DNA from: Lactiplantibacillus xiangfangensis
GTDB lineage: Bacteria; Bacillota; Bacilli; Lactobacillales; Lactobacillaceae
Length of the DNA: 64,000 nt
NCBI RefSeq assembly: GCF_001438845.1
Contig: NZ_JQCL01000057.1
Span: 182,911 to 246,910, forward strand
Reading direction: 5' to 3'
Shown here: in pieces, positions 1 through 64,000 of the stretch
How the letters are laid out: each line of letters begins with the position of its first letter
Numbering within the stretch: the first letter of the stretch is position 1
Program-made: the position numbers and the translations under genes
The notes under the pieces: model-generated
Database searches by the model: none
Told to the model about the DNA's origin: nothing
Seen by the model: only the letters and a program-made list of their open reading frames with translations

Positions 1-83
1 CATGCTAATTTTCTAATGATAAGTAGTGCTATCGCAACGCTTGAACTAGTTTTAGAGCTTTCAATCTTTAGCTCAGACAAAAA

Positions 84-113
84 AGCACCCAATTCGCAAA
101 GGAATTGGGTGCT
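84..113 (-). terminator. Rho-independent terminator of the LysM gene
   Basis: A perfect 12-bp inverted repeat (AGCACCCAATTC / GAATTGGGTGCT) has a 6-base loop and is preceded on the plus strand by six A, that is, a U-run on the minus transcript. It lies just after the stop of the LysM gene. Bases 1-83 show nothing else I can support. Confidence 0.85.
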
Positions 114-130
114 GAGTTGAATTTTAAATT

Positions 131-733
131 TTAGTACCAGCCGTTTGATAACCAGTGGCTCTTAGCGTTGTCCCATGAACCGTAACGGGAAGCAACGTAG
201 CTATCAGCAACGCGTTCTTGGTTAGCAGCGGAGTAGTCACCGTTTAAGTATGAAGCACTTAATTGGTACTTACCGATGTATTGACCGTTACGTGCTGAGT
301 ATGAACCGCCAGATTCTTTTCCAGCGATCCAAGCTTTAGCGGAACCACCACTATAGTTAGAAGTTGAAGCGGTGTTAGTGCTTTGAGTGGTCGTCTTAGC
401 AACTGGTGCGCTGTAGCTTTGCGTCTGAGTTTGGCTCGATTGAGTGCTTTGAGTCGTTGCTGCAGGTTGGCTAGTTTGAGTTGCTTGAGTGGTCGTGGTT
501 GCGGCAGCGCCGTTACCGTTGACTTCAAGTTGTTGACCAACAAAAATTAAGTTAGCATTCTTTAATTGGTTAGCTTTGGTAATGGCGTCAATCGTGGTGT
601 TATGTTCAGCAGCGATTGCGGAAACCGTATCACCGGATTTAACAGTTACAGTTGCGGCTTGAGCGGTTGCGCCAATGGCAAAGAGACTAGCAGTAGCGGC
701 AGCGGTAGATAATAAAGCATTCTTAATTTTCAT
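131..733 (-). CDS. Secreted LysM protein with Apf/transglycosylase-like C-terminal domain
   Basis: 200 residues. A signal peptide spans about 1-26 (cleavage near ATAQA). One LysM peptidoglycan-binding domain follows (about 28-72, with VKSGDTVSAIA and VGQQLEV). A long Gln/Ser/Thr-rich linker (about 74-130) leads to a C-terminal domain (132-200) starting WIAGKESGGSYSARNG and ending in a terminal Tyr. That domain resembles the aggregation-promoting-factor and Rpf/SLT-like group; Glu141 is the likely catalytic acid of a muralytic enzyme. It probably acts outside the cell on the wall. RBS AGGAGT precedes the ATG. It is monocistronic with its own terminator. Domain assignment is from remembered family patterns; activity on peptidoglycan is inferred. 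Confidence 0.85.
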   Translation of the reverse strand: MKIKNALLSTAAATASLFAIGATAQAATVTVKSGDTVSAIAAEHNTTIDAITKANQLKNANLIFVGQQLEVNGNGAAATTTTQATQTSQPAATTQSTQSSQTQTQSYSAPVAKTTTQSTNTASTSNYSGGSAKAWIAGKESGGSYSARNGQYIGKYQLSASYLNGDYSAANQERVADSYVASRYGSWDNAKSHWLSNGWY

Positions 734-810
734 ACGTTAGGTACACTCCTATTTTTTAGTCTGAATTTGGCTTGGCCCCGTGTTTCTTCCAAGCGCTTTA
801 ACTATGAAAT

Positions 811-904
811 AGTATAACTGCTGATTGTGACAGGATAATAGCAGTAACTTTACGAATTCAGGGGTTAACTGTAATAAAAGGGCCTTTTTGTAATCTTTTG
901 TAAT
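811..904 (-). promoter_or_regulatory. Candidate promoter and TGTAAT direct repeats upstream of the LysM gene
   Basis: A minus-strand TATACT (811-816) is a plausible -10 with only a weak -35. Further upstream the plus strand carries TGTAAT three times (870-875, 889-894, 899-904), the last two one helical turn apart. They resemble WalR half-sites (TGTWAH-N5-TGTWAH), which control wall hydrolase genes in Firmicutes, but the spacing here is 4 rather than 5. The rest of 734-1000 is AT-rich with no gene I can support. Confidence 0.35.
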
Positions 905-1002
905 ATAAATATGGGGTTTAAGTGATTGAAAAAAAGTAAAATTGCGATTAATGGTTTAACAGATTAAAGATTATCGCACGATTGATTAAATAATAATTTG
1001 AT

Positions 1003-1043
1003 AAAAAAAGCCCGTCCAACAGCGTTTATACGCTATGGACGGG
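1003..1043 (-). terminator. Terminator of the helicase-nuclease operon
   Basis: The hairpin CCCGTCC-aac-AGCG / CGCT-at-GGACGGG is preceded on the plus strand by seven A, so it reads as a U-tailed terminator for minus-strand transcription arriving from 1138. A cre-like sequence (TGTAAACGCTTTTA, 1092-1105) lies between the last gene and this hairpin. Confidence 0.75.
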
Positions 1044-1137
1044 ATAAATGTTAAATTGTAACGGTAAGTTGGTGGCACGTTCAGACAGAAATGTAAACGC
1101 TTTTACGAAAACTGAATACTTACTTTTGGTAACAGCA

Positions 1138-1512
1138 CTAATCCGCCTTTAAAATTAATAACCAGTTATTTTTCTGTGCGTTATTTGCTAAATCACTGGG
1201 TTGAGCGGTCAAATCAGTATTGATTTTTTGGACAGTTCCGCTAAATGGCGTCGTAAAAGGATGGGCCCCCTGGTCATCAGTAACGGTGGTCAGGACATCA
1301 CCAGTCGTCAGGTGTTGGCCTTCCGAAGGCAATGTTAGGCCAGTAATACTCGTCAAAGGTGCGGTAGCTGGATCCGTTAACCCCAGGACGAGTCGCTGGT
1401 GAGACTTAGTCTGGAGCCAGATGTCACCGTATAGCATTGGCGCGTGTTTTTCGTGATATTCGTCACGGTAGAAGTGAAACATTTGTTTCCAAGCAGATTC
1501 ATGTTTTGCCAT
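1138..1512 (-). CDS. GcvH-like (lipoyl-domain fold) protein lacking the lipoyl lysine
   Basis: 124 residues. From Leu41 the sequence follows the glycine cleavage H protein: LGLTDPA matches the RVGITDYA strand, and residues 62-98 align without gaps to the H-protein segment around the lipoylation site. The lysine that carries lipoate in the ESVKA motif is Gln81 here, in the context TDDQG. The protein should therefore not be lipoylated there and cannot act as a normal aminomethyl carrier; no gcvT or gcvP is present in the window. It is the last gene of a tightly packed operon, one base after the beta-family gene. RBS AGGAG. Fold assignment is by eye; the role is unknown. Confidence 0.6.
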   Translation of the reverse strand: MAKHESAWKQMFHFYRDEYHEKHAPMLYGDIWLQTKSHQRLVLGLTDPATAPLTSITGLTLPSEGQHLTTGDVLTTVTDDQGAHPFTTPFSGTVQKINTDLTAQPSDLANNAQKNNWLLILKAD

Positions 1513-1513
1513 T

Positions 1514-2425
1514 TTATTCTCCTATTAAACGGTGCATCAGTTGTAAGTGGTGCATTAATGATAGCTTTTTAACGGTGCCGAGTCCAGGAAACTTTGCGGT
1601 GTGTTCGTAGGCTAATAGACTTTCGAGGGCCGGTGTTCGGTTTAATCCGGTCAAATGCGCTGGTGCCCACGCGGTCAATTTTGCCAAGGCTTCCGCAAAT
1701 TTTTGCTTTTGGCCCCCTAGATGCTCGTTACTGTCAGAGACGCAGTGGTGGATTCGTAGCTGGCCGTCCGGCGTCACGTAAATCAGGTGTAACGCGATGG
1801 CCCGGGACGGCATGCCCTTGTCGTAGTACGGCTTCCCGACGAGTGAAAAATCACCGAATCCCTGGTAGCCAAATGGTGGGGTGGCCCAGCTGGCCGGTTC
1901 AAAGTATTCGTCGGTCAAGAGTCCGTAATCAGCGACGTGGTGCGGTGTCGCCATGGCATCGGTTAGGAGGATTGCCTGGTTACCGGCAATTTGGTGCAGA
2001 CGGGCCTCGTCGTCAATTACGAGGGTCGTGTGCTGCAACACGTCTGAGTCTTGGTAGGCTTTAAGTAACGGATAGTTAGGGGCAACTAGGAAACTGGACT
2101 GGCCGGGACCACACGCTAAGAAGTCCCGACTAAAGTCAGCAGCTAGAATGGCTCCGGGGTGAAAAAATGGCACGGTACTGAGGTCGGGGAGCGGATAAAG
2201 CTTATTCGGATTTAGGCCGTACACGCTGACTTGCGGGTTAGCAATCAGGCTAAAGGGTTGCTGGGCTTTGATGAACGCCGCCACGGTCTGTTGTAATTCT
2301 TTGGAATCGCGAACCGGTTCGATGATGGGGATGATGTTTGGCCCTAACTGCCCCTGTTCGCACAGCGCCTTTAGCGCCAATAAATCGTACATCCGGCCAC
2401 GAAAATAGGGCGTATAAATCGTCAT
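1514..2425 (-). CDS. Beta-family / sce7725-like protein
   Basis: 303 residues, no signal peptide and no membrane segment. The start (YTPYFRGRMYDLLALKAL) and the segment IIPIIEPVRDS are what I remember of the sce7725/beta-protein group (related to phage T4 beta protein), whose biochemical role is not established. The gene overlaps the upstream PD-(D/E)XK-like gene by 4 bp (ATGA) and ends one base before the GcvH-like gene, so translation is probably coupled. Its constant company with nuclease and helicase genes here suggests a DNA-related job, which is inference only. Confidence 0.6.
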   Translation of the reverse strand: MTIYTPYFRGRMYDLLALKALCEQGQLGPNIIPIIEPVRDSKELQQTVAAFIKAQQPFSLIANPQVSVYGLNPNKLYPLPDLSTVPFFHPGAILAADFSRDFLACGPGQSSFLVAPNYPLLKAYQDSDVLQHTTLVIDDEARLHQIAGNQAILLTDAMATPHHVADYGLLTDEYFEPASWATPPFGYQGFGDFSLVGKPYYDKGMPSRAIALHLIYVTPDGQLRIHHCVSDSNEHLGGQKQKFAEALAKLTAWAPAHLTGLNRTPALESLLAYEHTAKFPGLGTVKKLSLMHHLQLMHRLIGE

Positions 2426-3138
2426 AGTTGGTCCCCCAGATCCGGTGCAATCAGTTGTTGATAAGCTAACTTGAGTGCCTGGTATTCAGCGTTACGCGCG
2501 TCTAATTCTTCTTGCAGCGCCGTTACGGCATCGTTCGTGGTATCGTCGATAAATCGGTCGTAGAGGTTTGCTTCGGGGTCGTACACGTCGTAGCCTTTAC
2601 GGGCCCGTTTGCGCAGTTCTTTAAAAAGTTGGTCGTCGGAATAGAGTGCCAACCCTTTTTTGACGCGCTTGGCCTTATCGACTTCCCGAAATAATGAAGC
2701 GATGAAGTGCCCGGTTAGCGGCGCTTCTGGGACTTGTAAGTCTTGATGCTGGGCTTTTTTAGCCACAGTTAGGAATCCGGGTGCCCGTAATGGTTGTGGC
2801 GCTAGGGCGACGGCCTCCGGGTCAAAAGCGCGGTAAATCAAGACACCAATATGGCTCGGAATTTCGTCTTTGACTTCCTCGTAAAGGGCTTGTGGGAGCA
2901 CAAAGTAGTTATAGTGCCCGATAAAGGATAACTTAGCTTTCGAATGGAAGTCATTTTTAGTCACCTTTAACTCGTAGCACCGCCACTCAATCTGACCGTC
3001 AGGAAGCTGTTGGTAACTGAGCGTATCAACAATGCCCTTCTTATCAGGCATACTAACTTCTTCAACAACGTAGGCGCCCTGTTCCAAACAGTACTGATAG
3101 AGGGTACTTTCAAGTTGGCGCGTTAGCTTAGTCTTCAT
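2422..3138 (-). CDS. PD-(D/E)XK nuclease-like protein (MmcB-like)
   Basis: 238 residues. The N-terminal part carries the spaced acidic motif of PD-(D/E)XK nucleases: Glu26/Glu27 region, Asp in GIVDTLSY (about 35-42), then the E-x-K motif in YELKVTKNDF (about 55-65). The following SFIGHYNYFVLP segment resembles MmcB-type repair nucleases. The C-terminal third is charged and ends in a helical, possibly coiled-coil stretch (TALQEELDARNAEYQALK). Start ATG overlaps the helicase stop (TAATG). A nuclease role is inferred from motifs; no substrate can be named. Confidence 0.6.
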   Translation of the reverse strand: MKTKLTRQLESTLYQYCLEQGAYVVEEVSMPDKKGIVDTLSYQQLPDGQIEWRCYELKVTKNDFHSKAKLSFIGHYNYFVLPQALYEEVKDEIPSHIGVLIYRAFDPEAVALAPQPLRAPGFLTVAKKAQHQDLQVPEAPLTGHFIASLFREVDKAKRVKKGLALYSDDQLFKELRKRARKGYDVYDPEANLYDRFIDDTTNDAVTALQEELDARNAEYQALKLAYQQLIAPDLGDQL

Positions 3139-5516
3139 TAATTAGTAGATTCCTCCTTAGTCTGGTGCCAAAAGTTGGCAATGGTGGCGCTGAGTTGCGG
3201 TAACGATTGAATCGTTTGGTAGTATTGCCAGTGCGATGGAAATAAATCGACGTACCGTTGGCTTGCAAAGCGCTGATCCAATAATAAAATGATCCCGGTA
3301 TCGTGACTGCTACGAATCAGTCGGCCAGCCGCCTGCAAGACGTTATTCATGCCGGGAAGCTGGTAAGCGTAGGCAAATCCCTGACCGTTTTGGTGGTCAT
3401 AGTAGTCCCGAATCAAGTTGGTTTCGGGATTTAATCCGGGTAACCCGACACTGACGACGGCGACGCCAATCAACCGGTCGCCACGTAAATCGATGCCTTC
3501 TGAGAAGAGGCCGCCGAGGACACAAAAACCGACGAGGGTACTCGGATTATCCGCTTGAAATTGATCCAAAAAGGCTTGGCGGGCCGCCGCGTTCATGACG
3601 GATTCTTGGCTGGTCGTGGCAATGTCAGGATAGGTTTGTTCAAAGGCTGACTTGATTTGACTGAGATAGCCATACGATGGAAAGAACACGAGATAATTGC
3701 CAGTTTTCCCAGTAACCAGTGCGTGCAAACTTTGAATAATGCGATCGACGTTACGCTCGCGTTCCCGGTAAGTCGTTTGGACGTACTGCGTTACCAAAAT
3801 CGCCTGGTGCTTCGGTGGAAACGGGGAAGGCAACTGATAAGCGAGACTGTTCGCTTCGCCCCCCAAGACCCGCTGGTAGTACGCCATCGGAGATAGGGTT
3901 GCGGAGAACAGGACCGCACCGGCCCCCAGCTTAAGCGAGCCGTCTAAAAAGTCGCTAGGATCAAGGCAGAGTTCTTTAACGGTTAGGTGGTGGCCGTCTA
4001 AAACAAACCGGGTCTGATAGCTTCCATCGTACAAGTCCCCGATTTTAACGAAGGTTAAGCACGCAAAAAAGTAGTCACGGACGGCGTCTAAGAGCGGTGA
4101 TGGCTTTTGTTGCGTCATCCAGTCAGTGACAAATTCGTTAAACGTCCGTAGCGTTCGCAAAAGGGGTTCCGGTGGGTCCGGGGTCACTTGTTCGGTGACG
4201 CCGTCATCTAATAGGGACTGACTGATCCGTGTGAAGCTGCGGCGCACTTTTTTGAGTGCTTGCTGTAAGTCGTCGCTTGGTTGCGTTTTGTCAGGACGGG
4301 CTAGCTTTAATAAGGACCCAATTGCTTGGTCGCTGACAGCTGCTGAGTACATGTCCCGGGCCCGGCTGACGAGGTTGTGGGCTTCGTCAACGAGGAAAAA
4401 GTTGTCGTCGTCACCCTCACTGAAGAACCGTTGTAAGTAAACGAGCGGGTCGAATAAATAATTATAGTCGCAGATAATCACGTCACAAAATAGTGAGGCG
4501 TCCAGTGAAAATTCAAAGGGGTCCACGGTGTGCTTACGAGCGTAGCGTTCAATGACGGGCCGTGTGATCTGATTTTCGTGAGTGAGTAAGTCTTTGAGGG
4601 CCGGTTTTAAGCGGTCGTAGTAGCCAATCATAAACGGATTTTCTTCCGGGAGTAAGTCCTGTTCTTCTGGGAAACGGATCTGGTCTTTGGCCGTCAAGGT
4701 GATACTTTTAATGACCAGTCCGTCGTGCTTCATGAGGTCGATGGCTTCCTCAGCCACGTGCCGGGTGCTTTGTTTAGCAGTGAGGTAGAAGAGGCGTTCA
4801 ATTAAATCCTCACCGAGCGCTTTGACGGCTGGAAAGAGTGTCGAAATCGTTTTGCCAGTTCCCGTCGGTGCTTCGACAAAGAGGCGCTTGTTGAGTCGCA
4901 CGGTCTTGTAAACGGCCGCTGCAAGCTCACGTTGCCCGGGGCGAAACGCGGGAAACGGAAACGGGAGGTCGTTAATTGAGGCGTTGCGCTGCTTGCGAAG
5001 GTCCGCCCGTAACGTGAGCCAGTATTCGTATTCGGTAATGAGGTCTTTGAAGAACTGGTCGAGTTCGGCGCGTCGCAGGACCTTTTGTTCTTTGGTCACT
5101 TTTTCGGTACTGACTTGAAAATAGGTCAATTGTAAGGTGACTTTATCAAGTTCAGGGTGTTCCTGCAATAATAGGTAGCCATAAACTTTGACCTGTCCCC
5201 AGTACAGGGTGCGGGTGTTGTCACTTAGGTCGTCATACGCTTGATCGGACGTTTTGATTTCTTCAATCAGGGCGCCGTCGTCGTTTAACTGGATACCGTC
5301 AGCACGGCCAGAAATGACGTAGTCGCTTCCGTTCATCGTCACGGTCTTTTTAAGGTAGACTTCGCTGTCATAGTCTTCACCACGACTACTTTGGAGCCGC
5401 CGATGAATCTTAGCCCCGTTTAAGGCGGTATTTTGACTGTTTTTAACTTCGTTTAGGTCGCCTTGACGAAGAACGAATTCAACGAGTTGACGAATGCCAA
5501 TTTTGGGTGCCATCAT
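3138..5516 (-). CDS. XPD/DinG-like helicase with N-terminal Cas4/RecB-like nuclease domain
   Basis: 792 residues. Residues 1-170 form a RecB/Cas4-like nuclease module: GRADG (70-74), EEIK (85-88) and QVKVYGY (108-114). The helicase begins near 186: Walker A APTGTGKT (216-223), DEAH box (377-380), and C-terminal motifs ending in AAGRLIRS and GIILLLDQRF. The layout matches the superfamily 2 XPD/DinG-like helicases of Firmicutes. Those normally hold a 4Fe-4S cluster bound by four Cys between Walker A and the DEAH box; in this protein the corresponding segment (about 276-336) has none of them. RBS AAGGA. First gene of the operon. Likely a 5'-3' DNA helicase/nuclease in repair or defence; specific role unknown. 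Confidence 0.8.
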   Translation of the reverse strand: MMAPKIGIRQLVEFVLRQGDLNEVKNSQNTALNGAKIHRRLQSSRGEDYDSEVYLKKTVTMNGSDYVISGRADGIQLNDDGALIEEIKTSDQAYDDLSDNTRTLYWGQVKVYGYLLLQEHPELDKVTLQLTYFQVSTEKVTKEQKVLRRAELDQFFKDLITEYEYWLTLRADLRKQRNASINDLPFPFPAFRPGQRELAAAVYKTVRLNKRLFVEAPTGTGKTISTLFPAVKALGEDLIERLFYLTAKQSTRHVAEEAIDLMKHDGLVIKSITLTAKDQIRFPEEQDLLPEENPFMIGYYDRLKPALKDLLTHENQITRPVIERYARKHTVDPFEFSLDASLFCDVIICDYNYLFDPLVYLQRFFSEGDDDNFFLVDEAHNLVSRARDMYSAAVSDQAIGSLLKLARPDKTQPSDDLQQALKKVRRSFTRISQSLLDDGVTEQVTPDPPEPLLRTLRTFNEFVTDWMTQQKPSPLLDAVRDYFFACLTFVKIGDLYDGSYQTRFVLDGHHLTVKELCLDPSDFLDGSLKLGAGAVLFSATLSPMAYYQRVLGGEANSLAYQLPSPFPPKHQAILVTQYVQTTYRERERNVDRIIQSLHALVTGKTGNYLVFFPSYGYLSQIKSAFEQTYPDIATTSQESVMNAAARQAFLDQFQADNPSTLVGFCVLGGLFSEGIDLRGDRLIGVAVVSVGLPGLNPETNLIRDYYDHQNGQGFAYAYQLPGMNNVLQAAGRLIRSSHDTGIILLLDQRFASQRYVDLFPSHWQYYQTIQSLPQLSATIANFWHQTKEESTN

Positions 5517-5616
5517 GCGGTTCCTTTCTGAATGGATTGACTTTCATTATAAAACATCTGTTCGGTTTTGTCTGCGCTAAGTCGGGTGACTGTATGAATA
5601 ACCGGTTAGACCGCAT

Positions 5617-5648
5617 AAAAAAGGGCGCCCCAGCTGTTTGGGACCCCC
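5617..5648 (-). terminator. Terminator after the small membrane protein gene
   Basis: On the minus strand a GC-rich stem (GGGGGTCCC paired with GGGGCGCCC, one mismatch) is followed by TTTTTT. It lies about 20 bp past the stop of the gene at 5669. Confidence 0.7.
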
Positions 5649-5668
5649 GATAACTGCAACTTAGCTCA

Positions 5669-6040
5669 TTATTTTTGATACCAATTACTGTGGCGCTGAC
5701 GAATCGTTTTACGGAGACTAAAACCGTAGCTAACGATTAGTGCGGTTAGTAGGGTTGCAACCGCGGCGCCTAACCAGGAGTGGGGACTACTGAAATAGCC
5801 CGCGTAACCCGCGCCAACACTAACGAAACCGATGACAGGAATCAATATGTTGATAGGTGCCGGGTGTAAGAAAATGATCCCGACAATCCACAAGCCAGCT
5901 GCTGTAACCACGGCGTCGACACTGACGGTTGTCCCGAAATTAGTGATTAATGCCCATAATGCGACGATTGCCCCAACGACTAACAATAAAGCGGCGAAAC
6001 TGTTACTGAGAGTCCAAGAAAAATGCTTCTTCGTCATCAT
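5669..6040 (-). CDS. Small integral membrane protein, four predicted segments
   Basis: About 123 residues with four hydrophobic segments separated by short loops and a basic C-terminus (RKTIRQRH), a topology seen in many small uncharacterised lactobacillal membrane proteins. I do not recognise a family. The reading frame opens two codons earlier (6046), but GAGG sits 8 bases before the third codon, so I place the start there. It is transcribed divergently from ackA. Confidence 0.65.
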   Translation of the reverse strand: MMTKKHFSWTLSNSFAALLLVVGAIVALWALITNFGTTVSVDAVVTAAGLWIVGIIFLHPAPINILIPVIGFVSVGAGYAGYFSSPHSWLGAAVATLLTALIVSYGFSLRKTIRQRHSNWYQK

Positions 6041-6114
6041 GATCATCGCCTCGCTTTCTTTACTTTTATTATACCGTAAAATGGGATAATGAAAAAAATG
6101 ATAAGTCGGGAATA

Positions 6115-6141
6115 TTGTTTACAATGATATGAAAATATAAG
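6115..6141 (+). promoter_or_regulatory. Weak candidate promoter of ackA
   Basis: TTGTTT (6115-6120) and TATAAG (6136-6141) are spaced 15 bases, shorter than ideal. It leaves a leader of about 80 bases before the ackA start. Offered only because no better match is seen. Confidence 0.3.
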
Positions 6142-6226
6142 CTTTTTGAATAAAGCCTTGAAAGCGCATCCATTATTGGCTAAACTGGCAGTAGGCACAC
6201 TTGATGATGGATGGAGGAAATATAGC

Positions 6227-7435
6227 ATGGCAAAAATATTAGCAATTAACGCTGGTAGTTCAACTTTAAAATGGAAGTTATTTAGCGTTCCAGAAGAAAC
6301 GGTGATCGCCTCAGGGATGGTTGACCGTTTAGGATTACCTGATTCAGTTTTCGTGATTAAAAAGGCGGACGGGACGAAGTACAAAGAAACTCGTCCAACA
6401 ATCGATGCAAAAGAAGCGGCTGCGATGGTCCTGACGCGCTTGAAGAGTGATGGCATTTTGGCCCACTTATCCGAGATTACAGGAATTGGTCACCGGGTCG
6501 TTGCGGGTGGCGAACACTTTAGAGATTCAGTGATCATTACCCCCGAAACGTTAAAGGAAATCAAAGATTTGTCTGAGTATGCGCCGTTACATAATCCAAC
6601 GCAAGCTTATTACATTGAAGTCTTCCAAAGCTTATTACCAAAGGTAGTCCAAGTGGCCGTCTTTGATACGTCGTTGTTTGCAACGATGCCAAAAGTAAAT
6701 TACTTATATAGTATTCCTTACGAATATTATGAAAAGTTTGGGGCACGGAAGTACGGTGCGCATGGGACTAGTCACCGTTACGTAGCAAACCGAACGGCTG
6801 AAATTTTAGGCAAGCCGTTAGACTCACTCAAATTGATCACGTTACACTTAGGATCGGGTGCTTCAATCACCGCCTTTGATCATGGTAAGGCCATTGATAC
6901 GTCCATGGGCTTCACACCGTTAGCGGGGATCACGATGAGTACCCGTTCTGGGGACATTGATGCGTCCTTGATTCCATTCTTAATGCGGCACCTTGGAATT
7001 TCTGACGTTCAAGACTTTATTGATATTTTAAACCACAAGTCAGGATTACTCGGTATTTCTGGGCTATCACCTGACATGCGTGACTTGGATAAGACGAAGG
7101 ACAGTCGTGAACGTTCCGAACTTGCTTTGGAAATCTTCGCAAACCGAGTCGTGAAGTATATCGGGAGTTACATTGCTGAAATGAACGGCATCGACGCTTT
7201 GATCTTTACGGCCGGTGTTGGTGAAAACTCCTTTGCAATGCGTGCACGGATTTTGAAGCAATTGAGCTACTTTGGTGTGACGGTCGATGATGAAAAGAAC
7301 CACGTCCACGGGAAAGAACAAGTTATTAGTAAGGATGGCGAACCAGTTAAAGTGATGGTCGTGCCAACTAATGAAGAGTTAATGATCGTGCGTGACGTTG
7401 AACGTTTGACTGCCAAAAGTCCAGTAACTGATTAA
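6227..7435 (+). CDS. ackA: Acetate kinase
   Basis: 402 residues, the usual length. The N-terminal signature INAGSSTLKWKL (about 6-17) is the phosphate-binding loop of the acetate kinase family; GHRVVAGGEHF, GAHGTSHRY and the C-terminal TAGVGENS are further family motifs. It interconverts acetyl phosphate plus ADP with acetate plus ATP, providing ATP in heterofermentative and stress metabolism. The frame is open 27 codons further upstream, but GGAGGA (6213-6218) fixes the start at 6227. It is followed by its own terminator, so it is probably monocistronic. Confidence 0.97.
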   Translation: MAKILAINAGSSTLKWKLFSVPEETVIASGMVDRLGLPDSVFVIKKADGTKYKETRPTIDAKEAAAMVLTRLKSDGILAHLSEITGIGHRVVAGGEHFRDSVIITPETLKEIKDLSEYAPLHNPTQAYYIEVFQSLLPKVVQVAVFDTSLFATMPKVNYLYSIPYEYYEKFGARKYGAHGTSHRYVANRTAEILGKPLDSLKLITLHLGSGASITAFDHGKAIDTSMGFTPLAGITMSTRSGDIDASLIPFLMRHLGISDVQDFIDILNHKSGLLGISGLSPDMRDLDKTKDSRERSELALEIFANRVVKYIGSYIAEMNGIDALIFTAGVGENSFAMRARILKQLSYFGVTVDDEKNHVHGKEQVISKDGEPVKVMVVPTNEELMIVRDVERLTAKSPVTD

Positions 7436-7445
7436 ATTAAAAATG

Positions 7446-7480
7446 AAGGATCGTGGTTGTTATGACCACGGTCCTTTTGT
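7446..7480 (+). terminator. ackA terminator
   Basis: A 12-bp stem (AAGGATCGTGGT / ACCACGGTCCTT, one wobble) ends in a T-rich tail 10 bp after the ackA stop. From here to 7700 I see no gene and no convincing signal. Confidence 0.85.
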
Positions 7481-7702
7481 TTTGAGTTGAAATAGGTCGT
7501 AGCACACGGATGTTGTCCGACATCACTAAAATTGGTTTGCTTATTAAAAATGGGACGGTGGACTAGTTGACTACTGGGTAGTGATGGCTATTGTTCAAAG
7601 TGATCAACCTAGTAACGGTTAACTTTAAGTCCCAGTCTTAAAATTAGCTTTTTAATGATACTCATAAAAAATTAAACGGCTTTTTAGCTGAATTTTGCGG
7701 GC

Positions 7703-7733
7703 TTTCAGTGTACGATGTACTTAACCATATAAT
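7703..7733 (+). promoter_or_regulatory. Candidate ndh promoter
   Basis: A perfect TATAAT (7728-7733) lies about 95 bp before the ndh start. The -35 is poor (TTTCAG/TTCAGT around 7703-7709), suggesting dependence on an activator or a modest basal level. Confidence 0.45.
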
Positions 7734-7825
7734 GGCATTTGAGCTGTCAAAAATGACCAGATCCACAATCAATTGAGCGCGCTGTGGGGGTCGTTTAGCT
7801 GAATGATGAAAGGGGTAAACAAAAC

Positions 7826-9028
7826 ATGTCAACAACTTTAGTGCTTGGCGGGGGCTATGCTGGAATGAGGGCCGTCAAGTTTTTAACGAAAGGGTTACCT
7901 AGTGGGGATCAATTGATTTTAGTTGATCAAGTCCCGACACATACGGAGAAAACTAATCTCCATGAAGTCGCGGCCGGAACGATTGATCCAGAGCGGATCA
8001 CGTATAACATTCCGTCCGTCATTGCAAAGCGGGTCACGTTTGTGCAAGCGACGGTTAACAATGTCGACGTCGCTAACAAAGCTATCAGTTTCGAAGACCA
8101 TGATGACATCAGCTATGATTACTTAGTCCTTGCATTAGGGTTCCAGTCCGAAACTTTCGGGGTACCGGGTGCGAATGAAAATGCGTTGGCAATGGATGAT
8201 CTCCAAACGGCGCAAGCAGTCTATCAACACATTGAAGAACGGGTCAAGGCCTATCAAACTAGCAAGGATCACAATGATTTGAAGATTGCGGTCTGTGGTG
8301 CGGGCTTTACTGGGATTGAATTGTTAGGTGAACTGACACAGTCATTACCTAAGTTACAGAAGAAGTATCAGGTTCCCGCAATCAAATTAGTTTGCTTGGA
8401 ACGAATGCCATCGATTTTACCGATGTTCAATCAGGACTTGCGGGACTATGCGTTGGCCTTCATGGAAAAGAACAACGTTGAAATGCGATTAGGTTCCGCT
8501 ATTACGGCGATTAAGCCTGGCGCCGTTGCTTATACGGATACGGACAAAGTTGAACATGAATTTGCTGCTAATACGATTATTTGGACAGTTGGGGTCAGTG
8601 GGTCGCACGTCATTGCGGATTCTGGCTTCCAGCAGCGTCGTAACCGGGTCATGGTTCAACCAGACTTGTCACTAGAGGACCGGCCAGAAGTCTTTATCGT
8701 GGGCGACGTGGCGGCGGTAATGCCACCCGACGGCGAACGGCCATACCCAACGACGGCTCAAATTGCGCTAGCTTGTGGTGAACAAGCCGCCAAGAACATT
8801 GTTGCTTTGCGAAATGGCAAGGCCACGACACCGTTTAATTATCAATCTAGCGGAACGGTCGCATCGCTCAGTGACCGCGACGGAATTGGTGAAATTTTCA
8901 GCAGTAACCGCCCCGTTAAAGGGTATCCGGCTTCAGCGCTGAAAAAGGTTATCACTGACCGTTCGCTGCTTGAAAGTGCCCATTTAGGTACGGTCTTTAG
9001 TAAGGGACGTTTCGACTTATATCATTAA
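7826..9028 (+). CDS. ndh: Type 2 NADH dehydrogenase (NDH-2)
   Basis: 400 residues. The FAD-binding Rossmann motif LGGGYAGMRAVK is at the N-terminus, a second dinucleotide-binding motif VCGAGFTGIELLGEL lies near 155-170, and the C-terminal FAD motif VFIVGDVA lies near 290. This is the single-subunit, non-proton-pumping NADH:quinone oxidoreductase that attaches to the inner face of the membrane. In L. plantarum-type bacteria it feeds electrons to a respiratory chain that works only with external heme and menaquinone, or to quinone/extracellular acceptors. RBS AAAGGGG. Monocistronic between a promoter and a strong terminator. Confidence 0.93.
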   Translation: MSTTLVLGGGYAGMRAVKFLTKGLPSGDQLILVDQVPTHTEKTNLHEVAAGTIDPERITYNIPSVIAKRVTFVQATVNNVDVANKAISFEDHDDISYDYLVLALGFQSETFGVPGANENALAMDDLQTAQAVYQHIEERVKAYQTSKDHNDLKIAVCGAGFTGIELLGELTQSLPKLQKKYQVPAIKLVCLERMPSILPMFNQDLRDYALAFMEKNNVEMRLGSAITAIKPGAVAYTDTDKVEHEFAANTIIWTVGVSGSHVIADSGFQQRRNRVMVQPDLSLEDRPEVFIVGDVAAVMPPDGERPYPTTAQIALACGEQAAKNIVALRNGKATTPFNYQSSGTVASLSDRDGIGEIFSSNRPVKGYPASALKKVITDRSLLESAHLGTVFSKGRFDLYH

Positions 9029-9038
9029 ATGTAGATAA

Positions 9039-9091
9039 AAAAACCAACGCAGTCACCAATCGGTTAACGATTGGTGACTGCGTTGGTTTTT
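9039..9091. terminator. Bidirectional terminator between ndh and the ABC operon
   Basis: A long perfect inverted repeat (over 20 bp per arm, core CCAACGCAGTCACCAAT) with a 7-base loop is flanked by A-run and T-run, so it serves the two converging transcripts. Confidence 0.93.
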
Positions 9092-9107
9092 ATTCTATAT
9101 CGGTGTA

Positions 9108-9629
9108 TTAGAAGTCAAGTAGGTAGGAATACTTCACGTATTGTTTGCCATGGGGGACTAAGAAACTAAAGCGGGGGGTGGCATTTCTGGAAGCATAGTT
9201 GTCGCGGGGAGTTCGAAACGACATGACGATTACTCGCCAGCCTTTCTTGGGCATGTCACTCATGGACAGTGCCTTTCCTGTAGTTGTAGTTGGTCCTTTG
9301 GTCATACTATAGTAGCCGTAAGGAATGTTAAACCACATGTTTTCATCAAAGTTGGGATTATTGGTTTTAAAGCCGTAGTTGCTAGGACCAACTTGATTGA
9401 TGCTCATCGTCACGTCCATGAGGGCTTCGTCACTCGTTAGCTTGGTTTTGGCTCCTAAAATCTTGAAACGGACATCTGGGGCCTTAACAGTTTGATTACG
9501 TTTAACAATAATTTCTTTAACGTTTTGGGGTAGGTATCCGCGGTTAACCACCCGATAACGCCAGCCTGCCAAAATACTCAACAGGAAGATTAGGCCGAGC
9601 GTTAGGGCCCGTTTGGTTTCAGATTTCAT
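9108..9629 (-). CDS. Membrane-anchored accessory protein of the ABC operon
   Basis: 173 residues. One N-terminal hydrophobic segment (about 8-24) anchors an extracytoplasmic domain rich in beta-type sequence (DVRFKILGAKTKL, ALMDVTMSINQ, RFSFLVPHG). The fold looks like an immunoglobulin/DUF4352-like sandwich, which is a guess. Its start overlaps the end of the ATPase gene by 11 bp, so it belongs to the operon and is the last gene. It may act with the exporter at the outer face of the membrane. Confidence 0.55.
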   Translation of the reverse strand: MKSETKRALTLGLIFLLSILAGWRYRVVNRGYLPQNVKEIIVKRNQTVKAPDVRFKILGAKTKLTSDEALMDVTMSINQVGPSNYGFKTNNPNFDENMWFNIPYGYYSMTKGPTTTTGKALSMSDMPKKGWRVIVMSFRTPRDNYASRNATPRFSFLVPHGKQYVKYSYLLDF

Positions 9630-10254
9630 GAGCTTGCCCCGCCTTTACTTGGAAACGGCGACTAGCAACTTGTTCCACGAAGTCGCGATCGTGTGAAGCA
9701 ATGACAAAGGTACAGCCCCGTTGCTGTAATTGATGTAAGTAAGTAACTAATTTGTCGATACTTTCAGCGTCTAAGGCGTTGGTCGGTTCGTCCAAAATGA
9801 TAAGGGGACTTTGACCAAGGACCGCCTGTGCAATGCCTAATTTTTGACGCATTCCAAGTGAAAATTTACGGACCTTCTTATTATCGTTTATGGGCAGCTC
9901 AAATTGTGTTAATAAATTGTCAATCTGTTGATCTGTGACTTCAGGCAACAACCGTGCTAATAATTCCAGGTTCTTTTTGGCAGTAAAGTTGTCGATGATA
10001 CTCGGATTTTCGATAAGAATGCCGGCACGAATTGGAAACTTTCCGCCGACAGTTAGTTTCTGATCATTGATTAAAACATCACCGGTGGTACGAATCAGGC
10101 CAAGAATGGCTTTTAAAATCAATGTTTTACCAGAGCCGTTAATGCCTTCTAAAGTGACAATGTCACCCGCATTAACGGTTAGCGATACGTTAGTCAGTAG
10201 GGCCTGATTTTTAACGGATTTGCTTACATTTACTAATTTAATTAAACTCATCAT
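9619..10254 (-). CDS. ABC transporter ATP-binding protein
   Basis: 211 residues, a single nucleotide-binding domain. Walker A is GINGSGKT, the signature is FSLGMRQKLGIAQA, Walker B with the following loop is LIILDEPTNALD, and the switch histidine is in ASHDRDF. Length and motifs fit the small ABC-2 type exporters for peptides or antibiotics. Three permease genes lie directly upstream in the same operon. RBS is GGGGGAA; the second ATG (10251) is an alternative start. Confidence 0.9.
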   Translation of the reverse strand: MMSLIKLVNVSKSVKNQALLTNVSLTVNAGDIVTLEGINGSGKTLILKAILGLIRTTGDVLINDQKLTVGGKFPIRAGILIENPSIIDNFTAKKNLELLARLLPEVTDQQIDNLLTQFELPINDNKKVRKFSLGMRQKLGIAQAVLGQSPLIILDEPTNALDAESIDKLVTYLHQLQQRGCTFVIASHDRDFVEQVASRRFQVKAGQAHEI

Positions 10255-10266
10255 TATTCCCCCGTA

Positions 10267-10995
10267 TTAATGATTTTCAAGGTAGCGATAACTGATTAGA
10301 TAACCCCCGATTAATAGAACTAAACAGCCCAGTAACCACAAAACACTGGCTGGTTGAAGGGCTGGTAATCTGGAATAGATTGCTAGCCCAAGTGGGTTTT
10401 GTGGGTTAGGCCAATAGATGGTCAAGACTAATAAAACGACGGGGATGATTAAGCCAATGGCCGGACTGACTATGTTACAGAGCTGTTGTACCATGAGAAG
10501 TAGCAGTAACTCTAGAAATAGGATTGCGGCCCAAAGTGCCCACGCGCTAGCGCCCTTGATGGGTCCCACGCTGAATGCGACTTTGGACCACCAACTTTGC
10601 GTTAACCACAGCGTAACAATCGTCAGTCCGTCGATAGCAAGTGCAGTCAGGCCCAGTAGTTGTAGATTGAGTCGGCCAAAGCTTAATTTTGAAAATTGGA
10701 AGCCCCGGAGTTGCACCGCGTGTGCTTGCCATAACTGCTGAAAACTATTGTTGACGATGATTAGTGGAAAGCAGAAGTAACCTAACCAGAAGACCGGAAA
10801 AGTGATTTCACCATGAGCCAGTTCGACGGCTGTCGGTGCGGCAAAAAATTGCGCAATTGCGTGTGGATAGTTGCTGTCAGTCACTTGGTAGCCAACGGTT
10901 AGCATCAGGCTGATCAGGACAGGCATAATGAGTCTAAAGCGCACCTTGATCAGTTGCCAATAGTGGTACCCTTGGACTTGTCTTAAAGTGCGCAT
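10267..10995 (-). CDS. ABC exporter membrane subunit (third permease gene)
   Basis: 242 residues with about six hydrophobic segments and short loops; a Trp-rich start (YHYWQLIKVRF) is cytoplasmic. No sequence motif names a substrate. It lies 12 bp upstream of the ATPase and 1 bp downstream of the second permease gene. Probably ABC-2-like permease, but with weak family resemblance by eye. Confidence 0.7.
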   Translation of the reverse strand: MRTLRQVQGYHYWQLIKVRFRLIMPVLISLMLTVGYQVTDSNYPHAIAQFFAAPTAVELAHGEITFPVFWLGYFCFPLIIVNNSFQQLWQAHAVQLRGFQFSKLSFGRLNLQLLGLTALAIDGLTIVTLWLTQSWWSKVAFSVGPIKGASAWALWAAILFLELLLLLMVQQLCNIVSPAIGLIIPVVLLVLTIYWPNPQNPLGLAIYSRLPALQPASVLWLLGCLVLLIGGYLISYRYLENH

Positions 10996-10996
10996 C

Positions 10997-11683
10997 TTAG
11001 AATTCCCTCCATTGAACGAGGTGGTAGGTCACTAATCTAATCAATAGGATTAGGCCAATCAGGTTTATTAATTGAAGTAGCCGGGTAGTAACGTCGGTTG
11101 GCTGAGCAAATGCGTATAGTAAGACGTTCTTTGTACGGACGGCTTGTTCAAAGAGTAAGACGTTGCTGAATAGAGCGATTAGCACCGCGATTAGTTTGCG
11201 GTGAATTAAGAAGTAGAATAGTAGGGTGCCCGCGCTGAAAGTCACCTGAACGAACAGAATAAAAATTGCTGCCAAGCCTAAGTCAATCAAAATAGTCGGT
11301 TTAGTCGCAATTAGTTGTGCTTTGCCGAATAGAATACAGCCAGTTGTCAGGACCCAAATAAGCCAGATACCAATGATGATCATTAGATTTTGAACCACGG
11401 TCTGCCAATATAAAGTTGAACGGTGTTGGCTAAAGAAGCTATCGTTTAAGTGATATTCCGTCACGATGGAAGTTGCAATAATTGAGAGTGGTAGGTAGCG
11501 TTCGTACACTAAGTATGAATTCGCAGTGTTTTGGTATAGGAAGTTTAAATCACTACTGTCCGATATGATTCCAGAAAGGTCACTTAGTCCGCATAGTAGT
11601 GTAAAAATCCCAATAATTAGAAGCAATTTCCAGCGGGCGCGTAATCGGTAAAACTCTTGGGCACTAATATTATGCAGTAACAC
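10997..11683 (-). CDS. ABC exporter membrane subunit (second permease gene)
   Basis: 228 residues with about six hydrophobic segments. The start LLHNISAQEFYRLRARWKL resembles the amphipathic interface helix that precedes segment 1 in ABC-2 permeases. It overlaps the upstream permease gene by 14 bp, so the two are probably translationally coupled. Confidence 0.7.
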   Translation of the reverse strand: MLLHNISAQEFYRLRARWKLLLIIGIFTLLCGLSDLSGIISDSSDLNFLYQNTANSYLVYERYLPLSIIATSIVTEYHLNDSFFSQHRSTLYWQTVVQNLMIIIGIWLIWVLTTGCILFGKAQLIATKPTILIDLGLAAIFILFVQVTFSAGTLLFYFLIHRKLIAVLIALFSNVLLFEQAVRTKNVLLYAFAQPTDVTTRLLQLINLIGLILLIRLVTYHLVQWREF

Positions 11684-12464
11684 GATAACGCCGCCCCCCC
11701 AGTACTAACAGGCTAGTGACGACAAGCATGATTATAGTAATGCTTGTCGTGAGTAAAGCACTTGTATCCAATTGATTGGTTTCGGTTAAGAAATAGTAGG
11801 GTGCAAAGCCAATCCCGTTATTACTAATGCCTTGCAGCTGTAGTAAACCAAGCTGTAATAGAAAGCCCATTGTCATTGCGACAAACCGGTTAGGTAGTAG
11901 CAGCGACCAGCCGAGGGTAAACCAGGCAAAGAGGGCGCCCCAGAAGCCAGCAAATAGAATGGCGAACGTAGCGTGAATTAAGGGGCGTTGGTAATATAGA
12001 TTAACTAACAAAGTATTTTGATTAATAACCATAATGTTGCTGTTGAGTAAGTGATCGGGATGAATATTAGGTAAAATCATGAAATAAGTGAATAGGTTGA
12101 TGATGAGTGGGAAGGCCACAATTAAGAAGCCCAGAATGCCAGCCCACCAAAAGTAGCTGAGAAAGACTTTACGCTCACCGAGCTTGACTTGGAGTTGGTT
12201 GAAAAAACCGTTGTCTAGGTCTTTACGAATTAAACTGGCCGTCGGTAACGCTGCTAATAAAGGAATGATCAAGTAGAAGGCGGTAGCGGAAAAGTGAAAA
12301 CTATCGATTCCCATCCACTTGGTATAAGGTGAATCAAAAAAAGTGTTCTGAGTGAGTAAGCGGTGATTAAGTGATTGAACCACTTGAATGAGTGGTAGTA
12401 CGAGTGCGATTCCCCCGAAAAGCCATAATTGTAACTTGTTGAATCGATGCCAAAGTAATTGCAT
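11670..12464 (-). CDS. ABC exporter membrane subunit (first permease gene)
   Basis: 264 residues with about six hydrophobic segments and a large outward loop after segment 1 (HRLLTQNTFFDSPYTKW). The frame opens earlier at 12497, but GGAGGGG sits 5 bases before the ATG at 12464, which I take as the start. It follows the small secreted protein gene by about 50 bp. With the two next permeases and one ATPase it gives an unusual three-permease exporter. Confidence 0.7.
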   Translation of the reverse strand: MQLLWHRFNKLQLWLFGGIALVLPLIQVVQSLNHRLLTQNTFFDSPYTKWMGIDSFHFSATAFYLIIPLLAALPTASLIRKDLDNGFFNQLQVKLGERKVFLSYFWWAGILGFLIVAFPLIINLFTYFMILPNIHPDHLLNSNIMVINQNTLLVNLYYQRPLIHATFAILFAGFWGALFAWFTLGWSLLLPNRFVAMTMGFLLQLGLLQLQGISNNGIGFAPYYFLTETNQLDTSALLTTSITIIMLVVTSLLVLGGRRYRVTA

Positions 12465-12515
12465 GTTGTCCCCTCCAAAGATCAATATGTAACACAACGA
12501 CGAGTTCGTGCTTAC

Positions 12516-12926
12516 TTATTTAGAATCTGGACTCCAAACGCCAGATGCAGATCCGTTAGCTTTACGAATACTATCGATTCGAACGGCTACGCCATTACCA
12601 TGTGTTTCAACGGCGTTATTCCATAATTTTGTCGTCGAACCCACGTATGACTTGTATTCGTGTCCCCCTGAGACATCTCGACCATCGTAGAGTGCTGCAT
12701 GAATATTGATATATCTTACAGCCTTAGATGCCTTCTTCGTATAATTATAATAAGCCGAACGATTAGTCTTTTTGCGTGCTGGTGTGTGGTCTCGCGTACT
12801 TTTAACCCTATACTGATTCGACCATCCAGTATCCCCTGTATTTGATGCTGAGGCTGATACGACGCCCATACCACTTCCCATGAGTAAAATTGATAAAGCG
12901 CCGATAGCTAATGACTTATGTTTCAT
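12516..12926 (-). CDS. Small secreted protein heading the ABC operon (DUF2712-like)
   Basis: 136 residues. A clear signal peptide (about 1-27, LLMGSGMGVVSASA) is followed by a roughly 110-residue basic, Tyr/Ser/Asn-rich mature part with no Cys and a C-terminal GVWSPDSK. From memory, small exported proteins of the DUF2712 kind have this size, a Trp near the end and sit beside ABC transporters. Substrate, regulator or toxin of the exporter are all possible. RBS is GGGGGG. First gene of a six-gene operon reaching 9108. Confidence 0.6.
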   Translation of the reverse strand: MKHKSLAIGALSILLMGSGMGVVSASASNTGDTGWSNQYRVKSTRDHTPARKKTNRSAYYNYTKKASKAVRYINIHAALYDGRDVSGGHEYKSYVGSTTKLWNNAVETHGNGVAVRIDSIRKANGSASGVWSPDSK

Positions 12927-12975
12927 TATTATGTCCCCCCGGTATTTTAATGAATAACTCGTCGCTGCTGATGCG

Positions 12976-13098
12976 AGTATAGCAGATTTTGATAATAATT
13001 TTCATTAATGATAAGAAAGATTTATTAACATATAAATATATTTATACCAATTATTCAGTTAATTAGTCTCACAAATGTAGAATGTTAAAGCGTTTACA
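12976..13098 (-). promoter_or_regulatory. Promoter region of the ABC operon with a cre-like site
   Basis: A minus-strand TATACT (12976-12981) lies about 50 bp before the start of the secreted protein gene; the -35 is weak. Further upstream TTAAAGCGTTTACA (13085-13098) matches the catabolite-responsive element in all but one position. The region 12990-13190 is otherwise very AT-rich and empty. Confidence 0.45.
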
Positions 13099-13189
13099 TT
13101 CGAACTTGAAATCTAATAAATGATTTTATTTTTTTATCATTTAATTATCAATTAAAATAGATATATCTAAATAAAGGGTTATTTGTCAT

Positions 13190-13228
13190 AAAAAAGGAAC
13201 GACTAAGCAGAATTAATCGTTCCGTTTT
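13190..13228 (-). terminator. Terminator of the first CPBP protease gene
   Basis: GGAACGA / TCGTTCC stem with a 14-base loop, A-run on the plus side (T-run on the minus transcript); a T-run also follows on the plus strand. It lies about 45 bp after the stop at 13272. Confidence 0.7.
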
Positions 13229-13271
13229 TGATTATAGACAATTATGACATGACATGTTTTATACCATGTTT

Positions 13272-14063
13272 CTATGACTGGGACTCTCTTTTTAACCGTT
13301 CCGTTGGGATTTTAACGTTTTGGACTTGGCGTGCGGCCACTAAAATTGCGAGCAGTAGTAATGCGCCGTAAAAGACTGATACGACAATTGAAACGTTCCG
13401 GCTAAAGTCCAGGTTGGCGTTACTATTCGGATGTTGCGTCAACTGAACGACCACTGACAGGTCGGTAGCGGCGTGCATTAGGATCGGTAGTCCCAAGTTG
13501 CGCGTTCTGATATAAACGCCCGCAAATAAGGTGCCGAGCGCCATGGCAAATAGAATCTGAGGTAATACATACGTTAATGATAAGTGGGTGCTATTCATCA
13601 AGTGCAAGCCCCCGAAAAGAAAGCTAGAAATTAAGACGACGGCGAGATTCTTACCCGGTAATGAGCGGGCTAGTAACGGAATCATGACGCCGCGAAAGAC
13701 GTATTCTTCGGTTAAGCCGACTAAAATGATATAGCCTAAGTACATTAAAATTAAAGGTGTGAAGGGGACGGTGAATAACCTAGTTAGGTTGGCTGAAACG
13801 AGTAAACCGACCACTAATAATGCCGGTACGGCCTGTTCTAGTTGTCCCCAACCGTTGTGATGATTCCAAAATAATACCGGGACGTGTGCTAAGTAATGAT
13901 TGAAAATCCAAACGCCGAATAGGACGATGGCATCTTGAACGATTCCAGAATACTGCTTCGGAATCAAGCCGAAGCTGAATAAGACGGCCGTGGCAAAAAA
14001 GAGGGCGATGACCCATATGAAGCATAGTAGGGCTAATCCCCAGCCCCGTTTAAAGTTTTTCAT
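13272..14063 (-). CDS. CPBP-family intramembrane metalloprotease (CAAX/Abi), copy 1
   Basis: 263 residues, about eight hydrophobic segments. The CPBP motifs are present: EEYVFRG (EExxxR), FLFGGLHL (FxxxH type) and HAATDL (HxxxD). Such proteins are intramembrane glutamic/metalloproteases; in lactobacilli relatives are found in bacteriocin loci as self-immunity proteins, but no bacteriocin gene lies beside this one. The RBS AGGTGT precedes ATG by 8 bases. It is a close paralogue of the gene at 14294, so the pair arose by tandem duplication. Confidence 0.88.
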   Translation of the reverse strand: MKNFKRGWGLALLCFIWVIALFFATAVLFSFGLIPKQYSGIVQDAIVLFGVWIFNHYLAHVPVLFWNHHNGWGQLEQAVPALLVVGLLVSANLTRLFTVPFTPLILMYLGYIILVGLTEEYVFRGVMIPLLARSLPGKNLAVVLISSFLFGGLHLMNSTHLSLTYVLPQILFAMALGTLFAGVYIRTRNLGLPILMHAATDLSVVVQLTQHPNSNANLDFSRNVSIVVSVFYGALLLLAILVAARQVQNVKIPTERLKRESQS

Positions 14064-14293
14064 AATTGGTTACACCTCATTAAGTTTGTCTTGTCACTAT
14101 TTTAGCATGGAACTGAAAGTTGAAAACTAAAGATAGTGTTTTGACATTGGTATAACAACGTTGATTCTCCCAGAAATAGTTCAGATGATTGCTTCTAACC
14201 ACCCATGGGTTCACCTACCGTAGCGATTCGTTCCCAAAAATTGTAAACGTGTGAGGTTTCTTCCATACCAACCAATCTAAGCTAGAAAGTCAC

Positions 14294-15073
14294 TTAGTTC
14301 GTTGCAGATCGTTCCGTTAGAATTTCGGCGGGCCAGACCTGTCGATCAGCCACAAAGAGTGTGATTATTAGGATGATACCGCACAGTGAGATAGCCACGA
14401 TTGAAATGTAGAAACTGAAATACAGGTTGGCGTTGCTAGGGTGTTGTATCAGTTGAACCACGAGGGATAGATCCGTCGCGGCGTGCATTAGAATCGGTAA
14501 ACCTAAATTGCGGGTTCGAATATAAACCCCTGCAAATAGGACCCCCAACGCCGTGGCAAAGAGAATTTGTGGTAGCACATAAGACAGTGACAAGTACGTG
14601 CTGTTGATCAGGTGCAAGCCGCCAAAGAGAAAACTGGAAATGACGACAACGGCAAAATTACTATTTGGTAATGATCGTGCTAGTAACGGAATCATGACGC
14701 CGCGGAAGACATATTCTTCCGTTAGGCCAATTAAGAAGACGTAGTCTAAATACATTAACACTAGTGGTGTAAAGGGCAAACTGAGAACTTTTGGTAGGTT
14801 GGCCACAACCAAGTGACCGACAAGGAGTAGAGCCGGCACGGCCTGTTCCAACTGACCCCAACCGTAATGCCGGTTCCAAAAGGAGACCGGGACATGGGCG
14901 ATGTAGTGGTTAAAGAGCCAAACACCGAGTAAGACAACGGCTTCTTGAACGATGCCGGCATAATGCTTAGGTATCCAGCCCAAAGCGAACAAAAGGGATG
15001 AGGCAAAGAAAAGGATGATGACCCAGATGTAGCATAGTAGGGCTAATCCCCAGCCCCGTTTAAAATTTGTCAT
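14294..15073 (-). CDS. CPBP-family intramembrane metalloprotease, copy 2, upstream region displaced
   Basis: 259 residues, very like copy 1 through the whole core (EEYVFRGVMIPLLARSLP identical; FLFGGLHL and HAATDL conserved), diverging at the C-terminus. All motifs are intact. No good RBS lies before the ATG: the 20 bases upstream read as the end of the tnpB element. The region homologous to copy 1's RBS and promoter is found 1.6 kb away at 16697-16770, on the other side of that element. Expression of this copy is probably reduced or depends on a promoter within the element. Confidence 0.88.
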   Translation of the reverse strand: MTNFKRGWGLALLCYIWVIILFFASSLLFALGWIPKHYAGIVQEAVVLLGVWLFNHYIAHVPVSFWNRHYGWGQLEQAVPALLLVGHLVVANLPKVLSLPFTPLVLMYLDYVFLIGLTEEYVFRGVMIPLLARSLPNSNFAVVVISSFLFGGLHLINSTYLSLSYVLPQILFATALGVLFAGVYIRTRNLGLPILMHAATDLSLVVQLIQHPSNANLYFSFYISIVAISLCGIILIITLFVADRQVWPAEILTERSATN

Positions 15074-15089
15074 AATAAGTACTGCTATG

Positions 15090-15330
15090 CAAAATATAGA
15101 GAAATGTAGAAAATCATGGCTGATTTCTACATTTAGAAAGATTACATATTTCCTTTCTTGATTTTACTTGCTGCCGTTATGACGCCGGTATTCCGATATT
15201 CCACTAAGGAGTAATCGCATGGACCAACTATGACAGTTTAAGGACTTAGCCAGCCCCGTTAAGTTATTATTTTTTAGATTAAATCCAGTAGATTGGCAAC
15301 GGCATTTTCATCACGATCGAGTACTGCGCC
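15090..15330 (-). ncRNA. Predicted omega/reRNA scaffold overlapping the 3' end of tnpB
   Basis: By analogy with characterised TnpB systems, the guide RNA is made from the 3' part of tnpB plus the right end, with the guide taken from the flanking DNA. Here 15074-15273 is a non-coding stretch of about 200 bp with the right-end hairpin, so it is the expected place. No promoter was identified. The limits are nominal. Confidence 0.35.
15102..15134 (-). repeat. Right-end hairpin of the tnpB element
   Basis: A near-perfect stem: AAATGTAGAAAATCA pairs with TGATTTCTACATTT across a 4-base loop, with one bulged base. IS200/IS605 elements carry subterminal hairpins of this kind at each end, recognised as single strands by TnpA. 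Confidence 0.7.
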
Positions 15331-16428
15331 GCAATTGTAACAAACATATTCACTATGCTTAGTCCGATGTGTTGTATTACCTTGTAACGTTATTTTATCG
15401 TTTCCAGATTTGATATGACCGCACTTTGAACAGCGCTGTGTTGAAGGATATTGGCAATCTGCAAGTATTAGCTCTTTACCGTACCACTCACACTTATAGC
15501 TTAATGTTTGCCGAAAGTAGCCAAACATTGAGCGTTGCAAACCTTTAGAAGCAACGTGACTCATCTGCATAGCTTTGACGGATAGGTCTTCAATCACGAT
15601 TTTGTCGTAATCATTGACGAGGTCCGTCGTGAATTTTTGCATGATGTCATGTTGGATATTGGCAACTTTGCGATAGTCACGCTGCAATTTGTTTCTCATT
15701 GCAACGTAGCGACTGCCCTTAGTTGCTTTGTTCCCATTCACGACTCGCTTATGAGCTAGCTGTTTCTGGTAAAACTTGATTCGCTGATACAGCTTACGTA
15801 ATCGTTTCGGCAAGGTATTAATGACGCCAGCCGTGTAATCTAAATGACCAACGTTCACGTCAACAGCTGAACTATCACCAGTTTGTGGCTTGTCATCAAG
15901 ATTAACTTCAAAGGGAAAACTAGCCCAGTATTTACCATTTTCACGGTAAATACTGACCACCTTCAGTACACCTGACAAATCAACGTGTCGGCTAATCCTG
16001 ATGTCATACCAATTTTTAACGCCATGTGGTTTATCCAAGTGAAGCTTACCAGCGACAATTTTTGCTCGATCGGTTTTAAAGCCCTGCCGAGCAGACTTTT
16101 TCGACTTGAATACCGGTTTACCCCAATAAGGTTGTGTCTTATCAAAGAAGTTCTGCCAAGCGTTTCCTAAATCAGCAATCGCCAATTGTAAGGTACGCGC
16201 TGATAATTCATATTGCCAATCAGCTTTATTCGCAACTAATTCATTCCGAACGGAGTAAAAACTGGGACGGGGACTGCTGGAATCAATCGTATATAAGTCA
16301 TACATGTCATTCCAAGTAGCCAATCCTTCATTCCAGCAATACCTGCGATAATCACAAAGCCTATCGAGTGCTTTTGCCATGTGACGATTAGGATAAAGCA
16401 TTACTTTTTGTGTTCGAATCATCAGCAT
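15274..16428 (-). CDS. tnpB: TnpB RNA-guided nuclease (OrfB) of an IS200/IS605-type element
   Basis: About 384 residues. The N-terminal helix-turn-helix-like segment starts MIRTQKVMLYPN. The RuvC-like nuclease has Asp in AVDVNVG (about 190 in this numbering), Glu in IVIEDLS (about 280) and the terminal DRDENAVAN. A zinc ribbon CSKCG ... CYNCG lies between the last two motifs. All catalytic motifs appear intact. The frame is open 13 codons earlier; GGGTGGTGA places the start at 16428 or 16422. Known TnpB proteins cut DNA with an RNA guide next to a short target-adjacent motif and help retain their element. No adjacent TnpA. Confidence 0.88.
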   Translation of the reverse strand: MLMIRTQKVMLYPNRHMAKALDRLCDYRRYCWNEGLATWNDMYDLYTIDSSSPRPSFYSVRNELVANKADWQYELSARTLQLAIADLGNAWQNFFDKTQPYWGKPVFKSKKSARQGFKTDRAKIVAGKLHLDKPHGVKNWYDIRISRHVDLSGVLKVVSIYRENGKYWASFPFEVNLDDKPQTGDSSAVDVNVGHLDYTAGVINTLPKRLRKLYQRIKFYQKQLAHKRVVNGNKATKGSRYVAMRNKLQRDYRKVANIQHDIMQKFTTDLVNDYDKIVIEDLSVKAMQMSHVASKGLQRSMFGYFRQTLSYKCEWYGKELILADCQYPSTQRCSKCGHIKSGNDKITLQGNTTHRTKHSEYVCYNCGAVLDRDENAVANLLDLI

Positions 16429-16696
16429 CTTCACCACCCAAATTAGTGTTGTCTTTTCACTTCTCATTATAATTTAGGCCGTTATTGATGTCAGTGATTT
16501 GATCATCGAGAATGATTTCTTTAACAAAACTGACTTAGTTGGGCAAGACGCATCGCGCATTTTCACTTTTACAGTGATTGAACTGTGATGGCATATCGCT
16601 AGATTTAATCATCACCAAGCTCGCCACCTCCGTATTTACTCTCTGTGGGAAGCTTGGATTTCTTTTCTACATAGTTCTACACTTTTCTATATTTTA

Positions 16697-16770
16697 GTTA
16701 ATGATTAACTTCCTCCTCGTTAAGCTAGTCTAGTCAATTATTTTAGTGTGAAACTTTAAAATAACAGTCG
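16697..16770 (-). promoter_or_regulatory. Displaced promoter/RBS region of CPBP copy 2
   Basis: Read on the minus strand this stretch aligns with the sequence upstream of CPBP copy 1: CTAAAATA, TGAC, AGAC and CTTAA occur in the same order and spacing, ending in GAGGAGG where copy 1 has its AGGTGT. No start codon follows; the tnpB element begins instead. I read it as the orphaned 5' region of the gene at 14294. Confidence 0.6.
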
Positions 16771-16787
16771 TATACTTCTAGTTACGC

Positions 16788-16816
16788 AAAAAGTCCCGGA
16801 ATTATTTTCCGGGACT
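16788..16816 (-). terminator. Terminator of the pot operon
   Basis: AGTCCCGGAA / TTCCGGGACT stem with a 5-base loop and an A-run on the plus side. It lies just past the potD stop. Confidence 0.85.
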
Positions 16817-16832
16817 AAAGAAGCAAATTAAT

Positions 16833-17903
16833 TTAATGGTGCATCTTAAATTCAAGGTACCGGTCATTGTATAAGCCAACTTTGGCTGGCGAGAGGTCCT
16901 TGTAAATTTGTAAGTGCCGAATCGTTTGGTTGTCAGGATAAAACTGACGATCGTTACGAATAGACTTTGGTAACAGCGCCTTAGCTTTCTTGTTTGGTGT
17001 GGCGTAACCGATGTACTTGGCGTTTTGGGCCGCATTTTTCGGTTCACTCATGAAATTCAAGAAAGCGTAAATCGCTTTGAAATGTTTCGCCGTTTTTGGA
17101 ATGACGAGGTTGTCAAACCAGAGATTACTACCTTCAGACGGGACAACGTAGTGTAGGTGGGAGTTGCTATCCAGCATTTCACTAGCCTCACCGGACCAAT
17201 CGACAGCGACGGCGGCTTCGTTTTGAATCATGTACATCTTGATTTCGTCAGCGACGACCGCTTTTACGTTGGGAGATAACCGGTTGAGCTTGTTACGCGC
17301 GGCTAATAAGGTGGCGGGGTCGGTCGTGTTCATCGACTGGTTCATGGATGCGAGCGCAAAGCCCATGACGTCACGGGCGCTGTCGATCAGCATCACCTTA
17401 TTTTTATACTGCTTTTCCCAAAGGTCGTTCCAGTGCTTGATGCTGCCGGGCTTAATGTACTTGTCGTTGTAGATAATCCCTAAAGTTCCCCAGAAGTAGG
17501 GCACGGAGTAGCGATTGTCCCGGTCAAAATCAAGGTTCATGAAGCGTGGATCGTAGTTATGCATACCAGTCAGCTTACTTTTATCTAACGGTAACAGTAA
17601 GTTGGCCTTTTTCATCTTTTCAATCATGTAGTCGCTCGGCACGGTCAAGTCGTAACTAGTCCCACCCTGTTTGATTTTTGTAAACATGGCTTCGTTACTG
17701 TCGAACGTTTCGACGTTGACGTGGTAGCCAGTCTGCTTTTGGAACTTGGTGAGCAGGTTCGGGTCAATGTAATCGCCCCACGTATACAAGTTCAAGACCT
17801 TTTTCCCGGTACTGCCAGAAGTGGTCTGGAGTTGATGGGCACCGAACGCGAGTAACCCACAGACGGCCAATAGGGCGAGTACGACGCTTAGTAATTTTTT
17901 CAT
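16833..17903 (-). CDS. potD: Spermidine/putrescine-binding protein
   Basis: 356 residues. An N-terminal hydrophobic segment (about 3-22) is followed by the solute-binding fold LNLYTWGDYIDPNLLTKF, typical of PotD/PotF. TSYDLTVPSDYMI and YFWGTLGIIYND are further family motifs. It captures polyamines outside the membrane for PotBC. The signal has LAVC with Val before Cys, which is a poor lipobox, so it may stay as an uncleaved membrane anchor. Its start overlaps the end of potC by 4 bp. Confidence 0.93.
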   Translation of the reverse strand: MKKLLSVVLALLAVCGLLAFGAHQLQTTSGSTGKKVLNLYTWGDYIDPNLLTKFQKQTGYHVNVETFDSNEAMFTKIKQGGTSYDLTVPSDYMIEKMKKANLLLPLDKSKLTGMHNYDPRFMNLDFDRDNRYSVPYFWGTLGIIYNDKYIKPGSIKHWNDLWEKQYKNKVMLIDSARDVMGFALASMNQSMNTTDPATLLAARNKLNRLSPNVKAVVADEIKMYMIQNEAAVAVDWSGEASEMLDSNSHLHYVVPSEGSNLWFDNLVIPKTAKHFKAIYAFLNFMSEPKNAAQNAKYIGYATPNKKAKALLPKSIRNDRQFYPDNQTIRHLQIYKDLSPAKVGLYNDRYLEFKMHH

Positions 17904-18715
17904 TTCCGCCGCCCCCTCGTTGCTGTCCGTCGATGTTTACGACTGTATTGATTAATGAAGTAGTAGCCAACGACGAGAATCAGGGCCATTAAGAACATGA
18001 GGCCGGATAGCGCGTTGATCTCCAAGTTGATGCCTTGACGGGCCCGTGAGTAGATTTCAACGGATAGGGTGGTAAAACCGTTCCCCGTAACGAAGAAGGT
18101 GACTGCGAAGTCGTCTAACGAGTAGGTCAGGGCCATGAAGAAGCCAGAAAAGATGCCGGGCATGATGTACGGCACGATGACCTGGCTTAAGAGTTGCCAG
18201 TTGTTGGCGCCAAGGTCGGCCGCCGCGTCGAGCAAACTACTGCTCATTTCTTGAATTTTAGGCAACACCATCAAAACGACGATGGGAATCGAAAATGCGA
18301 TATGACTCAAGAGAACTGAGCCGAAGCCTAATGGAATCTTTAACGCCGTGAAGAAGATAAGAAAGCTCGCCCCAATGATAACGTCGGGGGAAACCATCAA
18401 AATATTATTCAGCGACAACAGGGTGTTTTTTGTAATGGCCTTAGTCGTATTGTTGATGCCAAGCGCCCCCAACGTCCCAATCACCGTGGCTAAGATGGAC
18501 GATAGCAGGGCGACGAGTAAGGTGTCGAGAAAAATGGCGATCAGACGGCTATCTGCGAACAGGTCTTGGTAGTGTGACCAAGTGAAGCCGTGAAAGTTAT
18601 TCATCGTGTCGCCCTTACTGAAGGAGTATACGATTAGAAAAATAATTGGGGCGTACAATACGATGAAAACGAGCCATAAATACAGGTTACGCCACTTAAA
18701 GTTACGTAAGCTCAT
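17900..18715 (-). CDS. potC: Spermidine/putrescine ABC permease PotC
   Basis: 271 residues, six membrane segments. The cytoplasmic EAA-type loop is DAAADLGANNWQLLSQVIVPYIMPGI, with the conserved Gly, which docks on PotA. Overlaps potB by 4 bp and potD by 4 bp (ATGA junctions), so the three are translationally coupled. Confidence 0.93.
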   Translation of the reverse strand: MSLRNFKWRNLYLWLVFIVLYAPIIFLIVYSFSKGDTMNNFHGFTWSHYQDLFADSRLIAIFLDTLLVALLSSILATVIGTLGALGINNTTKAITKNTLLSLNNILMVSPDVIIGASFLIFFTALKIPLGFGSVLLSHIAFSIPIVVLMVLPKIQEMSSSLLDAAADLGANNWQLLSQVIVPYIMPGIFSGFFMALTYSLDDFAVTFFVTGNGFTTLSVEIYSRARQGINLEINALSGLMFLMALILVVGYYFINQYSRKHRRTATRGRRK

Positions 18716-19545
18716 TTGGTCATCCCCTTTCGCGTGCGCCGTTTGCCACCGCTAGTCAGCATCATAATGATGACCATGGCGATGATCAAGACGACCCCAA
18801 TCGTGGAACCCATGCCCCAGTTCATCGTCGTCAAGAAATGTTCTTCAATCGCAGTCCCTAAGGTAATCACCTTGTTACCACCAATCAGGCGGGTCAACAT
18901 GAAGAGGGAGAGCGACGGGATGAAGACGGCTTGAATGCCGGCTTTGACCCCGGGCAAGGTGAGTGGAAAAATCACCCGACTGAAAGTTTGCCAGTTGGTT
19001 GCGCCCAAGTCACGACTGGCGTTGACGTAGGACGGATTCAGTTCGCTGATCGAGTTGTAGATGGGTAAGACCATGAACGGAATCTGGATGTAGGCCGCGA
19101 CAAAAATAAAGCTAAAGTTAGTAAAGAGCAATTGTTGTGGGCCAATACCAATGAAGCTGAGAAATTGATTGGCGATCCCGGACTGACTGAAGATGCCAAT
19201 GAAGGCGTAGGCTTTAAGCAACAAGTTAATCCAAGTCGGCATGATAATGAGGAGTAGCCACAGTTGGGGATACTTCGTCTCATTAAGGACGTACGCCGTT
19301 GGATAACTAATGAGTAACGTCGCCAGAGTAATCAAAAAGGCGTACCAGACGGAATTAAGCGTCATCATCAGGTAAGTGTTTGATGAAAAGTAGGTCTGAT
19401 AGTTCGCGAAGGTAAATTGGCCGTCAATGTTAAAAAATGATTGATAAATCAGTAATAGGACCGGCGCAATGACGAATAGTAAAATCCACAGCATGTACGG
19501 GATGAAGTAAGCCGTGTTGCGGCTCAAGCGTTGTTTTCGTTGCAT
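18712..19545 (-). CDS. potB: Spermidine/putrescine ABC permease PotB
   Basis: 277 residues, six membrane segments. The EAA loop is NASRDLGATNWQTFSRVIFPLTLPGV. The N-terminus has the basic RKQRLSRN before segment 1. With PotC it forms the channel for polyamine uptake. It begins 12 bp after potA. Confidence 0.93.
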   Translation of the reverse strand: MQRKQRLSRNTAYFIPYMLWILLFVIAPVLLLIYQSFFNIDGQFTFANYQTYFSSNTYLMMTLNSVWYAFLITLATLLISYPTAYVLNETKYPQLWLLLIIMPTWINLLLKAYAFIGIFSQSGIANQFLSFIGIGPQQLLFTNFSFIFVAAYIQIPFMVLPIYNSISELNPSYVNASRDLGATNWQTFSRVIFPLTLPGVKAGIQAVFIPSLSLFMLTRLIGGNKVITLGTAIEEHFLTTMNWGMGSTIGVVLIIAMVIIMMLTSGGKRRTRKGMTK

Positions 19546-19557
19546 TAGCTTCGCCCC

Positions 19558-20655
19558 CTAATCGTCTTCGTATTGTTCGAGTCGGGCATCAAAAGCAGCT
19601 TCGCTTTCGTTTAACCGCATGACGTGGATGTCTTGCGGATCGAAAGTCAGGCCAATGGGTTCCCCTTCGTCGGCCGGGTTCGTTGAATGAACGAGCCACT
19701 CGTTGTGGTCGCTGTCGTAGGCGACGATTTCAAAGTAGTTGCCTCGGAACAATTGCGAATCTACGGTCACCACGAGTTTACCTTGATTGGCGGCGACAAT
19801 GTCCAAGTCTTCTGGGCGAAGGACCACTTCGACGGCTTCGTTAGGACGCATCCCACCGTCGGCACATTCGAAGGCCTTGCCAACGAATTCGACTTCAAAG
19901 TCTTTTAACATTTTGCCGGGGATGATGTTACTTTCCCCGATAAAGTTAGCGACAAAGTGGTTGATGGGTTCGTCGTAAATGTCGACTGGACTGCCACCTT
20001 GTAAAATGGCGCCGTCGTTCATGACAAAAATCTCATCACTCATCGCGAGGGCTTCTTCTTGGTCATGGGTGACGAAGAGGAAGGTAATCCCTAACCGCTG
20101 TTGTAAATCGCGCAATTCGTACTGCATGTCCTTGCGTAATTTAGCGTCCAACGCTGAGAGGGGTTCGTCAAGGAGCAAGACTTTTGGCCGCATGACGAGT
20201 GCGCGGGCAATGGCGACCCGTTGTTGTTGCCCACCGGAAATTTCACTGATTTCGCGATCACCAAAGTCCGCTAGTTGAACCATGGCTAAGGCGTCTTGAA
20301 CCCGTTGGTCAATTTCGTCCTTGGAAACTTTATGCAGTTTAAGGCCAAACGCCACGTTTTCGGCGACGTTCATGTGTGGGAAAAGGGCGTAATCTTGGAA
20401 CACCGTGTTCACTTGCCGTTGGTTGGCAGGCAGGCCGTTGATGACCTTACCGTCGAATTCAACTTCACCGGAAGTGACTGCGGTGAACCCTGCAATCGTC
20501 CGCAAAATGGTTGTTTTCCCACAACCGGATGGGCCTAGTAAGGTATAAAATTTACCGGCCTCGAGTTCTAAGTTGATATCTTTAAGAATTTGATGATCTC
20601 CATAACTTTTACAAACGTGATTTAGCCGCACGATCGGCTGTGTATTAACCGCCAA
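19558..20655 (-). CDS. potA: Spermidine/putrescine ABC ATPase PotA
   Basis: 365 residues. Walker [12 protein letters not shown]-loop [13 protein letters not shown], signature [13 protein letters not shown], Walker [12 protein letters not shown] and switch VTHDQEEAL are all present. The C-terminal third (about 240-365) is the TOBE/MOP-like regulatory part of the CUT1-type importers. It drives the PotBCD importer. First transport gene of the operon, 21 bp after its likely regulator. Confidence 0.95.
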
Positions 20656-20676
20656 TGGAAAGGACCCCCTAATAAA

Positions 20677-21219
20677 TTATAAGTAGGACGCGGTCGTAAC
20701 TAAGGTAAATGTGCAGGGCGACGGTCCCACGTTACGAATTTGATGCGTCTTGGTTGCGTGAAAGTAAAGCGTATCACCCGCAGTTGCCACGTGTTCCTGA
20801 CTACCGAGGCGTAAGTGTAAGGTGCCGGTTTGGACCATGATGAAGGTCTCCGCCGGCGATGGCTCAAAGGATTTGAAGCAACCGTTGGGCGCTAAAGTGA
20901 CCGTGACGGGTTCGAGTTCGTTCTCATTTGAAGCCGGGACGAGCCACTTTAACTGGTAACCGAGTGCTTCATCGTCGTAAATTCGGTGTTCGCTTGGGTG
21001 GTAGACGATTTTATGATTGGGCGGTTCGGGCGCAAAAAAGGCGGCCGGAGTCATCCCAAGTACTTCAATGATGGCAAAAAAAGTTTCCATTGAGGGTGAG
21101 GATTGGTTATGTTCTAGTTGCGATATGTAACCCTTACTTAAATCAGTCCGTTCCCCCAGTTCTTCTTGTGTCAGTTGTTTTTGCATCCGTAAATTACGGA
21201 TACGCTGACCGATGTCCAT
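20677..21219 (-). CDS. XRE-family regulator with C-terminal cupin domain (PuuR-like)
   Basis: 180 residues. An N-terminal helix-turn-helix (QRIRNLRMQKQLTQEELGER, TDLSKGYISQLE) is joined to a cupin domain (about 105-180, with ETFIMVQTGTLHLR and AGDTLYFHATKTHQIRN). This is the PuuR-type architecture that commonly senses polyamines or related small molecules. The frame opens with GTG at 21228, but this lies inside the RBS GAGGTG, so the ATG at 21219 is chosen. It heads the potABCD operon and probably represses it. Confidence 0.85.
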   Translation of the reverse strand: MDIGQRIRNLRMQKQLTQEELGERTDLSKGYISQLEHNQSSPSMETFFAIIEVLGMTPAAFFAPEPPNHKIVYHPSEHRIYDDEALGYQLKWLVPASNENELEPVTVTLAPNGCFKSFEPSPAETFIMVQTGTLHLRLGSQEHVATAGDTLYFHATKTHQIRNVGPSPCTFTLVTTASYL

Positions 21220-21242
21220 GACATTCACCTCGAATCGTAGTT

Positions 21243-21306
21243 TTGTTTAAGTAAACAATAAGTTTAGTACAGCTTTTAATTATAGCGAAAAAGATTGGTG
21301 AGACAA
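21243..21306 (-). promoter_or_regulatory. Promoter of the regulator-pot operon with candidate operator
   Basis: Minus-strand TTGTCT (21301-21306) and TATAAT (21279-21284) are 16 bases apart. Downstream of the -10, near the expected transcript start and before the RBS, lies TTGTTTAAGTAAACAA (21243-21258), whose outer six bases on each side form an inverted repeat. It is the obvious candidate operator for the XRE-cupin protein encoded next. Confidence 0.65.
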
Positions 21307-21385
21307 GTTAAAAATGCGTGTGATTGATATGTTATTCTAATCGAACATATAAGCTGGTTCGTTAGCTTTCGCTAATTGCAAAAAA

Positions 21386-21410
21386 GAGTCTGGGTGATTA
21401 TCCCAGACTC
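21386..21410 (-). terminator. Terminator of the ASCH gene
   Basis: Perfect 9-bp stem GAGTCTGGG / CCCAGACTC, 7-base loop, with an A-run on the plus strand giving the U-tail on the minus transcript. Confidence 0.88.
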
Positions 21411-21425
21411 GTCATGGTTATTAGA

Positions 21426-21893
21426 TTAGTCGGCGCGATAAACAACTTCGAAGACTTCACTGACCATTGGTGTGTCGGAAGATAAGTTGTGTCCGTGCGC
21501 TTCAAGGGTCGGGGTAAATTCATCCGTTTTACGTTGGCGCCAGTCGCCGATGGTCCGGTCGCCTTCATCTTCGTGCCAGGCGTGTTCCGCGGAGATCCGG
21601 TAGAACGGGATCAGTTCGGAAACGACCGTTTTAATCACGGCAACTGGTTTCATATCGCCGTTGAATAACACGTTGTAGTCACCAGGCTGGGGGATGGCAA
21701 CTTGTTCATTGGTATAGGTGTCCAATGGGGTCGTCGTTGCGGTTTTAGTCCCAGCTAAGATGGCATCCGTTGCGGCTTGAACCTCGGCTGGCTTGTTCTG
21801 ATTGCCGAACCAGCGGGTCTGATAAGAGGCCCCGTTGGTATCGGTCGTTTCAGTATATGCTTTCCATAATTCTTCTGCTGATTTTGCTGGCAT
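21426..21893 (-). CDS. ASCH domain protein
   Basis: 155 residues. The ASCH fold (PUA-like beta barrel) is suggested by AILAGTKTATTTPL, IPQPGDYNVLFNGDMKPVAVIKT and the C-terminal VSEVFEVVYRAD. ASCH proteins bind RNA or act on nucleosides; the exact activity here is not known. A GTG nine bases earlier (21902) overlaps the RBS AGGTG, so the ATG at 21893 is preferred. Monocistronic. Confidence 0.8.
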   Translation of the reverse strand: MPAKSAEELWKAYTETTDTNGASYQTRWFGNQNKPAEVQAATDAILAGTKTATTTPLDTYTNEQVAIPQPGDYNVLFNGDMKPVAVIKTVVSELIPFYRISAEHAWHEDEGDRTIGDWRQRKTDEFTPTLEAHGHNLSSDTPMVSEVFEVVYRAD

Positions 21894-22055
21894 AAGCTTC
21901 ACCTAATTTCAATAAGAATAGTGGATTCATGGTCATGTAACCGAATTCACAACCTAAGTATAGCATGTCGTTTCTCAAAACGACACGGCAGTGACTGCTT
22001 TTCATTTAGAAAACGGGTGTTAATCATTACGGCGACTTAACGATTGAAATTTTGC

Positions 22056-22061
22056 TATAAT
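22056..22061 (+). promoter_or_regulatory. -10 element of the acetyltransferase operon
   Basis: A perfect TATAAT lies 25 bp before the start codon; the -35 (GACTTA around 22034) is poor. The upstream stretch 21900-22050 holds nothing else I can support. Confidence 0.4.
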
Positions 22062-22086
22062 AAAACTATGAATTGGGGGTAACGAT

Positions 22087-22575
22087 ATGCAAATTACACC
22101 AGTCAAAGTGACTGATTTACCACAAATCATGACCATTGAACGGGCGGGCTTTTCCGACGCTGAAGCGGGGAGTCAAGCGACCTATCAGGAGCGGATTCAA
22201 AAGTTGGAATCGACCTTTTTGGTTGCGCGTGATGATGATGTGGTCCTAGGCTTCATTGTGGGACCCGCGACAACGGAACGCTACATTGAAGACGAAATGT
22301 TTGCGACGACCCCGACGAACTTAGCACATGGTGGCCACCAACTCGTCTTTACTTTGGCCGTCGCACCGGCAGCTCGTCATCAGCATGTCGGTAGTCAACT
22401 ATTGGCAGCGCTAGAAGCTGACGCCCGCGCAAAGGGCCGGACCAGTTTATCGTTAACGTGTCTAAAACGACTCGTGCCATTTTACGAGCAGAACGGATTT
22501 ACGAATCAGGGTGTCGCGGCGTCTAGCCACGCTGATGAAACTTGGTACAATTTAGAGAAAGTCTGGGACAAATAA
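22087..22575 (+). CDS. GNAT-family N-acetyltransferase
   Basis: 162 residues. The acetyl-CoA binding motif A is LAVAPAARHQHVGSQLLAALE, followed by LSLTCLKRLVPFYEQNGF, which is typical of the arylalkylamine-type (AANAT-like) GNATs. Substrate unknown. RBS GGGGGT precedes the ATG. Its stop overlaps the next start (TAATG), so the two acetyltransferases are coupled. Confidence 0.85.
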   Translation: MQITPVKVTDLPQIMTIERAGFSDAEAGSQATYQERIQKLESTFLVARDDDVVLGFIVGPATTERYIEDEMFATTPTNLAHGGHQLVFTLAVAPAARHQHVGSQLLAALEADARAKGRTSLSLTCLKRLVPFYEQNGFTNQGVAASSHADETWYNLEKVWDK

Positions 22576-23102
22576 TGAAATTATCAACGCTACAAGCAGA
22601 ACTACCTAACTTTAAAATCCGGTTATTAACACTGGAAGATCAAGAAGAATTACTCGCATTAGAACAGAGTAATCCGGAATACCACCGCTACTTTTCACCA
22701 GAACCGTTGACCACGGAAGAAGTGCAGCACGACTTAACGGCAACGCCACACACGGTTGTACCGGAACAAAAGCAGGTGTTTGGTTTTTATTTGGCCAACC
22801 GGTTAGTGGCCGTCTTGGACGTATTAAACCAGTACCCGCAAGAACAATTTTTATTCATTGGACTACTAATGGTTAATCAAGCTTACCAACGAAAGACGGT
22901 CGGCAAAGTGATTATGACCGGTTTAATGCAAGCGGCCATGAAGAGTGGGGTTGTTTGCCTACAACTGACCCGGGTCGCAACCGATACCGGGGTGGAAACC
23001 TTCTGGAAAAAGCTTGGCTTTGAGAATGGCGACCAACTCTTTTTGCCACTTAAACATGGCGGTCGGCTACCGGTAACGACAATGTCCCGTCTATTAAAAT
23101 AA
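22575..23102 (+). CDS. GNAT-family N-acetyltransferase
   Basis: 175 residues. Motif A reads FIGLLMVNQAYQRKTVGKVIMTGL, with LQLTRVATDTGVETFWKKLGF as the next strands, so it is a GNAT of unknown substrate. The two neighbours are not closely similar. The start is the ATG that overlaps the previous stop. Confidence 0.8.
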   Translation: MKLSTLQAELPNFKIRLLTLEDQEELLALEQSNPEYHRYFSPEPLTTEEVQHDLTATPHTVVPEQKQVFGFYLANRLVAVLDVLNQYPQEQFLFIGLLMVNQAYQRKTVGKVIMTGLMQAAMKSGVVCLQLTRVATDTGVETFWKKLGFENGDQLFLPLKHGGRLPVTTMSRLLK

Positions 23103-23204
23103 AAGGTGCAATTCTCATCGGATTTTGACGTGTCCAGCCACCTAAACTGATGCGATTCGTGTTAAACTCATGATGATCATATTATAGAAATGAGGGTAAA
23201 TACG

Positions 23205-23390
23205 ATGCTTAAACGATGGGGAAAGGCCGATACTGGCATGCTGATTGCGGCGGTTATTTTACTGGCGGTGCTCTTCTACTTCTTCGAGTTGACTGCTAGC
23301 TTAACAACCAGTGTGATTGCCTTTCCGATTAGTTTAGTTGTCCTGATGGGAATCATGGAATACGCCGCTTACGAATTGCGGAAAAAATAG
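23205..23390 (+). CDS. Small two-segment membrane protein
   Basis: 61 residues: a basic N-terminus (LKRWGKAD), two hydrophobic segments (about 10-27 and 33-50) and a charged tail YELRKK. GAGGG lies 8 bases before the ATG at 23205; the frame's first ATG (23190) contains that RBS. No family recognised. Confidence 0.6.
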   Translation: MLKRWGKADTGMLIAAVILLAVLFYFFELTASLTTSVIAFPISLVVLMGIMEYAAYELRKK

Positions 23391-23396
23391 GAGCTC

Positions 23397-23445
23397 AAAA
23401 ACAGGATCTCAGAAATTCTTATGTGATTTCTGAGATCCTGTTTTT
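23397..23445. terminator. Strong bidirectional terminator
   Basis: A perfect 20-bp inverted repeat (AAAAACAGGATCTCAGAAAT and its complement) with a 9-base loop, A-run on one side and T-run on the other. Confidence 0.92.
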
Positions 23446-23463
23446 ATGTCTGTACTTGCTTCC

Positions 23464-23633
23464 GGCGGCTCGTAATGAGTGCCGCTATGGGACCGGTGAA
23501 AGCCTGAGGAACGGTCTTTCACCTCGCTTTAATGCTTTGCCTAACCCGCAAATCATTAAAGACGTCCGTGGTGTAAACGGGAAAATTCATCCCGTCAACA
23601 CCACCTTCACGGCGGCATTCATTACGAGCCGCC
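23464..23633. repeat. Cloverleaf-like intergenic element A
   Basis: A 22-bp closing stem (23464-23485 with 23612-23633, one G-U wobble) encloses three hairpin arms. Arm 1: GGTGAAAG / CTTTCACC (23495-23502, 23516-23523). Arm 2: CTTTAATG / CATTAAAG (23527-23534, 23554-23561) with an inner TTTGC / GCAAA. Arm 3: GTGGTGT / ACACCAC (23568-23574, 23598-23604) with an inner ACGGG / CCCGT. It contains no convincing gene. It shares its layout with the element at 35507-35668. Confidence 0.8.
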
Positions 23634-23703
23634 TGCAGCCGTACTAACGGAAAGTGTAATTGCAGTAGATATTGGATAAATAGCACATAGGTTTCGGTCA
23701 ATA

Positions 23704-23767
23704 TGTAAGCCCTTGCAATAACTGTGAGATGGTTTATACTTATTTTTGAACCGGTTCAAAAATAAGT
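23704..23767 (+). promoter_or_regulatory. Promoter, LacI-type operator and cre-like site of the GH1 gene
   Basis: TTGCAA (23713-23718) and TATACT (23735-23740), 16 bases apart, form the promoter. A perfect 30-bp palindrome centred on GAACCGGTTC (23738-23767) begins in the -10 and is the likely operator of the LacI protein at 25260. TGTAAGCCCTTGCA (23704-23717) matches cre except for CC in place of the central CG. The same module lies at 29949-30009. Confidence 0.85.
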
Positions 23768-23829
23768 GTGATACCGAATTAATATGATGAACTAAATGAA
23801 TATAATTCATGAAGGGAAGCTGATTACCA

Positions 23830-25209
23830 GTGAAAATGACATTACCAAATGGATTCTTGTGGGGAAATTCGACCTCTAGCATGCAAACGGAAGGTGCGAC
23901 CCATGAAGGTGGTAAGGGGGCCTCGGTCTACGATTTGCGTAAACCGAATGCAGACAATGCGGGCTGGGATGTAACGATTGACGAATATCACCGATATGCT
24001 GAAGACTACGATTTGATGCAGGCTATGAATATGAACTGTTACCGACTTCAAATTTCGTGGAGTCGGGTTTGTCCCGATGGTGATGGTGACTTTAATGAAG
24101 CTGGGATTGCCTTTTATCACCAATTGATTAATGCGTTACTAGCCCGTAACATTACACCGATGATCTGCCTGTATCATTTTGATATGCCGTTGGCGCTGGC
24201 ACAAAAATACAACGGCTTTTTGAGTCGCCACGTGGTCGACGCTTTTGTACGCTTTGGTAAAAGAATGGTGGATGAGTTCGGTAAGCAGGTTCCGTATTGG
24301 ATTACTTTTAATGAACAAAATCTTTATTCTTCTAGTTATGCCCGAGTTTATGCGGGCTGCTTAAAAGATGGTAAGCAGGATGCAGAAATTTATACGATTG
24401 CCAATCACGTGATGGTTGCTCATGCGCAAGTTGCAAATTACTTACACGCCACCACTACGGCTAAAATTGGTGGTATGTTGGCGTACGAAGAATGCTACGC
24501 TGCAACGGCTAACCCTAGAGATAATCAGTTTGCACGTCAAGTTAATGAGTTTTTGAACCGCAACTTATTAGACGTGTTTGTACATGGTCATTATTCAAAC
24601 CAAGTTTTGACATATACGAAAAACCACCACATTGATTTTGACTTCACAGTAGCTGATCAGAAAGACTTTGATGAGTTAAAGAGTGATTTTATCGCATTTT
24701 CTTACTATCGAAGTAGTCTGATTGATGCTAGTCGAGTTCCCATTAATACTATTCCTAACCGGTACTTAGATTATGGCGAAGTGCACAACGCGTATACGCC
24801 GTATAATGAATGGAATTGGAACGTTGATGCGCTCGGATTCCGTGATGTATTAACGCGTGTTTACAATGAATATGGCGTACCAATGTTTCCAATTGAAAAT
24901 GGGATTGGGGTACGCGAGAACTACGATGGTCACGAGATTCAAGATGATTACCGAATCGACTATCACCGTCAGCACATTCAGGCAATGAAGGCGGCCGTTG
25001 CCGAAGATGGGGTAAAAGTGATTGGTTATTTGGGCTGGGGGTTGATTGATATTCCAAGTTCTAGTGGTAATGTCGATAAGCGTTATGGCGCAGTTTATGT
25101 CAATCAAACGAATACGGATAGCAAGGATCTTAAAAGGATTCCTAAAAAGTCGTTTTACTGGTTCAAACATGTCATTGCAAGCAATGGTTCAGATTTGTCG
25201 TCAGATTAA
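23830..25209 (+). CDS. Glycoside hydrolase family 1, probable 6-phospho-beta-glucosidase
   Basis: 459 residues. The N-terminal FLWGNSTSSMQTEG, the acid/base motif TFNEQN and the nucleophile motif PIENGIG are GH1 hallmarks. It probably cleaves phosphorylated cellobiose-type sugars delivered by the PTS. The start is GTG (23830), supported by AAGGGAAG 11 bases before; the ATG two codons later is the alternative. It stands alone on the plus strand but shares its operator with the opposite PTS-GH3-LacI operon, so the four form one regulon. Confidence 0.9.
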   Translation: MKMTLPNGFLWGNSTSSMQTEGATHEGGKGASVYDLRKPNADNAGWDVTIDEYHRYAEDYDLMQAMNMNCYRLQISWSRVCPDGDGDFNEAGIAFYHQLINALLARNITPMICLYHFDMPLALAQKYNGFLSRHVVDAFVRFGKRMVDEFGKQVPYWITFNEQNLYSSSYARVYAGCLKDGKQDAEIYTIANHVMVAHAQVANYLHATTTAKIGGMLAYEECYAATANPRDNQFARQVNEFLNRNLLDVFVHGHYSNQVLTYTKNHHIDFDFTVADQKDFDELKSDFIAFSYYRSSLIDASRVPINTIPNRYLDYGEVHNAYTPYNEWNWNVDALGFRDVLTRVYNEYGVPMFPIENGIGVRENYDGHEIQDDYRIDYHRQHIQAMKAAVAEDGVKVIGYLGWGLIDIPSSSGNVDKRYGAVYVNQTNTDSKDLKRIPKKSFYWFKHVIASNGSDLSSD

Positions 25210-25220
25210 ATGATAAAGGT

Positions 25221-25258
25221 AACAAAAGCGTCCCAGCACATGCTGAGACGCTTTTGTT
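25221..25258. terminator. Bidirectional terminator between GH1 and LacI genes
   Basis: AACAAAAGCGTC with its complement GACGCTTTTGTT, plus inner CAGCA / TGCTG pairs, between two converging genes, with A- and T-runs inside the stem. Confidence 0.88.
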
Positions 25259-25259
25259 A

Positions 25260-26276
25260 TTACGATTTAGTGATGATTTTAGGCTTGTTAATGGCGTTTT
25301 GGTCATCGCCTAAGCCAACGATGAGGTTATCAAAAATGAAGGTTGAGCCAACGTCTTTAGCTTGATGGTTAATGCGGTCTAACAATCGTTCGGCACACAT
25401 GCCACCAATCTCTTTGGCTGGTTGTTGAATCACGAGCCGATTAGAAATTAAATTGCTCATTTCATCTAAATAATCAAAGTGGCTAAAGGACAAATCTTGA
25501 TCAATCCGAACGCCAGCGCGATTACAGTATTCTAAGGCGCCGAGTGACATGTTGAAGTTGCAGACGAATAATGCGTCAATATGCCTATTAATAAGTTGCT
25601 GGGCACCTTCAAAACCACTTGGCCGTGAATAATCTCCGTAAAAGGTACTAACTTTTACATCGGGATGGTCACGGACAGCTTCATGAACGCCGGCAAGTCG
25701 TTCGCGGGCAGTGTAATCCGATTGAGGCGCGGTGATGATGCCGATGTGATGATGCCCTTGAGCAATCAGATGGCTAATCAAGCGGCGCACACTACCACGG
25801 TCGTCAACTAATACCGTGTCAACGTTAGGCAGGTCGCTAGGATTGTTAAGAGAAATCACTGGAACTTTGACATTGGCTAGTTTGGCCATACCAGGCCAAC
25901 TTTTGTCTGCTTCAAAGATGATTAGACCATCAACGGCATGACTGATAAGATAGTCGATTTTATTAACAGCGCGTTCAGGTGAACCTTCAAATCCGCTTAG
26001 CAAGATGCTATAACCAGCGTTTTCCATGACCTCTTCAATACTGGAGACAATATCCATACTTAGCCGACTAGATATGTTGTTCATTAATAAGCCCACTGAA
26101 AAACTTTTGTTATTTTTCAGACCCTTGGCAATGATGTTTTCTTGATAACCAAGGTCATCAATTGCTTTTTTAATTTTTTCCATATTGGTCGCTTTAAGCT
26201 GTTGCCCGTTTAGATAGCGTGAAATACTACCAACAGAAACGCCCGCCGCCTTAGCGACTTCACGAATGGATGCCAT
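25260..26276 (-). CDS. LacI-family repressor of the beta-glucoside regulon
   Basis: 338 residues. The N-terminal helix-turn-helix (IREVAKAAGVSVGSISRYLNG) and hinge helix are followed by the periplasmic-binding-like sensor domain (GLLMNNISSRLSMDIVSSIEE, then HHHIGIITAPQSDYTARERL). It is the last gene of the operon EIIC-GH3-lacI and probably recognises the two identical GAACCGGTTC palindromes at 23738 and 29949. It starts 14 bp after the GH3 gene. Confidence 0.9.
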   Translation of the reverse strand: MASIREVAKAAGVSVGSISRYLNGQQLKATNMEKIKKAIDDLGYQENIIAKGLKNNKSFSVGLLMNNISSRLSMDIVSSIEEVMENAGYSILLSGFEGSPERAVNKIDYLISHAVDGLIIFEADKSWPGMAKLANVKVPVISLNNPSDLPNVDTVLVDDRGSVRRLISHLIAQGHHHIGIITAPQSDYTARERLAGVHEAVRDHPDVKVSTFYGDYSRPSGFEGAQQLINRHIDALFVCNFNMSLGALEYCNRAGVRIDQDLSFSHFDYLDEMSNLISNRLVIQQPAKEIGGMCAERLLDRINHQAKDVGSTFIFDNLIVGLGDDQNAINKPKIITKS

Positions 26277-26290
26277 GAGTGTCCCTCTTC

Positions 26291-28582
26291 CTATAAGTTA
26301 ACTGTGACCGTTTGTTTACCGATGCTGATTGTTAGTCGGTCGGCAAGTTGCGATTGCATATGTTCATTATAGAATAGCGCACTAGTTAATGGTAATTCAA
26401 ATCGGACTCGAAGCCCACTGTGCGGTGCTAGCGTGACATGCTTGAATGCTCGGAGCATCCGTTTGCGTTGGATAACGTGTCCGCCGTGAAGCTTTAAAAA
26501 TAGGAGGACACTATCGTTACCAGAACACTCCCCGGTGTTGGTGACTGTTAAAGTAACATGCAGCATCCGATCTGTAACTTGTGCGGTTAAATCATGATAT
26601 TTAAAGTTGGTGTAGCTAAGTCCATAACCAAAATTAAATAATGGTTGACCTTGCTCATCATAATAATCGTCTTGTTTAGTCACGGCACGTTGATAATAAT
26701 AAACGGGTAATTGCTGACTATTAAGTGGATAGGAGAGGCTTAGCCGACCACTAGGGTTGTAACGACCGCTGATTAATTTGGCCAGAGCAACGGCCCCCAT
26801 TTGTCCTGGGAACCAACCGACTAATACAGCATTCGATACCGCTAAAACGGGTCGAAGGTCGTAAGGGCGACCTTGAATCATCACTGCAACGGTTGGTTTG
26901 TGGAGGTGACTAATTGCTTTGAGCAATTGTAATTGTTCGCCACCTAGGCTTAAGTCAGCAACGTCAACGTTTTCACCGGAATCCATATTGATTCCCTTGG
27001 ATGAAACCGCACCATTCCGTAAGAATTCCATGTTAAAGTTACGGGCGCTAGATCCACCTAATGCTAATAGAATCACATCTGCATTTTGAGCCACTGAAAT
27101 TGCAGTTTTAATTTTCCGTTGTTGGTCTTGGTGATTGCGAATTTCACAACCCTGAGCGTATGTGATAGTTGCATTGGGAAATTCACGCTTTATTTCGCTG
27201 ACAATGGTTTTGCGCTGGTACTGGTCAGACTGGGGCGCCGTATAATCACCTAACAGATTGTAGTATGCGTTGGCGTTAGGGCCAATCACAGCAATGTTTT
27301 GTGGCTGCCCAGTCAAGGGTAACGTACCGTCATTTTTAACAAGCGTGATACTTTCTGCAGCCAGTTGTTCATTGACTTGTTGTGAGGATTGAATGACGTC
27401 GTCTAATTGGTGGCCAGGGTCACTAACATAGGGATGCTCAAATAAACCTAGTAAGAATTTAATGCTTAATACGTGGGCTACAGCACGGTCGAGTGCCTGA
27501 CCGTCGATTTTTCCGGCATGAATTCCCGCTGCAATTTGGGTATAGGTGTCATCCCATAAGCTGAGATCAACCCCTGCATTAAGTGCAGCCCCAGCAGCTT
27601 CGGTTTGATCATCAAAAACATCATTTAATCGATCCAATGCAGTACCGTCCGCCATAACGAGACCTTGAAAACCATACTGGTCACGAACTAAGTCTTGCAA
27701 TAAGTGGTGATTGATATGGCAAGGAATTCCGTCAACGTCGTTGTAGGCGGCCATGATACCCGCTGCATTTTGAACGCTCTGTAGCAAAGGGTGGTAAACT
27801 TCAGAAAATTCACGGTTCCCAAGAACAACGGTACCCGAATTGTGACCACCCTGTGCTTCGCCTTGAGCAATACAGTGTTTTAAGACTACACCAATCTGAT
27901 CTGAGTGCTTGTTAATCTCGTCCGTCGAATCGGCAGTGAAGGGGTGGTCAGGTCTGATTAAATTTCCTTGGAAGCCATCAACGACTGCTTGGCTAAACCG
28001 AGCGGATAAGATAGGATCTTCGCCAAAACACTCCTCAGTTCGGCCCCAACGAGGATCCTTAGCTAAGTCTAGGGTCGATACTAGGGCAAGATTAACGCCC
28101 TTTAAAGCTAGTTCACGCGCCATCTGATGAGCGGATTCTCTAATCAAATCGGTATCAAAACTATTTCCACGACCAATATTAGTTGGATATGAAACTCCGC
28201 CCAAGCCTTGGTGCCCATGGGGACATTCTTCGGTAATTAGCGTTGGAATCCCCCAGCGTGAATGGGTAATAGCTGCGTGTTGGATGGCATTGCTGACGCG
28301 CCAAGCATCTTGGGGTAAGACGCCATTAGCGTAGTCTACTTTGGACCACGGGTCAGCCCTAAAAAGGCCGTAGATTGCACCTAACCCAGCACCCCAATCT
28401 AAATGTTTCGTAAAATCATCAGTAAGCTGAACAGCTTTTGTGGCAGGATCAAAATGGTATGTTTGCCAGCCGTAAAGATGTTGGTTCACTTGACCAACTT
28501 TTTCTTTTAAAGATAGCCGTCCTAAAAGGTCCGCGACTCGTTCCTGAATGGGAAGTGCGCTGTTTTGATATGGATATTTCAT
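26291..28582 (-). CDS. Glycoside hydrolase family 3 beta-glucosidase
   Basis: 763 residues, no signal peptide, so cytoplasmic. The GH3 N-terminal domain shows KDPRWGRTEECFGEDP and the nucleophile Asp in GLVMADGTALD. The C-terminal alpha/beta sandwich (VGWFPGQMGAVALAKLISGRYNPSGRLSLSYP) and a fibronectin-III-like domain (from about 650, with LFNFGYGLSYTNF) complete the family. It likely hydrolyses beta-glucosides or related oligosaccharides. Middle gene of the operon, 27 bp after the EIIC gene. Confidence 0.93.
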   Translation of the reverse strand: MKYPYQNSALPIQERVADLLGRLSLKEKVGQVNQHLYGWQTYHFDPATKAVQLTDDFTKHLDWGAGLGAIYGLFRADPWSKVDYANGVLPQDAWRVSNAIQHAAITHSRWGIPTLITEECPHGHQGLGGVSYPTNIGRGNSFDTDLIRESAHQMARELALKGVNLALVSTLDLAKDPRWGRTEECFGEDPILSARFSQAVVDGFQGNLIRPDHPFTADSTDEINKHSDQIGVVLKHCIAQGEAQGGHNSGTVVLGNREFSEVYHPLLQSVQNAAGIMAAYNDVDGIPCHINHHLLQDLVRDQYGFQGLVMADGTALDRLNDVFDDQTEAAGAALNAGVDLSLWDDTYTQIAAGIHAGKIDGQALDRAVAHVLSIKFLLGLFEHPYVSDPGHQLDDVIQSSQQVNEQLAAESITLVKNDGTLPLTGQPQNIAVIGPNANAYYNLLGDYTAPQSDQYQRKTIVSEIKREFPNATITYAQGCEIRNHQDQQRKIKTAISVAQNADVILLALGGSSARNFNMEFLRNGAVSSKGINMDSGENVDVADLSLGGEQLQLLKAISHLHKPTVAVMIQGRPYDLRPVLAVSNAVLVGWFPGQMGAVALAKLISGRYNPSGRLSLSYPLNSQQLPVYYYQRAVTKQDDYYDEQGQPLFNFGYGLSYTNFKYHDLTAQVTDRMLHVTLTVTNTGECSGNDSVLLFLKLHGGHVIQRKRMLRAFKHVTLAPHSGLRVRFELPLTSALFYNEHMQSQLADRLTISIGKQTVTVNL

Positions 28583-28609
28583 TATTAGCTCATCCTTACT
28601 TGTGAAAAT

Positions 28610-29926
28610 CTAGTTGTCAGGGACAGCCTTGTTAGAAGCAACGACAAATGGCATAAAGAGAAAGACATCTAGTGCGATTAGCAAAATAGTTAAAATTGCA
28701 GCCATCCAGTTCCCACCGGTTGATAAGAATGCCATAAAGACTGGTGGCGTAATCCAAGGTGCTTGCGCAACGGTTCGACCGACTAAACCTACTGCGGTTA
28801 AAATATAAGCAATAATAATGTTAATTGATGGAATTAAGGCACATGGAATCATTAAGATTGGGTTCATAACAACTGGTAAACCGAACATGACAGGTTCAGT
28901 AATGTTGAAGAGGCTTGTTGGTAGGCCCAATTTACCGATTTGACGAAAGTCTTTCCGTTTAGAGAAAACAAAGATTGCAATTAGGAGTGGTAGGACACAG
29001 CCACCACCACCGATTAAGCCAAACGAGTTAATGAATGGTTCTGTAATAATGTTAGGAATCGCTTTATGTGCAGCGAATGCAGACATATTTTCCTGAATAG
29101 ATTGCAGTAATGGTGCTTGGCGGATGGGTGCCAAAATATCAGAGCCATGCATCCCAAAGACCCATAAAACGTCAGAAATAAATTGAAGAAAAATGGTCCC
29201 ACCAACGGAAAGAACGAAGCCCTTCAAGGGTGCTTGGATAGCTAAGTTAATGAGCGCTGGTACGTCTAATCCTGTGGTTTCAAACAGGGTGTAGGCAATC
29301 ACCCCAAAGATTAAGACGACTAATACTTCGGGAACAAGTGAGTTAAATGAAGTTGCAACGGCCGGTGGAACAGTTTCTGGCATGTGAATCTTCATCTTTT
29401 TAAATTTAGTCAAATGAACAAAAATTTCGGTAGCAATGAGAGCACAGATCATAGCGGTGGCAAGTCCGGAAGCGGAAGTTAAGGTACTTGAGTAGACCCC
29501 GGTTGCTTGTGCAGTTTTGCCGTTAAGAAGCGTGACGGTCGTATTGATTGGCATTAAAATAAATAGGCAGGCAACGCTGAGAATGCCGGCATGGATTTCA
29601 TTAAAAGACGGATCGGTAATCCGTTTATTAGCGACATACCAGTGTGCCAAGTTGGTCCCGATTTGATAGCAAACAACGATGGCTAAAATATTCATGGTCC
29701 CGTTATTGACAATCACAGCAAGATTAGCTAATTTACTCAGATTAATAAATTTATTAACCCATTCGTTCGAAAAAACAAGAGCATTTAACAGAATTAAGAA
29801 CGAGGCGGCCATGATTAATGGCATCGTCACAATAAAAGCGTCACGGATGGCGAGTAAATGGCGTTGCTGGTTGATTTTTGACATGACTGGTAGTAATCGA
29901 TCAGCCATTTTATCAACGAATTTCAT
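28610..29926 (-). CDS. PTS EIIC permease, cellobiose/lactose (CelB) family
   Basis: 438 residues, about ten membrane segments. The CelB-type motif PFINSFGLIGGGGCVLPLL, followed by NITEPVMFGLPVVMNPILMIPC, carries the conserved GITE-like sugar-binding loop (NITEP). The gene is EIIC only; no EIIA or EIIB gene is adjacent, so it must borrow these from elsewhere, as is common for lactobacillal cellobiose permeases. The frame opens with GTG at 29935 inside the RBS; GGAG spacing favours the ATG at 29926. First gene of the operon. Confidence 0.9.
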   Translation of the reverse strand: MKFVDKMADRLLPVMSKINQQRHLLAIRDAFIVTMPLIMAASFLILLNALVFSNEWVNKFINLSKLANLAVIVNNGTMNILAIVVCYQIGTNLAHWYVANKRITDPSFNEIHAGILSVACLFILMPINTTVTLLNGKTAQATGVYSSTLTSASGLATAMICALIATEIFVHLTKFKKMKIHMPETVPPAVATSFNSLVPEVLVVLIFGVIAYTLFETTGLDVPALINLAIQAPLKGFVLSVGGTIFLQFISDVLWVFGMHGSDILAPIRQAPLLQSIQENMSAFAAHKAIPNIITEPFINSFGLIGGGGCVLPLLIAIFVFSKRKDFRQIGKLGLPTSLFNITEPVMFGLPVVMNPILMIPCALIPSINIIIAYILTAVGLVGRTVAQAPWITPPVFMAFLSTGGNWMAAILTILLIALDVFLFMPFVVASNKAVPDN

Positions 29927-29948
29927 GATATTCACACTCCTGTAGCAG

Positions 29949-30009
29949 TATTTTTGAACCGGTTCAAAAATAAGTATACTCGGTTATACCAACTTTGCAA
30001 GGGCTTTCA
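29949..30009 (-). promoter_or_regulatory. Promoter, LacI-type operator and cre-like site of the EIIC-GH3-lacI operon
   Basis: On the minus strand TTGCAA (29995-30000) and TATACT (29973-29978) are 16 bases apart, followed directly by a perfect palindrome centred on GAACCGGTTC (29949-29972). A cre-like TGAAAGCCCTTGCA (30009-29996) overlaps the -35. The order, spacing and most bases are the same as at 23704-23767. Confidence 0.85.
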
Positions 30010-30049
30010 TTATGATGGTTGTTGTTTTGTATAAGAATATCTATTCGAG

Positions 30050-30097
30050 TTGCATTTAACCGTACTACGCTGTACTATTTACTGATAACTAGTACAG
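30050..30097 (+). promoter_or_regulatory. Promoter and palindromic operator of the GntR-ABC operon
   Basis: TTGCAT (30050-30055) and TACTAT (30073-30078) are 17 bases apart. CTGTACTA / TAGTACAG (30070-30077 and 30090-30097) forms an inverted repeat overlapping the -10, the expected target of the YtrA-like regulator encoded just downstream. Confidence 0.65.
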
Positions 30098-30126
30098 TAC
30101 CATACAGTGAAAGAGGTAATGGCCCT

Positions 30127-30486
30127 ATGCAGATTGATCATGTCAGTGGCCAACCGTACTACGCCCAGCTCGTTGAGGGTGTTAAACAAGATGTTGAACA
30201 CGGTATTTTACAAGTGGATGACCAGCTGCCGTCCGTTCGTGAAATGGCCCGCCAACATTTGCTTAATCCAAATACGGTCAGCAAAGCGTACAAACAGTTG
30301 GAAGCCCAACAAGTTATTCGCACGGTGCCGGGCAAAGGAACTTACGTTAACGCCTTTAACCCGACCTCAGTGCGCACCGAGTTACAAAAGAGGTTACAAC
30401 AGATCGTCAGTCAGGCCCAACAAGCAGGCATTAGTTTTAATGAAATGCGGGGCTGGCTCGACCAGATGGAAGGAACGACGTTATGA
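30127..30486 (+). CDS. GntR-family regulator, YtrA subfamily
   Basis: 119 residues. The winged helix is QPYYAQLVEGVKQDVEHGIL ... LPSVREMARQHLLNPNTVSKAYKQLE ... GKGTYVN, with only a short C-terminal helical tail and no effector domain, as in YtrA. Such regulators repress adjacent ABC transporter operons that respond to wall-active compounds. The frame opens 36 codons upstream, but GAGGT and the family's usual N-terminus support 30127. Overlaps the ATPase gene by 4 bp. Confidence 0.88.
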   Translation: MQIDHVSGQPYYAQLVEGVKQDVEHGILQVDDQLPSVREMARQHLLNPNTVSKAYKQLEAQQVIRTVPGKGTYVNAFNPTSVRTELQKRLQQIVSQAQQAGISFNEMRGWLDQMEGTTL

Positions 30487-31376
30487 GTTTAGTTATCAAT
30501 AAGTTAAGCAAGCAAATTGATCAGCACCCAACCCTTGATGGCATCAGCTTCACGGTGCAACCGGGTCAAATCATTGGTGTTATTGGTCGAAACGGCGTTG
30601 GTAAAACGACCCTGTTTCGAACGATCAACGGCCAATATTTAGCCGACAACGGCAACGTGACGATTGATGGTCAAGTTTTGTCGGAGCACCCAGAGTTAAA
30701 AACGGAGCTGTGTTTCATTGATCCGTTAGCGAACTTCTTCCGGGGCGCCACGATTAAACAGATCCAAGGTTACTACCAGGCGGCGTATCCCCAGTTTGAT
30801 GCTAAGAAGTTTGAATCGTTACTGAAACGGTACCACCTAATGGGCAAGCAAAAGTTACGGCACTTTTCAAAGGGAACCTTTGGCTTGTTTACCATTATCC
30901 TAAGCGTGGCGACGAATGCGCCGTACCTTTTCTTGGACGAACCACTCGACGGGTTAGACGTTTTGATTCGTAAAAACATTCTCAGTATTCTGATTGAGGA
31001 AGTCGCTGGGGGCAAGCGGTCGATTTTAATTGCGTCGCATAACTTGGTCGAATTAGGAGGTGTGATCGACCGGGCGTTAATGCTTAAGGATGGGCAGGTC
31101 GTCAATGATTACCAGCTCGAAGATATGCGGAGCCAAGCTCGTAAGATTCAGTTAGTTTACCGGGATAAAAAAGTACCGGCGTTGCTGCGGCAAGCGGGGC
31201 GGGTCGTTCACGTTTCGGGACGGGTCATCATTGTGGTATTTGAAAATTACACGGAAAAATTGCGGGAACAATTGGCTGCGACTCAGCCAGTCTTTCAAGA
31301 GGAACTACCGCTTTCGTTAACGGACCTATTTATGGCTAACTTAACGGATGAAGCGGATTACGAGCTATTATCATAG
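30483..31376 (+). CDS. ABC transporter ATP-binding protein
   Basis: 297 residues. Walker A GRNGVGKTT, Walker B YLFLDEPLDGLD and switch IASHNLVEL are clear; the signature is degenerate (HFSKGTFGLFTIILSVA in place of LSGGQ), as in YtrB/ SalX-like exporters of the same type. A C-terminal extension of about 80 residues follows. Part of the GntR operon, coupled to both neighbours. Confidence 0.9.
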   Translation: MSLVINKLSKQIDQHPTLDGISFTVQPGQIIGVIGRNGVGKTTLFRTINGQYLADNGNVTIDGQVLSEHPELKTELCFIDPLANFFRGATIKQIQGYYQAAYPQFDAKKFESLLKRYHLMGKQKLRHFSKGTFGLFTIILSVATNAPYLFLDEPLDGLDVLIRKNILSILIEEVAGGKRSILIASHNLVELGGVIDRALMLKDGQVVNDYQLEDMRSQARKIQLVYRDKKVPALLRQAGRVVHVSGRVIIVVFENYTEKLREQLAATQPVFQEELPLSLTDLFMANLTDEADYELLS

Positions 31377-31390
31377 GAGTGAACGAGAAC

Positions 31391-32392
31391 ATGTCAAATC
31401 AAAAATTAAGACGGTTACTGTGGCGACATTACCGTATTTGGCTGTTAACAGCAGTTATTGTACTGATTGCGGCTGGACTAAAAGAAGGTATGAGTGTTGT
31501 CAATCAACCTAATATTTATGTGCATCCGGGGGCCTTTACCTTAGAAGAAGGTGGGGTATTAAGGATGCTCATCGCCGTGGTCGTCTACTTTGTGCTTGGG
31601 TTAACCATGTTTTTACATGATAATTGGACGAACTTCAATCACTATCTGTTTGCTTTACCCGTGGTTCGGCGACGAATCTACCGGCAAAAAATTGGACTGA
31701 TGGTTGTAGCGGTAACGATTGGGTACATCTTGATGCAAGGCATTTACTTTGTCGCGATTCAGTCCGTTTTAGCTAAACGCCACGCCTACTTTATGTGGGG
31801 GAATTCTTGGCGAATCGAATTATCACGACTGATCCTGTTACTGGTCTTAATGATGATTGGGACGACGTTTGGCTTGTGGGTCGGTCATATTTTTGCAAGT
31901 GTCTTTGCTGGAATCGTCTTCTCCCTTAGCATGATTTTTGCGTATAATGGGATGATTAATTTATTATCCGGGATCTCAGGGATGCAATATCGTCAATTGG
32001 ATATTTTAAATCGGTTGGATTCGGGCAGTTGGCTTGAATTAGGAGTTGCAATCATTGCGGGTGTTGTGTTTGGTGGCTTCCTATACTGGTTAAATGCTTG
32101 GGGCTTTGATCACCTATCGTTAGAAGATAGTCGTGAATTTTTCCGCTTTCCAGAGTTACGTTCCGCCGTATTATGGTTTTCCATTATTTATTTAATTATT
32201 GCGACCAGTTGTTCAGAATTTGGTCTGGAAATTCTGGGGATAATCACGGATAATTATCCAGAGCATATGCCAATCGGAACAGGGATTGTTATGGGCTTGG
32301 TGATTGGCTATTTGACCTGGAGTTTAGGCCGGTGGTTCTTGTATCGTCCCGATAAGTTTCGAGATGTATGGACGTTTAAAAAACTAAGTTAA
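31391..32392 (+). CDS. ABC-type membrane subunit of the GntR operon
   Basis: 333 residues, about seven to eight hydrophobic segments. No motif beyond ABC-2-like permease topology. AGGAG (31375-31379) is followed by ATG at 31391; a GTG at 31379 overlaps the RBS and is not preferred. It is the only permease gene in the operon and would pair with the ATPase. Confidence 0.75.
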   Translation: MSNQKLRRLLWRHYRIWLLTAVIVLIAAGLKEGMSVVNQPNIYVHPGAFTLEEGGVLRMLIAVVVYFVLGLTMFLHDNWTNFNHYLFALPVVRRRIYRQKIGLMVVAVTIGYILMQGIYFVAIQSVLAKRHAYFMWGNSWRIELSRLILLLVLMMIGTTFGLWVGHIFASVFAGIVFSLSMIFAYNGMINLLSGISGMQYRQLDILNRLDSGSWLELGVAIIAGVVFGGFLYWLNAWGFDHLSLEDSREFFRFPELRSAVLWFSIIYLIIATSCSEFGLEILGIITDNYPEHMPIGTGIVMGLVIGYLTWSLGRWFLYRPDKFRDVWTFKKLS

Positions 32393-32443
32393 GGTTACAG
32401 AGGCTTAGTCGCTTTCTGTGAATCCAAATTAGGAGGAAACATC

Positions 32444-32659
32444 ATGCGGATGCATCGTTCAGTTTGTGGGATGATATGGCTTAGCGCCATTCTGTGCTTT
32501 ATTTTAAAGATAGCGATTGGGGTGCGGGTAGACGCCGACGGATTGTTGGTGGAACCATTCTTCCTACTGCCATTGGGTTACGGATTACTTGCGTTAGCCA
32601 TCGTGACGACCATTGTTTTAGCCGTGCAACGTTGGCGCCGGCGTGCCCATCATAATTAA
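32444..32659 (+). CDS. Small two-segment membrane protein of the GntR operon
   Basis: 71 residues with two hydrophobic segments (about 5-22 and 34-60) and a basic tail QRWRRRAHHN. It has a strong RBS (AGGAGGAAAC) and precedes the operon terminator, so it is probably expressed with the ABC genes. Function unknown. Confidence 0.6.
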   Translation: MRMHRSVCGMIWLSAILCFILKIAIGVRVDADGLLVEPFFLLPLGYGLLALAIVTTIVLAVQRWRRRAHHN

Positions 32660-32666
32660 TAACACT

Positions 32667-32715
32667 AAAAACCGCCTGAGTTGTCAGCTGTACTGACACA
32701 CTCAGGCGGTTTTGT
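32667..32715. terminator. Bidirectional terminator
   Basis: AAAACCGCCTGAGT / ACTCAGGCGGTTTT with an inner TGTCAG / CTGACA pairing, between the GntR operon and acdH, which converge. Confidence 0.9.
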
Positions 32716-32745
32716 TAGCGGCAAATTCTAGTGATCTATGAAGGA

Positions 32746-34116
32746 TTAACGAATCTTATCAAGGCGTTTTGCAACGGTCTTGATGTTTAACAGGTCCCAG
32801 TCTTCCAAGTTATGCGAAATGGAGTTGTGACCCCAAGTCCCACAGCCAAGCGTTAGGGAAGGTGCAACGTTATCGTACTTGAAACCAATGGCCCCCTGTG
32901 AAGAAGGAACGTTGATCAAAGCCCGGCAAGCCGTCATTTCAAGCGCAAATTGGTTCATGACTTTTTCATCAGTTGTGTGTAGCGTTGCCGTGTGACCTAA
33001 GCCACCCAAGGAAAGGCTCCGCTTCATTAAATTGAAGCCGTTTTGCGTATCTTTAGCGTGAACGACCGCCAGAACGGGTGATAACTTTTCACGTGAAAAG
33101 ACTTGGTCGCCACCGATATCTGGAATTTCAACGGCTAAGACCTTGGTGTCAACGGGAACGTCAAAACCGGCCCACTGTGCAATCTGCCAAGGCGTTTGAC
33201 CAGCAACTTTCGGGTTAACGGCTTGCTTTTCCAAGTTCATAACGGTACTTTCAAGTGCTTTGAAGTTATCGGGGCCAACGAAGTAAACCCCGTTGTGACT
33301 GAGTTCGGATTTAACCTGATCGTAAATGCTGTCATCGACGATTAAGTTCGATTCGGACGCACAAATCATCCCGTTATCAAATGACTTGGAAATAATAACG
33401 TCACTAACGGCTTGTTTAACGTTCGCCGTTTTCTCGATGAAGCATGGCACGTTACCAGGGCCAACACCTAAGGCTGGTTTCCCGGTTGAGTAAGCCGTCT
33501 TGACCATGCCGGCACCACCGGTAGCAATAATCGTTGCCACACCTTTATGGTTCATTAAAGTGTTGGTGGCTTCTAAGCTAGGTTCCTTGATCCATTGAAT
33601 CCAATCTTTAGGCGCACCCGCGGCTTCAGCGGCGTCACGAATGATGCGTCCAGTTTCAACACAAGACTTTTGTGCAAAGGGGTGGAATCCAAAGATGATT
33701 GGGTTACGCGTCTTCAACGCAAGCATGGCGTTAAAGATAACGGTCGATGTTGGGTTCGTCACTGGTGTAACGCCGGCAATAATCCCAACGGGTTCAGCGA
33801 CTTTAGTAACCCCACTGACAGGATCGTCGTTGATGATGCCAACGGTTTTATCATCTTTAATGTAGTTATAGATATTTTTAGCGGCAAAATCATTTTTAGC
33901 CACTTTATCACGGTAGTTTCCACGACCAGTTTCTTCCACAGCCATGGCAGCTAGCATTCCCCGTGCTGCGTGGGCGGCGTGCGCCATGGCAGTAACGGCT
34001 TTATCAATCTGATTCTGATCCATGACTTCCAAGCGGTTGGCAGCCAAAGAGGCGTTTAACACAAGCCGATCAATTGATTGTTTAACTTCAGTTTTTTTAT
34101 CAATTTCTTTCAACAT
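32746..34116 (-). CDS. acdH: CoA-acylating acetaldehyde dehydrogenase
   Basis: 456 residues. The sequence matches the aldehyde dehydrogenase half of AdhE and the EutE/PduP group: TPVTNPTSTVIFNAMLALKTRNP, then the catalytic Cys in SFDNGMICASES. It interconverts acetyl-CoA plus NADH with acetaldehyde plus CoA, allowing ethanol formation and NAD+ regeneration. No alcohol dehydrogenase domain is attached. RBS AGGAGG. Upstream region carries a promoter, TTTGTGAA repeats and a cre-like site, fitting redox and catabolite control. Confidence 0.92.
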   Translation of the reverse strand: MLKEIDKKTEVKQSIDRLVLNASLAANRLEVMDQNQIDKAVTAMAHAAHAARGMLAAMAVEETGRGNYRDKVAKNDFAAKNIYNYIKDDKTVGIINDDPVSGVTKVAEPVGIIAGVTPVTNPTSTVIFNAMLALKTRNPIIFGFHPFAQKSCVETGRIIRDAAEAAGAPKDWIQWIKEPSLEATNTLMNHKGVATIIATGGAGMVKTAYSTGKPALGVGPGNVPCFIEKTANVKQAVSDVIISKSFDNGMICASESNLIVDDSIYDQVKSELSHNGVYFVGPDNFKALESTVMNLEKQAVNPKVAGQTPWQIAQWAGFDVPVDTKVLAVEIPDIGGDQVFSREKLSPVLAVVHAKDTQNGFNLMKRSLSLGGLGHTATLHTTDEKVMNQFALEMTACRALINVPSSQGAIGFKYDNVAPSLTLGCGTWGHNSISHNLEDWDLLNIKTVAKRLDKIR

Positions 34117-34153
34117 CGAGGATTCCTCCTAAGCAATACAGTACTTGTTGTTT

Positions 34154-34195
34154 ATTTCACAAACCCTATTATAAACACTTCTTCACAAATGTAAA
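34154..34195 (-). promoter_or_regulatory. acdH promoter with TTTGTGAA repeats
   Basis: Minus-strand TTTACA (34190-34195) and TATAAT (34168-34173) are 16 bases apart. TTTGTGAA occurs in the spacer (about 34183-34190) and just after the -10 (about 34155-34162), and a further ATTTGTGAA lies near 34316-34324. The repeats resemble Rex half-sites (TTGTGAA) but are direct, not inverted. Confidence 0.55.
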
Positions 34196-34271
34196 TACCT
34201 TAGATTGATTTCATTTATAATTTATATAATTGCGATGATGCCGGCATATAAGGACTGTATAGTGAAATTTA

Positions 34272-34285
34272 AGAAAGCGTTTACA
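34272..34285. promoter_or_regulatory. cre-like site between acdH and fba
   Basis: AGAAAGCGTTTACA matches the CcpA box in all but the first base. It is about 155 bp from the acdH start and 280 bp from fba, so its target is more likely acdH. The rest of 34290-34500 shows no gene. Confidence 0.5.
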
Positions 34286-34565
34286 TTATTGGTGCTACGG
34301 CAATTAGTTATTTTATTCACAAATGAATTTAAGCTGAATTAAACCTAACAAAAGTTAGGACATAAAGATGGTGGTCCAAACTAAAATTTGAATTTAGGAC
34401 GGTGATGGAAAGGCTTACATTAAAAAGTGGGCCAACTTACTGGTATTGCGGGAATTGTATTGGGTAATAAATATCGCAAATCGGTTATCACTGCCAAGTA
34501 AAGTGTGCTAAAATGAATGTGATTCAAAAATCGTATCTCTTAATTAACCTAGGAGGGTTATTTTT

Positions 34566-35429
34566 ATGTCATTTGTAAATGCTGTTGATATGACACAAGA
34601 CGCATACAAGAACCATTACGCTATTGGTGCGTTTAACACTAACAACCTTGAATGGACTCGTTGCATCTTAAAGGGTGCTCAAGACACTAACACCCCAGTT
34701 ATTCTTCAAGTTTCAATGGGCGCTGCTAAATACATGGGTGGCTACAAGTTGGTCATGGACTTAGTTGCTGATGAAATGGAAAGCATGAACATCACTGTTC
34801 CTGTTGTTATGCATTTAGACCATGGTAACTACGAAGCTGCCAAAGAATGTATCGAAGTTGGTTTCTCATCAGTTATGTTTGATGGCCATGACTTACCATT
34901 CGACGAAAACTTAGCAAAGACTAAGGAAATCGTTAAGTTAGCTCATGCCAAAGGTATCTCTGTTGAAGCCGAAGTTGGTTCAATTGGTGGTGAAGAAGAC
35001 GGTATCATCGGTGAAGGTGAATTAGCATCTGTTGAAGAAGCTAAGACTTTAGCTGCTACTGGTATCGACATTTTAGCTGCTGGGATTGGTAACATCCATG
35101 GTAAGTACCCAGAAAACTGGACTGGCTTACATTTCGATCGTTTACAAGAAATCTCAGACGCCGTTAAGATGCCATTAGTTCTTCATGGTGGTTCTGGTAT
35201 TCCTAAGGACCAAATCGTTAAGGCTGTTGAAATGGGTATCAGCAAGGTTAACGTTAACACCGAAAACCAAGTTGCTTTCGCTAACGCTACCCGTGCCTAC
35301 ATCGAATCTGGCGCAGACCAAATCGGTAAGGGCTATGATCCTCGTAAATTATTAGCACCTGGTAAGAAAGCCATCGTTGATGTTATTACATCACGTATCG
35401 GCTGGTTCGAAACTCCAGCAGTTAAATAA
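34566..35429 (+). CDS. fba: Class II fructose-bisphosphate aldolase
   Basis: 287 residues. MHLDHGNYE (about 80-88) carries the Zn-binding His and catalytic Asp region of class II aldolases; GGEEDGI, GIGNIHGKYP (His ligand) and VLHGGSGIP (His ligand) follow in order. It cleaves fructose-1,6-bisphosphate in glycolysis. RBS AGGAGGGTT is strong and codon use is strongly biased to preferred codons (GGT, GTT, AAG), as expected of a highly expressed gene. Confidence 0.96.
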   Translation: MSFVNAVDMTQDAYKNHYAIGAFNTNNLEWTRCILKGAQDTNTPVILQVSMGAAKYMGGYKLVMDLVADEMESMNITVPVVMHLDHGNYEAAKECIEVGFSSVMFDGHDLPFDENLAKTKEIVKLAHAKGISVEAEVGSIGGEEDGIIGEGELASVEEAKTLAATGIDILAAGIGNIHGKYPENWTGLHFDRLQEISDAVKMPLVLHGGSGIPKDQIVKAVEMGISKVNVNTENQVAFANATRAYIESGADQIGKGYDPRKLLAPGKKAIVDVITSRIGWFETPAVK

Positions 35430-35448
35430 TTGGATTTTTGACTCAAAG

Positions 35449-35476
35449 AAAAAAGTCGACTTCGGTCGGCTTTTTT
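35449..35476 (+). terminator. fba terminator
   Basis: AAAAGTCGAC / GTCGGCTTTT with a UUCG tetraloop and a run of T, 20 bp past the stop. Confidence 0.92.
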
Positions 35477-35506
35477 GTTTACTATTAAAACGAAATCAAC
35501 CGTTCC

Positions 35507-35668
35507 GGCGGGTAGAACCGGTGTGCTGTGGCGGACGGCTCCAGCCATAGTGCGGTCTGGAGCCTCGATTCAAAGCCGACAAACCACGTCTTTGAATCGC
35601 CTTGCAACATCAGTCGGCTAGAAAACACCGTCTGATGTTGCTGACACAGCACACCAATTCTACCCGCC
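35507..35668. repeat. Cloverleaf-like intergenic element B
   Basis: A 24-bp closing stem (35507-35530 with 35645-35668, two adjacent mismatches) encloses three arms. Arm 1: GGCTCCAG / CTGGAGCC (35537-35544, 35557-35564). Arm 2: GATTCAAAG / CTTTGAATC (35567-35575, 35590-35598). Arm 3: GCAACATCAG / CTGATGTTGC (35604-35613, 35632-35641) with inner CGG / CCG. It holds no convincing gene. Arm 1 loop (CC...CGGT) and the CCTCG between arms 1 and 2 are shared with element A, while the stem sequences differ. Confidence 0.8.
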
Positions 35669-35717
35669 TTCGCTGAATACAGCTTTACAATTACTATTAG
35701 GTTTTAACTTAAGCCTG

Positions 35718-35763
35718 AAAAAATCGGAATCCCTAACCAAATTGTGGCAGGAGATTCCGATTT
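35718..35763 (-). terminator. Terminator of the GPH transporter gene
   Basis: AAATCGGAATC / GATTCCGATTT stem immediately after the stop at 35767, with an A-run on the plus side. Confidence 0.85.
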
Positions 35764-35766
35764 CTT

Positions 35767-37089
35767 CTATGCTTCCTGATTAACGGCCGCTAATAATTGC
35801 CGCTCGTTATAAAAGAGTAATGTGATAAACATGATGACGTATAAAATTAATGGCAACCAGGCGTAATTCAACGTGATCATGTGTTGGGTCGCGAGGTTTT
35901 GCGCGTGATTAGCCGTGTAGCCAGACAAGTGGAACAGTCCGGCCGTAATAAGACCGCCAAATCCGAGGCCAACGTTAACCCCGAAGTCATCCGTCGAAGC
36001 TAAAATTCCTTCGGCTTGGATACCCATAGTCATGCCGTAACGAATCGTATCGGCAATCATGATTGAAACGAGTCCAATAATTAAGCCGTTCCCAATTGAA
36101 TTAATAAAGGTCCCAGTAAAAATAACGGCTAACTGATTGAGAATGGTTCCTAGGGCTAAAATTAATTGGCCAATGGTTGCTACGGCAATCCCGGTAAGCA
36201 TCGTTTGTTTCTTGCCGATTTTTTTGGATGTCCGGACGATCAAAACCACGCCAATCAACGCTGCAAAGGTAAAACCGTTGACCAGTGGTACTAGGTTTTC
36301 GTTGTTTTGTAAATATTTAAAGTAGTAGATGGTCGTTTGATTCTTAATGGCGGTCGTCAGCCAATATAATAAAATGACGATGGAAATAATAAACCACTGT
36401 TTATTTTTCTTGAGCATTTTCCAAACGTCTTTGAGTGGTTGATGGGCCTGTTCTGGTTGGCTAAAACGTTCTTTCACTTGGAAAAAGGTGTTCCAAATCA
36501 GTGCTAGCGAAATTAGACCAAACAGGATAATGGTATAGAGAAACCCGCTCTGTTGATTACCCTTACCGAAGAAGCTGACTAGTGGCAACGTGAAGACCGC
36601 TACGATAATTTGAACGGCGCTACCGAAAAATTGGCGAATCACGCCGAGTAACGTTAGCTCATGCTCGTTTTTAGACAACGTCGGTAAGATGGATGTAATG
36701 GGTAAATTGACTGCGGTATAGAAGAAGCCTAAGCCGAGGTAGGTGATGTAAGCCCAGATGAGTTTACCGTTCCCACTAAAGTTGGGGGTAACGAAAGTCA
36801 ACACGGCGAAGATCACGTACGGCAGCGCGTACCAGAGAAAGAAGGGGCGGCTTTTCCCAAAACGTGAATGGGTGTGGTCAATCATAATCCCAATAATCAA
36901 GCTTTCGATGACATCGGCTAAGCGCGCCACCACGAATAGAATGGCCGCCGCGCTAGCGGATAACCCGTAAACGTCTGTGTAAAAGAAAAGTAAATAGGTC
37001 GTCATCATTTGAAAGACTAGATTATCGGCCGCATCACTAAGGCCGTAGCTGATCCGCTCCGGCCATTTAGTTTGCCAAGGTTGATTCAA
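35767..37089 (-). CDS. GPH-family (MelB-like) sugar:cation symporter
   Basis: 440 residues with about twelve membrane segments. ISYGLSDAADNLVFQMMTTYLLFFYTDVYG is the conserved N-terminus of the glycoside-pentoside-hexuronide family; RLADVIESLIIGIMIDHTHSRFGKSRPFFLW carries the motif D-x(5)-D-x(2)-x-R-x-G-K-x-R-P. Substrate unknown: the lack of a neighbouring sugar enzyme gives no clue. It has no C-terminal EIIA-like domain, unlike LacS/RafP. Confidence 0.88.
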   Translation of the reverse strand: MNQPWQTKWPERISYGLSDAADNLVFQMMTTYLLFFYTDVYGLSASAAAILFVVARLADVIESLIIGIMIDHTHSRFGKSRPFFLWYALPYVIFAVLTFVTPNFSGNGKLIWAYITYLGLGFFYTAVNLPITSILPTLSKNEHELTLLGVIRQFFGSAVQIIVAVFTLPLVSFFGKGNQQSGFLYTIILFGLISLALIWNTFFQVKERFSQPEQAHQPLKDVWKMLKKNKQWFIISIVILLYWLTTAIKNQTTIYYFKYLQNNENLVPLVNGFTFAALIGVVLIVRTSKKIGKKQTMLTGIAVATIGQLILALGTILNQLAVIFTGTFINSIGNGLIIGLVSIMIADTIRYGMTMGIQAEGILASTDDFGVNVGLGFGGLITAGLFHLSGYTANHAQNLATQHMITLNYAWLPLILYVIMFITLLFYNERQLLAAVNQEA

Positions 37090-37140
37090 AGTATCACCTC
37101 ATAATTAGTTTCGCATAGTTAAATTGTACACCAATTAAAA

Positions 37141-37154
37141 AGGTGGGCCCACCT
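37141..37154. promoter_or_regulatory. Perfect 14-bp palindrome upstream of the GPH transporter
   Basis: AGGTGGGCCCACCT is self-complementary and lies about 50 bp before the transporter start (minus). It could be an operator. No regulator gene is adjacent. Confidence 0.3.
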
Positions 37155-37185
37155 ATAAGCATCTGGATAACGGTTAGTTGCCATA

Positions 37186-37230
37186 AAAAAACTGATAAAC
37201 AATAACAAAATGTTATGTTTATCAGTTTTT
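37186..37230 (-). terminator. Terminator of the NfeD-SPFH pair
   Basis: A 15-bp perfect stem (AAAAACTGATAAACA and complement) with T-runs on both sides, 8 bp past the SPFH stop. Confidence 0.9.
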
Positions 37231-37237
37231 GTCATGC

Positions 37238-38140
37238 TTATTTAGTGGTCAGTTTACCGACTTTAGTTAGGGCTGGAATTAAGCCCAGGCTGTCCAAAGT
37301 CTGGTTAGGTAAGACGATCGTGTTGGAACTGCCGTCAGCCAAGGCTTTGACCGCTTCCGTGTTTTGGAAGATGAAGTAGTTCTCGGATGAAGCGGCTAAG
37401 GCTTCGTTTAAAATCCGGGTCCGGTAAGCATCGGCGTCAGCTTCCGTTTGGATTGCGGTTGCTTTAGCCGTTGCGCTGTTAACGAGCGCCTCGTTTTGAG
37501 CCTTGTTAGTTGCTAATAAGGCGCGGTTATTGGCTTCGTTTTCCAAGGTGATCGACTTGCTCTTCCCTTCGGCGGTCGCAATGGTTGCGTCCCGTTCCCG
37601 GGTGGCTTGCAAGAGCTTGTTCATTGAAGCTTGAATATCAGCGGAAGGGTTAACTGAGTCGATGTTGACCCGGTCGACGTTCAACCCGTAGCCAGCTGTA
37701 ACGGAAGAAATTTCTTTGAACAACGCTGCGTTGATTTCTTGCGTCCCGTTCAGGACTTCGTTCAGTTCTTTGTTCCCAATGATGCCCCGTAAAGCGGCCC
37801 GGGTATCTTGAATCATACTCCGAACCGAGTCTTCGTTTTTAAATACAAAGTCTTCAATGTTGGTAACGTGGTATTTCAGTGAAATTTTAACTGAAATTTC
37901 GGCGTTATCCTTGGTAATGACAACTTGTTGGTTCAAATCGACTGGTGTTTGTGCCGTGTTGACCGTAATAACTCGTGAAATGAATGGTTTGATGAAGTGA
38001 AAGCCGGAACTCAAGACCCGTTCGAATTTACCAAAGGTTAAGACGACCCCCTGATTGGGTTGAGTAATGATGCGAATACTTGCAGCTAGGATCGCTACAA
38101 CTAGTAAGATGATGATTAGCGCAATAATAATGGTTAGCAT
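37238..38140 (-). CDS. SPFH/stomatin-like membrane protein
   Basis: About 300 residues. One N-terminal membrane segment (LTIIIALIIILLVVAILA) is followed by the SPFH domain (RIITQPNQGVVLTFGKFERVLSSGFHFIKPF, RGIIGNKELNEVLNGTQEIN) and an Ala/Glu-rich coiled coil (about 185-245), then a C-terminal tail. Such proteins form membrane-microdomain scaffolds. The frame opens 11 codons earlier, overlapping the previous gene; GGGGG 9 bases before supports 38140. Partner gene is the NfeD-like one just upstream. Confidence 0.9.
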   Translation of the reverse strand: MLTIIIALIIILLVVAILAASIRIITQPNQGVVLTFGKFERVLSSGFHFIKPFISRVITVNTAQTPVDLNQQVVITKDNAEISVKISLKYHVTNIEDFVFKNEDSVRSMIQDTRAALRGIIGNKELNEVLNGTQEINAALFKEISSVTAGYGLNVDRVNIDSVNPSADIQASMNKLLQATRERDATIATAEGKSKSITLENEANNRALLATNKAQNEALVNSATAKATAIQTEADADAYRTRILNEALAASSENYFIFQNTEAVKALADGSSNTIVLPNQTLDSLGLIPALTKVGKLTTK

Positions 38141-38144
38141 ATTT

Positions 38145-38354
38145 TTAGTCCCCCTGTTGGTGGGAAACCACAATCTTAACAGTTAACCCGTGTGGTGTTG
38201 TCGCGACAACTTCCACTAAGTCCCCCACGTGTAACGAGGTTGTTGCTCGTAAGTTGTAATAAATGCCATAAAATGAAACACCATCGAGTAAATCAGCCAG
38301 TGTAATCGTAAACTGTTGGCCAATTAAACGCTCGTCTAGGTAACCTTCAGACAT
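38145..38354 (-). CDS. NfeD-like small OB-fold protein
   Basis: About 69 residues. The sequence GQQFTITLADLLDG ... LHVGDLVEVVATTPHGLTVKIV is the OB-fold that ends NfeD proteins, here without a membrane part. NfeD genes usually sit beside an SPFH gene, as here. The GTG at 38366 lies within the RBS GGTGGGG, so the ATG at 38354 is the start. Confidence 0.7.
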   Translation of the reverse strand: MSEGYLDERLIGQQFTITLADLLDGVSFYGIYYNLRATTSLHVGDLVEVVATTPHGLTVKIVVSHQQGD

Positions 38355-38492
38355 GTGTATCCCCACCTTTATTGTGATGTATTCAGTATAATCGGTTTCT
38401 GTTAAAATTCATAGTCACAGACCGGTAGGGAAACTTGACTGAGAAAACGGCCAATCAGCGTGTCTATTTATAGTATTAATCAATTATTTTAT

Positions 38493-38745
38493 ACAAAAAA
38501 ACCTTCGTACGGGAATACGAAGGTCAAAAGGAGTAGGTCAACATATGACGGGGAATCATATGTTGATAAACTTGATGAACGTTTATTCATATAAGCGGGG
38601 GGACGTTCACATGCCGCTCATCAAGCTGTTAAAGCTTTTACACTTTAACGGATTTCATTACTTTGGAGGAGTAAATGAAAAGAATGTTAATTATTATAGT
38701 AGCAACCTTGGAGGGGGATCCTTAATTGCTATGAGTAAACTATAA
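38493..38745 (+). other. Hairpin-rich region with G-rich loops (possible structured RNA)
   Basis: Four inverted repeats follow in 150 bp: ACCTTCGTA / TACGAAGGT (38501-38524), TCAACATATG / CATATGTTGA (38538-38566), GAACGT / ACGTTC (38577-38608) and GTTAAAG / CTTTAAC (38628-38649). The first two loops are CGGGAA and ACGGGGAAT; further G-rich runs are GGGGGG (38597-38602), GGAGGAG (about 38665-38671) and GGAGGGGG (about 38710-38717). The first hairpin, with its A-run, may alternatively be a minus-strand terminator. Confidence 0.4.
38611..38745 (+). CDS. Possible 44-residue peptide
   Basis: The frame starts with ATG 8 bases after GGGGGG. The peptide opens with a hydrophobic/basic stretch (MPLIKLLKLLHF), has Gly-Gly at 19-20 and a polar Asn/Ser/Gly-rich C-terminal half. 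This faintly recalls double-glycine leader peptides, but the leader does not match the usual motif and no transporter is adjacent. It may be chance within the structured region. Confidence 0.25.
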   Translation: MPLIKLLKLLHFNGFHYFGGVNEKNVNYYSSNLGGGSLIAMSKL

Positions 38746-39195
38746 CAACGAAATATGAAGAAAGTGTGTCGTGAATTTTTCAAAAGTAAGAATAATTTTT
38801 TAAACTAAACTGATTATTGCTAAATGAATAAATTAATTTTTGGATTCATGATAAGTGTTGTTAAAATTTAGTTTTAAAAATTTGGAATCTGAATGTGGGT
38901 CCCGTTGAGACGTGCTTATCAGTAGATAAACTTTGTTAAAACAATATAATTCATCAACTAATTTTGATAATTGATTAGTGACAGAAACGGGTGCAATCGG
39001 TTGGCAATTCTAAGGGTTACACAAAGTGAATCAGTAAAATCACAGGTTTTATTAATGATTAATTCAAGGGCTTAATTACATTATTGATATTTGATATTAT
39101 CAATTGTTTTGATTATCTGGTGATTATACATATTTATTAATTTTTAGCTGAAAATTAAATTATTTTTTATTGCGAATTGACACGCAAGCTGACTA
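38746..39195. other. AT-rich intergenic stretch without a recognised gene
   Basis: About 450 bp of low GC with short homopolymer runs. Stops are frequent in all frames and I see no open frame with a ribosome binding site. It may be the decayed remains of a gene or an upstream control region of the Csc cluster. Confidence 0.5.
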
Positions 39196-39224
39196 TTGCC
39201 AGTCTACCTAAAGCCACTTATACT
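39196..39224 (+). promoter_or_regulatory. Candidate promoter of the Csc cluster
   Basis: TTGCCA (39196-39201) and TATACT (39219-39224) are 17 bases apart, 78 bp before the first Csc start. A perfect TTGACA at 39177-39182 has no matching -10. Confidence 0.5.
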
Positions 39225-39301
39225 CTAGTTGCACACAATTAAGGTGCTTACCATTTTTATTTCAGGGTAAGGCCATTAATAGAAAGAGGAGTGGCGTAAA
39301 C

Positions 39302-40060
39302 ATGAAGAAAACAATGATTGGGTCAGCATTACTTAGTGTCGTAGTGCTACTAGCGCCAATGAATGTTCAGGCGGCGGGAGATGGGACCACTACGGGTAAT
39401 AGTGGTGAAACGAATGCGCAAATTACTTTTGAAGCAGCGAGCACTGATATTAAGCCAGTTAATCCTAATACGCCAAGTGAGACTGATACTACGAATCCTT
39501 CGACTAGCAATGTTACCTCACATGAAAATTCTACGGGACCGGCGTTGATTTATGTGACGCCCCAAATGACTTTTCATGGTGCTGATAACAAGACGCTGAT
39601 TGACTTATATCAAAATAAAAGCTATTTTGCAACGGTTAGTAAGGATCAACCTGCAGCGAAGGCGGCGGAACCTTTTGATTGGAATAGTAAGTTCGTCGTG
39701 GAAGTTGCGGATGGTCGGGGCGCCGCTGCTAAATGGCAAGTCAAAGTTGCCGGAGATAAATTAAAGGGCGGGACTACTCCGGATACGATTGAAAACGCGA
39801 CGATGGCTTGGCCGCAAGCTATTGTTAAAAACAGCAGTCAAGGTGATCTTGATGCGAAAGTTTCCAAGGACAGTTTGGAGATTACCCTGGGAGATCCCGC
39901 GAAAGCTATTTTAACGGCAGACCAAGGTGTGGGGGCCGGAGTTACGGCTGCCCAATTTGATCCTAGTGCGATTAAATTAACTATTCCTGTTAATTCGGCA
40001 AAGCCCGAAGCTTATTCAACGACTTTACATTGGACGTTGACGGATGAAGCTCAAAGTTAA
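39302..40060 (+). CDS. WxL-domain surface protein (CscB-like)
   Basis: 252 residues. Signal peptide about 1-25 (LLAPMNVQAA). A Thr/Ser/Pro/Asn-rich stretch precedes a C-terminal WxL domain, ending in STTLHWTLTDEAQS with the WTL motif. WxL proteins bind peptidoglycan non-covalently and act with DUF916/DUF3324 partners in cell-surface complexes. RBS AGAGGAG. First gene of a three-gene cluster. Confidence 0.85.
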   Translation: MKKTMIGSALLSVVVLLAPMNVQAAGDGTTTGNSGETNAQITFEAASTDIKPVNPNTPSETDTTNPSTSNVTSHENSTGPALIYVTPQMTFHGADNKTLIDLYQNKSYFATVSKDQPAAKAAEPFDWNSKFVVEVADGRGAAAKWQVKVAGDKLKGGTTPDTIENATMAWPQAIVKNSSQGDLDAKVSKDSLEITLGDPAKAILTADQGVGAGVTAAQFDPSAIKLTIPVNSAKPEAYSTTLHWTLTDEAQS

Positions 40061-40128
40061 ACTAGACTAAGAGAGGCGGTCAACTGGGCCACCTTTTATA
40101 CATAAGGTCGCAGTGCAAGGGGTAAAAA

Positions 40129-41178
40129 ATGCAAGAAATAAAACGATTTTGGGGAATCGTCAGTTTAGGTATTGGCGTTGTGATGGGATTAGTGAGTAGT
40201 CAGGTGGGTTACGCCGCATCCACTAATCCGGAAAATAATATTGGGTTTAGCGTCTCCGCTCAGTTACCGAGCAATCAGCTGAAAACGGGACAATCGTATT
40301 TTGACCTCAAGATGCAGTCAGGACAGAAGCAGACGCTCAAAGCGGTTATTTATAATAGCACTAAGCGAGATATTAAAGTGCGGACGAGTATTCATACGGC
40401 TTATACGAATCAAAATGGTGCGATTGAGTACATTACGGCGGCCAAGACCTTTGATCCTTCATTGAAGTTTTCGTTAGCTAAGTTAACGAAGATTGATGGG
40501 GAGGCCGTTGTCACGGTACCGGCGAATGGCACTAAGACGGTCACCGCCAAAGTTAAAATGCCGACGACCGACTTTCAAGGGGTTCTATTGGGTGGTTGGA
40601 ATTTTGAAAAAGTTGATGAGCAAGTCACTGGCCACGTTGACGGTGCCATGAATGTGCGTAACCAGTATGCTTACATGATTGCCATGAAGTATACGTTAGG
40701 AAAAGTGCCCGCACCAAAATTACTTTTAGCGCAAGTTAAGCCGGGGGTTGACCATGGCCATCAGACCATCTTTCCGATATTACGAAATGTCTCAGCGGTC
40801 ATCGTGCCTAAACTAACTTTGAAGACTGAAATTACTGACCGCAAAACTGGCAAACTTGTTAAGCAGGCGACTAAGTGTGATGTCAGGTTGGCACCGAATT
40901 CAGTCTTTAAGTATCCAATTTTAATGGCGCCGGAACAATTAGCTGCTGGGCACTACCATTTGAAAATGACTGCTAAGAATCATCAGGGGCACTGGACGTT
41001 CGAAAAAGATTTTGATATTACGGCTAGTGCTGCTAAAAAATATCGGCGTGCATCAAACGAACACCGTGAAATCCAACCGATTTGGCTAGTTGCGTTGGGG
41101 GTTCTAGGTACGCTGATTTTTGGGGCGATAATTGCTTTGATTATTTTAATTATTCGTAGACATCGACAAGCAAAATAA
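40129..41178 (+). CDS. DUF916/DUF3324 WxL-interacting membrane protein (CscA-like)
   Basis: 349 residues. Signal peptide (about 1-30, GVVMGLVSSQVGYAAS); beta-rich extracellular region: DUF916 part about 35-160 (IGFSVSAQLPSNQ, TLKAVIYNSTKRDIKVR) and DUF3324 part about 165-300; one membrane segment near the C-terminus (LVALGVLGTLIFGAIIALIILII) and a short basic tail. It would anchor the surface complex. RBS AAGGGG. Lies 68 bp after the WxL gene. Confidence 0.85.
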   Translation: MQEIKRFWGIVSLGIGVVMGLVSSQVGYAASTNPENNIGFSVSAQLPSNQLKTGQSYFDLKMQSGQKQTLKAVIYNSTKRDIKVRTSIHTAYTNQNGAIEYITAAKTFDPSLKFSLAKLTKIDGEAVVTVPANGTKTVTAKVKMPTTDFQGVLLGGWNFEKVDEQVTGHVDGAMNVRNQYAYMIAMKYTLGKVPAPKLLLAQVKPGVDHGHQTIFPILRNVSAVIVPKLTLKTEITDRKTGKLVKQATKCDVRLAPNSVFKYPILMAPEQLAAGHYHLKMTAKNHQGHWTFEKDFDITASAAKKYRRASNEHREIQPIWLVALGVLGTLIFGAIIALIILIIRRHRQAK

Positions 41179-41211
41179 TTGGCGTGGACATGGGTAGGAG
41201 GAGTCGGAGCA

Positions 41212-42762
41212 GTGGTTGAATGGAAATGGGTCAAATGGGTGCTTCTCAGCGCGATTCTGTTAGTATTGCTACAATGTGGCACTGTTGTTAACGGTCAAGC
41301 AGCTAGCAGTGGGATCTATAAGGAAGATGTAATGAATGATAGCCATTTTAAACCAGTTGAAAAATCTGACAGTTCGCTGATTGACGGACCAGATATTAAA
41401 CTGCAATCGTATCCATCTCTTGATAGAATCACCGCAAATTACGTTGATAATGGTCGTATAACAACAAAGACGACCCGAGTTTGGGTGCACATGCTAGGGT
41501 GGGCTATTTTACCATTTGGCAGTACCAATAAAATTACTGATGCACAAGTAGTCTTGATGACCGGTGATGGTAAACGACAACCAATTGTTGACATTGCCAC
41601 AAATAAATTTTTTCCTAAATCGACAGATAATGAAAAAAGTAAGGACAGTATGCTTTTTCAAAGGTCACCTGACTTTCGTTTACAAGTTGATTTTTCAAAA
41701 TTAAGTAAACTGTTTCCATTGCGTATTGGGTACCAATTAAAAACCACCCAGGATCCGAACCACTGGAGCACCTATTACTTAGGAACTTTCACCACTGATG
41801 GCGTGCTTAAAGTACCGACCATTGACGATGGTTTAGGGCCGACCAGTACGGTGATTACAGGAACTGGTTTGCCGGGATGTACTATAACGAGCGATGTTAA
41901 TAATGAGACGACTACGGTTAAGGATGATGGGACGTACGCATTAGATTTAAAAACGCCCCTAGCAGACCATTTATTAGCTAATCCCGAAATAACAATCTCT
42001 GAAAATAATCAATTTGGTGATTTCTCTGAAGCGTCACAAAAGCAACTGAAAATGTCCAAAGCTGAAAATAATCCGGCCTTCCATATTGAAGATAATTTAT
42101 CCTATCCTGAGGGAGCGACGGATGCTGAAGTCATGGACGATCTGCGCAAGCGCCTTGAAATTCAAGTTGATGATGAGCAATTGAAAGTGCAGTATGGAAG
42201 TTCTAAGCAGAACCTCGCCGCGTTTATTAATTCACAGGCGTGGGGAACGACGATTGCGATTCCAATATATGCCAAGATCCCTGGCTATATTCAGTCCAAC
42301 GATATTATCGTAAAAATCACTAAAAAGATGGAGAACGTCATTTTTACGAACCAGAAATCGAACCTCTATTTTCCTAATCAACCACTGCCGTTAAATAATA
42401 CTTCGATATGGTCGAACGATGTTTGGAAACTGTCGGTCGTTGATAGTCGGGTCATTGACCAAAAGTGGTGGACCTTAACGGCAATTGCAACAGAGTCGAC
42501 TAAGAACAATGACAAACGAGATCTGAGTCCCTTTTTGTGGTACGTTGATGGGCAACAACAGCAGTTTCCGCTAAATCAGCTTGTAACGATCTTAGATTCA
42601 CGGAAGACGACGCCGGTCAGTGACGTTGACGGGTCTAAAGTGTACGAACAAGTTTTTAAAGCGCGTGACAGTGGAATTATCATAAAAACCGATTCCCGAA
42701 TGTCACCGGGTGCTTATGAAGCCACGATTACGTGGACCTTACAAATGGAGGCGCAAGATTAA
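41212..42762 (+). CDS. Large WxL-domain surface protein (CscC-like)
   Basis: About 516 residues. Hydrophobic N-terminal signal (VKWVLLSAILLVLLQCGTVVNGQAA), then an extracellular region with an Ig-like segment (TVITGTGLPGCTITSDV, near 225) and two WxL motifs near the end (KWWTLTAIA and ATITWTLQMEAQD). The frame also reads from TTG at 41179, but AGGAGGAG (41196-41203) places the start at GTG 41212. Third gene of the Csc-like cluster; no LPxTG-type CscD gene follows. Confidence 0.75.
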   Translation: MVEWKWVKWVLLSAILLVLLQCGTVVNGQAASSGIYKEDVMNDSHFKPVEKSDSSLIDGPDIKLQSYPSLDRITANYVDNGRITTKTTRVWVHMLGWAILPFGSTNKITDAQVVLMTGDGKRQPIVDIATNKFFPKSTDNEKSKDSMLFQRSPDFRLQVDFSKLSKLFPLRIGYQLKTTQDPNHWSTYYLGTFTTDGVLKVPTIDDGLGPTSTVITGTGLPGCTITSDVNNETTTVKDDGTYALDLKTPLADHLLANPEITISENNQFGDFSEASQKQLKMSKAENNPAFHIEDNLSYPEGATDAEVMDDLRKRLEIQVDDEQLKVQYGSSKQNLAAFINSQAWGTTIAIPIYAKIPGYIQSNDIIVKITKKMENVIFTNQKSNLYFPNQPLPLNNTSIWSNDVWKLSVVDSRVIDQKWWTLTAIATESTKNNDKRDLSPFLWYVDGQQQQFPLNQLVTILDSRKTTPVSDVDGSKVYEQVFKARDSGIIIKTDSRMSPGAYEATITWTLQMEAQD

Positions 42763-42767
42763 TCCTG

Positions 42768-42808
42768 AACGATGATATCAGCTAGTTAGTAGCGAATCAT
42801 CGTTTTTT
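42768..42808 (+). terminator. Terminator of the Csc cluster
   Basis: AACGATGA / TCATCGTT stem followed by a T-run, just past the stop at 42762. Confidence 0.75.
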
Positions 42809-42865
42809 GTTGTTCGAATGCTTGATAAGTACGCGGTGGCCCATTAAAATTGCGTAAGAATTTTT

Positions 42866-42879
42866 TGTTAACGTTTCCA
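42866..42879 (+). promoter_or_regulatory. cre-like site upstream of the dipeptidase gene
   Basis: TGTTAACGTTTCCA matches the CcpA box in all but one base, about 80 bp before the start of the dipeptidase gene. Confidence 0.45.
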
Positions 42880-42960
42880 TCAACCTAGCAATTTTAATTA
42901 GAGCGTGTAAAATTGAAGTGGTAGAACGTATTCATAATGATTATATAGAGGAGTGTTTAC

Positions 42961-44373
42961 ATGAACGAACAAGCATGTACCACCATTTTAGTTGGGAAAA
43001 AGGCGACCGTGGACGGTTCCACGATTATTGCCCGTAACGACGATACTTTTATGCCGATTACGCCACAAAAGTTCATCGTTCACCCAGCAGTTCACGGGCG
43101 GCACGAAACGCTGACTTCTGGTAAGAACGGTTTTACCGCACCACTACCAGAAGACGGGTATCGTTACCAAGCCGTTCCAAACATTGAAGTTGCCGAAAAG
43201 GGTGTCTTTGAAGAAAACGGCTTTAACGAAAAGAACGTTGGGGTTTCCTCAACCGAAAGTGTCTATGGTAACGAACATACTCTGACGTTCGACCCATTTA
43301 TTAAAAATGGTTTGGCAGAAGATTCTTTACCAACGATGCTGACACCATTTATCGATTCCGCCCGTGGTGGGGTTGAATACTTGGGTAAATTAATTGCTAA
43401 GTACGGCTCACCCGAAGGTAACGGGGTCCTCTTTAACGATAAAAATGATGTTTGGTACATGGAAATCGTTACCGGTCATCACTGGGTCGCACAACGGATT
43501 CCTGACGACGCGTACGCAGTTGCCGCAAACCAAGTTGCCATCCAGTGGGTCGATTTCAATGATCCCGATAACTTTATGTGGTCCGAAGGCATTCAAGAAT
43601 TCGTTGAAGAACATCACTTGAATCCGGATAAGGAAGGCTTTAACTTCCGTCATATTTTCGGGACGGATAATGAAAAAGACCGTCACTACAACACCCCACG
43701 GGTTTGGTATGGTCAACATTACTTCAATCCAGAAATCGAACAGGATCCACAATCTAGCGAATTACCATTCATTTGCCACGCTGACAAGAAGATTTCCGTT
43801 GCCGATGTGGAATATGTTTTAGGGTCACACTACAACGAAACGAAGTACGATCCATTCTTGAATACGCCGGAAGCGAAAAAGTTCCGTCCAATTTCAATGA
43901 ACCGGACCCAAAACTCACACGTGATGCAGATTCGTAACGACGTGCCTGAAGAACAGAGTGCCATTATGTGGATGACCTTTGGGACACCTGCGTTCGCACC
44001 ATTCTTACCATTCCACGCCAACGTTTCTGAAACTGATCCTAGCTTCGCGAACACACCGTTGAAGTACGATATTAAGAGTGCTTACTGGTTATACCGGACC
44101 GTTTCAATGATGACGGAAACCCACTACGCTGATTTCGTTCAAGATAACATTGATTACTTGAAAGAATGCCGCATCGAATTAGGGCAATTTGTTGCTGAAA
44201 CGGATAAAAAAGCAGCTAAGTTGTCTGGAGATGAATTAACGGCCTTCTTAACGGAACAAGACAAAGTCATGGTTGCGAAGATGCGTGATAAGGCCCAAGA
44301 TTTCATTGGCGCCTTAGTTACAAAGGGCTTAACGCTTTCAAAGTTAACTTATAACGTTGATATCAACCTTTAA
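42961..44373 (+). CDS. pepD: C69-family dipeptidase
   Basis: 470 residues. ACTTILVGKKATVDGSTIIARNDD starts the C69 (Ntn hydrolase) family, with Cys6 as the N-terminal nucleophile after removal of the first five residues. YAVAANQVAIQW, and the C-terminal WMTFGTPAFAPFLPF are family features. The enzyme cleaves dipeptides in the cytoplasm for amino-acid supply. Codon use is strongly biased toward preferred codons. RBS GAGGAG. Confidence 0.92.
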   Translation: MNEQACTTILVGKKATVDGSTIIARNDDTFMPITPQKFIVHPAVHGRHETLTSGKNGFTAPLPEDGYRYQAVPNIEVAEKGVFEENGFNEKNVGVSSTESVYGNEHTLTFDPFIKNGLAEDSLPTMLTPFIDSARGGVEYLGKLIAKYGSPEGNGVLFNDKNDVWYMEIVTGHHWVAQRIPDDAYAVAANQVAIQWVDFNDPDNFMWSEGIQEFVEEHHLNPDKEGFNFRHIFGTDNEKDRHYNTPRVWYGQHYFNPEIEQDPQSSELPFICHADKKISVADVEYVLGSHYNETKYDPFLNTPEAKKFRPISMNRTQNSHVMQIRNDVPEEQSAIMWMTFGTPAFAPFLPFHANVSETDPSFANTPLKYDIKSAYWLYRTVSMMTETHYADFVQDNIDYLKECRIELGQFVAETDKKAAKLSGDELTAFLTEQDKVMVAKMRDKAQDFIGALVTKGLTLSKLTYNVDINL

Positions 44374-44435
44374 ACTTTCGCGTTGAGGACGTAAGTGTGT
44401 ATAATTAAGGTACCAATCCTAAGGAGTTGATCGAT

Positions 44436-44687
44436 ATGGATGAAAACGTTCTTTTTAATCCAGGCGATGCGATTTCAGAATCGCATGATTTTAATCAAGC
44501 GCTCCGGAGTGCCGACATTTATAATGCACAGCACGGTCGTAAGCGTGGGTTACTGATTGCGCGCCCGCTGGAAGAAGAGCACGGTTATTCGGTGTTTTAT
44601 GCGGATGATTTGATTGCAGCGGATGGCCCGAAACCTAAGCCAGATGCACGTAAATACCACGTAGAGAAACGAATTCCCAAAGAATAA
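44436..44687 (+). CDS. Small acidic cytoplasmic protein of unknown function
   Basis: 83 residues: no signal or membrane segment; the core RGLLIARPLEEEHGYSVFYADDLIAADG looks like beta strands; the tail is charged (KPKPDARKYHVEKRIPKE). Not recognised. AAGGAG 9 bases before ATG 44436 fixes the start; the frame's earlier TTG (44427) follows the RBS directly. It stands before a clear terminator. Confidence 0.65.
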   Translation: MDENVLFNPGDAISESHDFNQALRSADIYNAQHGRKRGLLIARPLEEEHGYSVFYADDLIAADGPKPKPDARKYHVEKRIPKE

Positions 44688-44702
44688 TGTAATAGTTTAA
44701 CA

Positions 44703-44742
44703 AGTAACGGAACGACCCTTAACGGGGGCGTTCCGTTTTTTT
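44703..44742 (+). terminator. Terminator after the small acidic protein gene
   Basis: AACGGAACG / CGTTCCGTT stem followed by T-run. Confidence 0.85.
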
Positions 44743-44750
44743 GAGATTAA

Positions 44751-44782
44751 TAGTAACCCACCATATTGAAAACGGGTTACTG
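44751..44782 (+). promoter_or_regulatory. BirA operator upstream of bioY-birA
   Basis: TAGTAACC and GGTTACTG half-sites are separated by 16 bases, the layout known for Firmicutes BirA boxes (tTGTwAACy-N14/16-rGTTwACaa). It lies about 45 bp before the bioY start. The BirA encoded by the operon has the required DNA-binding domain, so autoregulation of transporter and ligase by biotin status is expected. Confidence 0.75.
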
Positions 44783-44826
44783 TTAGCTTAAACTGTTAGT
44801 AATTCATAAAAAGGGGTGTGCGGGGC

Positions 44827-45390
44827 ATGACAAATCAACAACAGATTAAGCACTTAACACAGACCGCAATGGTCACGGCGCTAATTATTGTTTTAGGCTT
44901 CTTTCCGGGGATTCCGTTAGGCTTTATACCGGTACCGATTATTTTGCAAAATATGGGGATCTTTTTAGCGGCCGAATTATTAGGGCGCAAATACGGCACG
45001 GTTGCCGTAGGACTGTTTCTAGCCTTAGCTGCGTTGGGACTACCAATTCTATCGGGTGGTCGCGGTGGTGCCGCGGTCTTCGTCGGTCCAACGGGTGGTT
45101 ACTTAGCCGCGTGGCTGTTGGCGCCGGTCTTGATTGGCACCTTGTTACAACGCACGCACGCCGCGGAAGCGCAAAACTGGTGGCGGGAGTTATTGATCGT
45201 TTGGATTGCCGGAATTGGGTTCATCGACATTGTCGGGGCTGTTTGGTTGGCCGTTCAGTCGAACATGGCCTTGCCCGTCGCGCTGTTATCCAACTTAGCG
45301 TTTATTCCTGGGGATTTGATCAAAGGGACGTTAGCCGTCGTTATTGCCCGCCGTGTTCGTAGTGTTGTTGACTTTGGCATTCCGGCTTAG
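44827..45390 (+). CDS. bioY: Biotin transporter substrate-binding membrane protein BioY
   Basis: 187 residues, about six membrane segments. LGFFPGIPLGFIPVPIILQNMGIFLAAELLG and GGRGGAAVFVGPTGGYLAAWLLAP are BioY signatures. It captures biotin and works alone or with the ECF module. GTG at 44818 is the frame's first start; the ATG at 44827 with GGGGTGTG upstream is preferred. 12 bp before birA. Confidence 0.93.
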   Translation: MTNQQQIKHLTQTAMVTALIIVLGFFPGIPLGFIPVPIILQNMGIFLAAELLGRKYGTVAVGLFLALAALGLPILSGGRGGAAVFVGPTGGYLAAWLLAPVLIGTLLQRTHAAEAQNWWRELLIVWIAGIGFIDIVGAVWLAVQSNMALPVALLSNLAFIPGDLIKGTLAVVIARRVRSVVDFGIPA

Positions 45391-45402
45391 AGGGAGATAG
45401 CA

Positions 45403-46380
45403 ATGGTTATATCAACAAAAGAAAAAATCTTAACGGCGTTGATGGCCCACCCCGATGAGTGGTTATCTGGGGATCAGTTGGCACAACAAGTCGGTATCAG
45501 TCGTGAAAGTGTTTGGAAAGCCATTAACAGCTTACGCAAACGGGGCCACCAAATTGCGAGCCGCAAGAACCGGGGGTATCAGTACGCGGGAAGCCAACAA
45601 TTGGACGAGTTGGCGATTAAAGTCACGGCTGGCACTGGGTTTGACGGCGTGATTCAGGTGACTGACCAAACGACCTCAACGCAGGACTTAGCGAAGCAAT
45701 TTTTAAGTCAGCACGCGCAACCACAGTTGGCTGCTTTTATTGCCAATCAGCAGACGGCTGGCTATGGTCGGTTAGGGCGGTCATTTTATTCACCTGGTCA
45801 AACGGGATTGTATTTCAGTTTAGTTTTACCTAATCCTAGTAACGACTTGTCGCGGGTTGGTTTACTGACTACCGGTGTCGTTGTCAGTGTTGTGAAGGTG
45901 TTACAGCGTTTTTTTCCAACCCAAGATTTTGGGATGAAATGGGTCAACGACATCTTTTTAAACGATTACAAGGTTGGCGGAATCATTACCGAAGCTAGCA
46001 TGGAATTAGAATCAACCTCGGCGTCCGCCTTCATTGTTGGTGTCGGTTTAAACTTAACGACCGCAACGTTTCCACGGGGACTAACGGCCATTGCTCAGGG
46101 GATTGATCCCCAAGCGAGGGTGGACCGCAATCGGTTAGCAGCCGCCTTACTCAGCGAATTAGTCGCGGCTTATCAGCGCTACCCGACGACCGCATTTTTA
46201 CCCTTTTATCGGGATAAGTCGGTGGTGCTTGGCCGTGCAGTGACGTTACAAGTCGGACAACGGACGGTTAACGGAACGGCGGTAGCCATCGATGATCAGG
46301 GCGGCTTAGTCTTGAAATTATCAAATGGTCAGCAACAAAGTTTTACGAGCGGTGCAGTGACGCGGGTGCGTCGAGCTTAA
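45403..46380 (+). CDS. birA: Biotin-[acetyl-CoA-carboxylase] ligase / biotin operon repressor
   Basis: 325 residues. The N-terminal winged helix (EKILTALMAHPDEWLSGDQLAQQVGISRESVWKAINSL) makes it a group II BirA that binds DNA. The ligase core has the biotinyl-AMP loop AGYGRLGRSFYSPGQTGLYFS and KWVNDIFLNDYKVGGI. The C-terminal SH3-like domain ends the protein. It biotinylates acetyl-CoA carboxylase and represses its own operon. RBS AGGGAGA. Confidence 0.94.
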   Translation: MVISTKEKILTALMAHPDEWLSGDQLAQQVGISRESVWKAINSLRKRGHQIASRKNRGYQYAGSQQLDELAIKVTAGTGFDGVIQVTDQTTSTQDLAKQFLSQHAQPQLAAFIANQQTAGYGRLGRSFYSPGQTGLYFSLVLPNPSNDLSRVGLLTTGVVVSVVKVLQRFFPTQDFGMKWVNDIFLNDYKVGGIITEASMELESTSASAFIVGVGLNLTTATFPRGLTAIAQGIDPQARVDRNRLAAALLSELVAAYQRYPTTAFLPFYRDKSVVLGRAVTLQVGQRTVNGTAVAIDDQGGLVLKLSNGQQQSFTSGAVTRVRRA

Positions 46381-46393
46381 AGCACACTAACAA

Positions 46394-46435
46394 AAATGAC
46401 CCGTCAGAAATTAAAACTTTTCTGACGGGTCATTT
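46394..46435. terminator. Bidirectional terminator
   Basis: A 17-bp stem (AAATGACCCGTCAGAAA and complement) with a 7-base loop between birA and the converging gene at 46454. Confidence 0.92.
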
Positions 46436-46453
46436 GTATTAGTAGCTTAATTT

Positions 46454-47620
46454 TTAAAGGTTACCGGTACTTTTCAGCCGTTTTTCTAAGAGGTAAGCGT
46501 CCATGTAACCAAAGGATAATTCAACAACTTGGTCAAGTTCAATTAACGTGCCAACGTGGTTGATTTGGTTTTCTTCATCCACACTGTAGAAAATGAAGTG
46601 GCCGTTTGTGATGGCCCCAGGATAACCGGTCATCGCTGGTAACATTGGATTTTCAGTCGTTAAGTGGACCAGGTTATTGAAGGTTCCCGATTGACGTAAA
46701 ATGGCCTCGAATAAATCGGTCGTTGCGTCGAATAGGCGTTCATTGTTCAAAACAGGTTGAACGTCGAGTTCGTATTGCCGGTTTAATTCGATGAATCCAC
46801 ACATGGTTTGTAAGTAGTCGGACTGAACTGTTACGGATTCAATTAACGACTGCCGGCAAAGCGTGTACCCGCCGAACTGGCCGGTCATGTCGACTAGGTT
46901 TAATAGGACGCTATCGCTGTTGAGGGCGTTAACAAAGCCAACGAAGAACATGTCGGAGCCGTCCGCTGAACGGATCGTGATCAGTTGATGTTTCTGTTGG
47001 GCCTGTTTTAAAGTTTCAGCAATTGCAGCTTTGCCGGAAATCTTAATGGCATCTTCATGCTGGTACTTCGTTTTAACAAAGGTACTCTCTAATAATAGTT
47101 CGTTGCCACGAAATTCGATAATTTGAACCGCGTCAAGAGCTAACGACTGCGTGTCGTTGTTGTGAAAGTTAAATTTATCGAACGTCTTGAATTCAAAATC
47201 GGTTGCATTAATGTTGGTGACTTGGCCTTCAATGTACTTATCGTTATTGGCCAAGACGAGTAGGACGACTTGCTGGCTAGCGACCGCTTTACCCATGATT
47301 TGGGATAAAGCAGCGTGACGGTCATCTAAGTGGAGTGGTTCTTGTGGTACGGCATTCAGACGCTCTGCCGTGGCATTCTCCAGTCGAAACGCCATGTTGT
47401 CTAAGTCTTCACTCATCATTTCGACTTCATCGATAACGTCGTAGCGCATAAAAACGGCGCCATCCTGTACCCCGGCGTCATCGTAAGTGTTCATGACCAC
47501 GCCATCGGGTGCCAGACTATCGATATAACCGGTATAAACCACTTCGCTATTAGCCTGATAAAGATTGATGAGGTGGGCTTGTTTTGCTGCTACTTGCAGG
47601 TCTTCCATAATTGTACTCAT
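46454..47620 (-). CDS. Protein with four tandem Sm-like (LSm/Hfq-type) repeats
   Basis: 388 residues, cytoplasmic, acidic. Four segments share one pattern of strands: a hydrophobic strand, then a strand ending in a Gly-rich turn, then D..G...G, then a final strand with I..V. They begin near 16 (HLINLYQ), 116 (QVVLLVLA), 212 (HQLITIRSA) and 316 (LVHLTTE), with the glycine motifs YTGYI, IEGQV, FVGFV and MTGYP. The pattern resembles Sm-fold proteins, but this is judged by eye. The frame opens 12 codons earlier; AAGGGGG before the ATG at 47620 decides the start. Function unknown. Confidence 0.6.
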   Translation of the reverse strand: MSTIMEDLQVAAKQAHLINLYQANSEVVYTGYIDSLAPDGVVMNTYDDAGVQDGAVFMRYDVIDEVEMMSEDLDNMAFRLENATAERLNAVPQEPLHLDDRHAALSQIMGKAVASQQVVLLVLANNDKYIEGQVTNINATDFEFKTFDKFNFHNNDTQSLALDAVQIIEFRGNELLLESTFVKTKYQHEDAIKISGKAAIAETLKQAQQKHQLITIRSADGSDMFFVGFVNALNSDSVLLNLVDMTGQFGGYTLCRQSLIESVTVQSDYLQTMCGFIELNRQYELDVQPVLNNERLFDATTDLFEAILRQSGTFNNLVHLTTENPMLPAMTGYPGAITNGHFIFYSVDEENQINHVGTLIELDQVVELSFGYMDAYLLEKRLKSTGNL

Positions 47621-47721
47621 CGTGTCTAACCCCCTTAAGTTTGTATGCTTTATCATAGCACTTTTTGGCTAATTGCCGGTACTTTTAGTCACCTGGGGCC
47701 TGGTTTGGTAAGTGACTAAGC

Positions 47722-47750
47722 TTGCAATATATCTAAAAGATATATATACT
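47722..47750 (+). promoter_or_regulatory. Promoter of the PadR-MFS operon with palindromic operator
   Basis: TTGCAA (47722-47727) and TATACT (47745-47750) are 17 bases apart. Between them ATATATC-TAAAA-GATATAT (47727-47745) is an inverted repeat, a typical PadR target placed to block RNA polymerase. Confidence 0.8.
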
Positions 47751-47781
47751 AAAACACGCGAAAGATAGGTGACATTGGACG

Positions 47782-48321
47782 ATGTATGAACTTTTTATTC
47801 TTGGCCAGCTGATGGATTATCCGATGACCGGGTATCAACTGCGCAAAGCGTTGACTAGCGTGGTTGGTCAGGAGTTAACGATCAGTTTTGGGGCACTCTA
47901 CCCCTTGATGGATAAGTTAGCTGCGGCGGACTTGCTGACGATGGATTTCAAACGCACACCAAGTAAACGACCGCAAAAGCTAGCGACGATTACGGCTCGT
48001 GGGCAAAAACGGTTTCGCGCGTTGGTCCTAGCACCCGTAGCGCTCAATAAGCAAACCCAATTGACTTTTCAAATGAAGGTCAATTTTTTACATTTGCTGA
48101 CGATGGCGGAACGCGTCATGGTACTAACGGATTTTCAACAATTTATCAGTGGCCAGTTAACCCGCTTGGCGAGCCAAGCGACACATATTCATCATAATCC
48201 CAATATGTTAGCGGCCGATATTCAAGACGCGTTATTGGTGAATGACTTGCAACGCGTACGGGCGCAGGCCCAATATAACTGGGTGACCCAACGATTAAAT
48301 CAAATGGAACGGGAGAAATAG
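47782..48321 (+). CDS. PadR-family transcriptional regulator
   Basis: 179 residues. The winged helix is YELFILGQLMDYPMTGYQLRKAL ... ISFGALYPLMDKLAAADLLT ... YGITARGQKRF-like; the C-terminal part is helical and dimerising. PadR regulators usually repress an adjacent drug efflux or phenolic acid gene. It precedes the MFS gene by 5 bp, so self-repression with the transporter is likely. Confidence 0.9.
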   Translation: MYELFILGQLMDYPMTGYQLRKALTSVVGQELTISFGALYPLMDKLAAADLLTMDFKRTPSKRPQKLATITARGQKRFRALVLAPVALNKQTQLTFQMKVNFLHLLTMAERVMVLTDFQQFISGQLTRLASQATHIHHNPNMLAADIQDALLVNDLQRVRAQAQYNWVTQRLNQMEREK

Positions 48322-48326
48322 AAAAC

Positions 48327-49760
48327 ATGAAAAATACAGCTTTTGCGATGGACCCGCAAATCCAAAAGCACCGCTGGTGGATTTTAGTAGCGGTTTGCCT
48401 ATTTACCTTTATGTCGACGCTAGATGGTAGCATCGTTAATATTGCGTTACCAGTGATGAGCAAAGACCTAGGCATACCGATGAACCAAGCGGAATGGGTC
48501 GTTTCGATTTATTTGATTGTGATTTGCGCACTACTGCTATTATTCGGAAAATTGGGCGATACCTTAGGTAAAATTCGAATCTTCAAAATCGGATCCGTTC
48601 TGTTTACGGTGGGGTCGTTACTGGCAGGATTTAACTCTGGGCTGACCTTGCTGCTGGTCTCACGGGCCGTTCAGGCGGTGGGCGCAGCCATGACGATGAG
48701 TACGAATAACGGGATCATCACTGAAGTGTTCCCGTTTAAAGAACGCGGGCGTGCACTGGGGATGATTGGGTCCTTCGTTGCGCTTGGAAGTATTGCTGGT
48801 CCTGGGATTGGCGGGTTAATTCTAGCCCACTTAAGTTGGGGCTATATTTTCTGGATCAACATTCCGGTTGGCATTGTTGCCATTATTTTAGGCGCTATTA
48901 TCTTACCGAAAGACGTAACCACGACGGCCCAACCACTGGATAAACTCGGTTCCGGATTGTTCGCCGTCTTAATGGTGACGTTGTTTGCGGGAATCTTCAT
49001 TGGGCAAGAGATTGGGTTTGCGAAGCCCGTCATTTTGTTGCTATTTGCGGTATCCGCCATTATCTTAGTCGCCTTTATCCGGGTAGAATTACACCATGAT
49101 AACCCAGTGTTAGCGTTGAAGCTGTTCAAGAATGCTCAGTTTAGTATCAGTATTCTCTGTGCCTTACTGATTTTTATTGCTAACTTTTTCTTCAACGTTA
49201 TCGCGCCATTTTATTTGGAAAATGCGCGGGGCTTAGCGGCTAATTACGCGGGTTACGCATTGATGACGTTCCCCATTGTCCAGGTCATTGTGGCCCCGAT
49301 TGCCGGGGCGGTTTCGGATAAAATTGGCCCAGAATTATTAACGTTTATTGGCTTAATCTTGATTTCAATCAGCCAGATTGGTTACATGATGGCCAACTTA
49401 GCAACACCGTTGTGGATCTTCATGGGCTTTATCGGCCTCGTTGGTTTTGGTAACGGGATCTTCATGGCGCCGAATAACTCGATTGTAATGAGTTCGGTAC
49501 CAGTCAAAGACCTTGGTGTTGCTGGCGGGATTAACGCGTTAGCACGTGAACTGGGAATGATTATCGGAATTTCAGCTGCAACGACCGTGCTATTCTCAGC
49601 GATGAGTCGTTCAGCGGGGTACAAAGTTACATCGTACTTGCCAGCTCACCCAGAAATCTTTATCTCCGGGATGCGCGTGGCCTTTATGGTGTCACTAGTG
49701 ATCTGTTTGGTTGCAACGGTGATTACCGGGATGCGGCTGTTTAAACGGCAACGTGCTTAA
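48327..49760 (+). CDS. MFS drug efflux protein, DHA2 (14-segment) family
   Basis: 477 residues, about 14 membrane segments. LDGSIVNIALPVMSKDLG and VVSIYLIVICALLLLFGKLGDTLG are the motif D1/A regions of EmrB/QacA-type transporters; SRAVQAVGAAMTMSTNNGII and GSFVALGSIAGPGIGGLI are motifs B and C of proton antiporters. It exports lipophilic compounds. RBS GGGAGAA. Co-transcribed with padR. Confidence 0.92.
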   Translation: MKNTAFAMDPQIQKHRWWILVAVCLFTFMSTLDGSIVNIALPVMSKDLGIPMNQAEWVVSIYLIVICALLLLFGKLGDTLGKIRIFKIGSVLFTVGSLLAGFNSGLTLLLVSRAVQAVGAAMTMSTNNGIITEVFPFKERGRALGMIGSFVALGSIAGPGIGGLILAHLSWGYIFWINIPVGIVAIILGAIILPKDVTTTAQPLDKLGSGLFAVLMVTLFAGIFIGQEIGFAKPVILLLFAVSAIILVAFIRVELHHDNPVLALKLFKNAQFSISILCALLIFIANFFFNVIAPFYLENARGLAANYAGYALMTFPIVQVIVAPIAGAVSDKIGPELLTFIGLILISISQIGYMMANLATPLWIFMGFIGLVGFGNGIFMAPNNSIVMSSVPVKDLGVAGGINALARELGMIIGISAATTVLFSAMSRSAGYKVTSYLPAHPEIFISGMRVAFMVSLVICLVATVITGMRLFKRQRA

Positions 49761-49777
49761 AATTAATGCCTAAAAAA

Positions 49778-49838
49778 GAGAGTGGGCCAAAAGGCGGTTA
49801 ATGCTCGCAAATTGCCTTTTGGCCCACGTTTCGACCAT
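49778..49838. repeat. Intergenic inverted-repeat element, copy 1
   Basis: GTGGGCCAAAAGGC (49782-49795) and GCCTTTTGGCCCAC (49814-49827) are perfect 14-base inverted repeats with an 18-base loop, flanked by AGA on the left and GTTTCGACCATAA on the right. The same repeats and flanks occur at 62455-62586 in the opposite orientation with a longer interior. Confidence 0.8.
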
Positions 49839-49855
49839 AACAATAGGAAAAGCCA

Positions 49856-49883
49856 ACCAGAAATTTTCTGATTGGCTTTTTGA
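49856..49883. terminator. Bidirectional terminator after the MFS gene
   Basis: AAAAGCCAA / TTGGCTTTT with an inner CAGAAA / TTTCTG pairing and T-run, between converging genes. Confidence 0.88.
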
Positions 49884-49913
49884 GTCTTATCCCGAACTCT
49901 TTTTGATTGAATG

Positions 49914-50195
49914 TTAACCCTTTAAGTAACCGTAACTCCCTAAAATAACGAGGATGTAGCCCGCGACAATAATCAGTGACAACAACATGCCACTGCCTTG
50001 CTTAAAGCCGCGCGACTGACAAAAGTTTAAACAACTACTCGTTACAATGGTGAGCGTTAACCCAATAAGAATGACGCTAAGTAATTGACCCCAACGACCA
50101 AATAGAGCACAACCAATCCCAACAATCGTCAATAGAATAATCACCAACCAGCGTTGGCGCGTCGCTAATTGTCGTCGCATGTTTGATCCCACCAT
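49914..50195 (-). CDS. Small membrane protein with three segments
   Basis: 93 residues: basic N-terminus (MRRQLATRQRW), three hydrophobic segments (about 16-30, 34-56, 70-92) and a short Cys-containing loop SSCLNFCQSRGF. No family recognised. Downstream of the hicDH gene by about 100 bp on the same strand. Confidence 0.6.
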   Translation of the reverse strand: MVGSNMRRQLATRQRWLVIILLTIVGIGCALFGRWGQLLSVILIGLTLTIVTSSCLNFCQSRGFKQGSGMLLSLIIVAGYILVILGSYGYLKG

Positions 50196-50297
50196 CTAAA
50201 TAGTTAATGTGTTGAATGTTCTGTTTAGTAAAATTTTAACATTGACAGTAGACTTTTTCCAGTCGTTTCAGGGAATTTGCGGGCTAATCTGGGATTC

Positions 50298-51260
50298 TTA
50301 TGCGCGTTTTTCTTGTTGTTGATTGGCTTGCTGGGCCAAAACGTCATCAAAAGCGTGGAACTTTTCAATAATGGTGTTGGCAGAGGCTTGAAATTTAGTT
50401 TCTTCATCATTGGTCAATGCTAACGTCGTGACACTTTCAACGCCGTCTTTACCGATGATGGCCGGTTGTCCAATGTAGGTTTCGAAACGGTCACTGTAAG
50501 CAGATACTGGGCAGGCGAGGCGGGCGTTAGCGAAAACGGCTTCGCTAAGTTTAACCGCGCAGGTCGCAATGGCAAAACTCGTGTAGCCCTTCCCAGAGTG
50601 AACCGCCCAGCCACCGTGGCGTGCTTCAGCTTCTAGCGCGTCTAAATCGAGGTCGTTCGTTTTAGCTAGTTCAGTGATTGGAATCCCGTTGACTTGGACG
50701 GTGGACCAGGCACTGAATTGGGATTCCCCGTGTTCACCGTAAACGTAGCCGGTCACGTTTTTAGGATCACAGTCGAAGACTTCGGCCACGACCTTTTGCA
50801 TGCGGGCGGTATCGAGAAAGGTCCCGGTGCCGAAGACTTGCTGGCGGGAAAGGCCGGTTGCACGTTGGAAGTAGTGGGTAATGGCGTCACATGGATTCAT
50901 CGTATCGATAACGACACCGTTAAAGCCGGTTGCTTTAACTTTTGGTGCGATATCTTGAACGATTTTGCGGGTGTATTCGAATTCCGCCCACCGGTTACCG
51001 GAAGCGTGATCTAGTGCGTGGATGTTGCCACTGGTAATGAATAAGATATCTGCGTCCGTTAGTTCCGAGTAGTCGTTAATTTTAATAATGGTCCGGCTAT
51101 CCAAGCGCGCCTGAGCATCTTGTAAATCCAGTTGTTCGGCCCGGGCCTTTCCAACGTTCGTATCAATCAAAATCAATTCATCAGCGATTCCTTTACAGAC
51201 AAGGGTATAAGCAATGGTGGCGCCAACGTGGCCCACACCGATAATGGCATATTTTCGCAT
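50298..51260 (-). CDS. hicD: L-2-hydroxyacid dehydrogenase, L-2-hydroxyisocaproate dehydrogenase type
   Basis: 320 residues. The NAD-binding motif GVGHVGATIAYTL opens an LDH fold; STSGNIH-type loop, GTGTFLDTARMQ, GYVYGEHGESQFSAWSTV (catalytic His) and GWAVHSGKGYTS match L-2-hydroxyisocaproate dehydrogenase from memory better than L-lactate dehydrogenase (YNLGEHGNSQF relatives). It reduces 2-oxo acids from branched-chain amino acids. The frame opens 17 codons earlier; GGAGG 7 bases before ATG 51260 decides the start. AT-rich upstream region. Confidence 0.82.
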   Translation of the reverse strand: MRKYAIIGVGHVGATIAYTLVCKGIADELILIDTNVGKARAEQLDLQDAQARLDSRTIIKINDYSELTDADILFITSGNIHALDHASGNRWAEFEYTRKIVQDIAPKVKATGFNGVVIDTMNPCDAITHYFQRATGLSRQQVFGTGTFLDTARMQKVVAEVFDCDPKNVTGYVYGEHGESQFSAWSTVQVNGIPITELAKTNDLDLDALEAEARHGGWAVHSGKGYTSFAIATCAVKLSEAVFANARLACPVSAYSDRFETYIGQPAIIGKDGVESVTTLALTNDEETKFQASANTIIEKFHAFDDVLAQQANQQQEKRA

Positions 51261-51463
51261 AAACAAAGCCTCCGATTTTATTATTAAGACTATATCTAAT
51301 AATCTAATCATTATTTAATAATGTTGACAAGTTTACAGCGGTGACCCGGAAGCGTCAATCAATGAAAAGGGTTACGTTTTAAAAACGTTATTTTCTTAAT
51401 GGTGAAGGGGAACACACCCGTCGACGGCGTCTAAGTGCTTAAGATAACAAGCAAAATAGCAAT

Positions 51464-51480
51464 TGTTACAAAAGATGACA
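51464..51480 (+). promoter_or_regulatory. GlnR box 1 upstream of amtB
   Basis: TGTTACAAAAGATGACA fits the GlnR/TnrA consensus TGTNA-N7-TNACA exactly. It is about 115 bp upstream of box 2. Confidence 0.75.
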
Positions 51481-51578
51481 TCAATTTGTGGAAAGTCACT
51501 AAATTAACGCTAGAAATAGTAAAGGTTAAGAAAAATAAGCTTAAACATTAAAAAATTTTAGGTTTATTTAGCTGTACA

Positions 51579-51595
51579 TGTTATAATTTCTGACA
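51579..51595 (+). promoter_or_regulatory. GlnR box 2 overlapping the amtB -10 element
   Basis: TGTTATAATTTCTGACA fits TGTNA-N7-TNACA exactly and includes TATAAT (51582-51587), the likely -10 of amtB, so a bound repressor would block the promoter. The -35 is weak. Confidence 0.8.
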
Positions 51596-51623
51596 TCAAG
51601 TGGTATAGATTGGAGCTGTTATT

Positions 51624-52940
51624 ATGAATGCAGCAAACTCAACGTTTTTGATCCTTTCCAGCATATTGGTTTTCTTCATGACGCCCGGTTTAGCCTTTTT
51701 CTACGGTGGGTTAGTTTCTAAACGTAACGTTGTCAACACGTTATTATCAGTATTTATGATTTGTGGATTGGCGATTATTTTATGGTTGGCAGTTGGCTAT
51801 TCGTTGTCGTTTTCAGGGAATGCTTTTGGTGTTGTTGGAGATTTGAAAGCGGTGTGGTTACACGGTGTTGATCTGACCGGATTGACGCCAACGAAAATTA
51901 CCAATGGCTTGTACCTCATTTTCCAAATGATGTTTGCAATTATTACGCCCGCGCTGTTCGTGGGTGCCGTAGTTGGTCGCATTCGTTTTAAATTTCTATT
52001 ATCATTTATTATTTGTTGGTCGGTATTGATCTATTACCCAATGGTGCATATGGTTTGGGACAACGGGTTCTTAGCTAACCTTGGCGTCATTGACTTTGCT
52101 GGCGGGACGGTGGTCCATATTAACGCCGGGGTGACCGCGCTAGTCTTGTCGATCTTTCTTGGCCCGCGGCGTAAGTTCGGTCAGGACACCGAAGCCCATT
52201 ACAACGTCTTGTGGGTGTTACTAGGTACCGCGATTTTGTGGATTGGCTGGTACGGCTTTAACGCTGGGTCCGCTTTGGCGATGAATGACATTGCCGTTCA
52301 GGCTTTTCTCACGACGACGGTGGCGACTGCGACGTCGATGATGACGTGGATGATCATCGAAATGATTACCCAGGGCAAGCCGACGCTGGTGGGTGTCTGC
52401 ACAGGAACGTTGTGTGGTTTAGTTGGGATTACGCCGGCTTGCGGGTACGTGACGGTTTCGGGGGCGTTTTGGATCGGACTGCTAGCGACTTTTGCGAGTT
52501 ACGGGTTCATTAGCTTGATTAAACCGCGGTTGGGAATTGACGACGCACTCGATGCGTTTGGCTGCCACGGTGTTTCTGGAATCGTTGGGAGTATTTTGAC
52601 CGGGCTATTTGCCAGCAAGCAGGTCAACAGTTCGATTGCCCAAAGTGGTCTGTTCTATGGGGGTGGGTTTAAATTGTTTGGCTTACAATTACTAGCCACG
52701 GCCTTTACGATCGCGTTTACCGCAGCGGTTTGCACCATCATTATTATTGGGTTGCGACGAGTCGTTAAGATGCGCGTTGACGAACAGGAAGAGGCGCTGG
52801 GACTCGATCAAGGTGAGCACGGCGAAGTGGCCGATTACACGGTCCCAATGAGTAAAGAGTTGAGCAGTATGCAGGCGCACAGTGAAGAGTTCAAGGGGCA
52901 GTTATCACAATTATTGAATCACCAGGAAAGGTTCCGATGA
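51624..52940 (+). CDS. amtB: Ammonium transporter AmtB
   Basis: 438 residues, eleven membrane segments: MNAANSTFLILSSILVFFMTPGLAFFYGG, the pore motif and His pair (INAGVTALVLS and CHGVSGIVG) and the cytoplasmic tail with EEALGLDQGEHGE are AmtB hallmarks. It carries ammonium at low nitrogen. No glnK gene follows, unlike in many bacteria, so PII control would have to come from elsewhere or be absent. RBS is GGAG, 9 bases before ATG. Two GlnR boxes upstream. Confidence 0.95.
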   Translation: MNAANSTFLILSSILVFFMTPGLAFFYGGLVSKRNVVNTLLSVFMICGLAIILWLAVGYSLSFSGNAFGVVGDLKAVWLHGVDLTGLTPTKITNGLYLIFQMMFAIITPALFVGAVVGRIRFKFLLSFIICWSVLIYYPMVHMVWDNGFLANLGVIDFAGGTVVHINAGVTALVLSIFLGPRRKFGQDTEAHYNVLWVLLGTAILWIGWYGFNAGSALAMNDIAVQAFLTTTVATATSMMTWMIIEMITQGKPTLVGVCTGTLCGLVGITPACGYVTVSGAFWIGLLATFASYGFISLIKPRLGIDDALDAFGCHGVSGIVGSILTGLFASKQVNSSIAQSGLFYGGGFKLFGLQLLATAFTIAFTAAVCTIIIIGLRRVVKMRVDEQEEALGLDQGEHGEVADYTVPMSKELSSMQAHSEEFKGQLSQLLNHQERFR

Positions 52941-52964
52941 AAGCTTTTAACTAAAAATAAAACT

Positions 52965-53012
52965 AAAGTCCCATTTAAATCCGTTTTGAAAATGGATTTA
53001 AATGGGACTTTT
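52965..53012. terminator. Bidirectional terminator between amtB and scrR
   Basis: An 18-bp inverted repeat (AAAGTCCCATTTAAATCC and its complement) with an 11-base loop, A-rich on one side and T-rich on the other. Confidence 0.9.
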
Positions 53013-53072
53013 ACTATAAGTCGTAAGGATAAAACTAGAATAGAACCTATTTATATACTTTTAGGTAGAAGA

Positions 53073-54059
53073 TTACTCTAAGGTCTGACTACGCAACAAT
53101 GTATTTGGTAATTTGAAGTTCGTCAACGGTACTTCAGACTTGCTATCGATGCGTTCCAGTAAGATAGAGATGAGCAAGTCTGCCATATCTTCAATAGGCT
53201 GAACGATGGTTGAAAGTTCAGGATGATAATTTTGGATAAGCTTTGTGCCGTCGTAGCCAATCAATTTTAATTGCTCAGGAAGCTGAATACCAAGCTCTTT
53301 GGCAGTTTGCATAACTAGCAACGCGGTAAAATCGTCCGCTGCGAAGATACCATCGACAGGTTGATGAAGCAATTGTGCGATTTTAGCACGTTTAATTGTG
53401 ACTGAATCTGTTGTACTCAGATTCCATGTGTGTGGTGTTAAACCATGTGCCGTTATGGTATCTTGAAAAGCTTGCTGTCGTAAATCGGTTGGGTTAACAG
53501 CACTAGCATGGTGTACGCGACCAACGAAGTATAAATTATGTGCGTTGTGATTCATGAGCTCTTCAGCGGCCATTTTACCGCCGGCCGCATTATCAGAACT
53601 GACAATTGGAATGTTGTCAGCTAGTTTGCGATCAAATGAGACAATCGGCAGTTCAACTTGTTGGTATTCTTTGATATCCACGTTATGTGTACCAACGATG
53701 ATGCCGTCAACTTGATTGGCCAATAACATCCGTAAGTAATTACGTTCCTTATCAGAGTTATTAGCAGAATTACACAAAATGATTTTATAGTTATTTTTAA
53801 ATAGTTTTTTTTCAATCAATTCAATTAACTCAGCATAGAATGGGTTTGAAACTGACGGAAAAATGACGCCAATTAAATGTGTTTGTTTTCCATGCAATGA
53901 GCGTGCTAAGGAGTTCGGTTGGTAATTTAGTTTTCGCATGGCTGCGTAGACATTGTTTTTAGTTTTCTCACTTAAATGAGCTTTATTGTTAATCACACGC
54001 GAAACGGTTGTTGGTGATACACCAGCTTCACGGGCGACGTCAGCTAGTTTTGGTCGCAT
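53073..54059 (-). CDS. scrR: LacI-family sucrose operon repressor
   Basis: 328 residues. Helix-turn-helix PKLADVAREAGVSPTTVSRVINN, hinge NYQPNSLARSLHGK and sensor domain (IGVIFPSVSNPFYAELIELIE) fit ScrR. It lies 13 bp after scrB on the same strand and probably binds the two GTCAAACGAT-type operators between scrB and scrA. Confidence 0.9.
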   Translation of the reverse strand: MRPKLADVAREAGVSPTTVSRVINNKAHLSEKTKNNVYAAMRKLNYQPNSLARSLHGKQTHLIGVIFPSVSNPFYAELIELIEKKLFKNNYKIILCNSANNSDKERNYLRMLLANQVDGIIVGTHNVDIKEYQQVELPIVSFDRKLADNIPIVSSDNAAGGKMAAEELMNHNAHNLYFVGRVHHASAVNPTDLRQQAFQDTITAHGLTPHTWNLSTTDSVTIKRAKIAQLLHQPVDGIFAADDFTALLVMQTAKELGIQLPEQLKLIGYDGTKLIQNYHPELSTIVQPIEDMADLLISILLERIDSKSEVPLTNFKLPNTLLRSQTLE

Positions 54060-54072
54060 CTTTGTTACTCGC

Positions 54073-55557
54073 CTACTTTACAGTGGATTGAAGATCCCAA
54101 TAGTCACTATTATAGGTTAATTGTTGTGTGCTGACTAGTTTAATCAAAGTTTGTTCCGGTGCTACAAAGACGCGTTGTGTGAACACTCTCTCACCGTTGT
54201 TTACGAAAATTTCAACAAGCGAGTGATCAACAAAGATACGCAATTTTAATGTTTTATTGGATGTGAGACTAACTGTCCGTTGCTCGGTGCTAGTTTGAGT
54301 GAAACACTGACGTTGTACAGTTAACTGGCCACTTTTGGTATCAAATTTTAAAGTTAATCCTAATTTGCCTTCCTGGTTAGTCATCAGTTTTAATTGGCCC
54401 TGTTGGTCAGCGGAAATCGTAAGTTGTAATTCATAACTATTTGAACCAATTAAGGCCTGGCTAGTATTTGCCATCATTGTTTTAACGTGATGCTGATGGT
54501 TTTGACGCAGTTGAGATAATGCTACCAAGGGCATCTGATAAAGTTTGCCATTTTTAATGTGCAATTCTTTAACCATTGATAAGCAATTGCTCCAGCCTTC
54601 CTTGTCGGTGGGATAGTGCATATCTGGTAAACCAACCCACGTGATAGCCAGTGCACGACCATCAGGAGTTTTGAGAACCTGTGTCGCATAACAATCAAAA
54701 CCTTCATCTAGTAAGGTTAACTGGTGACCCACTGCATCAAAGTTAGCCTGATCAAGGTCAGCATGGTTACCGATTAGATAAGTATTTGGGTAATTGTTAT
54801 CATAGGCGAGGTCTTTTTGACTTAGCCCTTGAGGACAAAAAATCAAGAGTGGTTGACCGTCAACTTGAATTAGATTAGGACATTCGATCATGTAACCCAT
54901 GCGAATATCAGTAAAGTTTAAAAAGCCAAGATTTTCCCAATGGTGTAGATTAGTCGATTTAAAGACATTGATCTGGCCACTCAAGTCTCGCCGGCGCTGA
55001 GCGCCTAATAAGGCGTAGTAACCGTGCTCAGTTTGGATTAACTGAGGATCACGAAAATGTTCTGTCACGTTATCTGGGCGTTGAATAATAGGATTGTGAC
55101 GCTCTTTAGTAATCGTTCCTTTAGCAGACATAAGGGCATAGTTTTGGTAACTTTGTCGGTGTCCTGCTTGATCACGGACATTGCCGGTGTACATTATTAG
55201 TAAGTTTCGGTCGTTTAGAGGTAATGCTGATCCTGAATACACACCCTGACTGTCATATGGTGTGTCAGGATATAGTGCAATTCCATGTGATTCCCAATGA
55301 ATTAAATCCTTAGATGTAACGTGGTACCAAGATTTTAATCCGTGGACGGGACCATAAGGATAATATTGATAAAATAAGTGCCATTCATGATTAAAATAAC
55401 TAAAGCCGTTAGGATCATTTAAAAGCCCAGTTGGTGGTTGAATATGCCAAGCAAGACGATGGTTACTATTAGAAATTCGCTTTTTTAGATTAGTCATATA
55501 AGTAGCAGACCATTTGTTATATGGTTGATATTTAAGTTCTGTTGACCACTTTGTCAT
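54073..55557 (-). CDS. scrB: Sucrose-6-phosphate hydrolase, GH32
   Basis: 494 residues, no signal peptide. GLLNDPNGFSYF carries the nucleophile Asp of GH32; FRDPQL is the RDP motif, and GYMIECPNLI the acid/base Glu (ECP). The C-terminal beta sandwich (about 360-490) ends the protein. It splits sucrose 6-phosphate from the PTS into glucose 6-phosphate and fructose. RBS GGGAGTG. Followed by scrR. Confidence 0.92.
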   Translation of the reverse strand: MTKWSTELKYQPYNKWSATYMTNLKKRISNSNHRLAWHIQPPTGLLNDPNGFSYFNHEWHLFYQYYPYGPVHGLKSWYHVTSKDLIHWESHGIALYPDTPYDSQGVYSGSALPLNDRNLLIMYTGNVRDQAGHRQSYQNYALMSAKGTITKERHNPIIQRPDNVTEHFRDPQLIQTEHGYYALLGAQRRRDLSGQINVFKSTNLHHWENLGFLNFTDIRMGYMIECPNLIQVDGQPLLIFCPQGLSQKDLAYDNNYPNTYLIGNHADLDQANFDAVGHQLTLLDEGFDCYATQVLKTPDGRALAITWVGLPDMHYPTDKEGWSNCLSMVKELHIKNGKLYQMPLVALSQLRQNHQHHVKTMMANTSQALIGSNSYELQLTISADQQGQLKLMTNQEGKLGLTLKFDTKSGQLTVQRQCFTQTSTEQRTVSLTSNKTLKLRIFVDHSLVEIFVNNGERVFTQRVFVAPEQTLIKLVSTQQLTYNSDYWDLQSTVK

Positions 55558-55574
55558 ATGTTCACTCCCAGTTA

Positions 55575-55634
55575 TGAAAACGTTATCTGTAATAGTATTT
55601 TATTTCTGTTTATCTTTAATGTCAAACGATAAAT
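55575..55634 (-). promoter_or_regulatory. scrB promoter with ScrR operator and cre site
   Basis: Minus-strand TTGACA (55620-55625) and TAAAAT (55597-55602) are 17 bases apart. The -35 lies in a half operator read on the plus strand as GTCAAACGAT (55621-55630). TGAAAACGTTATCT (55575-55588) matches cre in all but the last base and lies just before the RBS. Confidence 0.75.
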
Positions 55635-55681
55635 ATAATTAAACTACTGATAAATCAACGTTTAATTATATTTTAAATTAA

Positions 55682-55742
55682 TAATTGTCAAACGATTGAC
55701 AATTACAAAACAAGTCCTATAATGTGAAATGTAAGCGTTACA
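55682..55742 (+). promoter_or_regulatory. scrA promoter with ScrR operator and cre-like site
   Basis: TTGACA (55696-55701) and TATAAT (55718-55723) are 16 bases apart. The -35 lies in the inverted repeat TAATTGTCAA-ACGA-TTGACAATTA (55682-55705), the likely main ScrR operator. The palindrome TGTAAGCGTTACA (55730-55742) after the -10 resembles a cre site, one base short. Confidence 0.82.
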
Positions 55743-55761
55743 AAAACGAGGAGGGTTAAAA

Positions 55762-57591
55762 ATGAGTAATAAACAATTAGCCAAAGATATCGTCAAAAAT
55801 ATTGGTGGTAAGGGCAATGTTGTCAGCTTGACACATTGTGTGACACGATTAAGATTTGTTTTGAAAGACGAAAGCCTGGCGAAAAAGGCTGAATTGGAAA
55901 AGCTTGATATTATTCAAGTTGTGCAACAAGCTGGCCAGTACCAAGTAGTTATTGGACAAAATGTTGGCGAAGTGTATGAAGACGTGATGGATGTTTTAGG
56001 AGATATAAAACAGAATCCAACCAAGAATGGTCAGAAACCTAAAGTAATGGATCAAGTTTTTGAAATTATATCAGGTACATTTGCACCAATTATTCCTGCT
56101 ATTATGGGATCTGGGTTACTAAAAGCGGTTATTCAGATGCTCACTATGGCGGGGTGGTTAGATGCCAAGAGTGGTACTTATGCAATCTTATCCGCTACGG
56201 GTAATGCGGTATTCTACTTCTTACCGATTATATTAGGCGTTTCCTTTGGGCTTAAGCTAAAAGTTAATCCTTATATTGCGGCAACAATTGGTGCAGCGTT
56301 ACTGGAACCTAACTTTATGAATCTAGTAAGCAGTGGCAAAAAAGTAGTCGACTTTGTAGGTATTCCTGTTGTCTTAATGAATTATTCATCAACGGTCTTT
56401 CCAATAATTCTTGCAGTACTACTTTTGAAAGCACTTGATGTCTTGCTTAAAAGATATATTCCAAAAAGTGTTCAAAGTATCGTAACGCCCATGTTGGAAT
56501 TGATTTTAGTCGCGCCGATTACAATGATGGTATTTGGACCAATCGGGGTTTCAATAGGTGAATGGATTGCTAAATTATTTGCTTGGGCAATGGTCAAAAA
56601 TGCGATTATTTCCTGTGGCCTTTTCGGTGCAGTTGGGATTATTATTGTGGCTTTTGGTCTTCATTGGGCAGTCATTCCAGTCATTATTATGAATTTGGCT
56701 AGTCAGGGCTTTGATCCGCTGTTACCAACAGTGCAATCTACTGGATTTGCAGCGGCCGGTGCAGCGTTAGGATTGTTTATTTTACGGAAAAATAATTCTA
56801 AAGAACGTCAGAATGCTTTAGCTGCGTTTGCGTCTGCGTTCTTCGCTGGTATTACGGAACCAGTTATTTATGGGATTTACTTTAAATATCGGAAGTCTTT
56901 AATTTATGCAAGTATTGCTGGGATGGTATCAGGGATAATTAATGGGATTATTCAGATTAAAGCAACTCAGATTGCTGGCGGTGTTTTTACGATTCCAACG
57001 TTCAAACCAGCCTTTGGTTACGCATTCTCCATGTTAGTTGCTTTTGGACTTTCACTGGCACTGCATTTAATTCTAGGTGTAGATACTAAGAAAGTACAAC
57101 CTAGTCAAGATGATAAGAAACATATCGATGCTAAAGTGGGACAAGTTGAACAAGTGATTGCGCCAGTTAGTGGGAAAACAACGGCATTATCAGAAGTAAA
57201 AGATGAAGTTTTCTCTTCTGGAAAGATGGGAAAAGGTTTTGCAGTGTATCCAACGAATAATAATTTATATGCACCCATTGCTGGGACGGTTACAACTGTG
57301 TTTCCTACTAAGCATGCTATTGGGATTACCACGGAAAGTGGCGTGGAGCTCTTAATTCATATTGGTATTGATACCGTTAATTTAAAAGGTGAGTTTTTTA
57401 ATATCACGGTTTCCGAAGGTGATGTTGTGGCTCAAGGAGACTCACTAGGTACGGTTGATTTCACTAAGTTGGTAGAGAATGGCTACGATCCAACTGTTAT
57501 GGTATTAATAACAAATGATGCTAAGTTTTCAAAGGTTCAGGAGGAATGGCAGTCAGAAGATAATGATTCAATGTTGAGTATTACGGTATAG
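55762..57591 (+). CDS. scrA: PTS EIIBCA permease for sucrose/beta-fructoside
   Basis: 609 residues with three fused domains: EIIB (about 1-90, phospho-Cys26 in SLTHCVTRLRFVL), EIIC (about 105-455, with AFFAGITEPVIYGI, the GITEP loop) and EIIA (about 475-600, with ELLIHIGIDTVNL bearing the phospho-His). It takes up and phosphorylates sucrose or related sugars. RBS GAGGAGG. The gene runs divergently from scrB-scrR and is followed by a Nif3-like gene after 11 bp. Confidence 0.92.
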   Translation: MSNKQLAKDIVKNIGGKGNVVSLTHCVTRLRFVLKDESLAKKAELEKLDIIQVVQQAGQYQVVIGQNVGEVYEDVMDVLGDIKQNPTKNGQKPKVMDQVFEIISGTFAPIIPAIMGSGLLKAVIQMLTMAGWLDAKSGTYAILSATGNAVFYFLPIILGVSFGLKLKVNPYIAATIGAALLEPNFMNLVSSGKKVVDFVGIPVVLMNYSSTVFPIILAVLLLKALDVLLKRYIPKSVQSIVTPMLELILVAPITMMVFGPIGVSIGEWIAKLFAWAMVKNAIISCGLFGAVGIIIVAFGLHWAVIPVIIMNLASQGFDPLLPTVQSTGFAAAGAALGLFILRKNNSKERQNALAAFASAFFAGITEPVIYGIYFKYRKSLIYASIAGMVSGIINGIIQIKATQIAGGVFTIPTFKPAFGYAFSMLVAFGLSLALHLILGVDTKKVQPSQDDKKHIDAKVGQVEQVIAPVSGKTTALSEVKDEVFSSGKMGKGFAVYPTNNNLYAPIAGTVTTVFPTKHAIGITTESGVELLIHIGIDTVNLKGEFFNITVSEGDVVAQGDSLGTVDFTKLVENGYDPTVMVLITNDAKFSKVQEEWQSEDNDSMLSITV

Positions 57592-57602
57592 GAGGAATTC
57601 AA

Positions 57603-58442
57603 TTGAAGATTCAAGCAGTTATTGATGCTTTGAAACAGGAAACGGATCCAGAGAATAAAGTGTCACCCAAATCGATTGATCAGTTAATTATTGGTAATCC
57701 AGATAATGAAGTTCATGGAATTGTTGTGACTTTTATGGCAACTGTCGACGTAATCAAATCTGCGATTAAGGAAGGTTCAAATTTTATTATTACGCATGAA
57801 CCAACTTGGTTTAGTGGGCATGATCAAACAGAATGGTTGGAGCAAAATAAAGCCTTTCAGGTTAAAAAACAGCTTATTTTGGATAACAACATTACTATCT
57901 GGCGTTTTCATGACCATATGCACTTTGCCAAGCATGATTTGATTATGAAAGGTTTTGGGCAACAATTGGGATGGCAGCAATTTTTAAAGCCTGGGGATAC
58001 AGACGGTAAGAATGTTTTAGAGCAAGCTGAATTATGCTTTGATTTAGCAGATGAAACAACCCTAGAACAAGTTTTGCTAAGATTGAAGCAACGTTTGAAC
58101 TTACATGCAATCCGGTATATTGGAGACCCAAAGCAAAAAGTTCGAAAGATTGCAGGGCTTGTTGGTGGTGCGAGTCTTGGTCTCGGTGATGAGCGTAATC
58201 CAATCGAGTTAATGGCTGATAAAAACGTTGATTTAGCAATTTGTGGAGATATTACTGAATGGACCCTTAGTGCTTATATTCGTGATTGCAACATGCTAGG
58301 AATTAACAAGTCGATGGTTATTATTGGGCATGAACGTAGTGAAGAATTTGGGATGAAGTATTTAGTTTCGTTGGTTGAACAACTGACAAACGTTAAAACT
58401 ACCTTTATCGATGCAAATGAACCGTTTAGTTATTTTGTATAG
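57603..58442 (+). CDS. Nif3-like metal-binding protein (DUF34) in the sucrose operon
   Basis: 279 residues. The Nif3 pattern is recognisable: FIITHEPTWF (metal-binding, with His-Glu-Pro in place of the usual His-His-Pro), then WRFHDHMHF, and IIGHERSEEFGMKYL near the C-terminus, with DLAICGDI before it. The members of this family bind a dinuclear metal centre; their role is debated (proposed hydrolase on nucleotide-type or sugar compounds). It has a good RBS (GGAGGAATT) and follows scrA by 11 bp, so it is expressed with sucrose genes. No function can be assigned. Confidence 0.75.
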   Translation: MKIQAVIDALKQETDPENKVSPKSIDQLIIGNPDNEVHGIVVTFMATVDVIKSAIKEGSNFIITHEPTWFSGHDQTEWLEQNKAFQVKKQLILDNNITIWRFHDHMHFAKHDLIMKGFGQQLGWQQFLKPGDTDGKNVLEQAELCFDLADETTLEQVLLRLKQRLNLHAIRYIGDPKQKVRKIAGLVGGASLGLGDERNPIELMADKNVDLAICGDITEWTLSAYIRDCNMLGINKSMVIIGHERSEEFGMKYLVSLVEQLTNVKTTFIDANEPFSYFV

Positions 58443-58454
58443 TTAAAGCTCCGA

Positions 58455-58495
58455 AAAAATGGTGTTGATGGACTTTTCATCAATACCATTTTTTT
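58455..58495 (+). terminator. Terminator of the scrA-nif3 operon
   Basis: AAAAAATGGT, TTGATG pairs with CATCAA, ACCATTTTTT, with a 7-base loop and T-run. Confidence 0.88.
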
Positions 58496-58564
58496 GTGGC
58501 GTGTTTAGCTGATTACGTATTTACAGATACCAGTCGTAATCAAGGTGAAATTAATTATTGAAGC

Positions 58565-58602
58565 TAAAAAAAGAATCAATTCAAAAATAAATTGATTCCT
58601 TG
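58565..58602 (-). terminator. Candidate rpiA terminator
   Basis: On the minus strand GGAATCAATT pairs with AATTGATTC and is followed by a run of T. It lies about 75 bp past the rpiA stop, which is far, so the true 3' end may differ. Confidence 0.55.
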
Positions 58603-58676
58603 TCAGATTTCTTTATCAAATACCATTGGTGAAGGACCATATTAACCGATGAGTAGTCCTACATGTCATCAGCGAC

Positions 58677-59348
58677 TTAAAATAACTGGTTAACCGTTTG
58701 GGTTTCTGCGTCACCTAACAAGGCGTTAGAAACTAAACGGTCAAAGTAGGACGTTTCAACAACGCCGGCGAGTGCGGATAGTTCTGAATTAAGTTCGTGT
58801 AAATTGTCGTAGCTTGGAAAATGACAATCAATGAGTAAATTACCGCTATCAGTAAGGGTGAAACCGTCGCGGTTAGTCGCAGTCCGAATCGTGGCTTGAC
58901 CACCCAACTCGCTGATGGTTCGCATGGCTAATGATAAGCCGGCGGTCAGCACTTCTAAAACGAGCGGCGTTTTCGTATCAAACTGATTGACGAGGCGTTC
59001 CTGCATGGTTAGCAGCCAGTATTCGTCTGCTAAACTGGCAATAATTTTTTCGTTAGCGTGGATACCACCGCCGCTTTTCAGCGCGTTGCCGTGGTGGTCC
59101 AGTTGGTCACAACCGTCAAATGCGATGTCGATACGGTCACAGTACTGCGTGTCGATGACGGTATAACCTAGAATAGTTGCAAGTTGCCGGGTCGTGGGTG
59201 AAGGGGTGACTACGGTAATGTCGTTGACGTGATTGGCCGCTTCTTTCACGAGTTCGCCAACGGTGGTGCCGCCCCCGAAACCGACGACCATCTGTGGTTT
59301 GATGAGTGTCAGGGCTTGCTGCACAATGGCTTGTTTAATACTTTCCAT
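58677..59348 (-). CDS. rpiA: Ribose-5-phosphate isomerase A
   Basis: 223 residues. VGFGGGTTVGEL (phosphate loop), DIAFDGCDQLD (active-site Asp; DGADE in most homologues) and LKSGGGIHANEKII (Lys and Glu of the active site) identify RpiA. It interconverts ribose 5-phosphate and ribulose 5-phosphate in the pentose phosphate/phosphoketolase route. RBS GGAGG. Compared with the common sequence the DGCDQ motif differs at two positions. Confidence 0.92.
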   Translation of the reverse strand: MESIKQAIVQQALTLIKPQMVVGFGGGTTVGELVKEAANHVNDITVVTPSPTTRQLATILGYTVIDTQYCDRIDIAFDGCDQLDHHGNALKSGGGIHANEKIIASLADEYWLLTMQERLVNQFDTKTPLVLEVLTAGLSLAMRTISELGGQATIRTATNRDGFTLTDSGNLLIDCHFPSYDNLHELNSELSALAGVVETSYFDRLVSNALLGDAETQTVNQLF

Positions 59349-59557
59349 GCTAATTCCTCCAATTTTAAACGCTAGTAGTGATTAGTTTTATGATAGCACG
59401 CCGGTTGACGGATAACGTAATTAACTAACAGTTAAAATGGAAGTTGACGCGTTTCAACTCTGAAAACGGTACTTTCGAATACGAGTTTCAAGCAGTGAGT
59501 CGGTAGAATTGAACCGTTGATGGCAACCTTCGTTGTGGCGGAAGAAGGTTACAAGCA

Positions 59558-60121
59558 ATGAGCAGAGAGAGAAGCTTTAAGTTAAGTTTAACTGTATTAG
59601 CCGTGTTGGTTGGGATAGGATTTACACCGATGACGAATGCCGGCGCGTCAGCAACGCCGTTTGCCCGTAATCGTTGGCCACGGGCCCGGGTCACCTACGT
59701 GATTCAGGGCGCACATTACGACCGCTCCGTTTACGGGGCGGCCATTCGCGCTTGGAACCGAACGGGGCAGTTTAAGTTTGTCGCGGGGACAAGGGCACAT
59801 CATCAATTGACGCTCACCACGAGTAAGGCCACGACCGGGGAATATTACCAGTTAGCTGGGATCACGTTTATGACTGGCTATAATAATGGTTATTACACGC
59901 AGGGACTCGTCAAGTTGTTGACGCGTAATTTCTGGACTTATCGTTACAGTTATTGGGATGAAGTCCACGTTGCGGAACATGAATTGGGGCATTGTATGGG
60001 ACTTCAACATAGTACGGATAGGCGCAGCGTTATGCTGGCCGACAATCGCTATAATGGGATTAGTCGGGCGGATATTGCGGCGGTTCGATTACGTTATCGG
60101 TTACCAGTTGGCGAACTTTGA
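59558..60121 (+). CDS. Secreted matrixin-type zinc metalloprotease
   Basis: 187 residues. Signal peptide about 1-32 (LTVLAVLVGIGFTPMTNAGASA). The extended zinc motif HELGHCMGLQH (141-151) is exactly HExxHxxGxxH, and a Met-turn-like RSVML follows. This is the minimal matrixin/ADAM-like catalytic domain, probably active outside the cell. The upstream RBS AGAAGG is weak but well placed. Confidence 0.85.
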   Translation: MSRERSFKLSLTVLAVLVGIGFTPMTNAGASATPFARNRWPRARVTYVIQGAHYDRSVYGAAIRAWNRTGQFKFVAGTRAHHQLTLTTSKATTGEYYQLAGITFMTGYNNGYYTQGLVKLLTRNFWTYRYSYWDEVHVAEHELGHCMGLQHSTDRRSVMLADNRYNGISRADIAAVRLRYRLPVGEL

Positions 60122-60179
60122 ATTTTAAGTTGGTCATCACACGGGGTTGCCATCGATATCAGTGGGTATGACCGACCCC

Positions 60180-60245
60180 ACTTTGGTTTTTAAACCAAGG
60201 CCGTACCCAGGGGGCTGTGACGAATTGCCACGGTCCTTTTTATGT
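60180..60245 (+). other. Possible terminator and spacer after the matrixin gene
   Basis: AACCAAGG and a GC-rich imperfect hairpin (GGGGGCTGTG near 60211 with CCACGGTCC near 60228) followed by TTTTT suggest a terminator for the matrixin gene. The stretch 60122-60413 contains no convincing gene. Confidence 0.35.
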
Positions 60246-60309
60246 GCCGAGATTGTACGATTGGCGCGGATTCTGAGGGTTAACGGGTCAAATGTTGACC
60301 GGGTTAAGA

Positions 60310-60363
60310 TTGACACTCGTTTAAAGTAATTCTAAACTGAGGGTAGCGTGTAAAGCGCTATCA
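60310..60363 (+). promoter_or_regulatory. Promoter of the multicopper oxidase with cre-like site
   Basis: TTGACA (60310-60315) and TAAACT (60333-60338) are 17 bases apart. GTAAAGCGCTATCA (60350-60363) downstream matches cre in 12 of 14 positions, with its two differences at the left end. Confidence 0.5.
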
Positions 60364-60413
60364 GTATTCTGTTCACAAGTATTTGAGGTTTAGAATTTTA
60401 AGGGGATGTCAAC

Positions 60414-61919
60414 ATGGCAAAAAAAGTCTATACTGATTATTTTTTTGATGAACCAGCTTACAATACACACGACGGTGGCTATATTCCGTTAGTCACGCCT
60501 AAAACGGCCCCACAACCGTTGGCAATTCCGCCGCTGTTAAAGCCGGATAAGCAAACGGCAACGGACGATTATTACACCGTCAAAGCCCAAGCCAGTGAAA
60601 CACAATTTTTACCTGGCAAGAAGACGAAGACCTGGGGTTATAATGCGGGTTTCTTAGGCCAAACGATTGTTTTTCGTAATGGCAAAAAGACACATATCGA
60701 TTTAAAAAATGCGTTACCAGAATTAACGACTTTCCATTGGCACGGCTTGAACGTTCCTGGGCCAATTACTGATGGTGGTTGTCACGCACCGGTTTATCCG
60801 GGCGAAACGAACCACATTGATTTTAAAGTCCATCAACCAGCCGCAACCACTTGGCTTCACGCGCATCCATGTCCATCAACCGCGACCCAAGTTTGGAAAG
60901 GGTTAGCTGCGATGGTCATTATTAAGGATGACGTCGAAGATCAATTACCATTACCACGTAATTACGGGGTCGATGATATTCCGATGGTTTTACAAGATCG
61001 TGAATTCCACGAAGATAATCAATTCGATTATAAAGCGGACTACGATCCAGACGGTGTGCAAGGTCATACCGCACTAGTTAACGGGACCGTTAACCCATAC
61101 TTTGATGTCACCACACAACGGGTTCGGCTACGAATCTTGAATGGTTCTAACCGGCGTGAATGGCGCTTGCACTTCGACGATGATTTGGCCTTTGCTCAAG
61201 TCGGGTCCGACGGCGGAATTATGCCAGAACCCGTCTACATGACAAAAGTTATGTTGACTTGTGCGGAACGGGACGAATTGGTCATTGACTTTGGCAAGTA
61301 CCAACCCGGTGATGAAGTTACGTTGATGACTGACGATACGCCACTGTGCCACTTCCGGATCAAAGCCTTCGAACCGGATGACACCAAGTTACCTGACCAT
61401 TTAGTTGATATTAAGGACGAAGCACCAACCCCTGGTTTACCCGTTCGTAAGATCACGATGGATGGGATGGACGAACAAGTTGCCATGGACGGTAAGAAGT
61501 TCGACATGCAACGGATCGATGCCCGTCAAAAAGTTGGCGACGTTGCCATTTGGGAAATTCGGAATACGAATAGTACTAAAAATGGGATGGTTCACCCGTT
61601 CCACGTTCACGGGACGCAATTCCAAGTATTAGCCCGTAATGATGGTCCGGTTTATCCTAATGAACATGGTCTAAAAGACACGGTTGGTGTCAACCCTGGC
61701 GAAATCGTGCGGATCAAAGTTAAGTTCGAGTTGACTGGGGTCTACATGTACCATTGCCACATCATTGAACATGAAGATGGTGGGATGATGGCCCAAATCG
61801 AATCTTATGATCCGGATCATCCAAAGACGTATCATTTAATGGATATGGAAACCTTGCGGAATGCCTTTGCCAAAGAAAAGGGCGTTAAACCGGAAGATGT
61901 TTGGATGCCCGGCTGCTAA
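60414..61919 (+). CDS. Multicopper oxidase (SufI/CotA-like)
   Basis: 501 residues, no signal peptide seen. The copper ligands of a three-domain laccase-type oxidase are complete: TFHWHGLN (His108, His110), TWLHAHPCP (His149, His151), HPFHVHGTQF and HCHIIEHEDGGMM (type 1 and trinuclear sites). Cupredoxin-like beta strands are well spread. It oxidises a substrate or metal (for instance copper or manganese) with oxygen; the role is not certain. RBS AGGGGATG. Codons are strongly biased. Confidence 0.9.
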   Translation: MAKKVYTDYFFDEPAYNTHDGGYIPLVTPKTAPQPLAIPPLLKPDKQTATDDYYTVKAQASETQFLPGKKTKTWGYNAGFLGQTIVFRNGKKTHIDLKNALPELTTFHWHGLNVPGPITDGGCHAPVYPGETNHIDFKVHQPAATTWLHAHPCPSTATQVWKGLAAMVIIKDDVEDQLPLPRNYGVDDIPMVLQDREFHEDNQFDYKADYDPDGVQGHTALVNGTVNPYFDVTTQRVRLRILNGSNRREWRLHFDDDLAFAQVGSDGGIMPEPVYMTKVMLTCAERDELVIDFGKYQPGDEVTLMTDDTPLCHFRIKAFEPDDTKLPDHLVDIKDEAPTPGLPVRKITMDGMDEQVAMDGKKFDMQRIDARQKVGDVAIWEIRNTNSTKNGMVHPFHVHGTQFQVLARNDGPVYPNEHGLKDTVGVNPGEIVRIKVKFELTGVYMYHCHIIEHEDGGMMAQIESYDPDHPKTYHLMDMETLRNAFAKEKGVKPEDVWMPGC

Positions 61920-61935
61920 AAATTAAACGTGTTAT

Positions 61936-61982
61936 TGATTCTCAAGTTTACTAATTAACCGGTATACTAGTAATGAGAATCA
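61936..61982 (+). promoter_or_regulatory. Inverted repeat around a candidate promoter before DUF1304
   Basis: TGATTCTCA (61936-61944) and TGAGAATCA (61974-61982) are perfect 9-base inverted repeats 29 bases apart. Between them lies TATACT (61962-61967), a likely -10. The arrangement looks like an operator bracketing a promoter. Confidence 0.45.
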
Positions 61983-61983
61983 G

Positions 61984-62020
61984 ACGGCTGGTTAACGTCT
62001 GAGTTAACTGGCCGTTTTTT
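61984..62020 (+). terminator. Terminator/attenuator between the oxidase and DUF1304 genes
   Basis: ACGGCTGGTTAAC and GTTAACTGGCCGT pair (two mismatches) with a T-run. It follows a candidate promoter and precedes the RBS GGGGAGG of the next gene, so it either ends the oxidase transcript or attenuates transcription into the next gene. Confidence 0.65.
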
Positions 62021-62038
62021 AGTAGGGGAGGAATTTAG

Positions 62039-62407
62039 ATGCAGATTATTGCAACGATTATGGCTGTGTTGGTCGCCGTAGAACATTTCTTTATTTTATG
62101 GTTAGAAATGTTTAATGCGAACAGCGATATGGCCGCAAAGGCGTTTGGGGTACCGCGGGAGTTATTAAAGATGCCAGAAGTTCAAACTTTGTTTAAAAAT
62201 CAGGGTTTGTACAATGGTTTCTTAGCGGTCGGGATTTTATTCAGTTTATTCGTCATGCCAGCAGCGGCAAGCGCAGGGGCCACACTATTTTTCTTAGCTT
62301 GTGTACTCGTTGCCGCGGTTTACGGCAGTGCGACGGCTAGCAAATCGATTATCGTGGTGCAGGGATTGCCCGCGTTGATTGCGTTTGTTTTGGTTTATTT
62401 GGCGTAA
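62039..62407 (+). CDS. DUF1304 membrane protein
   Basis: 122 residues, four hydrophobic segments. AVLVAVEHFFILWLEMF, KNQGLYNGFLAVGILF and AAVYGSATASKSIIVVQGLPALIAF are characteristic of DUF1304. Function unknown. RBS GGGGAGGAAT. Confidence 0.85.
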   Translation: MQIIATIMAVLVAVEHFFILWLEMFNANSDMAAKAFGVPRELLKMPEVQTLFKNQGLYNGFLAVGILFSLFVMPAAASAGATLFFLACVLVAAVYGSATASKSIIVVQGLPALIAFVLVYLA

Positions 62408-62410
62408 AAA

Positions 62411-62451
62411 AAGGAAAAACTGTTCGAAAATTCTCGAACGGTTTTTCCTTT
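62411..62451 (+). terminator. DUF1304 terminator
   Basis: AAGGAAAAAC-GTTCGA / TCGAAC-GTTTTTCCTT hairpin, directly after the stop. Confidence 0.85.
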
Positions 62452-62454
62452 TAT

Positions 62455-62586
62455 GATGGTCGAAACGTGGTCCAAAAGGCAGTTTATTCCGCTTAACCCA
62501 AAATCAGCGACTATTCCAAACCCAGGAATAATCGCTGATTTTACGTTAATGCTCACAAACTAACCGCCTTTTGGCCCACTCTAAAC
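62455..62586. repeat. Intergenic inverted-repeat element, copy 2
   Basis: GTGGTCCAAAAGGC (62467-62480) and GCCTTTTGGCCCAC (62566-62579) pair with one mismatch and carry the same outer bases as copy 1 (ATGGTCGAAAC on one side, TCTAAAC on the other), in reverse orientation. The interior is longer and holds a hairpin (AAAATCAGCGA / TCGCTGATTTT with TATTCC / GGAATA inside, 62500-62542). It ends next to the stop of the PEBP gene. Confidence 0.8.
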
Positions 62587-63095
62587 TATGCGCGTCCGAT
62601 GACCTGCGTCTTTGCGGTAGCTAGGACGTGGCCGGCAATGGCATCGTGAAATTCATTGAGCCAGTAACCGGATTGTAGCGGCAATTCAGTATCTAATGCG
62701 AATAACTTGAATGAATAGCGGTGATCTTTGTCGGGCGGGTACGGTCCAACGTAGTGTTGGCTAACTTTAGGATCGGTTTCGCCAACGTAACCCCCAGCCG
62801 TTGAATTATTCCCTTGGATCATTGGAATAGCACCAGTTTGGCTGGCGTTTTCCGGAATTTGAGTGGTGGTCGCTGGGATGTTTGCGGCAATCCAGTGAAT
62901 CCAAGTAAAACCACCGACCGGAATGGCGTCGTGGTCGACGAAAGTAAATGCGAGTGAATGAGTTCCCGCTGGTACCCCACTGATGTTAATTGGAAATGAA
63001 ATGATGGGGTGGCCTTTATACGTCTGTGCGGGCACAGCTTGTTTGGAATACAGCGCGGCTAGCGCGCCGTCAATAGTCGGAATCGAAACTTGCAT
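62586..63095 (-). CDS. PEBP-family (YbhB/YbcL, Raf kinase inhibitor-like) protein
   Basis: 169 residues. GTHSLAFTFVDHDAIPVGGFTWIHWIAANIPATTTQIPENAS has the PEBP DPD/H.W core; the segment GYVGETDPK and HYVGPYPPDKDHRYSFKLFALD are the GPxPP-H-Y/F motif. It binds phospholipid-like or other small ligands; function in bacteria is unknown. RBS GGAGG. Confidence 0.9.
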   Translation of the reverse strand: MQVSIPTIDGALAALYSKQAVPAQTYKGHPIISFPINISGVPAGTHSLAFTFVDHDAIPVGGFTWIHWIAANIPATTTQIPENASQTGAIPMIQGNNSTAGGYVGETDPKVSQHYVGPYPPDKDHRYSFKLFALDTELPLQSGYWLNEFHDAIAGHVLATAKTQVIGRA

Positions 63096-63126
63096 GTGTT
63101 GGCAGCCTCCTTAATTGTTATCCTAA

Positions 63127-64000
63127 TTATAACGCTAATAGGTGCCGCCGTAACACGGGGTCAACCGCATAGAGGTATAAACCGTAACGGCCACGTTTCA
63201 TTAAAACGTTAATTGAGTTAAAGATGATTTGTTGCTGCAACGGTTCAAGGTTACCGAGGTCTGACCGCTTTTTAAAAGCCTCTTGGTCTTCGTAACGTTC
63301 CGGGCGAACGATGACTCGGTTGTGGGCTTCATCGTAACCGACGGAAGGACCTAAAATAACGCCGGCATAATTGAGATCAAACCCCTGGATCGTGTAGATT
63401 GACCCTACTTCATTGAGGGTCTCCGGCCGTAACGCCCAGGGTTCGTCCGTCAAATTGACTTTATCCCAGGGCAATTTGAGTTGTCCCGCTGTTACGTACC
63501 ACGTGCCGTGGTTGACGACGTAGGGAAAGTCAGCGGTGGCAATCATTCGGGACAGCCCGACGCGTTGATCTTGTTGCTGAATTTGGTCGTACATGGGCTG
63601 TCCGTCAGCAAAAATCTGCAAATCAAAGTTGGCATCGGTCGGCTTGGAAAGTAGTTTTCCTTGGGTGAAGCCGTCGATCCAATTGATGACTTGGTCGTTA
63701 CCGGTGACGCGAAACTGTTGGTCGAGGTTAAACGTTGTGTGCGGATAGTGGGCCAAAAATGGCGCTAAATCAGCGCTGTGCCAATAACTTTTCAGCTTGA
63801 GCACTTGCCGGGTATCAAAGACGAGTACGACGACGCGACTGTGGTTAATAAGCTCGCTGAGTTGGTTGTGGCCGTTGAACCGGTTATAGCGATCCGACTG
63901 GGTCAACAGTAAGTGGGCTTCGTCGATAAAGACGACGTCAGCGGTTTGGCTAGTCTTGGCTAGCCGATTGATCAGTGGTGTCGGTTTTTGAAAGTCCTTT
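63127..64000 (-). CDS. DUF2075 (Schlafen/helicase-like) protein, C-terminal part only
   Basis: The gene is cut by the window end. The frame continues to 64000: reading from there, VVFIDEAHLLLTQSDRY (Walker B-like DEAH) precedes the visible 260-residue end, and LINRLAKTSQTAD lies before it. GVILGPSVGYDE and RYGLYLYAVDP are C-terminal DUF2075 features. The N-terminal Walker A is out of view. The family is a group of superfamily 1-like ATPases of unknown function. Stop at 63127. Confidence 0.75.
   Translation of the reverse strand, partial: KDFQKPTPLINRLAKTSQTADVVFIDEAHLLLTQSDRYNRFNGHNQLSELINHSRVVVLVFDTRQVLKLKSYWHSADLAPFLAHYPHTTFNLDQQFRVTGNDQVINWIDGFTQGKLLSKPTDANFDLQIFADGQPMYDQIQQQDQRVGLSRMIATADFPYVVNHGTWYVTAGQLKLPWDKVNLTDEPWALRPETLNEVGSIYTIQGFDLNYAGVILGPSVGYDEAHNRVIVRPERYEDQEAFKKRSDLGNLEPLQQQIIFNSINVLMKRGRYGLYLYAVDPVLRRHLLAL

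Follow-up and report, generated by a model that had tools for sequence, protein, structure and literature searches.

BOX elements of pneumococci combine a closing stem around internal hairpins (boxA-boxB-boxC) and occur as many dispersed intergenic copies; the repeat family described here resembles them in its closing stem, its internal hairpins and its dispersed intergenic placement. IS4-family MITEs are comparable to a part of the family, with shared terminal repeats, an 8-bp target duplication, high copy number and intergenic location. They differ in that the cargo here consists of two covarying three-armed modules that are absent from the autonomous element, and in that IS4 ends are missing both from the copies of the window (the whole 64-kb stretch of Lactiplantibacillus xiangfangensis DNA analysed here) and from the loci inspected in other genera. 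Such MITEs are the nearest known kind for the elements with terminal repeats, REP and REPIN repeats being near in layout only. The latter (PMC3733652) are likewise palindromic, intergenic and arranged as facing pairs, some groups having no known transposase, whereas their palindrome of 20–40 bp (PMC2759123) is far smaller than the ~160-nt three-armed module found here. We rejected the Y1 transposase (RAYT) of such systems as mobiliser, since 6 of the 16 genomes that carry the family, including the own genome, are devoid of PF01797, which 3 of 5 non-carriers possess. The enterobacterial repeats RU-1 and RU-2 (PMC2759123) belong to other hosts; they are comparable in length and likewise small, mobile, intergenic and MITE-like. 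Within the open-licence literature we found no account of a three-armed facing-pair layout or of such a family in lactobacilli.

Element B of the window is a member of a real, widely dispersed, structured and mobile repeat family in lactobacilli. We favour the reading, with a probability of about 0.74, that the family is non-autonomous transposable DNA, of which B represents an old and solitary copy, and that its fold serves spreading and not the host at each individual site.

The folded module has a predicted energy of −94.4 kcal/mol, compared to a mean of −48.55 kcal/mol (sd 4.33) for shuffled versions, corresponding to a z-score of −10.59 with none of 200 shuffles as good. A sequence-only reading of this DNA had described a 24-bp closing stem with three arms; the closing stem and all three arms are borne out by the fold, the stem comprising 22 pairs instead, split by a 2 × 2 mismatch into 11 + 11 (Table 1). 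Arm 1 carries the pattern AGCC-N7-CGGTCT followed by CCTCG, which recurs in element A, so that the loop and linker previously seen as common to the two are indeed present in both, and the hairpin and T-run upstream of each, identified by eye, agree with the earlier observation that both follow a terminator. B is located between an ORF with a terminator-like hairpin, which we take to encode a fructose-bisphosphate aldolase, and a convergent ORF, presumably for a sugar transporter.

Table 1 Positions of the repeat modules and neighbouring features within the window.
Feature	Position	Strand	Basis or remark
Terminator-like hairpin and T-run upstream of A	23396–23446	+	sequence reading by eye
Module A, second solitary member in the window	23467–23630	+	model match 70.9 bits, model positions 1–162
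Upstream ORF, 287 aa	34566–35429	+	ORF list
Terminator-like hairpin and T-run of upstream gene	about 35448–35482	+	sequence reading by eye; part of one fold
B left edge outside closing stem	35484–35506	+	recurrent CCGYTCCG abuts stem; common to many copies
Module B	35507–35668	+	fold z −10.59, double-changed pairs, model score 179.5 bits
B closing stem, outer half	35507–35517/35658–35668	+	11 pairs
B closing stem, inner half	35520–35530/35645–35655	+	11 pairs
B arm 1	35537–35564	+	fold
B arm 2	35566–35599	+	fold
B arm 3	35604–35641	+	fold
B right edge	35669–35700	+	recurrent YCGCTAAAT and A/T-rich tail; common to many copies
Downstream ORF, 440 aa, convergent to upstream ORF	35767–37089	−	ORF list

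The kinship of the two elements was assessed with a covariance model built from 44 B copies with A excluded, which recovered A from end to end at 70.9 bits (rough E 3.8e-15). Recovery of A by a model free of A indicates that both belong to one family, in line with the common architecture proposed for them earlier. The corresponding score of 179.5 bits for B has to be read with B itself among the training copies, and its minus strand still reached 62.2 bits with the same model because the element is strongly palindromic. Within the 64-kb window the model detected no partner module for either element, both thus being solitary, and Rfam yielded no family at threshold at B or A, only weak chance matches. 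Elsewhere in the window, at 15179–15236 on the minus strand, Rfam family RF03014 (Transposase-1 RNA) was matched with 43.8 bits, its gathering score being 42.8.

A DNA search of the own genome located B-type copies at at least 40 places including B, with 76–100% identity (40 of 81 candidates scored); of its 41 matches, one was a 28-nt other-strand match on a copy already listed. Alignment of 42 B-type modules from this genome, two loci of which contain a second module, showed conserved loops and variable stems. For the analysis of covariation we used 44 of 51 non-redundant copies from several genomes, picked from 101 source copies from which matches below 55% query coverage had been excluded; the seven omitted copies looked truncated or divergent, a choice that slightly favours pairing. 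In this alignment 93.0% of the cells are paired (shuffles, 84.0%), changes on both sides are seen in 33 of 54 pairs (shuffles, 19.4), and the covariation score amounts to 0.278 versus 0.115, with none of 500 shuffles attaining any of the five pairing and covariation measures. Slid versions of the alignment pair in only 34–41% of cells. We conclude that these are non-coding DNA repeats whose three-armed shape is maintained across copies despite changes of the letters; the copies, their covariation and the genus- and family-wide model matches described below together substantiate the family of structured repeats that had been postulated from A and B.

Conserved loops and covariation would also be expected for a structured RNA family, whose copies yield or join a folded RNA, either a small RNA or an untranslated-region element, with dispersal being secondary. 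On the strand as read, A·C mismatches outnumber G·T pairs by 101 to 34 in 2363 cells, and by 72 to 28 in the 26 A-type rows of other genomes, as a folding minus strand would leave. This bias shrinks to 46 versus 24 in the 45 well-paired columns and is reversed in 17 modules of one genome (G015), with 46 G·T against 25 A·C. Wobble pairs are scarce overall, the 34 of 2363 cells contrasting with a G·T share of 6.1% among the marked stem pairs of 35 tRNAs of the own genome, which argues against the strand as read acting as RNA and leaves two candidates, folding at the DNA level and an RNA made from the opposite strand. Copies show hardly any preferred orientation toward genes ending at them (33 to 25), and no Rfam family was matched. 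We therefore lean towards a fold acting as DNA rather than RNA, and consider an RNA family rather improbable.

None of the 42 own-genome modules lies inside a long ORF; 20 are in convergent, 18 in tandem and 3 in divergent position, and one is at a contig edge. Compared to the local baseline, convergent placement is elevated (20/41 vs 21/77) and divergent placement reduced (3/41 vs 17/77). Such an intergenic distribution could reflect an element useful to the host as a transcription barrier or protector of mRNA ends and selected at each site, but tolerance of insertions would yield the same gene context. A search for recurrent neighbour genes at 39 own-genome loci returned no ORF family at more than four loci, the commonest ORFs overlying the module itself. 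Further points against host usefulness are the patchy distribution, 5 of the 21 genus members having no copies, the loss of the module at the window's locus in a sister genome (G004), and the mostly pair-breaking nature of changes at shared sites; we regard it as very improbable.

The loss in the sister genome (contig C69 near 88025, L226) is visible by eye: both edges of the B element are present there, the right one from about 35682, and approximately 163 nt of the module are absent, as though the palindrome had dropped out in one piece. We had considered this locus as an empty site, a candidate that was dismissed because the module was lost with its edges retained, hence providing no insertion boundary.

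Many B copies are adjoined by an A-like module in opposite orientation. With a DNA query, such a partner was found at 32 of 85 modules of the own and the sister genome, and in 15 of 20 loci taken from three further genomes, each of a different genus outside that of the window, a plus-strand module is followed by a minus-strand module. A common composite is formed by two facing modules of different sequence, each a unit of ~160 nt with a closing stem, three arms and fixed loops.

In some relatives the module pair resides inside an element of ~540 bp with IS4-family terminal repeats. Fourteen copies fetched from one such genome (G020), nearly identical and hence recent, were sufficiently alike to define the edges as (C)TAAAGGTTGAAAG ... 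CTTTCAACCTTTA(G), with lengths up to about 545 bp. The end 12-mer occurs as inverted pairs in six carrier genomes (15 + 16, 9 + 9, 10 + 10, 21 + 14, 46 + 50 and 19 + 19 on the two strands), compared to 0–2 per strand for the reversed 12-mer. The same ends, spaced 1565 bp apart, enclose a 457-aa IS4-family transposase (460 bits, cut-off 250), confirming a link to a transposase that the sequence-only reading had named as a check. Its second suggestion, target-site duplication, was borne out as well for elements with terminal repeats: among 31 two-ended elements (33 loci were given), comprising the insertion sequence itself and two-module, one-module and module-less forms, 26 are flanked by an 8-bp duplication with at least seven matches, whereas 300 permutations gave a mean of 1.24 and a maximum of 6. 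Membership in the MITE class is established for the elements that bear terminal repeats, but not for A and B.

Of 21 genomes of the genus, 5 gave a match to this transposase at E 1e-30, with long stop-free stretches only in G020 and G008, and the same search found no full transposase of this type in the own genome. The genome with 46 + 50 IS4-type ends, G015 (L096–L103, L141–L145), likewise had no such transposase at E 1e-30.

Most modules sampled in the own genome lack these ends. An IS4 end within one mismatch is found at 11 of its 42 B-type modules, the other 31 being near background, and the sister genome shows none within three mismatches at 14 modules. Gradual decay of IS4 ends in the own genome was not supported, the mismatch counts being two-peaked. 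No IS4 end is located near B, no terminal repeats were seen by eye in the flanks of A, and the loci examined in other genera are also devoid of IS4 ends. Repeats of 8 nt at the edges gave no significant duplication, neither for solitary copies (6 of 53, 2.43 in permutations, permuted maximum 8) nor for composites without ends (4 of 32 vs 2.77, maximum 8); the 8-bp repeat TTTGCTTA at both edges of locus L009 could be chance within that count. For B itself, TTACTATTA on both sides was rejected as a target duplication, as its right copy lies in the tail common to many copies and permutation gave no excess.

Based on the shared ends and the duplications, the IS4-ended composites were probably moved by a DDE transposase acting in trans, and the copies without terminal repeats may have spread by the same or by another enzyme. 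The fold would be maintained since copies lacking it spread less, and not by a need at each site; it might be adopted as a DNA hairpin or cruciform, with the conserved loops as putative sites for the transposase or a host protein. Alternatively, the paired three-armed module might constitute a mobile DNA class of its own, recognised in folded form through its loops by a new recombinase and captured by an IS4-type transposon in one genus, which we deem unlikely. Besides the non-autonomous family that we favour, compensatory pairs could arise by mutation alone, through template-switch repair of imperfect palindromes without any selection. The few wobble intermediates and a palindrome that can vanish as a block would fit such a process, but conserved loops, which no correction of pairing would preserve, speak against it, as does the fate of single changes at shared sites.

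For these comparisons we used 42 modules of the own genome and 43 fetched from the sister genome, a subset of all copies. Among own-genome paralogues (861 non-independent comparisons) at 20–30% divergence, double changes number 1852 and 2315 versus 1455 and 1866 broken pairs, and at 5–10% divergence 16 double stand against 40 broken. The 11 same-orientation shared-site pairs contain 16 double, 16 wobble and 54 broken changes. Six of the shared-site pairs have their closest counterpart at the same locus (0.89–0.98 identity; the second module of L025 and L039 omitted); these display 2 double, 2 wobble and 18 broken changes, so that single changes remain mostly uncorrected, making a purely mutational origin hardly credible. 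The compensatory change initially perceived between A and B is seen between copies at different sites, most changes at sites shared with the sister genome being pair-breaking. The predominance of broken pairs fits decay of resident copies; as paralogues at 5–10% divergence are also mostly broken, the distinction between decay at fixed sites and selection during spread is suggested rather than proven.

At five loci occupied in both genomes (L009/L048, L012/L158, L014/L059, L016/L164, L044/L153) the copies differ and point in opposite directions, and at L031/L115 and L036/L110 the orientation is the same with the co-located copy not being the best match. Differing copies at shared loci may point to preferred sites. 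At L031/L115 the B module is far more diverged than its flanks, the adjacent A-type module being nearly identical, as after gene conversion.

Searching with plain DNA gave matches in 12 of 60 relatives and 2 of 34 genera. The covariance-model scan of genomes, which had been put forward together with the initial description, was positive at E 0.001 for 16 of the 21 genomes available from the genus, the remaining five giving no model match at this threshold; its per-genome counts (up to 139 candidates) mix both strands of some copies and do not equal numbers of sites. Across the bacterial family, matches at E 1e-5 were obtained in 26 of 201 genomes and 7 of 40 genera, with up to 14 candidates scored per genome under stricter filters. 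The arm-1 core pattern occurs in at least 120 stretches; among the matches listed, 115 are Lactobacillaceae by title (Levilactobacillus, Lactiplantibacillus, Companilactobacillus, Secundilactobacillus, Furfurilactobacillus and an uncultured Lactobacillus), the other 5 coming from other bacteria, probably by chance. If our preferred reading is right, the unexplained intergenic repeats that number dozens per genome in several lactobacillus genera are one mobile family, in which folding rather than letters is passed on through spread. The family would then offer a natural test of whether mobile elements are selected for DNA hairpins or cruciforms, and could serve as a marker for strain comparison.

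No contig of the viral collection contained the arm-1 core pattern; B as query matched no plasmids or phages, and two other composites matched no plasmids. A query from another genus identified a partial relative on five plasmid records. In Loigolactobacillus backii and Pediococcus damnosus (L400 and L401, 3001–3202 in each), this plasmid-borne partial relative is intergenic and adjoins a gene for a MerR-type regulator.
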